Shown piece after piece: positions 1 to 64,000 of a DNA stretch of 64,000 nucleotides. Position numbers and translations under genes: made by a program. Source of the DNA: Sialis fuliginosa. Its lineage: Eukaryota > Arthropoda > Insecta > Megaloptera > Sialidae. The number at the start of each line of letters is the position of its first letter. Positions within the stretch are counted from its first letter, which is position 1. The notes beneath the pieces were generated by a model. The model had not been told where the DNA came from, did no database searches, and was given only the letters and a program-made list of their open reading frames with translations. Location of the stretch: positions 4,280,501 through 4,344,500 of the forward strand of contig OY540822.1 in assembly GCA_961205875.1 (NCBI GenBank), read 5' to 3'.

Positions 1-441
1 TTTCCACAGATTAGTTTTAATTGTGCGAATAGAGCGCTCTACAACAGATGTCTTCATTACACTATACGTTGAGTAATGATTAATATTGATTTTTTTCATT
101 CATTTATTAAACTCTTGATTGTAGAATTATTTACCGTTGTCGGTCTGTAGATGCTTCGGTCTTAACAACGCACCCTGTTTGGATAATATTTTACTCATTG
201 CTTCTGTTACAGCTTTACCTCCTTTATTTTTGACACCTTGAGCCCATAGAAATTTACTGAATACGTCTATGACCATCAATATGTATTTGAAGCCTCTATT
301 TTCACGTGAATACGGTATCATTTCTATAAGGTCTGCTTGATGAAGGTCACTCAGACCGTACACGACAACCTTTTTTCGAGGAAATGTTTTTCTTGCAGGT
401 TTATGTAATTCTGTGATTACATCTTTTTTAATTTCACTCAT
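1..441 (-). pseudogene. Polinton/Maverick-type integrase fragment
   Basis: An rve-type retroviral-fold integrase, the DNA-joining enzyme of a mobile element. The reading frame starts at 441 and runs leftward. It contains the leader motif HKPARKTFPR, the first catalytic aspartate region (LHQADLIEM), the KYILMVIDVFSKFLWA strand and the second aspartate in LQTDNGK. Directly after DNGK there is an in-frame TAA. The same frame continues to the window edge with a second stop (TGA) and the recognisable SVVERSIRTIK stretch that carries the catalytic glutamate. Family knowledge: this integrase type is found in Polintons and in transposon-derived proteins of nematodes and insects. The N-terminal zinc-binding part is missing, and an LTR-like sequence begins just upstream. 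Two nonsense codons make it a pseudogene. Assignment to Polinton rather than another integrase-bearing element is inference. Confidence 0.7.
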
Positions 442-442
442 T

Positions 443-1055
443 GTGACAACACAGAATAAGACGACGTCATTTTAGAGTCTTGTTATTACATAAGTTTTAA
501 TCACACCACAATTTTAAATACTATAAGTTTTAATAAACAAGTTACATAAAGGCTGGGTATAAAAGCTGGCTCGAAAACGAAGAGAAGTCAGTAGTTATTC
601 CGTAGTGAGTGAGTAACCAGTCAGTAGTCATTCACGAGTCGTCAGCCAACGTTCAGCTAGTGTACAGTCAGTGATACGTCGCATCAGGTACATTTGTTTG
701 TTTTGTGAATTATTATTATTGTGCTTCGGTAAATCAAGCGCTATTACAATCCGGAGGTCTACCAAGTTTCGGTTGTTTGGTGTACTCCGTCTTCGCCTTG
801 AAGAGGAGTCCGATTCATTTCGGAAGTCGCCGACATCGTGGAACGCGGGGGTTAGGAGTGGTGGTCCGCCTAATCTCCTTTCTGGGGGTCCAGGAGCTGA
901 CCTTTGGAGCGGCGGTGGCTTGAAGTGACTGAAGCCGCTAATACACCAAGTGATTGTTTGGTTCAGTTATTCGCTTGCTTTCTTGTACATTGTAGAGCTG
1001 ACATTTATTTTCGTAGTTTTTAGTTAAAATTACGTGGCGCCCTTCTGGCACCTCG
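443..1055 (+). repeat. LTR-like stretch with TATA box and possible primer-binding site
   Basis: The stretch opens with TGTGACAACA. It has a consensus TATA box (TATAAAA at 558-564) followed by GAC/GTCAGT-rich sequence typical of an LTR transcription start region. Near 1035 it reads TGGCGCCC, the usual start of a retrotransposon primer-binding site. No second LTR, gag or pol follows, so this would be a solitary or truncated LTR plus leader of a Gypsy-type element. The small ORFs here overlap in several frames and match nothing I know. LTR limits are uncertain. Confidence 0.35.
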
Positions 1056-1215
1056 AAAATCCCTTCCTGTCCGTCCGAGCGTCGAACCACCCCGTCGCCA
1101 CTGTGCTACGCCGAGGCAAACCTTTTCTATTTGCCGATAGTGGTAATATCATTATGTCAACAACAATAGCAAAAAAAAAAATACAACAATCCACGATGAT
1201 AATTACTCTCAGTGT

Positions 1216-1506
1216 CTACGGTGAATCTCCAACAATATCATATTCTAACACAATAAATACTTGTAATTGTGTTAATTTAGTATCTGGAAGTGTTGTCACA
1301 TTTTTAAAATTTAATAAAGTATCTTTTTTAAATTCATATACACTAGTATTTTTCATTGGAAATTCAATATCGTTTATGAATATTATCGGTGGCGGTGTGG
1401 ATGTTATAAACGATTTAAATTTACCTCCTATATGTAAAATCCATCCGATTTCAAACCAATGCTTTTTAAAAAGAAATATTGATTGATATACTCTAAGATT
1501 GGTCAA
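1216..1506 (-). CDS. Unrecognised 96-codon ORF
   Basis: A 96-codon reading frame on the minus strand. It has aromatic and hydrophobic patches (SIFLFKKHWFEIGWILHIGG) and an I/P-rich turn (TSTPPPIIFINDIEFPMK). There is no Cys cluster, signal peptide or catalytic motif that I can recognise. It lies next to the minus-strand integrase fragment and could be a scrap of the same large element, but I cannot support that from sequence alone. The opposite strand is also open over part of this stretch, so it may simply be AT-rich noise. Confidence 0.2.
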   Translation of the reverse strand: MTNLRVYQSIFLFKKHWFEIGWILHIGGKFKSFITSTPPPIIFINDIEFPMKNTSVYEFKKDTLLNFKNVTTLPDTKLTQLQVFIVLEYDIVGDSP

Positions 1507-1516
1507 TTTTTAATGA

Positions 1517-2093
1517 TATAATTTATTTAAATTTTCGTGCGGATTGTCTCTTGTAATTTTGCATAGAACAGGTGAGGGGATTTTGGCGAAGTTTCCCTTC
1601 AACTATGTCTGAATTAAACACTATACGGAGCCCTTAGGAAGTTGGTGGAGGAACTTGTACTCATTAGTAGAGAAAGACAGTGAAACCAACATTAATTAGT
1701 ATTTAAATCAAAAACAGAGTGGTTTTATAGTTTAACTTCCCTCTAATTAGTGGAGCGCCGTAAGATTTATACCTCGGAATCCAGGGCCAGTCAATGAATC
1801 TTTATGAAACCTTTTGGATTGTGTTTTTAACACTAAATAGAAAAATGTTAAAAAAAATATTTTGCACGATCTCAATTTTTTATTTATTAAAATAAATAAT
1901 TATTAATTTTTCGGAGTTTTCATTTATTTTCTATGAAAAACTCGATTTTTTTCTGTTTTAAGTTATATTTTGGAAAGGAGAACTATTAAAAACTTGTCCT
2001 TGGTGCCTCAAGGGACCACAGGTACAAAGGTAAGAGGGAATTATAGAAGGGACAACAGTAGCTATTGGCGCCGTCCCTAACAGCATACTACAC
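1517..2093. repeat. Dispersed repeat, copy A
   Basis: A non-coding unit shared with 3418-3836 and 7157-7682. Common blocks include GGTGAGGGGATTTTGG, CACTATACGGAGCCCTTAGG and TGGAGCGCCGTAAGATTTAT. This copy runs from TAATTTATTTAAATTTTCG to GGCGCCGTCCCTAACAGCAT. It is the longest of the three on its right side. No ORF of substance was found. It is probably the end region of a DNA transposon, possibly the Mutator-like element whose coding fragment follows copy C. Confidence 0.7.
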
Positions 2094-2121
2094 GTTGCAA
2101 CTAGCTAGGCTAAACACGTAG

Positions 2122-2285
2122 TTGTTCGATGATACAAACGTTAGTTATTAATATCACTAATATTTGCTGTTACAGCCTCGTATTGAAATGAATGAACCAT
2201 TGATTGTTCGATGATACAAACGTTAGTTATTAATATTACTAATATTTGCTGTTACAGCCTCGTATTGAAATGAATGAACCATTGA
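2122..2285. repeat. 82-bp tandem duplication spanning an acceptor-like site
   Basis: Two adjacent copies (2122-2203 and 2204-2285) start with TTGTTCGATGATACAAACG and differ by about one base. Each contains a pyrimidine-rich tract ending TTGCTGTTACAG, which resembles a 3' splice site, and then the first codons of the downstream zinc-module gene fragment. Confidence 0.85.
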
Positions 2286-3410
2286 ATACTGATGATAATG
2301 ACAATAATGATTGCCTGATTTGTGACAAAATTGGATCTAGTTCAGAATCAAACTCTGATTTAGGAAAAATTGTAAAAGTAACAAGAGGAATATCAACGCT
2401 GAAAGCTGCTTCTGCAGAAAGAGCAGATGGGCTGTCTCAGTATTTAAATACTCGCGAATTTGTCTACGTGCATTCAGTATGCAGACAAAAATATATTAAT
2501 AAAGGATGTATTCATTCTTATTTTAAAAAAAAGAACACCACATCTCCTCCTAAAAAAAAGCTTCGAACGGCTACTTCAATTGACTTCGATTGGAAAAGTA
2601 GGTGTTTTATCTGTGAAAAGGAAGCGGATGAAATGAAGGAAATAAGAATGAGCAAATCGTTGAGACAAAAAATCAGCCATGTAACTACCTCTGATTTCAA
2701 GGAAAGCATTTTAAATTGAATAAGTCATGAGAAAAGTGAATGTTGTCGCAATATTCATAAAAAAATTGTAGGCGTGGTGGATTTAGTGGCTCAGGGAGCT
2801 AAATATCACGTGGATTGTTATACAAATTTAAAAAGTAGTATAAAATCGACTCAGAGGGAGAAAAAACTTTCTCCTGTAACAATACAAGTAGACGTAGCAA
2901 TTATCAAGGAAAGACAAAATTATTCCTTTATTGGCTTCCACTAGCAAAGTCAAAGTGGATGAAGATAATATTCCATTGATCCACTACTGTTATTTCAGCG
3001 TATTTGCGTGTTAAAAAATCGGATAAAGAACTCAAAAACTACATGACTTTTGAATTAGCTCCTTATTCTCTTGCTCTTATTGAAGATGGTGAAATGCAAA
3101 AAACAACAAAATCTACATTTTATGACCTATTCCCAGAAGTTACGGTGAATGTGAATGATATACAAAAATTTCCCTACATAACTGATGGAGGAATGTTACT
3201 ACACCGTTGCAAGTGGCAACTGGATGAAAATTTCGGCACTATTTGTGAACACTATGTCAGATATTTACATAACAATTATGGACACAATATTTATGTCGTA
3301 TTTGATGGCTATAAAAAGAACAGCACAAAATCAATGGAAAGAACGCGTCGCTGTAAAAATAAGTCATGTATGAATGCCAAAAATAAGAGTGTGCACACTG
3401 CAGCACAACA
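2246..3410 (+). pseudogene. Academ-like transposase/nuclease, decayed copy, 5' half
   Basis: This is a relative of the large intact protein at 30818-35260. Residues from about 2270 match its N-terminal zinc modules: CLICDK, then VHSVCRQKY, then CFICEKEADE. A frame change near 2719 leads into a stretch containing YHVDCYTN, the second HxxC. Near 2970 the frame jumps to sequence matching position ~1010 of the intact protein (DPLLLFQRI, then YMTFELAPYSLALI). It reads on through TDGGMLLHRCKW and VVFDGYK, the start of the XPG/FEN-like nuclease domain. The whole transposase core, roughly residues 230-1010, is therefore deleted. The frame dies near 3410, where repeat copy B begins. The 3' half of the gene resumes at 10078. 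At least two frameshifts plus the deletion make this copy dead. Confidence 0.8.
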
Positions 3411-3417
3411 AAAGAAT

Positions 3418-3836
3418 TGTCTCTTGTTATTTTGCATAGAACAACAGGTGAGGGGATTTTGGCCAAGTTTCCCTTCAACTATGTCTGAATTAAACACTAT
3501 ACGGAGCCCTTAGGAAGTTGGTGGAGGAACTTGTACTCATTAGCAGAGAAAGACAGTGAAACTAACATTAATTAGTATTTAAATCAAAAACAGAGTGGTT
3601 TTATAGTTTAACTTCCCTCTAATTAGTGGAGCGCCGTAAGATTTATACCTCGGAATCCAGGGCCAGTCAATGAATCTTTATGAAACCTTTTGGATTGTGT
3701 TTTTAACACTAAATAGAAAAAAGTCAAAAAAAATATTTTGCACGGTCTCAATTTTTTATTTATTAAATAAATAATTATTAATTTTTCGGAGTTTTCATTT
3801 ATTTTCTATGAAAAACTCGATTTTTTTCTGTTTTAA
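3418..3836. repeat. Dispersed repeat, copy B
   Basis: Same unit as copies A (1517) and C (7157), entered at TTGTCTCTTGTTATTTTGCA. It interrupts the nuclease domain of the decayed transposase gene. Differences from A are scattered single bases. Confidence 0.75.
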
Positions 3837-4046
3837 AGCGGTAGACCACCCTAGAATTTTTTGAAAATCGAATTTTTTTAAGTGCCCGAATATTGAATGT
3901 TACGCGGGCCTCATTAAGCGTGGTGAGAACAAGTTATTAAAGAAATATTGTGTTAGTGAAGTGTTATCGTTATTTTGTTCATATTGTTAATATTAATGTA
4001 ATGTTGTAAATCTGAGGTGCAATTTACAGAGAGCAGCAAGAGAGGA
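3837..4046. repeat. Second repeat unit, short version
   Basis: Matches 7769-8045 from GCGGTAGACCACCC to GAGCAGCAAGAGAGG but lacks about 70 internal bases (the block beginning TTTGGCTTAAAGAG at 7809). In the 7769 copy it leads straight into the Mutator-like coding fragment, so it is probably that element's 5' region. Confidence 0.7.
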
Positions 4047-4504
4047 GTTTTCATTTATTTTCTATGAAAAACTTGTAATACCATCGAAAAATCGTGTCCG
4101 AGAAAATGACAAATTCTGATTGTACTAACTTCAAAACTTAAAGAAAAGTTAATTTCCGCATGACGGCTGTGCGTGTGTCTGTGTGTCAGGATGTAGTTTT
4201 TTTTTCGTTCACGATAACTACCGTAAAAATGCACCGATCTAAATTATTTTTGGGGAAAATGTTTGTCTATGTGAGTACTCCAGACCTATAGATTTTGGTG
4301 CTAATCGGATTAGGGGTTTTGGAAATATTCGAAATTTTGTAACTTTTTTCGTCTAAAAAGTGAACGTTGCGAGTATTATCTCACTAATTTTGATAAGATT
4401 TGGTACATTTGCAGTTCAATTGAATCTAAGGGACATTTATTATTTGTACGTGCCTAAACAGCCGTTAAAGGGGTGAAAAACACACTTAAAATTTGAATTT
4501 TAAA
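4047..4504. other. AT-rich non-coding stretch
   Basis: No ORF or recognisable domain. It holds a CTGTGCGTGTGTCTGTGTGT microsatellite-like patch. Together with 7075-7156 it forms the empty target into which the hAT element at 4513 inserted. Confidence 0.5.
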
Positions 4505-4512
4505 TACTAATA

Positions 4513-7066
4513 CAGCGATTTCCAAACTGGGAGGCGCGCCTCCCTAGGGAGGCGCGGACTAGTGCAAAGGGAGGCGCGAAAAGTTTACTAGAAATGTAAT
4601 TTACATAACATAACATATAATATATTATTTATTATTGTTTTCTCAAATATTACATACTTATTAATATAATGGAAAACATTTCTCTCCTCTCTCTAGGAAT
4701 TTCAAATAAAATAATAGTTCATTAAAAATTGATTGTTTCATTTAAAATTTTTAAATTTAATTGTTTATTTTTTAAACCATTAATGTCGGTTGGACAGTTT
4801 GCTCAAAGTATTGATAACAGTGGTGTGCAGTTGTGTTTCTTATTGTTTTTGGCGTGATTACTTATAAAAAACGTAAGTAATTTTTAAATAATTACCTATT
4901 CGGAGCATACCAGTAGTGTGCAATTGTGTTTCTTATTTTTTTTGGCGTGATTACTTACTTATAAAAAAAACGTAAGTAATTTATAAAGAATTGGGTGTTT
5001 TTTTAAGAATATAAATTTATTCCTATAATATTTTCAGACAAATGGATAAATTTTTGACTGGATATAAAAGAAAGTCCACTAATATTGAAAATAATGACGT
5101 TGCTACTAGTAAAGGTTGTGTGAACAGTGAACAAGGAGGTAGAACTCCCAAGGCAAGAAAATATGATTCATCTTATTTATCATTAGGATTCACAAGTGTT
5201 ATTATAGATGGCTTGGAAAAAACAATGTGTTTGTTTTGTACGAAAGTTTTGGCTGCAGATAGTATGAGACCAGGTAAATTAAAACGTCACCTTGAAACTA
5301 TGCATTCTGCATACGTTGGTAAGCCCATAGAATTTTTTCAAAGAAAATTAGATGAATTTAATAAGCAAAAGCAAACGTTCAAAAAAATAGTTTCTGTTTC
5401 GTCAAATACATTGCTAGCGTCGTATCAAGTTTCGTACAGAATCGCAAAATGTAAAAAACCACATACAATAGGAGAAACTCTAGTTTTGCCAGCAGCTATT
5501 GATATGGTTGAAACAATGTTCGGCAAATCATATGCGGAACAGTTGAGACAAATACCGCTTGCTGATAATACAGTTGGGAGAAGAATAGAAGATATATCTG
5601 AAGATCTTTGCGATCAGTTAGTTGTTCGAATGCGTACTTCGAAATTCGCTATACAAGTAGATGAGGCAACTGATGTAGCTAAAGATGCTCATTTAATTGC
5701 ATATGTTCGATTTGTTGCAGAAAAAAATATAATAGAAGATATATTATTTTGCAACCCTATTCCTGGAAAGTCCACATCCATTGAAATTTTTAATATAATT
5801 GACAGTTTTTTTGATGAGAATGGCATAAAGTGGAATAATTGCATTGGACTCTGTACTGACGGAGCACAGTCAATGTCAGGACATAAGGCAGGTCTTCAAG
5901 CATTAGTTAAAAACAAAGCACCCAAAGTTATCTGGACGCACTGCATGCTTCACAGAGCAGCACTTGTGTCAAAAAATATGAGCGAAGAACTTAACAACAT
6001 TTTTACAAAAGTTACGAAAGTTATAAATTACATAAAAAACAGTCCTTTAAAAAATAGGTTATTTGCAAAGCTGTGTAAAAATATGGAAGCTAATTATAAC
6101 TATTGTGAAGTGCGCTGGCTATCTCGTGCAAAAGTGATTCAAAGGGTGTTTGAACTTAAAGAAGAGATTGCAATTTTTCTTGATGAACATAATAATAAAG
6201 ATGCAACTTTGTTTAGGAACGATAACTTTATCGTTAAACTTGCCTATTTGGTTGAAATTTTTGGAAAATTAAGTGCTTTGAATAAATCAATGCAAGGACC
6301 ACAAATGCATTCTCTGATTCAAAAGGATAAAGTGAAAGCATTTATAAAAAAAATGAAGCTATGGAAATCAAAAGTACAAAAAAATGAATTTGATATGTTT
6401 CCACTTTTAAATAATTTCGGCTCCAAAGATAATGTTGAAGCAAACAAAACCTTATTTATTGAACACTTGGATTGTTTGCTAATGCATTTTTCTCATTATT
6501 TCGAAGATCTTGATTATACAAAATTCACGTAGATACAGAACCCATTTATCGATGAAGATGATGAATTTGGATTAACAACTAGTGAAAGAGAAAAATTAAT
6601 AGAACTGTCATGCGATACTTCATTACAAAAAAAATTTAAAAATGAAACGCTTGTTAAATTTTGGTTGAATCTAAGTGAGGAGTATAATGCTCTGTCAAGC
6701 AAAGCTATGGATGTACTTCTACCATTCGTAACATCATATTTATGCGAAACGGGATTTTCTGCATTGGCAGCAATGAAATCTAAATATAGAGCCCGGTTAG
6801 TAGTTGAAAATAAGTTACGAGTAGCACTCTCTTCAATGACACCCAGATTCGACAAGCTTTGTGCTAATAAACAAGCGCATCCATCGCATTAAAAATTAAT
6901 TAATTTGAAAATAAATATTTATAAATATAGGTACTTACAATAAAAACTTGTTATTATTGATTTATTCTTTTTTTGTATTTTATACCTTTCAAAATATGGG
7001 GGGGAGGCGCCAAGATTAGATTTTTTCTAAAGAGAGGCGTAGTGACGTAAAGTTTGGAAACCACTG
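4513..7066 (+). mobile_element. hAT DNA transposon, nearly complete
   Basis: The terminal inverted repeats pair CAGCGATTTCCAAACT at the left end with AGTTTGGAAACCACTG at the right (14 of 16 positions). The element is flanked by a perfect 8-bp target duplication, TACTAATA (4505-4512 and 7067-7074), the hallmark of hAT. Subterminal GGAGGCGCG motifs repeat inside both ends. It is 2,554 bp long with a single gene. The intact ends and perfect duplication indicate a fairly recent insertion into an older decayed element. Confidence 0.93.
5042..6892 (+). pseudogene. hAT transposase, ZBED5-like, one premature stop
   Basis: The cut-and-paste transposase of the surrounding hAT element. The frame is 616 codons from ATG 5042 to the stop at 6892, broken only by an in-frame TAG at 6530-6532. 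It shows a BED-type zinc finger around residues 60-90 (CLFC, then LKRHLETMH). The RNase-H-fold core starts at IQVDEATDVA (first Asp) and continues with LCTDGAQSMSGHKAGL (second Asp). The C-terminal hAT dimerisation segment (VTSYLCETGFSALAAMKSKY) lies after the TAG. The length is normal for the family. The TAG removes the dimerisation region, so the product should be inactive unless read through. Similar proteins in animals are annotated as BED zinc-finger protein 5 or FAM200/SCAND3-like. Confidence 0.9.
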
Positions 7067-7156
7067 TACTAATATGTCATTAATTCATGTTGCCTTGGAA
7101 ACAAATGCAACTAAATTCAAATTGTCAAATTAGTTTTTCTACGAATGTGAAAATAT

Positions 7157-7682
7157 AATTTATTTAAATTTTCGTGCGGATTGTCTCTTGTAATTTTGCA
7201 TAGAACAACAGGTGAGGGGATTTTGGCCAAGTTTCCCTTCAACTATGTCTGAATTAAACACTATACGGAGCCCTTAGGAAGTTGGCGGAGGAACTTGTAC
7301 TCATTAGTAGAGAAAGACAGTGAAACCAACATTAATTAGTATTTAAATCAAAAACAGAGTGGTTTTATAGTTTAACTTCCCTCTAATTAGTAGAGCGCCG
7401 TAAGATTTATACCTCGGAATCCAGGGCCAGTCAATGAATCTTTATGAAACCTTTTGGATTGTGTTTTTAACACTAAATAGAAAAAAGTTAAAAACCATAT
7501 TTTGCACAGTTTTCATTTATTTTCTATGAAAAACTCGATTTTTTTCTGTTTTACGTTATATTTTGGAAAGGAGAACTATTAAAAACTTGTCCTTGGTGTC
7601 TCAAGGGACCACAGGTACAAAGGTAAGAGGGAATTATAGAAGGGACAACAGCAGCTATTGGCGCCGTCCCTAACAGCATACT
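7157..7682. repeat. Dispersed repeat, copy C
   Basis: Third copy of the unit at 1517 and 3418, entered at TAATTTATTTAAATTTTCG. It lacks an internal AT block of about 50 bp present in copy A near 1868-1915 and ends at the same GGCGCCGTCCCTAACAGCAT. A partial re-run of the missing block follows at 7690-7765. Confidence 0.75.
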
Positions 7683-7768
7683 TTTATTTAGGTATTAAAT
7701 AAATAATTATTAATTTTTCGGAGTTTTCATTTATTTTCTATGAAGAACTCGATTTTTTTCTGTTTTAA

Positions 7769-8045
7769 GGCGGTAGACCACCCTAGAATTTTTTGAAAAT
7801 CGAATTTTTTTTTGGCTTAAAGAGTCTTTTAATATCTCAAAAATATCCTGTAAAAATTTCAACCGTGGGTCTAGTCTCTAAGTGCCCGAATATTGAATGT
7901 TACGCGGGCCTCATTAAGCGTGGTGAGAACAAGTTATTAAAGAAATATTGTGTTAGTGAAGTGTTATCGTTATTTTGTTCATATTGTTAATATTAATGTA
8001 ATGTTGTAAATCTGAGGTGCAGTTTACAGAGAGCAGCAAGAGAGG
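7769..8045. repeat. Second repeat unit, long version (Mutator 5' region?)
   Basis: Full version of the unit at 3837-4046. It ends in GAGCAGCAAGAGAGG and passes directly into Mutator-like coding sequence. The ORF at 7793-7990 inside it is not convincing as a gene. Confidence 0.55.
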
Positions 8046-8427
8046 CTTGGGATTTAAATTAGTAGTGACTTGTGCCAATTGTGATAAAACAGAAATACCA
8101 AGTTGTCCTTTAATTAATAAAGGCTATGAAATTAATCGTCGCATTGTACTAGCAATGCGACTGCTAGGTGTAGGGTTGCACGGAATTGTAAAATTTTGTG
8201 GTATAATGGAGCTGCCCCGGCCAATATTTCAATCTTTTTACGACAAAGTAGTCAAATATATACAGATAGCATCTGAAGATGTTTCTCAAAATAGTATTTT
8301 AAGAGCTGCGAAAGAAGAAAAGGATTTAGCTAAGAAAGGTGGAGAAAAAAACGGAATCACCGTCTCAGGCGATGGAACCTGGCGAAAGCGTGGTTTTTCT
8401 TCTCTGTATGGGATAGTAACCTTGTGA
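8017..8427 (+). pseudogene. Mutator-like transposase N-terminal fragment
   Basis: The frame encodes a Mutator-like transposase domain of the type common in insects and other arthropods. Visible family motifs are GLGFKLVVTCANC (start of a zinc ribbon), LINKGYEINRRIVLAMRLL, the ELPRPIFQSFYDKVV block and the aspartate motif VSGDGTWRKRGFSSLYG. It stops at a TGA at 8425-8427. Two bases later, in another frame, the words YWNKHTDTAEY appear; these also belong to this family but normally lie about 30 residues downstream. The fragment therefore ends in a small deletion, and the rest of the transposase is absent. It is dead. The repeat unit immediately upstream is probably its own 5' region. Confidence 0.75.
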
Positions 8428-8428
8428 G

Positions 8429-9887
8429 TATTGGAACAAACATACGGACACCGCAGAGTATGCTGGATATACAGTTAAAGAAATTGAAACTTTGAAAAAC
8501 ATGTTGGTCACGTTGCGAAATTCTCACAATCGCAGCATTAATCAAGTTGTTTTTGTATTCCTTTTCAAATTAAGAACTGGAAATTCCAACACAATAACTG
8601 CGTCAGTTTTCGATATGGAATACGAACAATCAGTATCTACTTATTGCAAATCGGTTTTGGATTCGTTTCAAAAAGACGTTTTTCCACTTCATTTCGGAGC
8701 TCAAGCATGTTCTCGCGAAGATTTAATCGCTAATCACACATCGCCTTTTGTAAAAACATTACACGGATTTGAAAATCGTTTGATTCTGATCGCTGATGGT
8801 TCGTACCTCCGACACCAAAAAAGTAGTAATAATTGTTACCAACGAAAATCTTACTCTGGACAAAAAAAAAGTCCACTCTGTAAACCGTTTACAGTTTGTA
8901 CTACTGATGGATATGTAATTGACGTTTACGGGCCATACGAGGGAACTGTAAATGATGCTAAGATCATGAAAGATGTCATGAGTGATCCAAATGGTTTGAG
9001 GTCAATTCTCCAAAAAGGTGATGTTTTCATACTGGATCGAGGGTTCAGAGATGTTAAAGATTGGTTAGAATCTGAAGGGTTTGTTGTGTTAATGCCGGCG
9101 TTGAAAGGTAAAAGAAAACAATTGCCAACGATCGAAGCTAACGAAAGTAGATTTGTAACGAAATTGAGGTGGGTGGTAGAGGCTGTTCACGGTATTATCG
9201 GTACTAAATTTAAATTGTTGCACAATCAATTTGACAACAAGATGTTGACATCAGCAATGCTTTATTGCAAAGTAGCTAATTTTTTGGTTAACAAATTCGG
9301 AAAAAAGACTAAATTGTGATACTAAATTACAAGATGAAATTGCCGAGCAAATGTTGCAGAGAAAAGACGTTGACAATTCTTTAGCGAAAGTAGTTGAAGA
9401 AGAGAACTGGAATAGAAAGAAAAGGATCTTCAAACCATTAACATCAAATGATGTAACAAATTTTCCGGAAATGACAGAAAATGATTTGAAGATCCTTTTT
9501 ACAGGCTCATACCAGTTATCGCAAACTGTTTCATACTTGGCTGAAATTTATAGTGAAGAAGGACTTCTTAATATGCAATACTTGTTAGAGGACGATACCA
9601 TTTTAAAATGTGAAGTCAAATCAAGGCATATAAACAGAAAAGTTTACAAATGTTACGTCCAATATGCCCCTAACACTATTGGATATGGTGGTATAAAAAA
9701 CTACGTCTGTGATTGTGCAAATGGGCTCAGAACTGTTGGTTGTTGTGCACACGTTGCAACAATCATTTACTTTTTAGGTCATGCGCGATATTTGTCTAGA
9801 ATTATCCGCCCAGCTCAAATTCTAACAAATCTATTTCAAATTGAAAACGTCGAACCTGTCATAAATGAAGACAGTGACGAGGATTAA
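8429..9887 (+). pseudogene. DDE_Tnp_4 transposase with C-terminal SWIM finger
   Basis: A transposase of the DDE_4 (Harbinger-related) fold. The frame opens at 8429, with the first ATG at 8501. It runs to a TGA at 9317-9319 and resumes one frame over to 9887. The two parts together match a known insect family end to end. Catalytic residues are visible: LIADGSYLRHQ (first Asp), FILDRGFRDV (second Asp) and WVVEAVHGIIG (Glu). The C-terminal part has a SWIM zinc finger, CDC then GCCAHV (CxC...CxH), at about 9706-9770, followed by an acidic tail ending EDSDED. A single one-base frameshift near 9311-9316 separates catalytic core from SWIM finger. The first dozen codons come from the Mutator fragment, so the 5' end is chimeric. 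Fair conservation suggests recent decay. Confidence 0.8.
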
Positions 9888-10077
9888 ATGTATCAAGTAT
9901 CATTATCAGCAATTAGGTTAGGATTAGGATTTAATTAGGATTAAATGTAACATTTTCAGCAATTTTATATAAGTATTTCTTTAAATTGTAAAGTTATGGA
10001 GTATTATTGAAAATAAATTGATTTTTCAGAATATTCTGACATTCTTTCATTTCAGAAAAATAAAACAATTGAATATA

Positions 10078-10703
10078 TTGCATTTTCACATTGATGTGGA
10101 TGTTTTAGTTTTATTGACTGCGCTCTCACCAACAGATCGAGAAATTTATTTTCGAAAACCAGTTAAAGGCAAAATACCACAAAAAGTATACTTTTCAAAG
10201 AGCTTGGAAACAGTATTACCAAAATGTAACAACATATCCTGTTCTTACATGCTTTCACTGGCTGTGACACGACGTCCGTTTTTTTCCAACGTGGCAAAAA
10301 TGTGTTTGCAAAAAATTTCGAGAAACGTCTGGTCTTGCAAAACGCTGCGACAGTTTTCGAAAATGAATGCAACGATACCAATGACATTTTTAACGCTGGA
10401 GTTACATGCACCGCTTTATACGCTGCCCCTCAAAAAATAAAAGATCTAAATATATTAAGATATAACTCTTTTATAAAAGCAACTGCTAAAAATAGCTGCG
10501 TTAAACTGCCGTCTTTGCCACCTACTGCAGATGCCGCTCTTGGACACTTCAAAAGAGTATATCTGCAAATTCAAACGTGGCTTGGAAGAAAAATGTCACC
10601 AGAACAATGGGGTTGGAAATATGAATGCGGAATACTGACACCGCAAACAATGACGCAGCTACCAACTCCAGAATCTTTATTAAAAATCATAAGGGAAAAA
10701 TAA
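10078..10703 (+). pseudogene. Academ-like transposase/nuclease, decayed copy, 3' half
   Basis: Continues the gene broken at 3410. The first piece matches the intact protein (30818-35260) from its GEDIDLLVIL motif (here HIDVDVLVLL) through the EIYFRK and KVYFSKS blocks. A frame change near 10240 brings in the GCDTTS nuclease motif. From 10302 the frame reads to 10703 with LPSLPPTADAALGHFKRVY and QTWLGRKMSPEQWGWKYE, matching the region before the C-terminal Cys cluster. The Cys cluster itself and about 70 residues around the insertion point are missing. It is a pseudogene, and the homology to the intact copy is clear over most of its length. Confidence 0.8.
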
Positions 10704-11604
10704 GATAAAAAATATGGAATTTTACGTTCATGCTCCTCATGAATATTGTCTATCAAATGCGCCGCAGTCAAATTCGACACGGGATTGGAAGAGGTTTGTT
10801 ATAATTTGTTTTTTCCGTTTAAGGTTCGTGAAAATATACTAAACTCCAAAATTAAGGGATCACTAATTTTTTCAATATTTTTAAGTATATTTGAATGGCA
10901 GTATCTCCGCGAAAAATGGTCGGATAACAGTTTTAAAAAAAACACTTTTAAAGCTTGAATGTTCTAGTTTTCGAATCTTGTTGAAAATTTTATTATCCTT
11001 AAGGATAACATCTTTTTTTGAAGATGAAACGCCGAAAACAAAAATATTCAAAAATGTATACCAATTTTGAGAGGCTCTACAGGACTTGAAATTTTTTTTG
11101 GTTAAATCAAATAAAAGATGTTTGTAGATCAGACTTTTTTCTTTAAATTTTTTTTTTAAATCCCGCGCTTTTAAGAACCGTTGTCTATGGTATTTGAAAC
11201 GTCATTTGTCAACATTAACGTGAAGTTAGTTGCGATTCGCCGGCGCCGTGTGAGCACAGTTAAAAAAGGTAATTTATTGTTTTACAGTCAAAAAGTAAGT
11301 TTTTTGGGCTTTACTTAATGCCAATTTATTTAAAGTGATGCATGTTTGTGAAAACAGAAATCTAATCATAGTATATCTAGCTACTAGACAGCATGAGTGT
11401 CAGATCTTAACCTCAATCGCAAGTGGGTTTATAAAGCTTGTTAAGTGAAGTTGTCGCGATGTTATACCTTAGCCACCCAACTTACGATGTACCTCGGTCA
11501 CTGTCCAAGGTACATCATTTTGGTCGGAAATAGGTCAAAAATTATTAACATACGTTTTTATGAGTATAATTGTATTGTATTAAAAAAACATATAACATTG
11601 TAAA
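10704..11604. other. Non-coding AT-rich stretch
   Basis: No gene recognised. It contains a hairpin-forming pair around 11487-11517 (GATGTACCT ... AGGTACATC), which may belong to the 5' end of the Tigger-like element that follows. Confidence 0.4.
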
Positions 11605-12620
11605 ATGCCGCGAAGCAAGGAAAAATTAAGAGACCTGTGCTCGACACAAAAATTATTGAAAATGCAGTAAATTTAGTGAAGGCGAAGAAATTTACACTTC
11701 ATGGTGCTTCCGTGCATTTTCCCGAACTACCTTAAGGAGATACTACCGCCACATGATGAAAGAAGGCACCTCAGTGCAAGATTTGTGTGAAAATCTTGCA
11801 GTCAAAAAAGTATTCAATGAAGTATTCAATAAAATGCTAGTGGACTACATCAAGGATGCAGCAAATCTTCAGTTTGGTTTAACCTTAAAAGACGTAAAAA
11901 TACTGGCGTACCAGTTCGCAAAGGTTAATCAAATTAAGTACCCTTCTACATGGGACTCTAAACAAATGGCAGGAGAGTACTGGCTGCGATTATTCAAGAA
12001 ACGTTATAAAGAAGAGCTCTCTCTTCGTAAACCAGAAGCCACGAGCTTGGCGCGTTCGTCGGCATTCAATAAACACACTGTTGAACTGACGTTCAATAAT
12101 TACAAGAAAGCTCTGTCATAATGCCCGTCAGATTTGAAAGCAGTTAACATTTGGAATATAGATCAGACAGGATTGTCTACAGTGCACGTCCCTCCAAAAA
12201 TTCTGGCACCAACTGGAGTTAAGCAAGTAGTATCCGTGACAAGCGCTGAAAGAGGAAACACTGTTACGATGATAGCTGCTTGTAATGCTGGTTTTTAAAG
12301 ACTTTATGATTCATGGAGCACCAGAAGGCACTTTAGGTGCAGCCAATCCATCGGGGTGGTCTAATGAAGCCACTTTCGTGATGTTCATGAACCATTTCAT
12401 AAAATTAGCAAGATCTTCTAAGGAGCGGCCTGCTATTGTTCTCATGGACAATCACGAAAGTCAAATTTCTGTTCCAGCAATTCGCCTGGCAAAAGAAAAT
12501 GGTGTGGTTCTTGTTACTCTACATCCACACACAAGCAATAAAATGCAACCGTTGGACAAATCAGTTTTTGGACCATTTAAAACGTATTTTAATTAGGCAG
12601 CTAACGAAAAGTGGATAAGT
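11605..12620 (+). pseudogene. Tigger/pogo-like transposase (DDE_1), broken
   Basis: A Tc1/mariner-superfamily transposase of the pogo/Tigger/jerky type. It begins near ATG 11605, with a frame change before KIIENAVNLVKAKKFT (helix-turn-helix DNA binding). It then runs from 11753 through the CENP-B-like block SLRKPEATSLARSSAFNK. An in-frame TAA at 12119-12121 is followed in the same frame by the first catalytic region, NIWNIDQTGLSTV. A frameshift near 12285 leads to VLMDNHESQIS (second Asp) and NKMQPLDKSVFGPF (third Asp). All three acidic positions survive, but at least one stop and two frameshifts disable it. Its C-terminus is replaced near 12618 by a Tc1 fragment. Confidence 0.8.
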
Positions 12621-13182
12621 ATGGCAGCAACTGGTGTTGGCAAAATATTTGTTTGTACCGGAAGAATGAACAGCGTACGTTATATTGAAATGCTCGAGGA
12701 AACATTAGAAGCTTCGTATTTAAAACTATTCGACGAAATAAGTAATAATTATTATTTTCAGCAAGATCATGCTCCTTGCCATAAATCCAAACGGGTATTA
12801 GAATGGTTTGAAAGTAATAGGATTAGAGTTTTAGACTGGCCGCCCCAATCCCCAGATTTATCCCCGATCGAACATTTATGGGGCATTTTAAAAACAAGAC
12901 TAGCTCGTTATAAGTGTGCCTCAAAAGATATGTTAAAAGAACGAATTTATAATGAGTGGAATAAAATATCAGAAGAATGCCGAAAATTAGTGGTAAGCAT
13001 GCCTCGTTGTACTAAATATTGATAAATATTTTTGTAAATAATTTTTTTAAATAAAATTTTTATTCTTTGAACCTGATACTATAACTTACAGTTAAAATTT
13101 AAAATCCTAGCAATTTAGGTCTAGTAACAAGAGTATATCTAAATTTTCATTGGGGGGTCTAATACTTTATGCCAGGGCTGTA
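12615..13182 (+). pseudogene. Tc1-type transposase C-terminal half with 3' end
   Basis: The ORF at 12621-13022 encodes the second half of a Tc1/mariner transposase: FQQDHAPCH (second Asp), then exactly 34 residues to the glutamate in SPDLSPIEHLW, the DD34E spacing. The N-terminal DNA-binding half and first Asp are missing. Coding is followed by about 160 bp ending GGTCTAATACTTTATGCCAG ... CTGTA, which looks like the outer 3' inverted repeat of a Tc1 element next to TA. The reading frame passes from the Tigger-like sequence upstream into this fragment with little spacing, so the two are physically fused. It cannot move by itself. Confidence 0.8.
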
Positions 13183-13425
13183 TATAAACCCTTTGTTGAC
13201 TAGTGGTATCACAGTGAAACCACTTATCAAATAATTTATTTCTAGTTTCCTAGTGGTTTTACATGGATACCACAAGCATACAGATCCTATACATTCCCCT
13301 ACCTAACAATTTCCAGACCCACTACAACTCTCTGCCTCTTGCGGCAAGTGTGACTAATAACTCGTCCACACTTGTTGATGTGTTGATGTTACATATTTAT
13401 TGTTATTTTTCAAGAATACTATAAA

Positions 13426-14565
13426 ATGAGTGGTAAGTAACATATATATTTATTAGTAAATACATCAAACAGTGTCAGTTTTATAATATTGTGTTTGTCT
13501 TGTAAAATTAGTAACCTTTTTTCGCGTGGGAAGTTTATGGTTTTGGGCTGAAAACACAAGGCTGATGTATGTTTTTATTTTAGGCAATCGCAAATTTTCT
13601 ATTATTCAACTAGAGCAGATGTCTCAAGATGACTTATTCACGTTATTGGATGAAGTACCGATATTGGTGATTGGGATGATGAAAATAATTTAGTAAATTG
13701 GCCCCTCTCAGTTGATAACACTATGGGAAATATAAATAATATGGACATATATATGGAATTGAAGAAGAAGTTTTAAAAGAGGAAGCAGATGGAATAGAAA
13801 ATAGTGAATGGGAAAGTGACGACGAACTTCCCTTGTCTGTCGTAAAAGCTAGGATAACAAGGGAAAGTACTATTTGGACGCAAAACACAGTGTTTTCTGA
13901 AAGTACCGGTCCTAATATCCCAGATAATATCGAAGAACCTACAGATATTTTTTTACATTTACTTTCAAATGAAATGATTGACCATATAGTATTTCACACA
14001 AATCTGTATGCACTTCAAAAAAGTGGATGTAACCATAATTCTTATGTAGCAACAAACCGTGAGGAAATAAAAGCTTTTATAGGTGTGAACTTCCTCATGG
14101 GAGTGAAGCGTCTCCCAAGTTATCGTGACTATTGGTCTTCTCGATTAGAACTTCGAAATTCATATATTTCGTCGGCTTTATCTCGTGACCGTTTTACTTG
14201 GTTACTTGGCAACATCCATTTGAACGATAATTCTATTACACCATCTAGAAATTCAGAACATTATGACAAACTTTATAAAATCAGACCACTAATCGAAAAA
14301 TTATCAGAAACATTTTTGTCATTATATAAGCCTTCAAAGAATCAAAGCATAGACGAATCTATGATGAAATTTAAGGGGCGTAGCTCCCTTCGTCAATATT
14401 TGCTTCTGAAGCCAATCAAAAGAGGCTATAAAGTCTGGATACGTGCTGACGAATCAAGCTTTGTATGCGAATTTCAAATCTATACTGGTAAGAAATGGAA
14501 AGAATTAGGTCCTAGCGTTATAAAAGATCTTACAAGAAATTTGGTTGGGAAAGAACATATCGACG
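13426..14565 (+). pseudogene. piggyBac transposase N-terminal half, with first intron
   Basis: The likely start is ATG 13426 (ATGAGTG), followed at once by a perfect donor GTAAGT. The intron is 13433-13583, ending TTTATTTTAG, and joins in frame to an exon encoding NRKFSIIQLEQMSQDDLF, a typical acidic piggyBac leader. After small frame slips near 13660-13830 the main frame runs from 13833 with the DDE_1_7 domain: FIGVNFLMGVKRLPSYRDYW, QSIDESMMKFKGR (first Asp) and GPSVIKDLTRNLVGKEH. Normal piggyBac sequence stops at that point, near 14565, and the frame continues without a break into hAT sequence. The part holding the second and third catalytic Asp is gone. Confidence 0.85.
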
Positions 14566-16694
14566 AGTTCACGCGTGATCACATTTGTAAGAACGGAGCC
14601 AATCAAAACATCCAAAATGATTTTCCTAAGAGTGAGCGCATTAACAAAGATAAAGCGCGGCAGTTGTCGAGACATTTATTCGAACGTCAGCTTCTAAATG
14701 GTGAAAAAGTTCCGCGAAAGTGGCTAATTTATTCCAAAAGTACTGGATGTGTTTTTTGTGGCCCTTGTCTGCTTTTTAATGGCGGGGAGAGTCAGTTCGA
14801 CAAAAAAGAAGGTTTCAATGACTGGAAAAATTCATATCATCGAGTGTCAACTCATGAGAATTCGCCTACTCACAAATTATCTGTTCTGCATATGAAAGAA
14901 CGAAGCAACGTGTTAGGTCGCATTGACCACGCATTAACAATGCAATTAGATGAAGAAATAAATTACTGGAAAAACATTTTGAAAAGAGTAGTTGCATGCG
15001 TAAAAGCGCTTGCATCACGTGGTTTGCCTTTCAGAGGACACGACGAAAAATTTGGATCAATCCACAATGGAAATTATTTGATGTCCTTAGAGCTTATCGC
15101 TGAGTTCGATTCGTTCTTAGCCAAACACATTACACGTTATGGAAATCCAGGCTCAGGATTTACGAGTTATCTTTCTTCAACAACATGCGAATAATTCATT
15201 CGACTTATGGGAAACAAAGTTTTGGAGACAATTGTAATGGAAATATTAACAGCAAAATATTTTTCTCTGATCATTGACTCGACACCGGATATATCTCACG
15301 TAGACCAGCTCACTTATTTAATCAGATATGTCCTGCCTAATGGATCACCTCTAGAACGGTTCCTCAAGTTTATTCCAAACACAGGCCACAAATCACAACA
15401 AATGACAGATGCTGTTACCTCAACTTTAACTGAATTGGGAATTGACCGCGGGCAATCATATGACAACGCAGCTAACATGTCAGGCATATACAACGGCCTG
15501 CAAGCTAAAATAAAGGAAATTTCACCCCTTGCCGACTATGTTCCCTGTTCAGCACACTCGCTTAATTTAGTAGGTGAATGGGCAGCTGAAAGCAGCCAAG
15601 AGGCTTGTTCGTTCTTTTCTCTACTCCAAGAGTTATACAATTTCTTTGCAGCGTCAACTCAGCGTTGGGAACTCCTTCAAACCCATTTCACCGTCAAAAG
15701 TCTATCAACGACTCGTTGGTCAGCTCGTGCAGACGCATGCAAAAGTTTATGCGAATCCTGGAATGAAATCCATAAAGCGCTAGTCACCATCGAAAATGAC
15801 ACACAACAGAAGAGAACCGTTATATGCGTAGCAAGAGGTATTCGTTTGAAACTGGAACGTTTTGAAACGGCCCTCATGGCCGTTTTTTGGGGATGTTTAC
15901 TAGATCGCATTAACGCCACAAGTAAAAAACTTCAGAGTGTGGAAATTGACATTACCATTGTCATAGAACTGTACGAGGCTTTAATACATTTTGTTGGCGA
16001 AACAAGAGAGAATTTCGATGATTTCGAAAAAAAAGCGAAAAAACTGTCTTTCGTACAGGAATATGAAAAAGATTTTGGACGCAATCGAAAGCGTAAGCTG
16101 CTTCCTGGCGAGACAAATACAGGTGAAGAGATGCAACAAAAAAATGGCCGTGAAAATTTTAGAATAAATACTTTTTTGGTAGTAATTGATACATTGTCAG
16201 AAGAACTGAAAAGACGCCGGGATGCTTATAAATTACTCTACAATATATTTTACTTTATTACCAACCTGACAAATCTAAGCATCTCAGAAGTCGAAGATAA
16301 GGCCAAGGCATTGCAAATGATTTATTCTACTGACTTAGAAGACAACTTTACAGAAGAATGTCTTCATTTTCGTTCTCACTGCAGCATAAAAAATGAGGAG
16401 CGAAAGAGTGCAGTCAGTTTGTTGAAATGGTTACGAACCGAAGGTCTTCAAACCATTTACCCAAACGTGGATATTGCTCTTCGTATGTGTGTGTGTACAC
16501 CCGCCAGTAACTGTACAGGAGAATGATCGTTTTCTTGTTTGCGCAAAGTTAAAAACTATTTACGCTCAACAATGACGGAGCAGAGGTTAAACGATCTTGC
16601 TTTGCTTAACATAGAAGCTGATTTTTTAAGCAAATTGGATTGCGAAGATTTAATTAATGATTTTGCTGCGCTTAAGTGCAGACGAGTTTTGTAA
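14566..16694 (+). pseudogene. hAT transposase, TTF/ZMYM1-like, two nonsense codons
   Basis: A hAT-type transposase of the group annotated as zinc finger MYM-type protein 1-like. It is read in the same frame as the piggyBac half upstream. It shows a TTF-type finger (STGCVFCGPCLLF; then WKNSYHRVSTHENSPTH) and a DUF4371-like core with LIIDSTPDISHVDQL (first Asp) and GQSYDNAANMSG (second Asp). The C-terminal dimerisation region ends FAALKCRRVL at 16694. In-frame stops are TAA at 15192-15194 and TGA at 16524-16526; the second lies where relatives have Arg, consistent with CGA-to-TGA decay. Apart from those the frame is open for more than 700 codons. The N-terminus and left inverted repeat are missing. 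Confidence 0.88.
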
Positions 16695-16905
16695 CACATT
16701 GTAAAACATTTATTTTATTAAAAACAAAACCTAAAACCGTTTTAAATGTTTTATTTAAATGTCCAATCATCCCTGAAACCTCGGAAAATATTATAAACTA
16801 GCTTTATAAGCTAGCTTTTAGTTAAACAATTTTCTGAATCAATTAAAAGTGGGAATAAAGTAAATTCATGAATTATGTATCTAGTCTATAATGATGGGTG
16901 CTGAG

Positions 16906-16962
16906 AAAGGGGCGGCACATGGCCTGGGGCCTAGAGCAGCTAGGACTGCAAATCCGCCACTG
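16906..16962 (+). repeat. Right inverted repeat of the embedded hAT
   Basis: Reading outward on the minus strand the sequence is CAGTGGCGGATTTGCAGTCC, a classic hAT terminus. It ends at 16962. The expected 8-bp duplication (next bases ACTGTCGG) has no partner on the left, because the left end of the hAT was lost when it became fused to piggyBac. Confidence 0.7.
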
Positions 16963-16969
16963 ACTGTCG

Positions 16970-17220
16970 GTAGTGTTGGGACTTATTGGGGCGAAACAAA
17001 ATAAACAAAATCGTGGAAGACCAAAAAGCGGCCTGCATAAATTCAAGACCACTGTCCCATTTGAAATACGGACTGATCAAAGTGCTCATATGCCAATTCA
17101 TGGAAGTTCTCGTAGGTGCGCTCACTGTAGTACAAGGCAGGAACCACATAGAACCCGTTGGGGTTGCAGTGTATGTAATGTATAGTTATGTTTAAGTGAC
17201 AAAAAAACTGTTTTGTACCT
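16970..17220 (+). pseudogene. piggyBac transposase C-terminal zinc domain
   Basis: The C-terminal piece of the same piggyBac whose N-terminal half lies at 13426-14565. It reads GLIGAKQNKQNRGRPKSG, then a Cys-rich RING/PHD-like cluster CAHCSTRQE ... WGCSVCNV. A TAG interrupts the last Cys pair; the frame continues LCLSDKK. This cluster binds the transposon ends in known piggyBac proteins. Its position just inside the right end and just outside the hAT inverted repeat shows the hAT sits inside the piggyBac gene. Confidence 0.8.
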
Positions 17221-17462
17221 TTCCATAAAAAATAAACAATAAATGACTATCTTTCTTTACATTTGTTTTATATCACCAAATTATTTGCCAACCCATTTAC
17301 ATGCCTAGTGGTTTCAAGCTGAAACCACGGTCTGAAAGCTAACCACATTGCCTTAAAAATCTGAAAAAGCAATTTTTACATTTATTTTTATGTAATTAAC
17401 TTAAATCTATAAATAAAAATTATATTTTCAAAAAATAAATAAATCCGGCAACAAAGGGTTAA

Positions 17463-19055
17463 CATAAATACATAATCTACTCTCTTCTAACACAACAACA
17501 TGTGACTTTCGAAATTTTAGACAAGGGGCACTCATACTCTCTGTATTAACTGGAGTTGTTTAGGGTGTAGGGACACAATAAGTTACAAAGAATATTCTAC
17601 AGAAATAAAACAAACGCAAAACAAAAAGAACATCTTAGAATATTCGTATACACAACAACACTCTTCTAACGTGCGAGATAGACAAGGAGAGAAGATGCAG
17701 GCAGCAAGTGACGACGCAATCACGCTGACGGAACTCTCTCGAATGATATCGATAACGTATCGGCAGCCACGAGAAAGATCTAGAAGAAGACCACAAATCA
17801 CATATAATATAGATAATCAGCTCTTATGGCCATCATTGGTTACTCTTGGAAATATGAAAGGGGCAAGGGGAATGCATGTTCTAGTTATTTTCATGAGCTA
17901 CGTAGGTAAAACTGTGCCCGTTTACTGGGAAGTTGACAGTTATTTGAAATGTATATTTGTTGCAAAAGTGTAACGTTATGACGACGTGTTGTAGTTGTTT
18001 GTGTAGTGTTTTCTAATTTAAAGATATTTTTCTGTGTTATCGTGATTTTAAAGTATTATATTTCAATTTATATTCAAAAGTGTTTTTAGATAGTATTGAA
18101 AAAAGTAAAAATTTGGTGTTAAATCTGTTAGTGTCAATGCAATAATAATTTAAATATGTATTCTTAGTTTGTGCAGACATCAATTTATTTATTTTTGTAG
18201 TATTGATAGTCATAGGTAGTAGGTAGCATTCCTACATTTTAAAATTAGTAACAGATTTAATATCATATACATTTATCAATGTAATGGATAGATATTTAAC
18301 CTAAGTGTTTAACATGCAGTAATGTGACTCTATATAGTGATGCATATTATATAAGAAACTGTCAATAATCTTTAAAAATTAAATAATATATTATTGTAAA
18401 ATTCAAAATAATGTATATTATATAAATAAATCGATACCCGGGAAAAAATTTCAGATCTGAAGTGATCTCGGTTGATCTTCATTTTGGAACAAATCAGATC
18501 TTTGTAAATAAATAAACTTTTGTCTACCTTAAATAACAAATTAATACACATATACTATATAGAAACCTTGTTTATAATTTAATCAATTTAAAAAAAATTG
18601 TACAGAAACGTATTGAATGATATTTGAGGCCCGTGTATTAAATTAATAAATAAATTAACAACAACGCCGGAAGTGCTCTATTTATTGAAATTCTACATAA
18701 AAATTCTATACAGAGATGTTTTAAGCACTGATTATTCAAAACTTCAACTTTTTTAAATATTATAAAAATTATAAAACACATACTTCACGTGTAGTGTCAG
18801 AACCAGGTTTATTCAAAATAATGAAAAACTAGAAATTCACGACAGCCATGACATGGCCATAAAATCAATCTTTTTTTATTGAAAAAATAACGGATAGTTC
18901 ACAACTAAAGGCCAATAACCTTTAGGATGTCAACTTCCAAATAGTATTAACATTTTATAAACTGACAATTATTTGTACACGGTAAAACTTGAAAAATGAA
19001 ACTATAAAGAATTTACTAATCTGTTGAACGTCAATAAATTGAGGGTTCATTTCAA
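17463..19055. other. AT-rich intergenic stretch with a decayed MITE end
   Basis: 17473-17553 is a diverged copy of the right end of the MITE at 48376-48683 (shared ACTCTACTC/ACTCTCTTC, CAACATGTGA and ACTCTCTGTATT blocks). An ORF at 17671-17973 resembles nothing I know. The rest is simple AT-rich sequence with no recognisable gene. Confidence 0.5.
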
Positions 19056-19059
19056 TTAA

Positions 19060-19640
19060 CCTTCAAGCAGTCGCGCGGCGTCTAATCGACCGCACTTACA
19101 TTACATTATTGTTTATAATTTTGAATATTTTCGTCACAAACATTTCTCGTCTCAAGTACCCTCTTCTAAGTTCACTACAAACAAAAACAACTAATTACCC
19201 CTTTCCCCGAGCGTCGCGCGTTGTACAAATAGCTTTTGTTTTAGTCGCGGCGAAGATTCTGATGAGGAAGAAAACTGAGATTTTGAATTTTATAATTTTT
19301 ATTCTAAAATTTTTGATTTCTAATTATAAGGATTTATGTTGCCAAATTGTTTTGCCAGTGTGTTTTTTTTAAATTTGATTTTATTTAATTTTATTGAAAT
19401 TTTGATCCAATCCAAAGAAAATATGTGTTCTTTTTTAATTATCATTTCAATTGCAGTTACTTCGATTAGAACATATTTTTAATAACTATATACTTTCCTG
19501 ATTGAAAGATAATTGTTTTAATTATTAAAAATACATGATTAATTAACTATTTGGTGTTTTAATTCCCTTAAATCTTCAATAGGTCTTTTAGGTTACGCGC
19601 GACTGCTCCCGTTCCTTTTGACTACGCGCCTGCTTGAAGG
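19060..19640. mobile_element. Non-autonomous piggyBac-type element (MITE)
   Basis: Flanked by TTAA on both sides (19056-19059 and 19641-19644). The ends are CCTTCAAGCAGTCGCGCG and CGCGCCTGCTTGAAGG, a 14-16 bp inverted repeat with one mismatch. It is 581 bp long with no transposase frame. A short acidic run (GATTCTGATGAGGAAGAAAAC) may be a scrap of the N-terminal region of a piggyBac transposase, which would make this an internal-deletion derivative. Confidence 0.85.
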
Positions 19641-19941
19641 TTAAACGAAAAAAATGTTATTATGTTTAACAGTTGTATTGAAAATTACAAAATTTTAAAC
19701 AAACAATAAATAAATTAAACGCATTTTATTTTAAAACCCATTTTGAAAATACCTATTTTCCATTTTGCATTTTGAAAAAATTTTTTTAAACCATTTTGCA
19801 TGTGAAATAAATTGATTAAATATTTTGTATTTTTATTTCAAATGCATTGTGACAACCATTTTGCACATCTCTGCTTGATATTCTATTATAAAAAATCAAT
19901 GCAAAATTTTATAAGATGTTACCTGAAAACTATGTATTTAA

Positions 19942-20256
19942 TTAACCAAGTGCTTTACGATATACAACATTTGCAGTTTTACCTTCCGGTGCTAATTTCA
20001 CAAGATTACTTGGTTTACTGACCCTCGAGCATGCTACATAAAATTTTCCGTTCAATGGTAATTTGAACGCTGCATGCGCAGTTCTATCACCTTCTAACAA
20101 TGTGGCAGCAATTCCTGATGAAGCAACTCCGATTGCGAATTTTCGTTCACTTCTCACCTTTGCGATTAATAAATTGATTAGGTATGTTTTGCCCGTACTT
20201 CCTGGCGCATCTAAAAAGAATAAACTTCCGGTATTATAAAATTTTACAGTAAACAT
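19942..20256 (-). pseudogene. Helitron-type Pif1 helicase remnant
   Basis: Encodes the Walker A region of a Pif1-family helicase, LFFLDAPGSTGKTYLINLL, followed by VASSGIAATLLEGDRTAH, both typical of Helitron Rep-helicase proteins and their Pif1 relatives. The next residues, FKLPLNGKFYVACSRVSKPSN, jump directly to the last helicase motif (YVACSRV). Several hundred residues (motifs Ia to V) are therefore deleted. A frameshift lies just upstream near 20260. It is a dead internal-deletion copy on the minus strand. No Rep domain is nearby. Confidence 0.8.
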
Positions 20257-20709
20257 TTCTGTTAATCTTCTGTGAGTGGAGTTTCATTACTATCAACGGT
20301 TTTTAATAATGTATCAACATCGTTATTAATCTCTCTGATATAGACCCTATTTTCTATAATCAAGAAAGCTCCACAAGAAAACTACAAATAGCAATAAACA
20401 CTATTATTGACTGGACCAGAAAATGGAGAGTCAAAAAATTATTTGGGAAACTGTCATAATTTTGCTATTTATCAACCGAATGAAGCAAAATTGGTATTAC
20501 CGGAAAGAGGAATGTCACAGCTTTCAAACGCCGGTCTGAACACATAGATATAACAACTAGTTACTCAGATATGGTTCGAGTCTCGGAACTTATTTGTCGC
20601 ACTGTGTATTACCCTTTCTTAAGCATTAATGAATACTTATTTCATAATAATATTTTATAATACACTCTTGTTTGAATAGATATTTCACTGTTCCCAAAAA
20701 TTATTATTA
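20257..20709. other. Non-coding stretch
   Basis: Upstream remnants of the minus-strand helicase may reach about 20330. Beyond that I see no coding or structural signal. Confidence 0.35.
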
Positions 20710-21164
20710 GGGGAAAGTGGGGTACATTCTGCCATGGTTTACTTACGGACACTCATCAAAACATTCGGAATATTTGAATTTAGCACTTAATTCTTTGTGA
20801 CACAGTTGGTAACATGCAATCCATTGTTCCCAAAAAGTGTGCTGTTGATCGCAACGATTTTGCTCTATATAAAAATTATTGTGTTCTTTTTACAATTAAT
20901 GATAAGGTTTTATAAAAATTACAACACCAATTTCTGACATAAACTTAACCGTAAAACATACACAGGTAGATTTTTTTTTATTTTGCTTGTACTACTACAC
21001 ATGGGGTACATTCGGCATGCTTGAGGTGGGGTACATTTGGCCACTGTCCGAATGTACCCCTTTCACATTAGTGAAAAAGTTACGTAAGTAATCTAAGTCG
21101 TGCTTTTAATTTTCAAACAGATGCCGCGGAAATACGTATCAAAAACAGAAAGAAATGTCATTAA
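20710..21164 (+). pseudogene. pogo-type element, 5' end and first 14 codons
   Basis: Starts with GGGGAAAGTGGGGTACATTC after a TA, a terminus typical of pogo/Tigger-type elements in insects. An internal palindrome lies at 21030-21060 (GGGGTACATT ... AATGTACCCC). ATG 21121 opens MPRKYVSKTERNVI, the usual pogo transposase start. The frame is cut at the TTAA at 21161-21164 by a piggyBac insertion. Beyond that insertion the same codon phase resumes (NEDDIRDAVISWFDKNRLL) at 23158-23231, then is cut again. Further pogo sequence is at 24040-24455. Confidence 0.75.
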
Positions 21165-23153
21165 CCCGGGGTTCGTCGCTACCGGGTAAAAAAATACCAC
21201 AGAGGTACATAATAAAAACACTTTTTTTTCTACGTAATCTTGCGACTTGCCGCTTCAAGTACCTTTCTGCATAGCAACAAGGGACGCGCTCCCCGCGCGG
21301 CTACCAGTTAACGCCACGCGATCGGTCACTGCAGACGTGTGAAGTGAGTATGGGTGAAAAATGCCCGGTAGCGACCGTTTGTGTAACTATTTTTTTGTAT
21401 TATTTTTGTTTTAGCAAGGGATCGAGATTGCAAAGACACGGATATTATTGAACTGCGAGCTCTCTTTGGATTATTGTACTTTTGTGTCAAAATGCGAAAC
21501 TCCCATCTAAACACCAAAGATATTTGGGCAACAGATGGCAGCGGCTGTGATTGGTCTATAGCATCTATGTCACGTTAAAGATTTAATTTTTTATTGAAAT
21601 GCTTACGTTTGGATAACATGCATACACGTGAAGAGCGTCGAGCGGAGGATAAATTTGCACCCCTTCGTGAGATTTTTGAAGACTTCAATGCCAACATAAA
21701 GAGGCATTATTCATTTGGAGAAAATGTAACGATAGACGAAAAACTGGAAAAGTTTCGCGAGCGTTGTCCGTTTCATCAATACATTCCTAGCAAACCTGTT
21801 GTTATGGCTGATGCACAGAGTTTTTACACGGGGAATATGGAGGTTTATGTTGGACAAAACGATGGGCCTTTTCAAAACAGTAATGCAGCAATTGATGTTG
21901 TGAAACGGATGGTAGAACCAATCAAAAATAGCCACCGGAACGTGGTAATGGATAATTGGTTCACTAATTTTCCACTTTTACACGATTTGCTGAAATATTA
22001 TGGCTTGACTGCGTTGGGAACTTTGAAAAAAAAATAAGCCTGAGATTCCTCCAGTGTTTACAGCCGCCAAACATAGAGATATTCCCAGTTCTATATTTGG
22101 GTTTTGCACCTTGGTCTCGTATGTGCCAAAGAAAAATAAATTTGTGCTGCTTGCTTCTACTATGCATCATGGTGGTAAAAAAGATTCTGGTGAAGCAAAG
22201 AAACCAGAAATGATACTTGATTACAACCGAAGTAAATGCGGTGTCGATGTCGTAGATGAGCTGTGTGGAACTTACTCAGTATCACGTGGAACTAAAAGAT
22301 GGCCTTTGGTTATATTTTATGGACTTCTGAACGTCGGAGGTATCAATGCCTACGTTATTGTCAAAGGTAATAAAGAACTTTCAGAAGCTACGATTGGCCC
22401 AAGAGACGAATTGAAAGAATTGGCCGAAGGTTTAGTGATGCCTCTTATACACCGCAGATTGTATGTTACACAGTCACAAGCCATAAAAATGAAAATCAAG
22501 TTCATTCTCGGCTTAGATGAAAACAACGAACACAATATGCCAAGCTTCTCTAGGACTGGACCAAAGCCATGCACGTCTCGCTGTGAAGATTGTAACTGGA
22601 AAAAAGACCGGAAAACAAAGACATTGTGAAATATGCAACAAAAAAATATGCATAGAGCATACGATACCTATTTGTGGCAGTTGCTACCAAAAAGTGAAAT
22701 AAATTAAATTAATTTAATTGAAACATAAAGACTGAAAATTTTTAGAGATGTGATTTTTTGTTATTTTTCACTGCGATTTACAAAAAGAATTTCTATTATA
22801 AAAGTATAATTTATTTTTGTTAGCTGATAAGAATATTCTATTTAGTTTTAATATCTGATCTCATTTTGCATGATTCCAAAGAAAAAATGTAACAATTGTT
22901 AAGTTTTTAAGATTACTAACAAAGAAGTTAAGACTTTGGTTCCTTTTAATGTATGTACCTTAAGTAATAATAAATACGTGTTTTCAAATAAATAATACTT
23001 TTTATTTATAGCTAATAGTGTAAACAAACAAAATAAAATAATAAACTTTAATATAAATACACATTTAATGAAATAGGCATCTATAAATAATGTGATAATT
23101 TGTACTCGGTCGTGAGCGTTTGTGTTCGTATTTGCCTGACGACGAACCCCGGG
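21165..23153 (+). mobile_element. piggyBac transposon inserted in a pogo gene
   Basis: 1,989 bp long with perfect 14-bp inverted repeats, CCCGGGGTTCGTCG, flanked by TTAA on both sides (21161-21164 and 23154-23157). The size is normal for an autonomous piggyBac. Its single gene is broken by small lesions. Removing it together with one TTAA restores an uninterrupted pogo frame, so the insertion boundary is unambiguous. Confidence 0.95.
21410..22702 (+). pseudogene. piggyBac transposase with few lesions
   Basis: Covers the DDE_1_7 domain and C-terminal Cys-rich domain. All three catalytic aspartates are visible: VTIDEKLEKFRERC (about 21729), NVVMDNWFTNFPLL (about 21943) and NRSKCGVDVVDEL (about 22228). 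The C-terminal cluster reads CTSRCEDCNW ... CEICNKKICIEHT ... CGSC to 22702. Lesions are an in-frame TAA at 21576-21578, a short deletion after IPSKP (the KYG-type motif is missing), an extra A in the nine-A run at 22026-22034 that shifts frame, and a second frameshift near 22600. The 5' exon before 21410 was not identified. It decayed but was recently functional. Confidence 0.88.
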
Positions 23154-23157
23154 TTAA

Positions 23158-23231
23158 TGAAGATGACATCAGAGATGCAGTTATTAGCTGGTTTGATAAA
23201 AACAGATTGCTACGAAGGGCTTTTGAATTGT
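23158..23231 (+). pseudogene. pogo transposase fragment between two piggyBacs
   Basis: Seventy-odd bases reading NEDDIRDAVISWFDKNRL in phase with the pogo start at 21121. The fragment ends at a TTAA (23232-23235) that is the left target of a second piggyBac. Confidence 0.7.
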
Positions 23232-23235
23232 TTAA

Positions 23236-24000
23236 CCCTTTGACGACCACGGGGACACCGGTGTCACAATTAGAAATAATACAATAAAACAGTAATTAAG
23301 AAACTTATTTTATCTTTTTGTTAATTATATAGTTTCTGAACGTACCTTTTTCATTTTATATGCTAGCAACACAAAATAAAAAATATCGTTCTTTGTCTAT
23401 GGCTATTGGAAACTGACACTTCGTTTGGCGCGCGAATCTTGTATTTTGTAAAAAGTGCTTAGAAGTGTAAAACTGTTTTTCAAGTATTTACAGTGTGAAA
23501 TAATCGTTGCCTGGTAAGTAAATTTTTGTTTTATATATTTATAAAACTATTATTTATGTTGTCTATAACGATAAGTCATTATAAACGTAAAGGGACACCG
23601 ATGTCCCCGTGGCCGTAGAGAGATACTATTTATGAGGAATAATTATGTTGTCGTACTGATGTTTTTCGACAAATACCCTATTTTTTTATTCGTGTCGTTA
23701 CAGATTATGTTTCGCAAGGGACGCGGCGTTTTCGAACTTAGAGAAAATGAAATACAACAGATTTTGATGGCTGATAACAGTGACGAAGAGGACGATTTAC
23801 TGCTTGACGAAGAAGATCAAAGGCTTTTGACACAGGATGATGATCAAGAGATTATTGACGTGGAGATTGAAGATACGATAATTCAACATACTGACTCAAC
23901 AACACCTAAGCCTTCAACGTCCACAGCAGCACATGTGACCGAAGCACAACATCAACAAGTCTTCAAGTGGAGTTCGAGAACAGAAGAGTTCGAGTGCAGA
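23236..24000 (+). pseudogene. Second piggyBac, 5' end and N-terminal exon
   Basis: Begins CCCTTTGACGACCACGGGGA directly after TTAA (23232-23235). The subterminal block GGGGACACCGGTGTC recurs inverted at 23591-23605. A likely 5'-UTR intron runs from donor GTAAGT at 23514 to the acceptor ending at 23703. ATG 23707 then opens MFRKGRGVFELRENEIQQIL and an acidic N-terminal tail (DNSDEEDDLLLDEED) typical of piggyBac transposases. No right end or catalytic domain exists. The frame passes without interruption, near 23990-24040, into pogo sequence, so most of this element was deleted. Confidence 0.7.
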
Positions 24001-24039
24001 ATCAAAGATTTTGAAGAATACCTGAGGAGACAAACCAGA

Positions 24040-24460
24040 CAAATCGAAGATTCTGGAATGAGTCAGAGAATGACAATAAAAAAAATTTCTAGCAAATACA
24101 CAGTAAAACAAGTATTCACATAGATGAAGAAGATATGCTGGAAAAATACATTAAAAAGTGTTCCTGCATGTTTATCATATAAAAACATTCAGACTCTTGG
24201 ATATGAATACGCATAAATTTTGCCACATTGTCAAATTCCACAGCAAAGTTTCATGAATAGACATAAAAGACTTACATTGAGAAAACCAGAGAGCACTAAT
24301 CTTTCAAGAAGTACGGGAGATTCAATAAACATCGTGTGAACTCATTTTTTTTAAATTATAAAGCAGTTTTAGATCAATACAGATTTCCAACAGAACGTAT
24401 TTTTATTAATATTGACGAGACAAGTTGCACAACAGTTATGAAACCTATTAAAGTAGTAAT
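24040..24460 (+). pseudogene. pogo-type transposase, central fragment
   Basis: Continues the pogo gene begun at 21121. The sequence reads SSKYTVKQVF, then after an in-frame TAG and several frame slips shows YKNIQTLGYEYA, KRLTLRKPESTNLSRSTG (CENP-B-like second helix-turn-helix) and RIFINIDETSCTTV, the first catalytic Asp region. No second or third Asp follows. It is heavily decayed. Confidence 0.7.
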
Positions 24461-25267
24461 AGTGGAGTCAAATTAGGTTTTAATCTCGGAACTGGTTCAA
24501 CCAACTCGGAGTTTAATGATTGACTGCTTAAAATTTCACAAATTAAATATACTAAACTCTTTATTGGTTAAAAATTGCCACTTTTTATTTATTTAATAAA
24601 TTATTTAAAATATATTTTTATTATAACGTTGTATAGTCCAATCAGATAAGACTTTTACCCGGAACTAATTCGGACCAAAATGATTTTTGGTGGAAACGTT
24701 CTATTAGTGTCTCTGATCATCCCACAAAAAGTCCGAGCTGATCCGAGTTGTGCTACCGTCGCCATCATGAAAAAATGGCGGGCGGGTTATATTTTTTCAT
24801 AGTTTTTCGCGTTCTTCTCTGAAACCGTTCATTTTACGAATGACATAAAAGACTTTTTTGTAGAGCATAATATTTTCTTTGAAATGACTCCAAGGTCGTT
24901 AATTTCGGTTTAAAAGTAACACAAGGAGTGCCGGTTTTTTTAAATCATAGTAAACTGAAAAATTAATTTTTCGCATTATTTTCAATTTTACTTGACTTTC
25001 GATGCAATTACGAAAATTTTATAAAGAATATTTATGAAGTATCATAAATTTGTGCGTATAATAAGACCAAAAACATCAAGATTAGTATAATTGTAAATGA
25101 TAGAGGGTTAATATTCTTAATCCTCACATTAGTGTATATCAGAACAAGTATATCTTCCTACTACCGAATTGATGTAAAATGTTCAAATTATTAAGATATT
25201 CCATTAAAAATAACTTCAATACCATTAAATAGGTATTTTATGTTTTCAGAGATGGTTTAAGGGGAAA
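24461..25267. other. Non-coding AT-rich stretch
   Basis: No ORF or domain recognised. It lies between the pogo remnant and the BEL/Pao fragment. Confidence 0.4.
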
Positions 25268-25532
25268 TCTTGGCCCGGGTATTTCGTAAGTGATTTGGAG
25301 AAGGCCGAGCACACACTACTACGTGTTGTGCAACAAATTCATTTCACAGATGAATTAAATTCATTAGAAAAGGGACAATTGTGCTACCCTGCTTATCGTC
25401 AGTTATCCCCGTTCCTAAATGATGGACTTATTCGAGTAGGAGGTATGCTTCGGAACGCGAACATAGATTTTAGTCAAAAATTTCCAATTCTGCTCCCAAA
25501 AAATGACCATTTTGTAAATTTATTGATAGACT
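25268..25532 (+). pseudogene. BEL/Pao pol fragment, integrase N-terminus
   Basis: Encodes the region just before and at the start of a BEL/Pao integrase: EKAEHTLLRVVQQIHF, then YRQLSPFLNDGLIRVGGML and FPILLPKNDHFVNLLI. The next expected residues, the HxxH zinc-binding helix, are absent because a Gypsy element interrupts the gene. The gene resumes at about 28120. Confidence 0.85.
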
Positions 25533-25960
25533 TGTGGCAACATTGTACAGCACCACAGAAATCAAAACGGCAGTTGCGAAATGATGCGCGGTCGTAAATC
25601 AAAACGACAAAGCATACACCGCCTTTTGCTAACTGCCGACAGCGAGACAATAGACACACACGCAAGGAGCACACCACCTTTGACTAAATGCCACCAATTA
25701 GTAACGAAGTTGCAATCACCAAAAACACCGTTACGAATTAATAACGGCCAACAAGAAAGTGTCGGGGGAAATCCACTATAAAAGGATGGACTCCGACACT
25801 CAGTCACATTCACGACGTCAAGTGTTCAAGACTTTAACAAGCAACACCGGAAATCAACCAAGCATCACAGTCAACCACGAGAGCGACAAGGACGGCATAC
25901 GACTCACCTCACTCCACAATTGAATTGTACACTGATAAAAATAAATGTTCAATTTTGTTA

Positions 25961-26310
25961 AAAAAAAGATACGTGGAAATAATAAATAATTAAACTTCTC
26001 GATAATTATTATTTTTTGTCATCTGCAACCGGTGACGGCAGCCCACAATTGGTGACTCCGACGTGATTTGCTAGTCGGTTAATCACAACACCTTAGATTT
26101 TTTTTAATGTTAATTTTTTCATAAATTTTACTAAAATTGACAATTTATAACTAATACATATGTATTATATGTTTAATAATAATAAACAATGTATCAATTG
26201 GTTTCTTAAAAAAAAATACGTGGAAATAATAAATTATTAAACTTCTCGATAATTATTATTTTTCGTCATCTGTAACCGGTGACGGCAACCCACAATTGGT
26301 GACCCCGACG
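25961..26310. repeat. Direct repeat of LTR 3' end plus primer-binding site
   Basis: A 103-bp unit (25961-26063 and 26208-26310, about 95% identical) starts at ATACGTGGAAATAATAAA. It covers the last part of the LTR and the primer-binding site, and the copies are 247 bp apart. Confidence 0.85.
26050..26067 (+). promoter_or_regulatory. Primer-binding site, tRNA-Trp type
   Basis: TGGTGACTCCGACGTGATT lies two bases after the LTR end CACA. From memory it is complementary, with one mismatch, to the 3' end of insect tRNA-Trp. A second copy, TGGTGACCCCGACG, sits at 26297-26310 after a repeat of the last ~85 bp of the LTR. Confidence 0.65.
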
Positions 26311-26486
26311 GTCGGAAGAAATCCGACGAGAAGAGAACACGCACCCGGGACACAACTGGCGTCAAGCACCAGATCACAGCACAACCAATGACCACATCGA
26401 GGCACGGACAGCACAAATCGGGAACCACTGCACAACTGGTGACCCCGCTCAGAACACTCGATCCCCGACTTCACACACAAAAGAAG

Positions 26487-27275
26487 ATGGCGAACCAAGA
26501 CGGACAGCAGCAACCGCCGACGCAAGAATTGGGTGCAGGCGTACAGCATGTAGCAATACGTGTACCGCCTTTTTGGCCCGACAAACCGGCAATATGGTTT
26601 GCACAGCTCGAGAGCCAATTCGAGTTGGGAAAAATCGTCAGCGACGCGACAAAATACAATTACGTGATCGGACAGCTAGAATCTCAATACGCCGTCGAGG
26701 TCGAAGACGTAATTATCAATCCACCAGCAACGAACGAGTACCGCAAAATAAAGACAGAGTTAATACGTCGACTCTCAACCTCGCAGGAAGAACGCGTCCG
26801 TCATCTCCTCGTCCACGAAGAAATGGACGAAAGAAAACCATCGCAATTTCTGCGCACGCTATGGGCAAACCGCCTACCGCAAAACGTCCAGGCGATCATT
26901 GCGTGCCAGACAGAAGCCGCCCTGGATACCGTCGCAGAGCTCGCCGACAAAATCGTCGAGGTGACGCCCCAGGTCACAAGCGTGACGCCAAAACCCGCCA
27001 AGGACAAAAGCGTCGCCCCGCAACATGCCGATGTAGCCGCACTCACAAAGCGCATCGAAGAATTGTCGCACCAGGTAGCCGCACTCACAACAATGCACCG
27101 GTCCGAGACGTACCCATCACGACGCCAGCGCTCAAGCAGTCGTAGCAAGCACCACGTCCGCGACAAAGCAGAAAAGACAGAAATCTGCTGGTACCATCAG
27201 CGCTTCGGAGTCAAAGCTCAGAAGTACGAACCACCATGCAGTTTCCGGTCGAGAAACCGACACTCCAGTCATTAA
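26487..27275 (+). CDS. Gypsy gag
   Basis: The capsid precursor of the Gypsy element. ATG 26487 (MANQDGQQQPP) fits the family start better than the upstream in-frame ATG at 26388, which lies in the leader. The protein shows VPPFWPDKPAIWFAQLESQF, KYNYVIGQLESQYAVEVEDV and LIRRLSTSQEERVRHLL, all strongly conserved in insect Gypsy gag. An Arg/Ser-rich C-terminus follows, then an atypical zinc-knuckle stretch, CWYHQRFGVKAQKYEPPC, in which one expected Cys is Tyr. The frame is open throughout. The pol gene overlaps its end in another frame. With no RT or integrase left, it could only be expressed, not transposed in cis. Confidence 0.85.
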   Translation: MANQDGQQQPPTQELGAGVQHVAIRVPPFWPDKPAIWFAQLESQFELGKIVSDATKYNYVIGQLESQYAVEVEDVIINPPATNEYRKIKTELIRRLSTSQEERVRHLLVHEEMDERKPSQFLRTLWANRLPQNVQAIIACQTEAALDTVAELADKIVEVTPQVTSVTPKPAKDKSVAPQHADVAALTKRIEELSHQVAALTTMHRSETYPSRRQRSSSRSKHHVRDKAEKTEICWYHQRFGVKAQKYEPPCSFRSRNRHSSH

Positions 27276-28110
27276 CAGTCGCGACTGACTGCACACAACG
27301 CCCAAGTCGCCTCTTCGTAACCGACCGAGCCACAAAAGTACGGTTTTTGGTCGACACCGGATCCGACCTGTGTGGATACCCACATACCTTGCTACGCGCG
27401 CCGCGTTCAAGGGAAAAATACGAAGGCTGCGAGTAGCCAATGGGTCCACCATCCACACATACGGATTTACGACGCTGAACCTCAACTTCGGTCTCCGCCG
27501 AGACTTCACCTGGAAGTTCGTCATCGCCGATCATAGAAGCCGATTTACTGTCGTTCTTCAACATCCTAGTAGACATCCGTCATCACCGCCTCCTAGACGG
27601 GATCACGAGCCTCACTACCCCCAAGAAAACCGGTACCCGTAAAGACGAAACCAGCGCCGACTATACGAGCAGTGAGCGGAACCACTCGCTACCACTTACT
27701 GCTAAACGAGTTCTTCGAGATAACTCGCCCAACCGGTCAACCACGAGACGTACGGCACTCCACGTCGCACCACATTAATACGACGCCTGGACCGCCCGTA
27801 GCCTGCCGACCACGACGTCTCGCCCCGGATCGCCGCGTTGCTCAAACGGAATTCGACGACATGCTTCTCGCCGGCACTGCACGCCGCTCGAAGAGCCCTT
27901 GGTCGTCTCCGCTACACATAGCGCCAAAGCGTGACAACGGCTGACGCTCATGTGGCGATTACAGAGCACTCAACGCGCGCACAATTCCGGACCGCTATCC
28001 AGTACGCCACATCGCAAACTTTGCGCACCAGCTCGCCGAACACACAACATTCTCGACAATCGACCTGGTAAAAGCGTACCACCAGATACCGGTACACCCA
28101 GACGACATAC
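27236..28110 (+). pseudogene. Gypsy protease and truncated reverse transcriptase
   Basis: The aspartic protease starts with RLFVTDRATKVRFLVDTGSD, containing the DTG active site. It shifts frame near 27370-27430 (GSTIHTYGFTTLNLNFGLRR) and again after FVIADHRS. Reverse-transcriptase leader sequence follows from 27672 (PPVACRPRRLAPDR, KSPWSSPLHIAPKRDNG), a stop at 27942-27944, then YRALNARTIPDRYPV and FSTIDLVKAYHQIPVHPDD. It ends there, before the catalytic YxDD box. Several frameshifts and one stop make it dead. Confidence 0.8.
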
Positions 28111-28114
28111 CGAG

Positions 28115-28800
28115 TACCACAGAGTGACTGAAGCCAAAGCCTTCCTTCATTACGGCGTAGATTACGCCGGGCTATATCACATATCTCTTGCTAGGAGAAG
28201 GGGTATGAAAAGCCAAAAGGCCTATATCTGTTTATTTATTTGCCTAGCCACAAAAGCGATACACTTAGAGTTAGTTTTAAATCTGTCAACCGACATGTTT
28301 CTGACCGCATTTAACAGTTTTTGACTCGCCGAGGTACGTGTGCAGTGATGTACTCAGATCAGGGTACGAATTTTATCGGGGCTAAGTCAGCGTTAGATAC
28401 CGTTTACGAGTTAGTCAATTATCAAGAATATAACCGTGCAGTAGAACAGAAACTAACGACCCATAAAATTCAATGGCGTTTACAACCAGCCGCTAGTCGT
28501 CATTTCTCCGGTATTTGGGAAGCGAACGTCAAAGCCGTCAAATCGCATTTAGCAAAGGCAATTGGCAACCAGCTATTAACGTATGAAGAAATGAGTACGG
28601 TTTTAGCCCAAATCGAGGCTTTGTTAAATTCACGACCCTTGTGTTGGCTGAGCCCTAACCTATCAAAGACTTCAGCCCTCACCCCCGCGCACTTATTGAC
28701 GCTAGCGCCACTAGAATGTTTCCCAGAAACAGATCCCGCATTGTCCTCGAATCTATTACAAAGAAAAGCCTTATTGGATCAGATAACACACTCCTTACAA
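28115..28800 (+). pseudogene. BEL/Pao integrase core, 3' part
   Basis: Continuation of the BEL/Pao gene from 25268-25532. EAKAFLHYGVDYAGLYHI carries the first catalytic Asp, YSDQGTNFIGAKSAL the second, and HFSGIWEANVKAVKSHL the Glu. NSRPLCWLSPNL and LTPAHLLTLAPLE follow, as in other BEL/Pao integrases. A one-base frameshift lies near 28320. After LDQITHSLQ at about 28800 the usual QHFWRRW/DUF5641 tail is replaced by unrelated sequence. About 60-100 residues around the Gypsy insertion are missing. Confidence 0.85.
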
Positions 28801-29813
28801 CTGTATGTATATGATGATGTTAAATGCAAACAGTTTGGCTTGGCTAAATACAAATTGTGGTCCGTGGGAGCTTGTAAAAACTCATTAGAAAAATACAGTT
28901 GTGTATCGTCGTAATGATATAATGGTAAATACCAATATTAAAATTGGCCCAGTTTTCCAAAAATGGCCTGTCTTAACAGATTCAAGAGGATATGAATTAA
29001 TTTAATTAAATTTTACATCACTGAAACGTACACACTTAGGCAACGATGAAAAACATGAACAATATTTTTTAATCATATTTTAAAAATTTGCAACATTCTT
29101 CGAAAGATCATGAAGGGTTGTCTCTACTGGGTTTACTGGAATTGGAAGATATTAATAGTGGTAAGACTTTTTTTGTGATGCCATATCTTATTATTAATAT
29201 TTCTTTTTTTTCAACAGATTGTATACTCTATATTCAACTGTGTTTGCTTGCACACTTATTTCCTCTAAAAGAAGTTGTTAGAGTAAAGAGAAAAAAAATC
29301 GTGGAAACCATCAATTTCTGATACGAAAAGCAGTATCATTACCCGTGCAAATGTGTATGTAAATATTTTAATTAATTAATTGGAGTGTTGATAGGTGTTT
29401 AAAGTATTTAAACTAAAACGAAACGAAACTTATCAAAAGTAAGAAACGGTTATAAATACTGTATGTAAGCTATTACCGATATAAATTTTTCAAATGTAAA
29501 CATATAAACAGTCACGAAGTACGAGAGCGCTATCGCGACAAATGAACAATGCCGTTATTATAAGAGTATTATAACATTCGGCGCTTGACCATGGGCCAAT
29601 ATCTAAGAACAAATACACGCATACGCATCACTAGCATTCATTATTACATCACTGAACGATACGGCAGTTCTCAATAATACAGTGCGTATTAGTAAAACAA
29701 ATAAATGGCAATAAGTGAAATAAAAGCGTTTTATTAAACGAAAGTGCACATGTTGTGGTAATTGTGATAATCAAATTGAGTTCCTGTGATTGAATAACCT
29801 GTGTGCAAGAAAT
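28801..29813. other. Unassigned stretch after BEL/Pao
   Basis: A short coding-like scrap at about 28870-29000 (RRNDMVNTNIKIGPVFQKWP, then LTDSRGYELI) reads like the C-terminal part of some protein, but I cannot name it. The remainder to 29813 is AT-rich with no recognised gene. Confidence 0.35.
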
Positions 29814-30035
29814 AGTAAGGCGCAATCCAACGTGCAAGGTGCAAGCAGCCACAGTAAGGCGCAATCCAACGTGCAAGGTGCAAGCAGCCACAGTAAGGCG
29901 CCCTCCAACGTGCAAGGTGCAAGCAGCCACAGTAAGGCGCCCTCCCACGTGCAAGGTGCAAGCAGCCACAGTAAGGCGCAATACAACGTGCAAGTGGCAA
30001 GCAATCATAGTACGGCGCATTCCGACGTACAAGGT
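29814..30035. repeat. 39-bp minisatellite, about six copies
   Basis: The unit starts AGTAAGGCGCAATCCAACGT, period exactly 39, with copies at 29814, 29853, 29892, 29931, 29970 and a truncated one at 30009. The first four are nearly identical and the last two diverge. Open frames on both strands are only a consequence of 39 being divisible by three. The array is cut off on its right by the element starting at 30039. Confidence 0.95.
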
Positions 30036-30038
30036 ATT

Positions 30039-33000
30039 TAGCCCAGTCATATTAGGTAAAAAAAGGGGTCAACCTCGGAATGAAAGATAATAAGCTGCAA
30101 ATTGGTATGAACCTTTGTTTTGTCATTCTAAATGTTGTCTCAAAAGTCACAATCGTTATCGTGTCCGCGTCTCAAGATATTCAAGGTCAAAGGTCACAAA
30201 AATCGGTTTTTCGCGAATATCTGGCTTCCTATCGGTTAAATGAGATTTGCATTTATTATAAAAGTTGTAGACTATAAAATTCCCTACAACTTTTGTTTAA
30301 ACTTTTTTTTCATACGACCAACCGTTTTGAAGGTAGAGCGCGAAGAGTGCACATCGTACAGTCATATACGGCCTAATGCAAGGTCAAGCGTGAGTTATGG
30401 TTATCAGTACGTTATAAAGTCAATTATTTACTTGGAAATTATAATTATTAAACAATGCCTATTATTTATGTACTAACTATTAATTATTTATATTTAATTA
30501 AAGTAAGTAACTTGATTATTTATATATAATTATTCATATTTAACTATTTAAGTATAAAATATTATTAATTCTGGATTATATATTTTAGTTTTATTTTAAG
30601 TTAACACGACATTATATATCTTTTCTTTAAAACGCGTAAATTTCTCAATACTTATATACCTGGAAATACTTGTCCCTACCCTATGCCCTTTTCTATTCAT
30701 TGCCGGGACAGATGTTCTATAGTATTCAAGGCCACTCTCTCCACTTTGTATGAGTCAAGATTATTCGTTAGTTTGAAATTGTACCGTTGCAACTACGGAC
30801 GTACGGTTTTAAGAGCTATGGCTGATTTGTGTTTTATATGTGATAAGAAACTTTCAGAAGGTGTTTCTGTGAATGTCGTACGTGGTTTACAAACTTTAAA
30901 AACTGCAAGTATTGAAAGAAATGATGGACATATAGACTATTTAAATACTTTAAGTTCTGTAAATGTGCATTCCGAGTGTCGAAAAGTGTACACGAGTAAA
31001 AATGTTATTATTGCATCAAAACGACGCACAGATGAGAGTGAACCTTCAACGTCAAGTGCACCTCGTAAAAAACGAAATGAAGTCTTTGATTTTGGAAAGT
31101 TATGCTTATTTTGTGGCCAAGAAGCTGATGAAATAGCAGAAAAGAAAAAAAAATTAAAGTATAGACGGACAATAAGTAATGTAAGTACTCTTGCATTCAA
31201 AGACAACGTAATTAAGAGAGCAGAAGAACGAAACGATTCCTTAGGAGAATTAGTAAAGGAACGTATATATTACGAGTATGATTTGATCGCTGCTGAAGCA
31301 AAGTATCATACTATTTGCTATACCAACTTTTTAACCCGAGTACCATCTGCAGATAAAAAGCCTCGCCAAGATGATCAAGTCACTCAAGCAATGAAGGAGA
31401 TTTTTTATTATATAGAAAATAATGAAGATTCTCAATTTACTTTGAAAGAACTTAAAGATGTCCCTACGGAATACATACCTGACGATAAGACAATTATTAC
31501 AAAATTACAACAAAAGTATTTAACTGATATAATAATCACAAAAAAAATTGGATCATTTACAATTATATCTTTCCGTGATACACAGCTTAACGTATTATCA
31601 AAAGCTTGGTACGAAAATAAAAAAAGTACTCCTGTAGAAGAACGTCTACGGATTGTAGAAGCTGCTGCGGCTATTATTAGGGAAGACATCAGATCATCTG
31701 TAGTTGAAACAAAAACGTATCCACCTCCGAATAAAATGCTAGATTGTATTAATGAAGAAATACCAAAAACATTATCACATTTTTTGGAAGAAATGATATT
31801 AAAAAATAGAAAAGGACAAGTAGATCATTTAAAAACGAAATGCACATCTATTAGCCACGCAATAATGGCTTCGATACGAGAACGTTCATTTTCATCACAG
31901 CTACTGTTGGGCCTTTCCGTATTTCTTCACAGAAGATATGGGTCTAAAAAATTGTTGGATGTTTTATCATCTTTAGGATTTGCTGCATCATATAGTAATA
32001 CCATACAGTATGAAGTTTCATCAGTTTACCATCCACAACCTCGTATTTTACCATCAGAGTCTGGTGCGTTGGTACAATATGTTGGAGACAATGCAGATAT
32101 TAATGTCAGTACTCTTGACGGTAATAATACTCTTCACGTTATGGGAATGATAAAAATAATTACTCCGAAAGATGCTGTAATTTATGATGATCGCATAAAA
32201 AAATGTACAACTAAACCGAGTGCAAAAGAGTTAGCAGCAATATCACATGTATCTCTTTTAGCATATGAAAAGCCAGTTGTACCTGGGTACAGCAAGATTC
32301 AAGTCCAAAATCTACATGATGATCAAGTACTGATTGAAAAAAAATTTAATGCAGTTGATTTGTTGTGGTTATACGGAAAATGGAAGAATCTTTCACCGTT
32401 GCCAGGGTGGAATGGCTATCTTCAACAACTTACGAAAAATAATCAAAATTTTTCAACTTCTCAGGTTATATTTCTACCTTTCATTGATCATCCTGCCAGT
32501 AATTTAGACACAATTTATACAACTTTACATAGTGCTATAAATATTGCCAAGTCACATCAACAAAAAACGTGCATAATTACATTTGATCAGCCCCTGTACT
32601 CAAAAGCACGTGAAATGGTTGCTGCGTCAGATGCAAACTCAGACTTGTCTAAAACAGTTGTCAAACTTGGAGGATTTCATATGCTCATGTCTTTTCTTGG
32701 ATGCATAGGACATGTAATGGACGGTAGTGGTCTCAAGGAAGCTTTAAGTAAAATATATGCTACAAATTCGGTCGACAAAATGTTGAATGGTCACGCTTAT
32801 GCAAGAAGTATCAGAGGCCATATATTATTACGACTTGCATTATCAATAAAGATTTTTGAAGAGATGAAAATTGAAAATTGTGTGTTAGATGAGTTAATTG
32901 AACAGATAACTAGTCGCGATGTTTCCTACGAAGATGTTGAAGGATGTACGAGCAGCTCCAACTCGTTAATTGATCAATTTCAGGATAAACTAAAAGAATT

Positions 33001-35955
33001 AAAAGCTCGAGGTCCCACGGCACAGTTATGGGTGCAATATTTTGAAATGGTATCAATAGCCCTAGATTTCATTCGCGCTGAAAGGCTGGGACTTTTTCAA
33101 GAACATTTGGATGCAGTGCGAAAAATGCTGCCCTATTTTCATGCTGGTGGTCATTTCCTATATGCGAAATCAGCTCATTTGTATCTTCAAGATATGTTAA
33201 AACTTGAGGAGACAATGGATCAACAGGCTTTTGAGAACTTTAAAAACGGATTCTTTACTGTAAAACGAACAGAAAAATTCAATTCTGGTACATGGACAGA
33301 CATGGTAATCGAGCAAAGTCTGATGAAATCTATGAAGACAGAAGGAGGAGTATCTCGAGGCCGAAGTACACAAGAAAGTGTTCTATGTAAGTGGGTATAT
33401 GCTATGTATGCCACGAATACAATTTGTGAAGAAATTGAACGGTTTTGTAACATTTCTTTCGATTCTGTGGACCAACATGTTGATGCTAGAGATTCACGAA
33501 TAAAAAGGGATGATACTGATGTAAATGAACTGGTTGGTTGGTTTACGCTTCATAATCCCTTTCCAAATACGAATCAGTTGGTATCCTTAGCTTCAGGAAT
33601 CGTTGGAAATGACCAAATTAATTGTCACCGAGCCCATGAAATCGGATTGCAATCTATGGTAAAGATAACTGGTTTGAACTTCAACGAAATAAAGTTAAAA
33701 CGCGTCGATAAGGTTTTACCGCTTTCAGCCATTAACAAATCTGTCAAAATTAATGATTGTAAAGTTTCTATAGATCCAATGTTACTTTTCCAGAGAATAA
33801 CTGTAAGCAAAAAATTTGAAAGTAATTTACAAGAATATCTTCAGTATGAACTAAGCCCGTATCCGACATCTTTATTTGATAGTAATGGCATGAGAAAAAC
33901 CACGAAAGCAACATTATATGACAATATGATGCCTGTCGTTATCGATCTTGATGAAAATAATGTAACATACATCATCGATGGTGGATTTCTTCTGCATCGC
34001 GTCGTATGGAGCAAAGACGATACTTTCTCTATTATTTTAAATAAGTACATTAAATATTTACAAACACATTATGGCTCAGCAATTGTTGTTGTATTTGACG
34101 GATATTCGGACTATAGTAAAAATATTAAAGCACTGGAACAACAAAGAAGAACTGCTGCACTTTCAAAATCATATGAAGTTTGTTTTGACGAAACAATGGT
34201 TGTGCCAATCAGTCAAGAAAAATTTTTATCAAATCGGTCTAATAAAAAAAAATTTATCGACATGCTTGTTGAAAAATTTAAAACTGTTAATATCACAACA
34301 AAACAAGCCAGAGATGATGCTGATGTTCTCATCATTGACACAGCTATTGCCTTATCAGAACATCAAAAGACTGCTGTCATCATAGGAGAAGATATCGATT
34401 TGCTCGTTATTTTAATTGGACGTACTCAGTCACATCATCAGGAAATTTTTTTGAAAAAAGTTGGCAAAGGCAATGTCAAAACACAAATATATTCTACTAA
34501 AAGTTTTGACCAATATCCTCGTACTAAAAAGCACATTTTATTTTTACACGCACTCAGTGGCTGTGACACGACTTCTGCGCTATTTAAAAAAGGAAAAAAA
34601 ACTGTTACTAGAGCATTGGAAAAAATTCCTGATTTAGATAAACTGGTGGAAGTATTTCAACAAGAAAACTGCCCAAAACAAACATTATTAGAAAATGGAG
34701 TGCGCATCTTGTTGGCATTATATAATGCTCCAAAATCTGAGGACAACATTGATCATTTCCGCTACACGCAATTCATCAAATTTACAAAACTAAATAAACC
34801 TGTACAACTGTCAACACTTCCACCAACAAGTGTAGCAGCTCATCAACACATAAAACGTGTCTACTACCAGATTCAAACGTGGTTAGGGAAGGACTTAGAA
34901 CCTCAAGAATGGGGCTGGATGCTTGAAAATGAAATCCTGGAGCCCATACGAACGTTATTACCTCCAGCACCAGCCGAACTACTAAACGTAATATTTTGCA
35001 ATTGCAAAAATGGTTGTGGTTCCCGCTGTGGATGCAGAAAATCAGGGCTACAATGTTCTTTAGCTTGCGGCCAGTGCAACGGACAAGCTTGCCTCAACGC
35101 TTCACTGTATCCAAGTAATCCCGATGAAGAAAATACATATGATCCCGATATTCTGGAAGGTTTGGAGATGAACATGACAGATAATGAGGATGATGACAAT
35201 GAATCGAACATTTTTGAGCGACAAGAAGAAGAAGACGACGAACAAGAAGAAGATAATTAGCTTCCATTTCCAATTTCATTACAATTAAAATCAACAAAGA
35301 TACTTTTGATATTTGAACTCACATTTTGATAAATGTATATTATGCCGTATTTAATAATAAATAAAAATATGTGTAAAATATATACTCTTACTATCATTTT
35401 AACTTAAAATAAAACTAAAATATATAATCCAGAATTAATAATATTTTATACTTAAATAGTTAAATATGAATAATTATATATAAATAATCAAGTTACTTAC
35501 TTTAATTAAATATAAATAATTAATAGTTAGTACATAAATAATAGGCATTGTTTAATAATTATAATTTCCAAGTAAATAATTGACTTTATAACGTACTGAT
35601 AACCATAACTCACGCTTGACCTTGCATTAGGCCGTATATGACTGTACGATGTGCACTCTTCGCGCTCTACCTTCAAAACGGTTGGTCGTATGAAAAAAAA
35701 GTTTAAACAAAAGTTGTAGGGAATTTTATAGCCTACAACTTTTATAATAAATGCAAATCTTATTTAACCGATAGGAAGCCAGATATTCGCGAAAAACCGA
35801 TTTTTGTGACCTTTGACCTTGAATATCTTGAGACGCGGACACGATAACGATTGTGACTTTTGAGACAACATTTAGAATGACAAAACAAAGGTTCATACCA
35901 ATTTGCAGCTTATTATCTTTCATTCCGAGGTGAAAGCCCTAATATGACTGGGCTA
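30039..35955 (+). mobile_element. Academ-like DNA transposon, apparently intact
   Basis: 5,917 bp. Terminal inverted repeats begin TAGCCCAGTCATATTAGG at 30039 and end with its inverse at 35955. The left arm reaches 30602 (564 bp) and the right arm starts at 35401 (555 bp). The 9-bp length difference comes from one indel about 20 bp inside the tips, and otherwise the arms differ by only a few bases. The flanks carry a 3-bp duplication, ATT (30036-30038 and 35956-35958). One gene of about 4.4 kb fills the space between. Near-identical arms and an open gene indicate a recent insertion. Academ assignment is inference from protein architecture (XPG-like nuclease plus Cys cluster) and short target duplication, as I recall the superfamily. 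Confidence 0.85.
30818..35260 (+). CDS. Academ-like transposase with XPG/FEN-like nuclease domain, 1,480 aa
   Basis: ATG 30818 is preferred over the upstream in-frame ATG 30683, because the zinc module begins here (MADLCFICDKK) and the decayed copy at 2246 aligns from this point. Two N-terminal CxxC...HxxC modules (CFICDK...VHSEC; CLFCGQ...YHTIC) span residues 5-170. A core at about 570-800 contains ITFDQPLYSKAREMV, LGGFHMLMSFLGCIGHVM, GHAYARSIRGHILL and MLPYFHAGGHFLY; I take this as the transposase. From about 1020, YIIDGGFLLHR, VVFDGYS, ARDDADVLIIDTA, IIGEDIDLLVIL and LHALSGCDTTSAL follow the order of acidic motifs in XPG/FEN nucleases. A Cys-rich cluster (CNCKNGCGSRCGC to CNGQAC, about 1393-1426) and an acidic tail end the protein. 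There is no stop or frameshift. The core's catalytic residues are not assigned. Confidence 0.88.
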   Translation: MADLCFICDKKLSEGVSVNVVRGLQTLKTASIERNDGHIDYLNTLSSVNVHSECRKVYTSKNVIIASKRRTDESEPSTSSAPRKKRNEVFDFGKLCLFCGQEADEIAEKKKKLKYRRTISNVSTLAFKDNVIKRAEERNDSLGELVKERIYYEYDLIAAEAKYHTICYTNFLTRVPSADKKPRQDDQVTQAMKEIFYYIENNEDSQFTLKELKDVPTEYIPDDKTIITKLQQKYLTDIIITKKIGSFTIISFRDTQLNVLSKAWYENKKSTPVEERLRIVEAAAAIIREDIRSSVVETKTYPPPNKMLDCINEEIPKTLSHFLEEMILKNRKGQVDHLKTKCTSISHAIMASIRERSFSSQLLLGLSVFLHRRYGSKKLLDVLSSLGFAASYSNTIQYEVSSVYHPQPRILPSESGALVQYVGDNADINVSTLDGNNTLHVMGMIKIITPKDAVIYDDRIKKCTTKPSAKELAAISHVSLLAYEKPVVPGYSKIQVQNLHDDQVLIEKKFNAVDLLWLYGKWKNLSPLPGWNGYLQQLTKNNQNFSTSQVIFLPFIDHPASNLDTIYTTLHSAINIAKSHQQKTCIITFDQPLYSKAREMVAASDANSDLSKTVVKLGGFHMLMSFLGCIGHVMDGSGLKEALSKIYATNSVDKMLNGHAYARSIRGHILLRLALSIKIFEEMKIENCVLDELIEQITSRDVSYEDVEGCTSSSNSLIDQFQDKLKELKARGPTAQLWVQYFEMVSIALDFIRAERLGLFQEHLDAVRKMLPYFHAGGHFLYAKSAHLYLQDMLKLEETMDQQAFENFKNGFFTVKRTEKFNSGTWTDMVIEQSLMKSMKTEGGVSRGRSTQESVLCKWVYAMYATNTICEEIERFCNISFDSVDQHVDARDSRIKRDDTDVNELVGWFTLHNPFPNTNQLVSLASGIVGNDQINCHRAHEIGLQSMVKITGLNFNEIKLKRVDKVLPLSAINKSVKINDCKVSIDPMLLFQRITVSKKFESNLQEYLQYELSPYPTSLFDSNGMRKTTKATLYDNMMPVVIDLDENNVTYIIDGGFLLHRVVWSKDDTFSIILNKYIKYLQTHYGSAIVVVFDGYSDYSKNIKALEQQRRTAALSKSYEVCFDETMVVPISQEKFLSNRSNKKKFIDMLVEKFKTVNITTKQARDDADVLIIDTAIALSEHQKTAVIIGEDIDLLVILIGRTQSHHQEIFLKKVGKGNVKTQIYSTKSFDQYPRTKKHILFLHALSGCDTTSALFKKGKKTVTRALEKIPDLDKLVEVFQQENCPKQTLLENGVRILLALYNAPKSEDNIDHFRYTQFIKFTKLNKPVQLSTLPPTSVAAHQHIKRVYYQIQTWLGKDLEPQEWGWMLENEILEPIRTLLPPAPAELLNVIFCNCKNGCGSRCGCRKSGLQCSLACGQCNGQACLNASLYPSNPDEENTYDPDILEGLEMNMTDNEDDDNESNIFERQEEEDDEQEEDN

Positions 35956-35972
35956 ATTAATTACAATAAGCA

Positions 35973-36480
35973 ATTGATTGCCTGCTAGTATCAACAACTA
36001 GCTCAATCATTCTATCACTATATAAATGCTAGTATCATCTACTAGCTGTGTCAAGAATCACTTGATTATCTGCTAGTATCAACTACTGGCTCAATCATTT
36101 GATCAATAAATCACTAAATCAAGAATCACTTGATTATCTGCTAGTATCAACTACTGGCTCAATCATTTGATCAATAAATCACTAAATCAAGAATCACTTG
36201 ATTATCTGCTAATATCAACTACTGGCTCAATCATTTGATCAATAAATCACTCAATCAAGAATCACTTGATTATCTGCTAGTATCAACTTCTGGCTCAATC
36301 ATTTGATCAATAAATCACTAAATCAAGAATCACTTGATTATCTGCTAGTATCAACTACTGGCTCAATCATTTGATCAATAAATCACTGCCAGTATCAACT
36401 ACTGGCCCTGTATCTGGATTCAACTCCTGGCTCAGTAACTGGATCAGTAATCGCCTGCTGGTATCAACTACGAGCTCGGT
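35973..36480. repeat. 68-bp tandem array
   Basis: The unit starts CTGCTAGTATCAACTACTGG, with near-perfect copies at 36070, 36138, 36206, 36274 and 36342 (period 68). Degenerate, partly deleted units lie on both sides (35973-36069 and 36388-36480). It begins within 20 bp of the right end of the Academ-like element. Confidence 0.95.
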
Positions 36481-37325
36481 CACTTGATCAATAATCGGAC
36501 TTGCTGAGAGTCATCATAGAGTCTATCTACGTGCTGAGATTCAGAATTGTATCAGTAACTAGGAAGGTAATTTAATCATTTGCTAAACATACCTAGTTTA
36601 CATATGTACTTGCCCATTAGCAGTATTAGGTACCTTTGGGACGTGTAAGTTGCCTTCTCAACGTGCATAGTCTCAAACGACATGTACAACCTAATTGTTC
36701 ATATTTAACGACTTGCACGGTCTCAATACAATGACGATTTATAACTTCCTTTCAGCGACTCTTTACTATATAGATATTTGATTAACACTTGCAAAATATC
36801 AATTTCAGAACCTGTTCGGTCATAAGGGAATTAAACTCCAGATGCCACGTTGGTCAAGATGAAAGGTCCAGTTTATCCTTTTGTTATTTTAAAACATTTG
36901 TTAACTGTCATCATAATTAATGTCTTATAATTCAAAATAAAGCAAAGTATACAGCAGAAACAAAATTTAGTATTCTTTCAATTCCCCCGGCTTTTACCAT
37001 CCTTCTTCACACACATCAACTTTAACAATAGGAGATGACGATAGCTCCACAATTGCAGCTAGTCATCATATTATCATCGGATATTGATCACACTTCAGGT
37101 GGACAGAAAAAGAAACTTATAATATTCAATAATCACAAGGAATTAACAATCACGTTGTCTACCTGCATCGATGTTTCATGTATGCTATGGCTCAGAAAAA
37201 ATGCAACCAGGGCTGTGGAGTCGGAGTCGGAGTTTTAGTAATTTTGAGTGGAGTCGGAGTCGGTAAAATTATTCAAACTTCATCACAATAATAATTGACA
37301 ATGAGTTAATTGTATACAGGGTGAT
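36481..37325. other. Non-coding stretch
   Basis: No gene recognised. A GGAGTCGGAGTCGG simple repeat occurs twice at 37218-37262. Confidence 0.4.
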
Positions 37326-37893
37326 TTACAACTAGTGTAAAAAAAATTAAGACAGTTCAAAGATGTTATTTTTAGCAAAAAACTTCATATGAGCATCTAT
37401 CTGGAAATTCTTCATGAGGGAGCTACAGCCTCCCAAAAATGTTTTTCAAAATTAGTGTTTATTTAATAACTAGAGAACCCATTGTGATACAGTTATGAAA
37501 TTTGATAACCGGTTTATTATTAATAAGTGTTATCGATTTCCAGTATCAAACAATAATAATTTAGGCCAGGGGTGTATGGAGTCAGTGGGCCCGTCGATTT
37601 TTATCAAGTATTTTTTTGTTCTTTAATTTTATCCTGTTGGGTACTTGTAGAAAATTATATGACACAAAACACACAAAAATATACTTGTTCATTTATTATA
37701 GGACCAACCGTTTTCGAGAAACATAACTGTACCACAATGGGTTCTCTAGTTATTAAATAAACACTAACATTGAGTAACATTTTGGGAGGGTGTAGCTCCT
37801 TTACGAAGAATTTCCAGATAGATGTTCATATAAAGTGTTTTGATTAAAATAACATCCTTGATCTGCTGTAAATTTTTTTTACACTAGTTGTAA
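37326..37893. mobile_element. Inverted-repeat element (MITE), arms about 170 bp
   Basis: TTACAACTAGTGTAAAAAAA at 37325 has its inverse at 37873-37893. The arms (37326-37497 and 37722-37893) share CATCTATCTGGAAATTCTTC and TTTATTTAATAACTAGAGAA with modest divergence. The middle of about 220 bp has no coding sequence. The left tip follows TACAGGG, a motif also at the tips of the foldback element at 39443. No clear target duplication was found. Confidence 0.8.
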
Positions 37894-39442
37894 TGTATTA
37901 TATAGTTTATTATTGTAGCAATTCGAATTCAAAAACAATAATCAAATATGTAACTGTATTTAGTTCAGTTGATTATAGTTATTGCTAATTAGTACATATA
38001 ATATTATCTTGTTTGAGGGGTTTTTTAATTTTTTTAAGGTAGGTACCTATTTATTATATATATTATATTAATATATTCCTGTTATATAATGTAACAAAAA
38101 GCTGAATTTCTGTTAGTAATAATTTCTATTTACCTATTATATAATGTAAAAAACTGTATTTGTGTTATGAAATGTTTGTTTCTTTAAAAAACATTTTTTT
38201 TTCAAAAAATATATTGTTTTTTTTATAATGATTATATAATGAAAGTTATTTGAGAATCTCTTGGAAGTAGTGATAATTTTTTTTAAATTCCGACGAAATC
38301 TACTTTATTCATTATTGTTGAATATATTAATGAATTATGTTGATGTTCACAGATCGTAATAATACATTTTTACTATTTTTTATGTCTCATTGTTACAGTC
38401 TGATATTCAATATTCTCTATTAAATAATGTTTATTTTGACATATTTTAATTTATGAAAAAATAAATAAAATATTTTAAATAAATAAATACAACAATTTGA
38501 CTTTTTCATTCAGATAATTTCCGTTCTAAAATGTGTGACACATTTTTTGACAGTTATTTGAATTTAAAATATGTACTATAAAAAATATGTATTATTAAAA
38601 AAATTAGTCCGATACATACAACTCAAATACAGTAAAACATAGGTGGATGAAATTTTACAACCGGAAGCGGATGTTTACTCTTGTCAATTTTTGAATTTTT
38701 CGAATTATTTTTGAAACGGGGTGTAGCGGATCAGAGCCAAGGTCAAAAAAGTGTGGTTAAAATTTTTTTTTGGGAGCTTAGAGTGTGGTTTAGGCTATTT
38801 TTATGACTCATTATAGGCAGGGGGGAGAAATTTTTAAAATTTTATAAAAAAAGACCGAACCAAAAAACTAAATGCTACGGAAAATTCTAAAAATATTTCT
38901 TTTGGATTCTTGGGCTGATTCAAGCAGCTGTTATTACTCTGCAAATTTTTCTAAAAGTTAATCCTTTAGGGCAGCGGTTATTAAACTAGGGTCCGCTGAA
39001 CTTTTGCCAGGGGTCTGTGAATCATATTTGGCATAAATTAAAGTACTTTTACATTTTTATTTACCAATTATTTATTAGTATCCAACGACCTTTTTTGTTT
39101 TTCTGTCAGGAGGGGGTCCCTGAAAAATATTTTTTTTAAAGATGGTCCCTAAGGGAATATAAATTATAATTAAAGTAAACATAAAATTATCAAAAATTGC
39201 AAATATAAAATTTTTTTAATTGTTTGTTATCAACTAATATAATATAATATATCATGTTTTTCTATTACTTGAAAATAACTATACAAAATTTTAACTATTT
39301 CAGCCTAAATTTTAACCCCCTATAATGAATTATGGAAACTGAAAACGCCCAATTTAAGCCCCCCAAAAATAGTTTTTATCCACACAATTTTGGCCATGAC
39401 TGATACATTTCACATGAAACGTCCAATATACATATACACTAA
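37894..39442. other. AT-rich stretch with a hAT-like terminus
   Basis: At 38972 the sequence CAGCGGTTATTAAACTAGGG resembles the terminus of the hAT at 4513 (CAGCGATTTCCAAACT). It continues GGTCCGCTGAACTTTTG and has GGTCCC motifs to about 39150, but no matching right end is seen. Otherwise there is no recognisable gene. Confidence 0.4.
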
Positions 39443-40782
39443 TATACAGGGTGGGCAATAGTGTGTGAATGTTCAATAGCTCGTAGACCATAACTGATAA
39501 AAGTATTTTTCTATTGCAGATGTAAACTGTGGGTAAATGCACATACATAGAAATTATTTTCAAATATACAGGGTGCTACAAAAAAGTGTGGCACGCTTAA
39601 GGTAATTTTTTTAAATGGAATGCCCTGAATATTTTTGCATATTTAACACTTCTCTTGAGATGTTTATTCATATCTAAAATATTAGCCCCATCTGATGTCC
39701 GGCTTAGACGTTATAATATTTTTTTCAAAAAAATCGACTTTTACACTTCCGCGGCCGCAGCATTGAAGACGAAATTAAATATGGATCTTATTGGAGGAGG
39801 TTGGTGGGTACTTTTGTTTAAATATCTTAGAGCCACCATGTATAGCGTGTTCAAAATTAATTTTCAAATTTTGAGAACTTCAAAATTATTTTTCTGAACT
39901 ATTTCAAATGGAACACCCTATATATTTTTTAATGTAGAATTTGTTTGTAGAATTACATAATGAACATTTTTTGTTTGTACATCCTTATGGTTATTGTAAC
40001 CATTTTTGATTTATTGAGCAAAAAGTATAAAATTCAACAATATTTACTTACTAAAAAAAATGTTTTTTTCAAATAAAATAAAACACCATGTACAGAGTGT
40101 TCATGCTGCTCATAAAAACAGCATTTTATGTTTCTGTCTCGATTTCACACTGCGCATTAGTGAATTTATATGGTTGTAAATTATTTTGCTTGATTGTGTT
40201 CGATGAAATAATAAAGCATGTTTGCTAGCTGAAAAAAAAACTCATGCTGTTTTTATAGGCAACATGATGTTTTATTTTATTTGAAAAAAAAAAAATTTTT
40301 TTTTTAGTAAATATTGTTGTACTAAATTTGAAAATTAATTTGAACATCCTGTACATGGTGACTCTAAGATATTTAAAAAAAAGCACCCACCAACCTCCTA
40401 CAATTATGTCCATATTTAATTTCGTCTTCAAAGCTGCGGCCGCGGAAGTGGTGAATTTTTAAGTGGAGTATTGTAAACGTTAATTTTTATGAAAAAAATA
40501 TTATTACGTCTAAACTCTAAACCGGACATCAGATAGAGCTAATATTTTAAATATGAATAAACATCCCAAGAGAAGTGTTAAATATGCAAAAATATTCAGG
40601 GCATTCTATTTAAAAAAATTACCTTAAGCGTGCCACATTTTTTGTAGCACCCTGTATATTTGAAAATAATTTCTATGTATGTGCATTTACCCACAGTTTA
40701 CATCTGCATTAGAAAGATTTTTTTATCTGTTGTGGTCTAGGAGCTATCGAACTTCCACGCACTATTGCCCCAACCTGTATAT
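39443..40782. mobile_element. Foldback element with long inverted arms
   Basis: The tips are ATATACAGGGTGGGCAATAG (39443) and the inverse at 40782. The left arm is 39443-40123 and the right arm 40244-40782. The arms share GTGCATTTACCCACAGTTTA, the GCGGCCGC-containing block near 39748/40437 and CCAACCTCCT. The left arm carries an extra segment of about 140 bp (39900-40040). The central spacer of about 120 bp is non-coding. ORFs within the arms appear twice in mirror image and are not genes. Confidence 0.85.
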
Positions 40783-41128
40783 TTAAGTTTTATTCATTTT
40801 ATAAAAAATAAGGAATCAATCGTCAAACTTATTATATTTGAAATAGATCATAGAAAAAAATATTTATAATAAAAATAAAATTGATATTAACGTTTCTAAA
40901 AAAATGCCATTTCTTTCAATTTTGTATTATATCTTTTTAATGAACTAATGTTTTTGATTCAAAAAGATACAGAGTTCACATAACGTTCATTGAAATCAGA
41001 AAAACTATTGTTTACTTTGTTTGTTATTATGTATAAATTATTATGATTTAATATAATGGTTAAAACATTAAAATATTAATATTAATTAATAGAATAATAC
41101 GCGGATCGCAGTCAAATCAAAAGTTAAG

Positions 41129-42965
41129 ATGCTTCCCACGAAGTCGGCTGTATTCGAGCATTTTACTACAACCGAAGATGGAAAATATTTTGTGTGTCAA
41201 TGTTGGACTAAGGGCTCGGACGAAACTATATGCTGTAATGCCAAGATCAGCGCATATTCAGGTAGTGACAAAAATGCTCCTACGAGAGCATCTAATCTAA
41301 AAAGGCATTTGCAACGGTTTCACGAAGAAATATTTAAAGTCGTGAATGAAAAGGACACTAAAAATAAACAATTAACGCCCAGAACTATCAGCCAACCAGA
41401 TCAAAAATCTTGCCAGGCATCAGTTAGTAGATATTTTGTTAGTGATAAAGTAACTATAACAATGACAGCCGATATATTCAGAAAACACATTATAGACCTA
41501 ATTATTAAAGAGGGCATAGCATTATCATTATTTTCACGACCGGCTTTTATGGGTTTAAATGGAGAAATGGCCCGCAAACTCGGCATTTATCTTGAAAGAA
41601 ACAATATTAGAAAAATGATAATGGATGAAGCCCATAAACAAAAAGAATAACTCAAAAAAAGTCTCAAGGGACGCTTTGTTTTCCTTAAAATGGATGCCTG
41701 TACGCGTCACAGAGTGAATTATTTTGCTATCAACGTTCGATTTGTTTGTCCTAATAATAAAATAGATAGAAGCTCATCACACCAGTGAGTTTCTCCGAGT
41801 CTTAGTAGAAAACGTTCTGCAAGATTATGAACTAAACAAAGACCAAGTTCTTTGTATTGTAACTGATAATGCATCAAACATGATCAGTACAATTAAAATT
41901 GAAGAGAATACTTCTTTTGAATTAGATGATCTTGTTGAAGTTGCTGCAAAATTATCACGGATACATCATATGCGCTGTTTTGTACACACACTGCAGTTGG
42001 CAATAAGAGACAGTCTGCAAGAAGCGCATGCTTCTGTTCTAATCAGTAAGGTGAGGAAATTAGTTGCCGCGGCCCGAGCCCCTAAAGTCGACTCTATATT
42101 GAAGAGACGCGCTGGAAAAGGGGCAATTATAGATCAAGTTACACGTTAGGGTAGTACATATTCAATGATTCGTCGCCTGCTTGATCTAAAACCCTTTCTT
42201 ATAGATATGGCCAATCCTCAAGTGACCCTAAGTGAAAGTCTGTGGACACAAGTAACAGAATTGGAAGATTTGCTTTGCCATCCATTTACAGTAACGAAAA
42301 AATTACAAGCTGAAGACTTAACTCCAGGAATTTTTTTAAAGGAGTGGAGAAACCTGATTTTTCAACTGGTTCAAAGAGGAGGGTTAGTTGCAGATGATAT
42401 TGCTGATTCAATGAAACGAAGAGAGGCACTGTTATTGGAAAATAAGATTATTTTGGCAGCTATCTATGTAGATCCAATGCAACGGATTCTGCTGGATGAT
42501 GATCAGCTGACTAAAGGGAAAGAAGCATTATTAGAAGTCGCAATTAGAATGAATAGGATCCAAGAACGTCAGGAGGAGGATGTTAATATAGTTGATAATA
42601 GGCCTTCAACTTCGTCAACTGATTGCGAGGATAGATTTGATTTTGATAAATTTTTGGATCGCAAGGAATATGAAAAGTCAAAGCGTCAACGCATAGAACG
42701 GGATTCTTCTGTACCTATAGAAAATAAAATTAATCAGTTTCAGCTTGATTTCTCACTTGCTCTAAAAGAAGTTGAAAAATTTGATCGTTCGTCAAAACGA
42801 ACAGTACAAGAAGCCATTCCTTTTTATCCTGAAATTGTCAGAGATGTTGCCCTGATGGTTACTGCTTTGCCACTGACACAAGTTAGTGTTGAGAGGTTGT
42901 TCTCTGCTCTTAAAATAATTAGATCAGATTTGAGAGCATCTATGAAGGAGGATCTACATAGTTGA
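41129..42965 (+). pseudogene. hAT transposase, decayed
   Basis: ATG 41129 opens a BED-like N-terminus (YFVCQCWTKG ... CCNAKIS ... SNLKRHLQRFHEE). The frame runs to a TAA at 41648-41650 and continues in the same frame through FLKMDACTRHRVNYFAINV (first Asp). A deletion and frameshift near 41765 lead to VLCIVTDNASNMIST (second Asp) and HHMRCFVHTLQLAIRDSL. A TAG at 42147-42149 replaces the Trp expected in the RWGSTYSMIRRLL block, and the frame then reads to 42965. The C-terminal dimerisation motif MVTALPLTQVSVERLFSALK is intact. This is a different hAT group from the two other hAT proteins in this window. No terminal inverted repeats were found. Confidence 0.85.
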
Positions 42966-44038
42966 AGCAATTCTTTTTCTGAGGACGAATTCTTAGATTT
43001 ATTAAATATATTAATGTTGTTTAATCTAATGTTTATGTATTTTCTCTTAAATTTATTATGACAGTAGAGTTATGTAAGAATTAAAAATAAAGTACGACAA
43101 AATTTGATATCCTGGTTTTATTTCTTGAATGAAAAAAAAATTAATAAATTAAATTTTTTTAGTTGGAAATATGACGTCACATCCATTTTTTAAGCGACAC
43201 TATTTAATTTTTTTTTATATATGTTTTATTTTAATATAATTATTATTAATTTAATTATTTCTCTATATTATCATTTTTACTTCCGTGTTTTTTGGTGTCG
43301 CGATATTCGAGTTTGAATGAAAAAAGTACCAAAAAGTTTTAAACGACCATGAAGGGCCTAATGTTATTCGTACATAAAAGAAAAAAAAGAATATTAAAGC
43401 ATAAATAATCACCTATTGTCTAGTAGCATTTCAAAAATGATTAATTTTAACTTAACCCTTCAAATAGAAAAACAAAACAATGTTCGAATTTAAATAATCC
43501 TGTAAAAATAACTACTGGAAAAACGGAGAAACTGTGGTTTCTAGTCACTTAAACTAAAAATATACACCTTAACCACAATATACTTTCCAATCTTTTTGAA
43601 ATTTACCAAAGGGTTAAATTTTTCCAGCATGTCCCTATTCTAATATGTACTTAAAGATATTGTGTAAAATTAATTAAATGTATTGAAATAAGCAGTTTTA
43701 TTTATTACATACTTTCTGTTCCTTTGATTTTTGTGTATAATTTGAACAGACAGATTGTGAAAAGATACGTCTATAAATACTAACATCGTTTCTTGACGAC
43801 CGTTTTTTAACAATAAACTGATTCTGTTATATATAAATTTATATGCACTAGGTGTACCAAGGAGACTTAAATATTAAATTTTGGTATTACCTGTGTATAG
43901 TAAAAATGTATTGGTATTATAAGTTCGTTATTATTATTTAGTTATAAAGATATCTCTAATTACTCTAATATCATTTGTATTATTATAGCAAATCGATTAA
44001 AAGGTACACGTATATTTGTTATTGACTCAATAGATTTG
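42966..44038. other. AT-rich non-coding stretch
   Basis: 3' region of the hAT pseudogene, then simple AT-rich sequence. I see no gene, repeat or clear hAT terminus. Confidence 0.4.
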
Positions 44039-44040
44039 TA

Positions 44041-45641
44041 CAGTGGCCTCGGAAAGTAAGTTAACAAGTACGTATATTATGGATGGATATTCGTAACATC
44101 CTTAAAAGTATCGATATCGAAATATTACTATTGTAGGTCCTTTTGGCAGGTATCTGTCTTCATTTAGTTCAAATATTTCCGTGAAAGCATGTGTATATCA
44201 GCCATAGTATTTTTTTTTTGCTTTAGTAGTGCGATTTTTTCGAATCGGAAAGTAAGTTAACACATAAAAATATTGATTTAAAGAAACTGCGTGTCGATAA
44301 ATTTTGTTTGTTTGATTGTTTATTTGTTTATGTGTTATTTATAGGGTAAGATGACAAACTATTTTCCTTTTTTAACTTAACAAACTCAAATATTGTTTTT
44401 AAATGCCTAAAGTAAGAATGTTGACTTCTCATGAGTGGATGGCAGTATTTAGGGGTTGTATAAATGGAGAAACATTACAATCGATATTTAATGATTATAA
44501 TATTTCAAAGGCAGAAGTAAAAAAAATAGTCGGAAAACTCCAGCAGCATGGAAACTCCGAAAATTTGATACGATCCGGGCGTAAGAGGAAAACTACACCC
44601 CGACAAGATCGTCAAATTAAATTTTTTTTTTTAAAACCTCGTGTTACAGCAAAACAACTAAAAGAGACACTAAATCTACCAATCCAGTTTAAAAAAGTAA
44701 CACAGCGCATCGAAGAACAAGGGGTGACATGTAGAGTTACTAGGAAACGCACATTCATTTCTAAAATAAATACACAAAAACGACTCGCATTTGAAAAAAG
44801 TCACATTAATAAAACTGATGAATTTTGGAAAAATATTATCTGGAGTGACGAATCAAAGTATGAAGTAAAATCGAATGAAAGACGCGGAAAAAAAAGAAGA
44901 ATTTAAAAAATAATAATAATCAAACTAACGGTAAAACATGAAGATGTTAAGTCGGTTATGGTTTGGTGTTTTTCTCTACTACAGGTGTAGGAAACCTTTA
45001 TATTATAGATGAAAAACTAAGGGCACTCAAGTATGTTGACATTTTAAGAAATAATTTACTAGTATCGCAAGCAATCCGGGTATAAAAAATACTTTTACAT
45101 TTTAATAGGATAACAACCCCTAGCATATGACCAAAGTAACAAGAGAATTTTTACAGCAAGAAGGAATTTATGTGTTGGATTGGCATCCACAAAGCCCAGA
45201 TTTGAATCCCATAGAACATTTATGGGATCATTTAGATAGAGGGATACCGCAAGACAGGAGAACAAGCAGAGATGATTTTATTAACGAATTGCAAGAAACA
45301 TGGAGGTAATTAAACCAAAAAACGTTAATAAACTTCATAAAAACTATCCCACGGCGTTTACTAGAAGTATGTAATTAAGGCGAAATGATACCAAACATCT
45401 CATTAAAAAAAATTTACTGTATTTTTATATAATTTTCTATATGTTAACTTACTTTCCGATTTATGTAAATTTCCAAAAAATAATTTGCATGTATATTTTT
45501 TTAATTTTCTGTCATTAACGATTAAAGGCGCAGGTAAGTAAAATAATAATTATAAAATATTTGTCATTAATTAAAGGTTCTGTTCACAATTTGTATTTAT
45601 CAGAAAAATTTTGTTTGTTAACTTACTTTTCGAGGCCACTG
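44041..45641 (+). mobile_element. Tc1-type transposon with IR/DR ends
   Basis: 1,601 bp flanked by TA on both sides (44039-44040; 45642-45643). The outer inverted repeats start CAGTGGCCTCGGAAAGTAAG and match over 25 of 26 bases. A second copy of the core (TCGGAAAGTAAGTTAACA) lies inside each end, at 44245-44262 and inverted at 45442-45459. This is the double inverted/direct-repeat layout known from Sleeping Beauty- and Bari-type elements, where transposase binds four sites. Confidence 0.93.
44403..45365 (+). pseudogene. Tc1/mariner transposase, broken
   Basis: ATG 44403 starts a paired-type DNA-binding region (SHEWMAVFRGCINGETLQSI; GRKRKTTPRQDRQIKFF). The first Asp is in NIIWSDESKYEV near 44840. 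The frame is lost at 44906 and the middle is scrambled by several frameshifts. Coding sequence resumes around 45106 with the second Asp (DNNP, followed by a stop codon). TREFLQQEGIYVLDWHPQSP and the Glu in DLNPIEHLWDHL follow, giving exactly 34 residues between the last two acidic positions (DD34E). The end is near 45365. It is inactive, although the binding sites at the ends are well kept. Confidence 0.85.
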
Positions 45642-45879
45642 TATATAAAATAAGAAAGGGATTTTGTATTTTTCCCTGTAGAATAAGTAAGCCCATGTAC
45701 ATATAATAATTTATGTGAATATTGGAGTTTATTTTTTTTGAGTAAATATATTTAGTTATAATTGTAATTTGTACCGATATATTTATTATTTTCAATAATA
45801 CCCACCTCTCTAAATAATTTAACCCATTCCCGCTCCTGAGCACTAAGCCGCGTGCAGAGGTGAGTTACATATAACAGAG

Positions 45880-46491
45880 ATTGTAATTCTAGAAATAGCA
45901 ATGAAACATTTGAAAAACTTGCCTCTAAAGTAAAAAATGTTTTACGTGTTGAGGATGATTTAACAGATAGCTCAAAACAATTACTATCGAAGTTTATATT
46001 TGAATATAAACAGTCGAAGTTTATATTTGAATATAAACAGAAGTGGTCTTCTGCAAAAAGAAACAATGTCTATTTTAACAAACAAGATTCTACTTAGCTT
46101 AAAAAGAGTCTGTTTTGTTGAAATAAAAATGTTCCAATAGAAAGTTGTTGGAAGACCTTCTAAAAAAATGTGCTGTGATCGAACAAAACGCAGAAAAATT
46201 GAAAATTTGCGTATGGAAAGATCCAATAGTAAACATTTGTATGCCGTTAAAATAATAGAAAATTGTATAGTGCCTTTGGGGTTACTGTCAGAAGAAGCTC
46301 AAGAGTCTAGAAATAAAGACATTAATTCTAGAAAATTTAGTAGAATTCAAAATATAGAAGATGTGTTTAATAACCTTCTGGTGTCATCGGATCCATATAT
46401 TACGGATATTTCAAGAAAATTTTACAAGAAAAATCCTAAAATAAATGAATATCCAAAAGAATTAAAATATTTGTTAGATATGAATATTTAA
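45880..46491 (+). pseudogene. C-terminal fragment of an unnamed repetitive insect protein
   Basis: The frame at 46168-46491 reads TKRRKIENLR, then VPLGLLSEEAQESRNKD and NIEDVFNNLLVSSDPYITDI. Upstream, in shifted frames, are VGRPSKK and KWSSAKRNN. I recall this combination (GRPSK..RTKRRKTEDLR and LSEEAQEARNKDF) from an abundant, unclassified protein family in insect genomes that travels with transposable elements. I cannot name its function or element type. A 27-bp tandem duplication (GTTTATATTTGAATATAAAC unit, 45988-46036) and an in-frame stop break the upstream part. Confidence 0.5.
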
Positions 46492-46905
46492 AAAAATAAA
46501 TAAAAATTTTTTTTATTTTTTTAATACAAACTATTTTATTTGAGTTTAATTAAGCTTCAATAATTAACAATTATGTTTTTTTTTCGATTCCTTTAACTTT
46601 TTAGACCTTTAAATCAATCGATTAATTTTGTCCAAAAATTTAAGAAAATCTTCTTCCCGTTGATTTAGAATCTTGAAATTTGACACAAAAGAAAGTCTCA
46701 TAGCACAAGTAAAGGGAAAAATCCCAAATCATTCAATTCTAATTCTATGTAGACTTATAAACAAGATACTACCATGTAAGAAGCACACGCCACTACGATA
46801 CATGATGTCAAATAAAAATGTTAATTATTATAAATCATATTTATCATTCAATATTAGCATCAGCGGTGCCTATATGTATCACGCACACCGCACACACCCC
46901 CCACC
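46492..46905. other. Non-coding stretch
   Basis: AT-rich sequence turning C-rich (CACACACCCCCCACC) just before the MITE at 46906. No gene recognised; the ORF at 46673-47017 runs into the MITE and is not convincing. Confidence 0.35.
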
Positions 46906-47187
46906 TAGGGTGACCAGGTCTCCGGTTTCGACCCAAAGTCTCAGGGTTTGCACTCTGGATCTCCGGGCTCAGGGTTTGGGTGCAATTTCTCCGGGTTTTG
47001 CAAAAAATGATGACTAAAAAATAAAAGGTCGTCAAAAATAAAGCAGGGGACACAAGAGTGATGATTATGGTAAAAAATTTTATGAAAATAAAAAGAATAA
47101 AATAAAAATAAAAAAGATAAAATAAAATAAAAAAGGGGTCTTCATTTACATCTCAGAGTTTACCAAAACTATAATCTGGTCACCCTA
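46906..47187. mobile_element. hAT-type MITE
   Basis: 282 bp with terminal TAGGGTGACCAG and inverse CTGGTCACCCTA. It is flanked by an 8-bp target duplication with one mismatch (CCCCCACC at 46898-46905, CACCCACC at 47188-47195). The interior is C/T-rich on the left (tandem TCTCAGGGTTTG/CTCCGGG words) and AAAATAAAAT-rich on the right. No coding capacity. Confidence 0.8.
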
Positions 47188-48375
47188 CACCCACCTGGCC
47201 CACACGTACACTAAAGCTCACAAGACAGCATAAGAAACTGACACTTCATTCACAAACAATTTAGTTACATTATTAATAACTTATGTCCTGTATTATATAA
47301 TATATATATTTATATATATAGGTATATTTCTGAATTTTTATTTTAAAATATCAATATTTTGCATTATATTTATTGTATTTAATTGTTACTTATTATATTT
47401 TAGCCTGACGATGATTCTGTGAATCGAAAGCTTGCGGTTTCCTCTTCTTTTATAAATTTTGACGTTTAAACAAACAAGTAGGTAAATACCAACGGTATTA
47501 AAACAGTAGTGATATTATGAAACTTATTTTGTACGGTGAAAGATGCCAACTGTATTACAATTAGTTGAAGTGTCACTGCTCGAAATTCCATAACTAATCC
47601 ATAGATACTAGTACAGAATTAATACCACATTTGAAAGTAACATAATACCGGACATTAGACAAGGAAAGATAAAGGAAAAAATAACACATAACCTAGCGTT
47701 GTTACCATATCGCACCACAAAAAATCACTCCAGATTTTAAAATAAATATCAATTATTTTGAATTATAAAATTAATTAATAATAAATGTTTTATATTGTCT
47801 TTAAAAGTATTTCAGTTATAATTGATTAACAAAGAAATGTCTATTTGGAACTATCATCTCTCATACATACTAAATTCAATTATAATTTAAAGCATATTTG
47901 CATATTATAAATTTTCAACTTACGCCTCTAGGATAATATGCGATTTTGACAATTAAAAAAAGATGGTCGCCGACAAATTTTGGTAACACTTTGATATACG
48001 GACTAGCATTAGTTGTTATGTATCCATAGTCTTTCCTAATCTAATATTAATAATAATACGTTTATAATTTATTCATATCGGAGGCGCTCAGAATAATATA
48101 CAACTAGTCACGTCATCGAAACACTATGTATCTCAAATAATCCAGACTGCGTAAGACAATCATTACAATGCACTTTTCTGCCTTTGTTAACACAGATACT
48201 AAATATACCTAAGTCAATATATGTTACACGTTCCCATGTTTTATTCATATCGTAAAAAAATATAATAGAAAATTTTTTTAAATATTAAATAAAATCTTGA
48301 TTTATGAACATATTTTATAATGAGTGTTACAACTAAAGTATACACTGGGGTGTTTAACATGTAACTAATATCGGC
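47188..48375. other. AT-rich stretch with a ribozyme-like motif
   Basis: No gene. At 47404-47430, CCTGACGATGATTCTGTGAA followed by TCGAAAGC has the CUGANGA ... stem ... GAAA order of a hammerhead core; see findings. The rest is AT-rich. Confidence 0.4.
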
Positions 48376-48683
48376 TAATACGGAGAGTCTGGGGGGTCCT
48401 CTGTCAGATTTGTGAAAAATCACGTATATAGTTATTCAGAATAGAGTTGACGCGCATGCGTGACTAGATCAGGGTTACCAACTTTTATAAATCACACGCA
48501 TTTTATAAAACGACTGGCAACGTTTAGCTGTGTTATATTTAATAATTTAATATATTAATATAATTTAGTAATCCAGGTAGGGTGGTTCGTTCTCTACGAT
48601 ACAGCATACTCTACTCAATTCTAATACATCAACAGGTGATTTTCAGAGTTTTTGACAGGGGACCCCCAGACTCTCCGTATTTA
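48376..48683. mobile_element. MITE with TAATACGGAGAGTCTGGGG ends
   Basis: 308 bp with inverted repeats of about 45 bp and a few mismatches: TAATACGGAGAGTCTGGGG on the left, the inverse ending CCGTATTTA on the right. Non-coding interior. A diverged copy of its right half is at 17473-17553, so this is a dispersed family. Confidence 0.75.
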
Positions 48684-50587
48684 CCCTAATATCATTTGTA
48701 AATTGAGAGGCGCCCGTGTAAAACTATTATATATTTACCTTTCACAATAAACTGTCATCTCGTTTCTCATTTATACAATAACTATATTTTCTGATATTTT
48801 CCATCACTGGTCGTCCAATGCTGATACAATAAATAAAGCATGATGTCCAAATTAATGTGTTTCACAAATACTATCTGCAATTAAAAGACAAATTAAACAT
48901 TGGAATAAGAAATCAAAAATAATCAACTTACATGTGTTGTAACAAATGTGTTAACCGTATTTATCAATTGTCACTATTTAAATGATGTAGGTTTTGTAAA
49001 AACTTATACACTGTTAATAATAATAACACTAAATACGTAATATTATATTTATTTTGTATGTTAATCTTGTACAATAAGCATGGCGACTTTACAGTTTTCC
49101 GCGCAGTAATCATGCAATGGATGCAATGGATGCAATCGATGCAATACCCAGGGGTCCCAGGGTATGGTAACTCCATATGGAAGGGATGAAGCTTTTCACC
49201 GGAGACACTATAGCGCTAGTATCACTGTATTTTGAATTTACCGCTGCCTGTATGCGCATGCAAGTACACATTTGAAATTTTTTATTGTTTGACATTTTGT
49301 AAAACAATTAAAATGTGATTGTAAAAATAGTTTTCGTTCGTTTGATTAGAAAATGATTGATTAATGTTAATAAATAATGTTATTTTACTGTTGTGTACCG
49401 TTATGGCATATGCATTAATAACAAAAATACATAAATAATGTATTATAAACCGTTGGAGTATATAGGTACGAAGTTCTTAATATTTGGATTAAAATGAAAA
49501 ATTAAGCACATGAATCCCCAGAAAATGTATGGAAATTATAAAATATTTGATGCTCATTGTGATAAATCGCACAAATTTGAGGTAAAAATAAAACTATACT
49601 TAATTAAAGTTTAAAGATTCAACTAACCTAACTAATTGCCAACTTTTTTTATAGAGTGAAAGCAAACTATCAAAGTTTAATGCTGCAAAATCATATTATT
49701 GAAGACATTATGAATAGTTACTTTACATTCATTGCACAATATCCAGAGTGATGCATGATTAGTAAAAGACAAAAAGTCAGTATTGGATGTCAGGAGAAAC
49801 CGGAGCATACTCTGGTTTTTTTCTGAACCGGACATTCTCCGAATGCTTATAATCATTGTCCAAAAAATCTATATAATTCTTATTGGTGAACTGTAACCGA
49901 CTCAGATACGAAGAAAATATTTCTCCAAATTTACGGAAACCAAATGCTTTTAGTCTGATTGTGAGTCTAAGAAAGGTATTTTTTTGTAATTGTCACATCT
50001 ATTCATGTATCGATCCAAAGACACTATTTATTTTGTTATAAGACTGACTATACATAAATTTTATTGTTTTATAGAGCAAAAAAGTAAATAAGCCTTCAGA
50101 GGAGACATTACAAACTGATATTGAAAACATCGGATTGCTATGAACAACAGAGTAACACTACATGCTTTGGCTAACTAGGTATACATACATTACAAAATAA
50201 ATAAGTTTTTATTGCTATGTTATTATTATTAACTATAATGGTGCATCTTGACTTAAATGTTTTACTACGAATGAGGTGAGCGTAGACAAATAAACAAACT
50301 GGATACTTAGAACCAAAGATTGTTATGCTCGCCATATCATTTTAGTTTAAAAATGGATTTGAGTGTGGCAACAGCTGCTTTCTTAGTATTATATAAATTG
50401 ATTAGAAATAAAAAAAATACTTTGACATTTTTGCAACAAACTGTTTCCGAATTTTAAATTTATTTCATAGTAAAGGATATTTATCATATTTAATGATTTA
50501 TTTTGATCAAATATGATTTGGTTTTGGAAAATGTTTAATATATTCGTCCCGTTCGAAGAATGGTATTGGCTAGCCAAATATTATTTT
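48684..50587. other. AT-rich intergenic stretch
   Basis: Only a short ATGCAATGG-type 9-bp tandem (49112-49147) stands out. No gene recognised. Confidence 0.4.
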
Positions 50588-52081
50588 TAGTCCAGTACAT
50601 TTAGACAAAAAATAGCTGTGTCTGGGGAAAAATTCGCAATAAGCTGAATTTTTGTATACACCTTCATTTTGTCTTTATAAATAAGGTACCAAAAGTCCCC
50701 AACAATCCCATGCGAGCATACTTTTTTACAGCCCACAAAAGGTGCTAACAATTAGTTTTAAGTAAATATCTCTGTATCTATTGGTTCTATGACTAAAATA
50801 GTTATTATCAAATATAAAGTTTAGAAAATTACCTACAATAAAGTTCTTACAACTTTTTTCGTACAAGTAATCGCTTTCGCTTATTAAGAGGGTACTCTAG
50901 TATAAAAATGTGAAAATATCAAAAATTTTTTTTTGCATTTTATCAATAAACAGGGTTTCAAAAATATGTATTCAAAACCCTAAACCTCAATACCAAAAAC
51001 TGACAGAGTTACAGCGATTTGAAGATGATGCGTAGCATTGAATAGCCTGCTATGTATAAACATTGAACGCGTTTTTCTCGAAACTGAAAATTGAAAATGG
51101 CTGCCATAATATCACAAGATCTACTGAACCGATTGACTTCAAATTTGCTGTGTACATTCAGTACACATGTTATTACCACCCTTAGCAGAATTGAGTCAAA
51201 AATATTTTTCTTTATTGTATAGATAGCGAAAGATTAAAAACATAAAAAAAATAAAAATGAATTGTATGTTGGTAATTTTTATCGTAATTATATCAGTGGC
51301 TAACAAAACCAATAATTTTCTTAATATATATAAGTTGGGTTATAGCGGGTTGCAAAAAAAATAATTGGTATAATTAAAATAAAAAAATGGCGACATTTTG
51401 AAAAGTGACTATTCATTTTTATTTTTTTTATGTTTATAATCTTTCTCTATCTATACAATAAAGAAAAATGTTTTTGACTCAATTCTGCTAACGGTGGCAC
51501 TAACATGTGTACTGAAGGTATATACATAGAAAATTTGAAGTCAGTCGGTTCAGTAGATCTTGTGATATTATGGCACCCATTTTCAGTTTTCAGTTTCGAG
51601 AAAAACGCGTTCAAAGTTTATACATAGCTGGCTATTCAATGCTATGCATCATCTTCAAAACGCTGTAACTCCGTCAGTTTTTGGAATTGAGGTATAGAGT
51701 TTTGAACACATATTTTTGAAACCCTTTTTATTGATAATATGCAAAAAAAAAATGTTTGATATTTTCACATTTTTAGACTAGAACACCCTGTTAATAAGCG
51801 AAAACGATTACTTGTATGAAAAAAGTTGTAAGGTCTTTATTGTAGGTAATTTTCTAAACTTTATATTTGATAATAACTATTTTAGTCATAGAACCAATAG
51901 ATACAGAGATATTTACTTAAAACTAATTGTTAGCACCTTTTGTGGACTGTAAAAAAGTATGCTCGCATGGGATTGTTGGGGACTTTTGATACCTTATTTA
52001 TAAAGACAAAATAAAGGTGTATACAAAAATTCAGCTTATTGCGAATTTTTCCCCAGAGAAAACCTAATGTTCCTGGACTAT
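50588..52081. mobile_element. Large foldback element, arms about 670 bp
   Basis: The outermost matching bases are TAGTCCAG at 50588 and the inverse CTGGACTA ending at 52081. From TCTGGGGAAAAATTCGC (50621) to its inverse (52057) the match is strong. The arms extend to about 51262 and 51411 and share CCCATGCGAGCATAC, TTGTTAGCACCTTTTGTGG, GTTTTTCTCGAAACTGAAAA and ATCACAAGATCTACTGAACC. The spacer of about 150 bp is AT-rich. No coding sequence. A TA next to each tip would fit a Tc1/mariner-type mover, but the duplication is not clear. Confidence 0.85.
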
Positions 52082-52887
52082 TTGTGTGTTTGGTTCATTT
52101 AGTGTAAAATGCTAAAGTCAAAACACTGTTATACATTATTACTGATTATAATATCCTATACATTGGTTGTTCCAAAGTGAAATTAAATTTCATTGGTATT
52201 TTTTATTAAAAAAATGTATAATGTAAAAATTATCAAATGATTGATATATTGAGATATGCTGATATTTAAACAAATACATTTATTAATAGTTTAAAGGGAA
52301 AACTTGAAAGGCTTTTGTTACAATAAATACTGTGTTGAGTATCTGTGCTTTTCTAATAATTAGAGATGGGCTGACTAATATATATTGCTGCTGCACTTGC
52401 CGAATTAAAAATAAGTTGTAATTTTGGTCAATTTTTAAGGAGATATAAAACACTAATTATATAAATGTTATACTTTTCTAACAACACATACTATGTAGTA
52501 TGTTTAATATATGATAATATCGATGCTTATTACAAAATATATTAATAATATTATCACGTTTATTTGCGGCAAATCATTGTAAATGCTAGTTTTTGTGGTG
52601 AAAATATAAAATGTGCTACTTTTTGCAGCAAAATATCACATGAGAAAATAAAATGTGCTAGTCTAGTACATATACCAACGCTTGTCGAAGCGTTGGTATA
52701 TGTACAGAATGTACACATACAAGATCTGTCTTTACTAACAACGTAACAACACTGGTCCAGATATTGGAGTTTTCTCAGAATTATTGTTGTCCGGTACTAT
52801 TCTGATGATTTCCAAAGTGAAGATTCTTCTGTAATAAGAACATAAGTATCTTGATAAAATTGTGAAGTCGTTTTATAAGTATACTAG
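52082..52887. other. AT-rich stretch with a perfect palindrome
   Basis: A 40-bp palindrome at 52666-52705 has two 18-bp perfect arms (GTACATATACCAACGCTT) around GTCG. Otherwise it is non-coding. Confidence 0.6.
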
Positions 52888-53745
52888 CAGTGCCCACGCG
52901 GCTTCGCTCGCGTAGACTACGGAATTATTGTTTAGGATTTTTGAAAAATATAGTTTAATTAATTAAGTACAAACACGATTAGTTATTATTGTAATAATAA
53001 CTTATCAATACCTAAATTACCTAACAAAAAGAAAAAAGTACAAATAATTTGTGTTCTGTTTAAATTTAAATGTTAATTATTGAGAACAAAATAAATTAAA
53101 CGATCAGCCGAGGGAATCCGAATATCTACCGAGCGTAAGCGAATCCAGTCTGTTGTACATCGCTTCGATGCGGCACCATACATTTAAAATGTTACATTTA
53201 ATTTTAAGATATTTTCTAAACTATACGACCAAATTGGATGCTGTAAAGGGCAAATTATATCTACATTAAGTGCTTATGACGATGAAATCATTTATTTCGA
53301 TAAGGATTAATGTTTTGCAGGTCATAAGTCCATGTAAACAGAACCCAAATATTTTATGTTTTCTTTGTAACATAAAAGCAGTCATTGTGGCTTAAATATA
53401 AAAGTTAGACATATGGTGTCGCGGACTTTATTGTAGAACTTTTGATTCTACACAGTTCATTAATACATTATTTTGTTCTATATTGAACGGTTTAGACAGC
53501 GTATTACAAAACAGCGCGCCGACGGCAAAATTTTTTCCGACTTGATTTACTATTATCGTCACTGCTTAGTTGTTATGTTACCTAACGTAACAAAATATAG
53601 CCTATAACCTGGCCAGAGAACGTACCTATGAATTAAAAAAAAACACGTAAATCGGATAAGTGGTTCTCGAGTGATAAGCGCACGAACGGACAGACAGACA
53701 GACAGACAGAAAGACGTTGAGCTTTATATATATTAAGGATACATA
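52888..53745 (+). mobile_element. Non-autonomous retroelement-like repeat
   Basis: Starts at AGCAGTGCCCACGCGGCTTC and ends with a (GACA) run (GGACAGACAGACAGACAGAC) followed by TTTATATATATTAAGG. This head and tail combination is widespread in arthropod genomes and looks like the end of an RTE-type LINE or a SINE. No ORF. A related head (CTAGCTGCATTGGCCCGGTG) occurs at 62168. The class is uncertain. Confidence 0.45.
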
Positions 53746-54067
53746 TATTTGATATTATAATAATTACCTTCTTGTTCAAAATCTCGCAGTAAGTAAATTG
53801 ATGATATTTTAAAACTGCTTTTGACCTGAAAAAATTAATAATTCAATCAGTTTTATACAAGTATTTCAAATATTCAATGCAAGTATCTAATTATTTATAT
53901 AAATTTGCAAAAAATTTGAAAATTACTAATAATTGATTTAAATTTGTTAATACTCCATACAATTTCTAAACAAAATTTAAAGTGAAAATATTGAAAGAAG
54001 CAAATATTAGTATAGATTGATATAAATTTAAGTACAGGTAATCAGTATAATCAAACTTGGTTGCAAT

Positions 54068-55055
54068 TAGGGTTTGCAATCCCGCAATGCGGGATCCCGC
54101 ATTCCCGCGGGATCCCGTACGTTTTGGAGATCTGCGGATCCCGCACTGAAAATGCGGGATCCGCGCGGAATTTTTTGAACATTAAATTTGTAGGTCGCGT
54201 GCGTTTTGAATAGTTATAAAGCGTAAATATGGTTAAAAAAGGTAACAATTTTGAAAAAAAAAATTAAGGTTGAGATGACTGAATATGAAACTAGTGAAAT
54301 AAATTATATCTTGTTCACGATTAGTTAAGTGGTTACATACCTCCAGAATTAAAAAAAAAAACGTTCGAAAAATGTGACCGCGCAACCGATTAAAACATGC
54401 TAGAATTCGCGCGACTCAGGCGACGAAAGAAGCTCGAACAGCCCGCAGATTACAAAAAAAACATAAAAAATACGAAATACAAAAATTTTGAAGAAGGGCA
54501 GATTAAATGAAAGTTAACCACAAAAATTTAATACACAAAATTCGTGTTTTCTCAAAACTATCTTTTTCTATACGATCTACACGATATTTTTTTAACAGAT
54601 TGTCCCTAAAATGCAACCGTAAATAATGATATTTAGTTGTTTAGTTTTACGTGACATACCGTATATACCAGCGCGGCGTAAAAGGCGACCTACGTATAAA
54701 ACAAGGGCTAATTTATACGCAACGAAGGACTTAAAAAAATTGAAATGGATAATCGAACAAAAAGACAAAAGTAGTTAGAAACATCTTGTACTTGTACCTA
54801 ACATATTAGACAATCTCCTATTCACAGGTGTATTTTATGGATTTTACGTCGGTCTATACGGTACATGTTACGTTTATGTATTATATGTTACCGCTATGAA
54901 ACTATTTTTCATTATTTAATTGTCATGTTAACTAAATAATAGTAATTTTAAGCATGAATAATAAAAATTTTGGAAAAACTGCGGGATCCCGCGGGATTTG
55001 AAGATTTCCCGCAAAATTCCCGCGGGAAAAAAAGTATGCGGGATTGCAAACCCTA
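54068..55055. mobile_element. Non-autonomous hAT element with GC-rich ends
   Basis: 988 bp. Termini TAGGGTTTGCAATCCCGC and the exact inverse GCGGGATTGCAAACCCTA are flanked by a perfect 8-bp duplication GTTGCAAT (54060-54067; 55056-55063). About 100 bp inside each end is a dense cluster of GCGGGATCCCGC-type palindromes. The 700-bp interior is AT-rich and non-coding. Confidence 0.92.
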
Positions 55056-55063
55056 GTTGCAAT

Positions 55064-55620
55064 GAAAAGGGAAATAACAAGCCATGATTTTTATTTACAC
55101 ATATTCCCATATACAAACGTTATTTTCACCATAAACTATCTTATTTATTTTATTGTCTTTATCTTTATGTATCATGCCCGTATTTTAATGCCCTAAATTA
55201 AAGTTAACAGAAATATAGGAATGTTTCAAGCAAGTTAAAAAAATCTTTATGGTTTTATAAGAAACAATCACATTAAACATAAATTTACGATTTCGATTAA
55301 ATCCAGTTATTTTCAACCAGCTTTCAACATTTTTTTTATTTCAATATACCTAATATGTACCTAGGTATATATAAGGTATAATACTTGCATATTAATAAAT
55401 AAAAACAATAAATAAGGTTTATAAGGCTTTATTGAAATGATAACACATACATATCACTGTAAAAAATTTATTTAAAAACAATACATATAATTATTATAAG
55501 AAATTAAATAATGGACCTGTGAAAAATTATTATTCTGGAACAGAAAAAGTGGTTAATGCAAACAAAAATATTATAAACTAGTACATTATTAATCTAAAAA
55601 TATAATAATTTTAATACACA
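55064..55620. other. AT-rich non-coding stretch
   Basis: No recognisable feature. Confidence 0.4.
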
Positions 55621-55624
55621 AATT

Positions 55625-56447
55625 ATTGTATGTTATTGTTTTTTCTTTTTCAAAGATGTGTAGATGCAAAACATAATTGAATTAGTCCGAAATTTTTCTA
55701 AATTTATCGTATGATCTACACAAACAAACCATCGAGTATCTATTGAATCAGTTACTAAATTTTCAATATTTCGTTTTATATCTGTCATACTTGGGGATAT
55801 TTTAAAAATATGTAACACTATACATATCTTGAATTTTATGAAATGTATCAATTGCATTCACATTAGCATAAATTAATCGTCTATCATTATCAGTATCATT
55901 ATACTCTCTAAAATCGTTATATAAATGATATTCAGGGTCAATACCTGGTGATAAAAATGACTTCTTACAATTTTCACAACAATCAATACCCGGTTACATA
56001 AGATATTTATTGTTTTTCACCAGCTATTGAATCAGCAATATTATTTAATGGAATATCATTAATATCGATAAAGTCTGTTACAACGTTTGAAAGCCTTTTT
56101 TCGCTATTACTTGTTAAAAATACTCTGAAATTATCTAATAAAACACCTTCATCAGCTTGACAATTATTTTTTCTATTTGAAACTGAAACTAAACCATTTA
56201 AAACGGATGACTTCAAAGCAGCAATGAACTGATAGCAAGTAGGATTGGTATTTGTTACATCGTGCTGCCTAATTAAAGGGGCAGACACAGTTGGGACTTC
56301 CAAAAAAAGCTCTTTTTTATGATTTTTTTTTGGCCACGCATTAAAATAATTAATAACAAATATTTTTCCACATGACAGATATGTATTTACAGAAAACATT
56401 GTAATTTTTTTATGGAAAAATATTAAAAAATAAGTGGGATACAGCAA
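55625..56447 (-). pseudogene. P-element/THAP9-like transposase, C-terminal part
   Basis: The main frame is 56447-56007: FVINYFNAWPKKNHKKELF, then NPTCYQFIAALKSSVLNGLV and a Cys-containing linker. This matches the region after the GTP-binding insertion in P-element and THAP9-like transposases (the NPTxxQF..A.K motif). After a TAG near 55998 weaker frames continue (CCENCKKSFLSPGID, then NDFREYNDTDNDRRLIYA) down to about 55625, in the place of the P-type C-terminus. No THAP finger or catalytic core is present. At least two stops or frameshifts occur. Confidence 0.65.
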
Positions 56448-57186
56448 ATTTGGGAGGGGTCCAAAAAAAGTGTTTTGCCGTGATCACTGCTGCTCATCAC
56501 TAGATCATCTGAAATAAAAAAAAATAAAAAAGCGATCATTAGTTAATGACATAATGCTCCGGATGTACAAAGGGATTTGAAAAATTTTGAATTTTCACAA
56601 AATGGCGGATATTGAAAGTCAAAGTTCTTTATTCGACTAAAATTTCACTCGCATTTTCGGCTATAAAAAAAAAATAATCGTCCAAAAAAATCCTTCGTTC
56701 ATACGGAGAACAATTATGTATAGAATAAGTGAGAAAAATTTCAAACTGATCGGCAAAGCCGTTCTCAAGTTACAGTGATCACCGACTTCGAAAACATGGT
56801 TTCGAGAAAAACACGTTTAAAGTTTAGAGTACGATTTGCATGCAGATCAAAAATTTATTTTGGAACTTACACTGAATCGTCTATGGACAGGACATTTGTC
56901 TGAAATTTTCAGAGAATACTTTTGAAATATTCTACTTTGAGAAAATTGTTAGGTTATTGCGGGAGCAAGTTTAAATGAAACTACTCTGTACGAATGGTAC
57001 AATGCAAGTTTTCGTTTATTAACGTCCCTTAAGTTAGTTACATTAGTGAGTAACATCAACATCTAAAAAACCCTATACATAACACTCTGGTGCTAATTTG
57101 TTGTTACTCACTTGTTTATTTATACATAAATCAATACATTCGTATAATTACATTTATATGAAAATCTTAATTTCTTTCTAATGTCA
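56448..57186. other. Non-coding stretch
   Basis: AT-rich, with sentence-like TE non-coding sequence (AAATGGCGGATATTG, TTTCGAGAAAAACACG) but no ORF or paired ends that I can define. Confidence 0.4.
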
Positions 57187-57621
57187 TTAAGGAGAATATT
57201 TGTCGGGTGGTTTAATAATACGTTTTGAAGGAGTTCTCAAGTTTACTTGATCCTTTGCTAATAGCTCATTATTAAAATTAGGACTAATCTCCTCAGTAAC
57301 ATTGTCAGAATTAACAATTATTTTATTTTCGATTTCATTTACATTATTTTTTTAATCTATATTAACATTAATATTATCATTGTTTTTATTAACATCAATA
57401 GAATCTTGTTCACTCTCCTCTAATGGAGTGAATGAACGTCTTTTAACTGGACGTAATTGTTGAGCATGCTTATGTTGTAAGCCTCTTGGTGTATTCACGA
57501 TAAAAGTACTACTACTAGCCTGTTCTTTTACAGTACCAGGAGTCCACTTTCTTTCATTTCCATAATTCTCATTAACATATACCTTATCTCCCTCCTCTAT
57601 TTCTACTGGTCTGTCTTTTTT

Positions 57622-58895
57622 AGGTTTCCGTAGAAAACTAGGAAACCTTATAGTTTCGCCATGTCCGCCCGTCCGTCCGTCCGTCCGTCCTCAAAAATTT
57701 TAAGCCGATTAAGATGAAATTTGGTGTACATACGAAGACTGATAACCCAAAAACAGAAATGATAATATTTTTGAATAAAACATTTTTTTGACCCCCTTTC
57801 CATAGACTGAAAACTATTTTCAAAAAAAATTTTTCACTTAATACATTAAGTGGGATGTCTTTAGATAGGTCTCCTAAAATGCAATAAAAAATGCAATATG
57901 ACATTTTAATTTTAACCCTTCAGTCACGATATATTTGCGTTCAAAGTCGTGATAAAAGCGTCCCCCCCCCCTAATTTCTAAACTATCAATTTAAAAAATC
58001 TGAAAAAATTCATGAATGTAGCCTTTAATTAGTACTTCCACTGAAAATAATAACGAACACTGTCAAAAATATTTTGGACCCCCCCTCCCATAGACTGAAA
58101 AGTGAACTCACAATTTTTTTTTCACATATTCCATTGAGTGGGGGGTCATTGGATAGGTCTCCTAAAATGCAACAAAAAATGTTAAATGACCTTTTGATTT
58201 TAACCCTTCAGTCACGATATATTTGCATTTAAATGTCGTTATCAGAGCGTCCCCCCCCCCTTAATTTCTAAACTATCTTATCAAAAAATCTGAAAAAAAT
58301 TTAGAATGTAGCTTTGAATTAGTACTTCCACTGAAAATTATAACGAACACTCTCAAAATTATTTTGGACCCCCTTCCCATAGACTGAAAAATGAACTCAC
58401 ATTTTTTTTTACTTAACCCATTGAGTGGGTGGTCATTGGATAGGTCTCCTAAAATGCAACAAATAATGTTAAATGATCTTTTGATTTTAACCCTTCACTC
58501 AAGATATATTTGCATTTAAATGTCGTTATCAGAGCGTCCCCCCACCCTAATTTCTAAACTATCTATTCAAAAAATCTGAAAAAAATCAGAATGTAGCTTT
58601 GAATTAGTACTTTCACTGAAAATTATAACGAACACTATCAAAATTATTTTGGACCCCCTCCCATAGACTGAAAATTGTACTCAAATTTTTTTTCACTTAC
58701 CCCATTGAGTTGGGTATCTTTAGATAGGTCTCCTAAAATACAACAAAAAATGTTATATGATATTTTGATTTTAACCCTTCAGTCACGATATATTTGCATT
58801 TAAATGTCGTTATCAGAGCGTCCGTTGAAATAACTCTTGTTTATAAATCGTAATGACTACGGAAACCTATCATGTGCGTGCCCAACACGCACTTG
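57622..58895. mobile_element. Helentron-like non-autonomous element (HINE-type)
   Basis: It interrupts the Gypsy integrase. The left edge carries TAGGTTTCCGTAG (57621-57633), whose exact inverse CTACGGAAACCTA lies near the other side (58857-58869). The right edge continues with a 7-bp perfect hairpin, GTGCGTG-CCCAA-CACGCAC, about 10 bp before integrase sequence resumes. Between them are a CCGTCCGTCCG microsatellite and a 280-290-bp tandem array. A short inverted pair near both ends, internal tandem repeats and a 3' hairpin are the layout described for Helentron-associated elements (the DINE-1 group). The assignment is inference. Confidence 0.55.
57700..58830. repeat. Tandem array, period about 284-289 bp
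   Basis: The landmark AACCCTTCAGTCACGATATA recurs at 57913, 58202, 58489 and 58773. Each unit holds a poly-C tract, TTTCTAAACTATC, ATAACGAACACT and CCCATAGACTGAAAA. There are about 3.5 units, with the first truncated and most diverged. It lies wholly inside the insert at 57622. Confidence 0.9.
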
Positions 58896-59951
58896 GCCGT
58901 TTTATTTATTAATAATTTTAGATATTTGATTATTTTCAACAATATTAGAAGTTATAGGTTTAATTAGATCTAACTTATTGTTAGTACGCAACCTTCTGCC
59001 TAAAAATAATTTAGATGGTGTTTCACCGGTTGTGCTATGAACTGAATTTCTGTACATTATTAAAAAAATTTTAATGGCTAAGTTAAAATCTTCATTCTCA
59101 AATACTGTTTTCTTTAATACAGCTTTGAAAAGCTTTACTGATGCCTCAGCTTGACCATTAGAACTAGGAAAGTACGTTGGCGAAAATAGTTGTCCGACTC
59201 CATTGTTTTTCAAAAATACTTGAAAAGCACTGGAGTTGAAAGGTACCCCATTATCACTACAAAATTGTGCTGGTATGCCCTAACGAGCAAATAAACTTCT
59301 TAATATATTTATTACACCTTCTGCATTGGTACTCTTAACTTCAAATATTTCTGGCCATTTGGAATGTGCATCGTATATCACTAAAAACATACGACCTTTG
59401 AATGGACCTAGAAAATCAGCATGAATACGTCACCAGTTTTGCTTAGGCCACAACCAAGGTGAAATAATTTTTTTGCTTGGTTTTGCACTAACACAATTAA
59501 CAATCTTGATCTAATGATGTCGTTACGTAAACAGTGACAAGTTGATCCCTTAAATTGTTTTTCAGTTGATCTGCACAACCACAGTCCTTTGATAGGCGTT
59601 TTAATACTTGTACGAACTCAGCTATTGTTTTATTTGATTGTTGGAAACGTTTTCTAAATTTGTATCGCTCAACAATGGGCTATTTGACTAATTTTAGAAA
59701 ATCTTTTAAATGATTCTTTATTACATAATAAGCACACTACGTTGATATTTCGGGGAGATCTACTGTATTAACAATAAAAATCAATGTTAAAGTTTAAATT
59801 TCCAAAACCACGCCAAAAACGCTGTTTCTATCATGGCGCTGGTCATATGGCGCGTGTGACGTCACATGCATGTAAACAAGTTATTACATTAATAAAACTG
59901 TGCAGCTGAAGTGAACAGAAGTGAATTTCATCTTCAAATTTAGTGGATAGA

Positions 59952-62117
59952 ATGGTGTATAAATGGTGTGTAGTGCCACAATGTACAAATACGTCTATAA
60001 AAAGTCCAAACAAACTGTTTGTTTCTGTTCCAAAGAATCCCAAAAGACGAAAAATGTGGTTACAATTAGCTCAAAGAGATCCAACGAGTATTATATCGCA
60101 TACAAATGTTTTTATGTGTGAAGATCACTTTGATGTAAGTAATATTTAACTAGATAGTACGTAGCTAAAAATATCGTTTCTAATAAAACGAAATAACATC
60201 TTTAATACCTAACCTCTTAATATGGCTTAATTTTGCAGCATATAGGATTTCAAATGTTTTCTGTTATGTCGTTTATTAGCTATCTTTATAGTTTTATGTG
60301 CTGTCGTGTAATGTCTATTGTCTTTTCAAACATAATATAAGGTACTTCACTTATGTTATATCAGCAATAATGTTCATTGCAGATGGAAAAAGACATAATT
60401 AACTACATGCAATACAAGTGTTGCTTCAGTCAGACAACTAAATTTCATTGTCAAAAGGATCGCAAAAGACGGCTATCTGATGCTGGATTTTCTCGAGAAG
60501 TGTTCCTTAAAAGACAAAGAATTGATCTCGTCACAGAATCTCTGCAAAGTCAAAGTGCTACTGAAACCCATGCTGAAAGCTTACAAAAATAATATGATAC
60601 AAGAAATTATTGAGCCTGAAGGTATGTTATCTGTTTATTACAAATGTCATAATATAATGAATCGGTGCTAGCTTTTCAGGCTGTTGTACACGTTGTTTTA
60701 TTACTTTACTTGACGTTTCGACTCTCATGTCCGGAGTCTTCTTCAAAAGTGTTTCTGTGGACAACAGTCTGAAAAGCTACAGAAGAAAAATAATATAATG
60801 AAGTTTATGTTATTCACATTTAAATGAAGTAATTAATTTTGGATGTTTGTCTTTTCAGAATTACCAAAAACTCAAGACAAAGAAACTATCACCGACCCTA
60901 TCATAACTATAGAATAATCTGTTCAAGTAACAACAAAAGTGAATATGCATTATAGGAGCAAGGCTGTACAAACAAGATGCCAAAATCGCAGTATTTCTAC
61001 TTCACCATTTAAAGTTTCTACAACATCTCGTTTCACTTCGCCCTTTAAGATTGAACCATGCAATCTTCAACCATTACGGTTGAAAGTTGTTAAAGCAGTT
61101 AAGAGAAATATTGCCCTCGATGATGAAAAATCAGATAGTGATATTTCTTCTTTTGAAAGCAGTCATTTATCATCTTTTGTAGCTACATCATCATCAAGGG
61201 TTACTGACTCCGATAGTTATGTTACAGATACCAATGAGAATATTGAAAAATTTCAGTGTCTCAAAAATACTATGCGTGTAATTGAGAAGAAACCTTTGAT
61301 GTATGTTGGTATTTCCAAAGAATGTTATTTTTTAATTCAGTTGCTGCATAAACACACAGATATAAAAATAGAACACATTTTGCTATGTTTAAAAAAAATT
61401 AGATTGAATAGTACATTTTCTGAACTAGAGGATAATTTTGGGATATCATTATCCTATGCCAGTAAAATATTTTTAGAAAGCATACCAATAATAAGTAGTT
61501 TTTTAAGACCATTCATTGTAAACTTAGACAAAAAATTAATAAAAAAGAATCTTCCTATTGCCTTTAGACCTAACTATCATAATGTCAGCTGCATCATCGA
61601 TTGTCTAGAAATCGATATACAAAAACCATCAAAGGCTCTTCATCAGGCACTGACATGGTCGGAATATAAAAAGGGAAATACTGTGAAGTATTTAATATCC
61701 TGCACATCCTGCACGCCTAATGGTTTGGTTAATTACATTTCTCAAGGGTTCGGGGGTAGAACAAGTGATGTTACCATAGTAGAAAACTGTAACTTTCTAA
61801 ATGGATTACAACAGGGAACTTGCATCTTAGCTGACAGAGGCTTCAAGCACCTTCAACAGATACTTCAAGAAAAGGGCATGAAACTATTAAGGCCACCCAG
61901 TGTAAATGCTGGTGCAAAATTATCAAAAACTGAAGTTCGACAAACTAAAATAATCGCTAGCTTGCGACTTCATATTGAAAGGGTAATAAGGCGATTAAGA
62001 GAATTTCATATGCTAAAGCAACATTCAGTAATAAATACTAACCTACTTCGTGTACTTGATCATGTCATTATTATTGCATGTGCTCTAATAAATTTGCAGG
62101 ACTCTCTTATTAAATAA
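59952..62117 (+). pseudogene. ISL2EU-type THAP + DDE_4 transposase, three exons
   Basis: Exon 1, 59952-60134 (61 codons, donor GTAAGT), encodes most of a THAP zinc finger (VYKWCVVPQC ... FMCEDHFD). Exon 2, 60383-60621 (acceptor CATTGCAG, donor GTATGT), continues it (MEKDIINYMQYK). Exon 3, 60859-62117 (acceptor CTTTTCAG), carries the catalytic domain: CIIDCLEIDIQKP (first Asp), VKYLISCTSCTPNG, CILADRGFKHL (second Asp) and LHIERVIRRLREF (Glu). Two lesions are visible. The A-run 60585-60589 has one base too many, shifting frame to a TAA at 60590. A TAA at 60915-60917 lies in exon 3. Correcting the A-run count makes the exon 2/3 junction phase agree, which supports this model. Confidence 0.85.
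60668..60780. repeat. Hairpin insert in intron 2 with Penelope-like motif
   Basis: AGCTTTTCAGGCTGTTGT (60670-60687) pairs with ACAACAGTCTGAAAAGCT (60761-60778), 17 of 18 bases. Between them the minus strand reads GAAGAAGACTC ... GAGTCGAAACGTCA, a motif I recall from ends of Penelope-like elements. The insert lies wholly within intron 2 of the transposase gene. Confidence 0.6.
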
Positions 62118-62319
62118 TGTATCTAAATAATGTAAAATCTAAAATAATAATGTTTTATTTAATCACTAGCTGCATTGGCCCGGTGCGATGTTACCCGGGT
62201 TAAAATCATAGTGACCTAAATTAATAAAATATTGAAAACGTACATTATAGAATTATTTATTGCATGACAGTTATACGTCGCGGAAACAAAACACTATATA
62301 CAAATATTTATTTAGATTA
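62118..62319. other. Convergent 3' junction between the two ISL2EU genes
   Basis: About 200 bp separate the two stop codons. It contains TTTATTT/AATAAA-type polyadenylation signals and a short sequence (CTAGCTGCATTGGCCCGGTG) resembling the head of the repeat at 52888. Confidence 0.4.
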
Positions 62320-63746
62320 TCACAGACTAGTGTTACAATACAAAATAGGATATATATTTGTTTTCCAGAAAATAGCAAACTTTTTGATTAAGTTATTAAC
62401 ATAATCACTATCATATGTCACTAAAATAATGTCTACATTCTTTGTTTCTTCAAAGTTGCAATCAGCAACACAAAAATAGCATTTTTTTACACCAGTTGCA
62501 TACATTTGCAGTTGCACCTGTGCCTTATATTTTTCTGTGATAACACCATTTTTTGAATAATGGTTCTTGGTTTTTGCCTTGGTAGGACATTTTATTTCAA
62601 TAACGGCATCTTTCATTAAACCATCAGGAGACGCCGCAATCATGGGATTTTCTTGGCATACATAAAGCCCACATGAAGTGATTTTTGATTTTAATTTCTT
62701 ACCAACTGTCTTTCGGACGGATAATTCCAAATTTCGACCTCTTTTCACTGCAGCTGTATCAGGTATTTTTGCACCCATTATAGTAGCCACCAACGAACCA
62801 TCTGGTGTATGACAAATACTTAGTTCATGTGCCTTTGAAGCTGTGATACGGCCATATCGCATCTCATACCACAAGCTGCTCTTGTTCTGCCGCCTTGTTG
62901 CTTCTTCGATGGTACTTATCACAGCTTCAGTGAATGTTGCTTTCATCATGTCTACAAGCTTGTCTACATCTGCTTTAATTTCTGGGGATTTGTCGATTAT
63001 AAAACAGTGCAAGGAATACTGCATCACATCATTATGTTTAAAATCATGCTGATATTTTAGCAATTCACAGTTGTCAATTTTTCTTTTTTTGCTTTCTGAA
63101 ATAAATTCAAGATAAAGTGCTGATGTACTCGGTTTGTGCGGTACTTCTTTTTTCGACATTTGCTGCACAGTAATGTACTTCAGAGTAGTCCCTACTCTGG
63201 ACAAAGTAGACTTTTTCCAATAGCACTCTATTGATGTACATGCAGGTTCCTCACTGCGACGATGGACCCACATCAAAAACCAAACGCAATGCTTGCATCC
63301 GCCAGCTGAAGCAGCACAGTCGTGACACTGACAGCTAATAATTTCACTGTCATTTTCGTTTATAATCATAGTTACATTATATGCTTTGGTTCTTACATTA
63401 TGCTCTGGGCACATTTTACACTTAACTGTGCAAACCCCATGCTCTCGGTGTAGTTGGACGTAGCCAATAGCATCGTCTCCATAGGATTCCCTTGCAGACC
63501 TGTGAAACAAAAGCAAAGACCATGACAAAGAGAACTTGCATGAAATTTCTGAGATTTTACAAAAGTTCTGAATGATCATACATAAAGGTTTGTAAATAAA
63601 TAATTCCTGTGGTACTTACACTGCTGTTTTCACATTTTTAAGTTCCGCAGCATAGTAATCAGCGTTATTCTTAAAAAAAGTGCAACCATAAATGCGTCTA
63701 CCTTAGGTAGGTTACTGTTATCAGCTGCAACAAAATTTGATTCCAT
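62320..63746 (-). pseudogene. ISL2EU-associated YqaJ nuclease with SWIM finger, two exons
   Basis: Exon 1, 63746-63620, starts MESNFVAADNSNLPKVDAF and ends at a GTAAGT donor. Exon 2 is 63499-62320 with acceptor TTTCACAG. The joined product would be about 435 residues. A SWIM-type finger (CQCHDCAASAGGCKHC) is at about residue 100. The YqaJ exonuclease domain follows: SLWYEMRYGRITASKAHEL, ENPMIAASPDGLM, AVIEIKCPTKA and YKAQVQLQMYATG, the conserved PD-(D/E)xK-type Asp, Glu-x-Lys and QxQ residues. The only lesion seen is in exon 1: the T-run after GCAC is one base short, shifting frame before NNADYYAAELKNVKTA. Exon 2 is fully open. The role in transposition is unknown; phage YqaJ relatives are recombination exonucleases. 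Confidence 0.85.
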
Positions 63747-64000
63747 TTTGAAATTCGAAACGAATATTTATGCCACTAGTAATAAAACGTATCTAAAGTT
63801 ATCAGAAAACTGCTTCAGAAATAGCTCAAAGATCGAATATAAAACTTTGATATAACACACAGAAAGCATAAAACGCAAACTACAATCAGTAGAGGAAGCG
63901 TTGTTTACTTGCATGTGACGTCACCAGAGTTGCAACCAATCACATAGCGTTCCCGTCATAGATAAAAATTCAAAAATTATTTTTTTTTCGTGTAATTTGC

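Follow-up and report, generated by a model that had tools for sequence, protein, structure and literature searches.

An apparently complete, probably AcademX-type DNA transposon with a predicted DDE transposase core and a predicted XPG-family nuclease domain in one open frame

The nuclease carried by AcademX transposons is of the XPG type. Academ is listed among the DDD/E superfamilies (PMC9587614), and its published description distinguishes AcademX, with 3–4-bp target-site duplications and a nuclease, from AcademH, another lineage of the superfamily, with 9–10-bp duplications and a helicase (PMC10045372). Curated Academ elements in a study of bivalves have a mean length of 5,565 bp (PMC10294476), and Zhang et al. 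2016, as cited in PMC5704228, reported horizontally transferred, recently active Academ elements in Lepidoptera and parasitoid wasps. In a 64-kb window (the whole stretch of DNA analysed), we identified a 5,917-bp element (30039–35955) in what is taken to be an insect genome. It appears complete and is very probably an autonomous AcademX-type DNA transposon that moved recently, a further member of a known but little-studied type. Compared with Academ by published description, it fits AcademX on every feature tested, an identity that is much firmer than the role on the 5′ strand that we suggest below for its nuclease.

The element starts with TAGCCCAGTC and ends with GACTGGGCTA (in brief, TAGCCCAG...CTGGGCTA). 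Terminal inverted repeats are present, as expected of AcademX: alignment of the arms gave a left repeat of 576 bp that starts TAGCCCAGTC (30039–30614, forward strand) and a right repeat of 567 bp (35389–35955, reverse strand). An initial sequence-only reading had placed the boundaries at 30039 and 35955, with which the tips and the flanking ATT of this one copy agree, and had given the arms as 564 and 555 bp; long, near-identical arms are indeed there, but they are slightly longer than it stated. In the alignment, the outermost 18 bp are identical between left and right and the inner 543 bp differ by 2 mismatches, and a repeat search returned the same 543-nt pair at 99% identity. With up to 3 mismatches allowed, the 18-bp tip occurs within the 64-kb window only at both ends of the element, and it was found 0 times in 100 shuffles. 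ATT lies on both sides (30036–30038 and 35956–35958, no strand assigned), consistent with the clean duplication that had been proposed and with the 3- or 4-bp duplication of AcademX. A 3-bp duplication by itself, judged here from one copy only, is weak evidence (chance 1 in 64); the ATT carries weight because it exactly adjoins both tips.

The sole sizeable difference between the arms directly follows the 18-bp tip, where a divergent subterminal patch of 15 nt in the left arm (30057–30071, forward strand) faces 6 nt in the right (35932–35937), so that spacing differs at the two element ends. Each arm also holds one perfect AGGTCA-A-AGGTCA direct repeat (30184–30196 and 35807–35819), which corresponds to the DR1 consensus bound by nuclear receptors, and a further CAAGGTCA lies about 200 bp inward of it. 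The repeat could be a transposase or host-factor site, though it proves nothing, since many motifs are possible and this one occurs independently only once.

Between the arms, a single open frame of 1,480 codons plus stop (30818–35260, forward strand) encodes the transposase-nuclease protein, as had been read from the letters. Its start was set at 30818 to match the first residue of the relative P0001; further upstream, the frame stays open as far as 30683. Stop-free sequence in the element runs for up to 1,551 codons, whereas 200 mononucleotide shuffles gave no stretch above 191. A search of about 5.8 billion proteins returned 81 matches, and one that used the core of P0041 (residues 390–900), a more distant relative, returned 378, of which the best 120 were used. 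We aligned the 170 proteins of both listings with the window protein; 126 of these 171 sequences are at least 1,300 aa long. Among the matches listed, the named hosts include insects (aphids, beetles, butterflies, moths, wasps, an ant and a mayfly) as well as a sea spider, a clam and a soft coral.

The protein begins with two C-x2-C ... H-x2-C modules (residues 5–54 and 96–167; 30830–31318, forward strand) that are probably zinc modules. In an alignment of 34 rows, each position of the first is kept in 31–33 rows and each of the second in all 34. Of the 126 long sequences, 99 keep the first module, 26 being gapped and 1 substituted there, and 115 keep the second, the other 11 being gapped. A possible winged-helix domain follows (residues 185–253; 31370–31576, forward strand). 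Near the C-terminus, residues 1394–1427 (34997–35098, forward strand) form a cluster of nine cysteines, kept in 103 of the 126 (19 gapped, 4 substituted). The sequence-only reading had named both the zinc modules and this cluster. Database names of seven relatives (P0003, P0007, P0025, P0030, P0039, P0084 and P0101) say Tesmin/TSO1-like CXC domain; since the cluster has no Pfam match in the window protein or in 32 relatives, the CXC name derives from these labels. By analogy with other CXC proteins, it may bind DNA.

Residues 328–872 (31799–33433, forward strand) are predicted to adopt an RNase H-type DDE transposase core with a helical insertion, giving substance to the transposase-like core suggested earlier and matching the DDD/E transposase expected of AcademX. 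The first 12 of 50 VIA-align structure rows for the core are DDE transposases or RAG1; Foldseek alone was weak. The candidate catalytic residues D427 (32096), D590 (32585) and E755 (33080) are kept in 34 of 34 rows and in 124 of the 126 sequences of at least 1,300 aa, the other two being gapped. Because D424, D828 and E832 are likewise invariant in the 34 rows, the triad is a choice that we infer. The predicted fold places the element structurally near the P element, Transib, hAT (Hermes) and RAG1, and the nearest core structure is the P element at 10% identity. We rejected membership in the P superfamily: duplications made by the P element are 8 bp long and it is not known to carry a fused nuclease, and our element has a 3-bp duplication, no Pfam match and a likeness in fold only.

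The same continuous frame goes on into a predicted XPG/FEN/EXO1-family nuclease domain (residues 1029–1362; 33902–34903, forward strand), so that nuclease and transposase are joined in one protein as in AcademX. Its acidic residues D1054, D1094, D1167, D1169, D1192, D1194 and D1250 follow the XPG/FEN pattern, with the acids of the N and I regions preceding a Gly-Cys-Asp motif. All seven are kept in 115 of the 126 long sequences (7 gapped, 4 substituted), and 115 of these 126 have an intact core together with an intact nuclease. In the 34-row alignment, no nuclease position is lost in more than one row; position 1167 is D in 26 rows and E in 7. The four motifs quoted in the sequence-only reading (IIDGG, DDADVLIID, GEDIDLLVI and LSGCDTTSA) are all present in the protein. 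Pfam matched 0 families on the window protein and missed the nuclease as well, and the PDB searched with the single protein sequence gave 0 matches. In NCBIfam, the 32 relatives matched 12 families, one member each (best E 0.00088); these include DNA polymerase I and two flap endonucleases as well as plainly unrelated families. A fold comparison, the kind of check proposed for the XPG/FEN-like nuclease first suspected here, placed human EXO1 nearest (Z 17.1, about 14% identity). A structure-specific nuclease activity would be carried here by one domain of a transposase and not, as in EXO1, by a repair protein.

How the two activities might cooperate can be sketched as follows. The N-terminal modules (probable zinc, possible winged helix) and the CXC cluster would bind the long arms, the DDE core would cut the 3′ ends and join them at positions offset by 3 bp, and the nuclease would act on the 5′ non-transferred strand, releasing it from the donor or removing a 5′ flap once joining is complete. 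The substrates of FEN1/EXO1-family enzymes are 5′ ends on branched or recessed DNA, at junctions of single and double strands. We assign the nuclease to the non-transferred strand because the 5′ ends of the element lie there and XPG enzymes act on 5′ ends; this is the most economical guess, and we hold it tentatively. More doubtful is a wider proposal, that one eukaryotic polypeptide uses two unrelated sites, DDE for the 3′ strands and EXO1/FEN-type for the 5′ strands, and that the accessory nuclease or helicase sets whether an Academ lineage makes short or long duplications. If true, the two-site protein would be a self-contained analogue of TnsA/TnsB of Tn7, which likewise assigns one nuclease to each strand; no homology is claimed, and TnsA, a restriction-type nuclease, is a protein of its own. 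Because this particular copy appears intact, it also offers an object for point-mutation tests of why a transposase carries an XPG-type nuclease.

Two other roles for the nuclease were weighed against the structural results. EXO1 is not only the nearest fold but also the only credible PDB sequence match of the nuclease domain, which favours action after excision: an EXO1-like nuclease, which as a fused domain would reach the donor break via the transposase itself, could resect the 5′ strands there, so that repair copies the sister or homologue, the element is restored and copy number rises. However, FEN1, at Z 15.7, is just 1.4 below EXO1, too small a gap to tell exonuclease from flap activity; we consider this role unlikely. 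The second role starts from the core, whose structural rows include Transib, Hermes and RAG1, all of which make hairpin intermediates; the titles of one Transib and one RAG entry refer to a hairpin forming complex. A similarly built Academ core might also form hairpins and need its own opener, but the nearest core is the P element, which is not known to make hairpins, and hairpin opening is not the usual reaction of the XPG family. We regard hairpin opening as improbable, and processing of the 5′ non-transferred strand stays our preferred role.

The classification draws on several features together. The published description of AcademX likewise combines transposase and nuclease with a 3-bp duplication, and by that description we found no difference from our element (PMC10045372); at 5,917 bp, the element is also near the 5,565-bp Academ mean of the bivalve study (PMC10294476). 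AcademH, described with a helicase and 9–10-bp duplications, was rejected, since our element carries a nuclease and its duplication is 3 bp long; Pfam found 0 helicases in the window protein, a weak test as Pfam misses the nuclease too. Among the best 120 of the 378 P0041-core matches, there was no helicase-bearing relative, and the only precomputed Pfam accessions were PF20231, PF03564 and PF24664. No Pfam match to a named transposase was found in the window protein or in 32 relatives, as might be expected if a DDE core and an XPG-type nuclease had been joined independently in an undescribed, non-Academ superfamily. Against this stands the agreement of nuclease, duplication length and element size with the published Academ/AcademX description, which makes such an origin very improbable and supports the superfamily name Academ that had been given to the element at first sight.

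The relatives also suggest a function for a Pfam domain. With E values of 0.1 or lower, the best being 4.2e-8, PF20231 (DUF6589) is seen in 12 of 32 relatives, and it does not match the window protein. P0089 scores 32.7 bits over residues 542–801, compared to the curated cut-off of 27, and P0040 and P0041 fall just below that cut-off. In the four proteins checked (P0035, P0040, P0041 and P0089), the match covers the GGFH motif and the region of the conserved final Glu, from which we infer that DUF6589 represents, wholly or partly, this transposase core. Among the open-licence papers searched, none mentions DUF6589 and one mentions AcademX.

Several observations point to recent movement. First, the near-identical arms, intact tips and complete frame with all candidate catalytic residues support the recent activity that had been proposed for the element. 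Second, the E. editha protein P0002 has 2 differences from the window protein in residues 1–1144 and then continues in another frame. Third, across two blocks that match the window protein, P0027 of Arctia plantaginis, whose gene model is composite, differs at 2 of 510 residues. Both records come from contigs at least 5 Mb long, making simple contamination less likely. The frame shift of P0002 near residue 1145 shows that broken copies exist, and the copy in the window could similarly be dead or domesticated and no longer moving; its complete frame, full set of candidate catalytic residues, intact tips and near-identical arms speak against this, and we think it unlikely. Programmed frameshifting at the P0002 shift was rejected, as the window protein and P0001 read straight through.

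In a tree of 29 rows and 615 core columns, the window protein is identical to that of E. editha; Arctia joins them (100/98), on a long branch that we think reflects the composite gene model, followed by the beetle Brassicogethes and P0001 (100/100). The label Lepidoptera is not clustered on the tree (6 changes, compared to a shuffled mean of 5.7), and holding Lepidoptera together, with the window counted among them, was rejected (p-AU 5.1e-6). Alone, this scatter could also arise from old paralogous families. Two lepidopteran families share almost identical proteins, and one beetle and one wasp protein share 93% identity over 524 residues. Both findings add to the case for horizontal spread, and judged from proteins alone, horizontal transfer of these elements is the likeliest explanation. 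The Academ elements of Lepidoptera and parasitoid wasps (via PMC5704228), for which horizontal transfer was reported, share with ours the superfamily name and the kind of host. Viral contigs gave 5 pattern matches, none of which encodes a relative.

The window yielded 0 Rfam matches at gathering scores and holds only one further relative of the element, which is broken and 35–45% identical. It consists of the remains of a second, different Academ-type protein (2312–3351 and 10230–10691), whose main pieces, at that identity, correspond to residues 5–183, 959–1111 and 1238–1392; it contains a stop and frame changes and is interrupted by other repeats. Repeat pieces lie in and around it (1516–2089, 3416–4045 and 7153–8045), the longer pairs being 90–99% identical. 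The intact element is flanked by a 39-bp tandem array on the left (29814–30035) and a 44/68-bp array on the right (35983–36390), and a further array at 57785–58823 has a 284-bp period and 3.6 copies. From 5042 to 63576, the window is crowded with mobile-element genes (10 frames scanned, 1 without match). One is a YqaJ/alkaline-exonuclease frame at 62320–63576; among the best 120 of its 353 protein matches, the highest identity was 89%, over 58% of the query, in Parnassius mnemosyne, with other close matches from Lepidoptera and beetles, and the host was tentatively taken to be an insect, probably a lepidopteran. The remaining genes include weak DUF4371 matches, presumably hAT-like, DDE_Tnp_4, DDE_Tnp_1_7, which we take to be of the piggyBac type, and a Tc3-type HTH.
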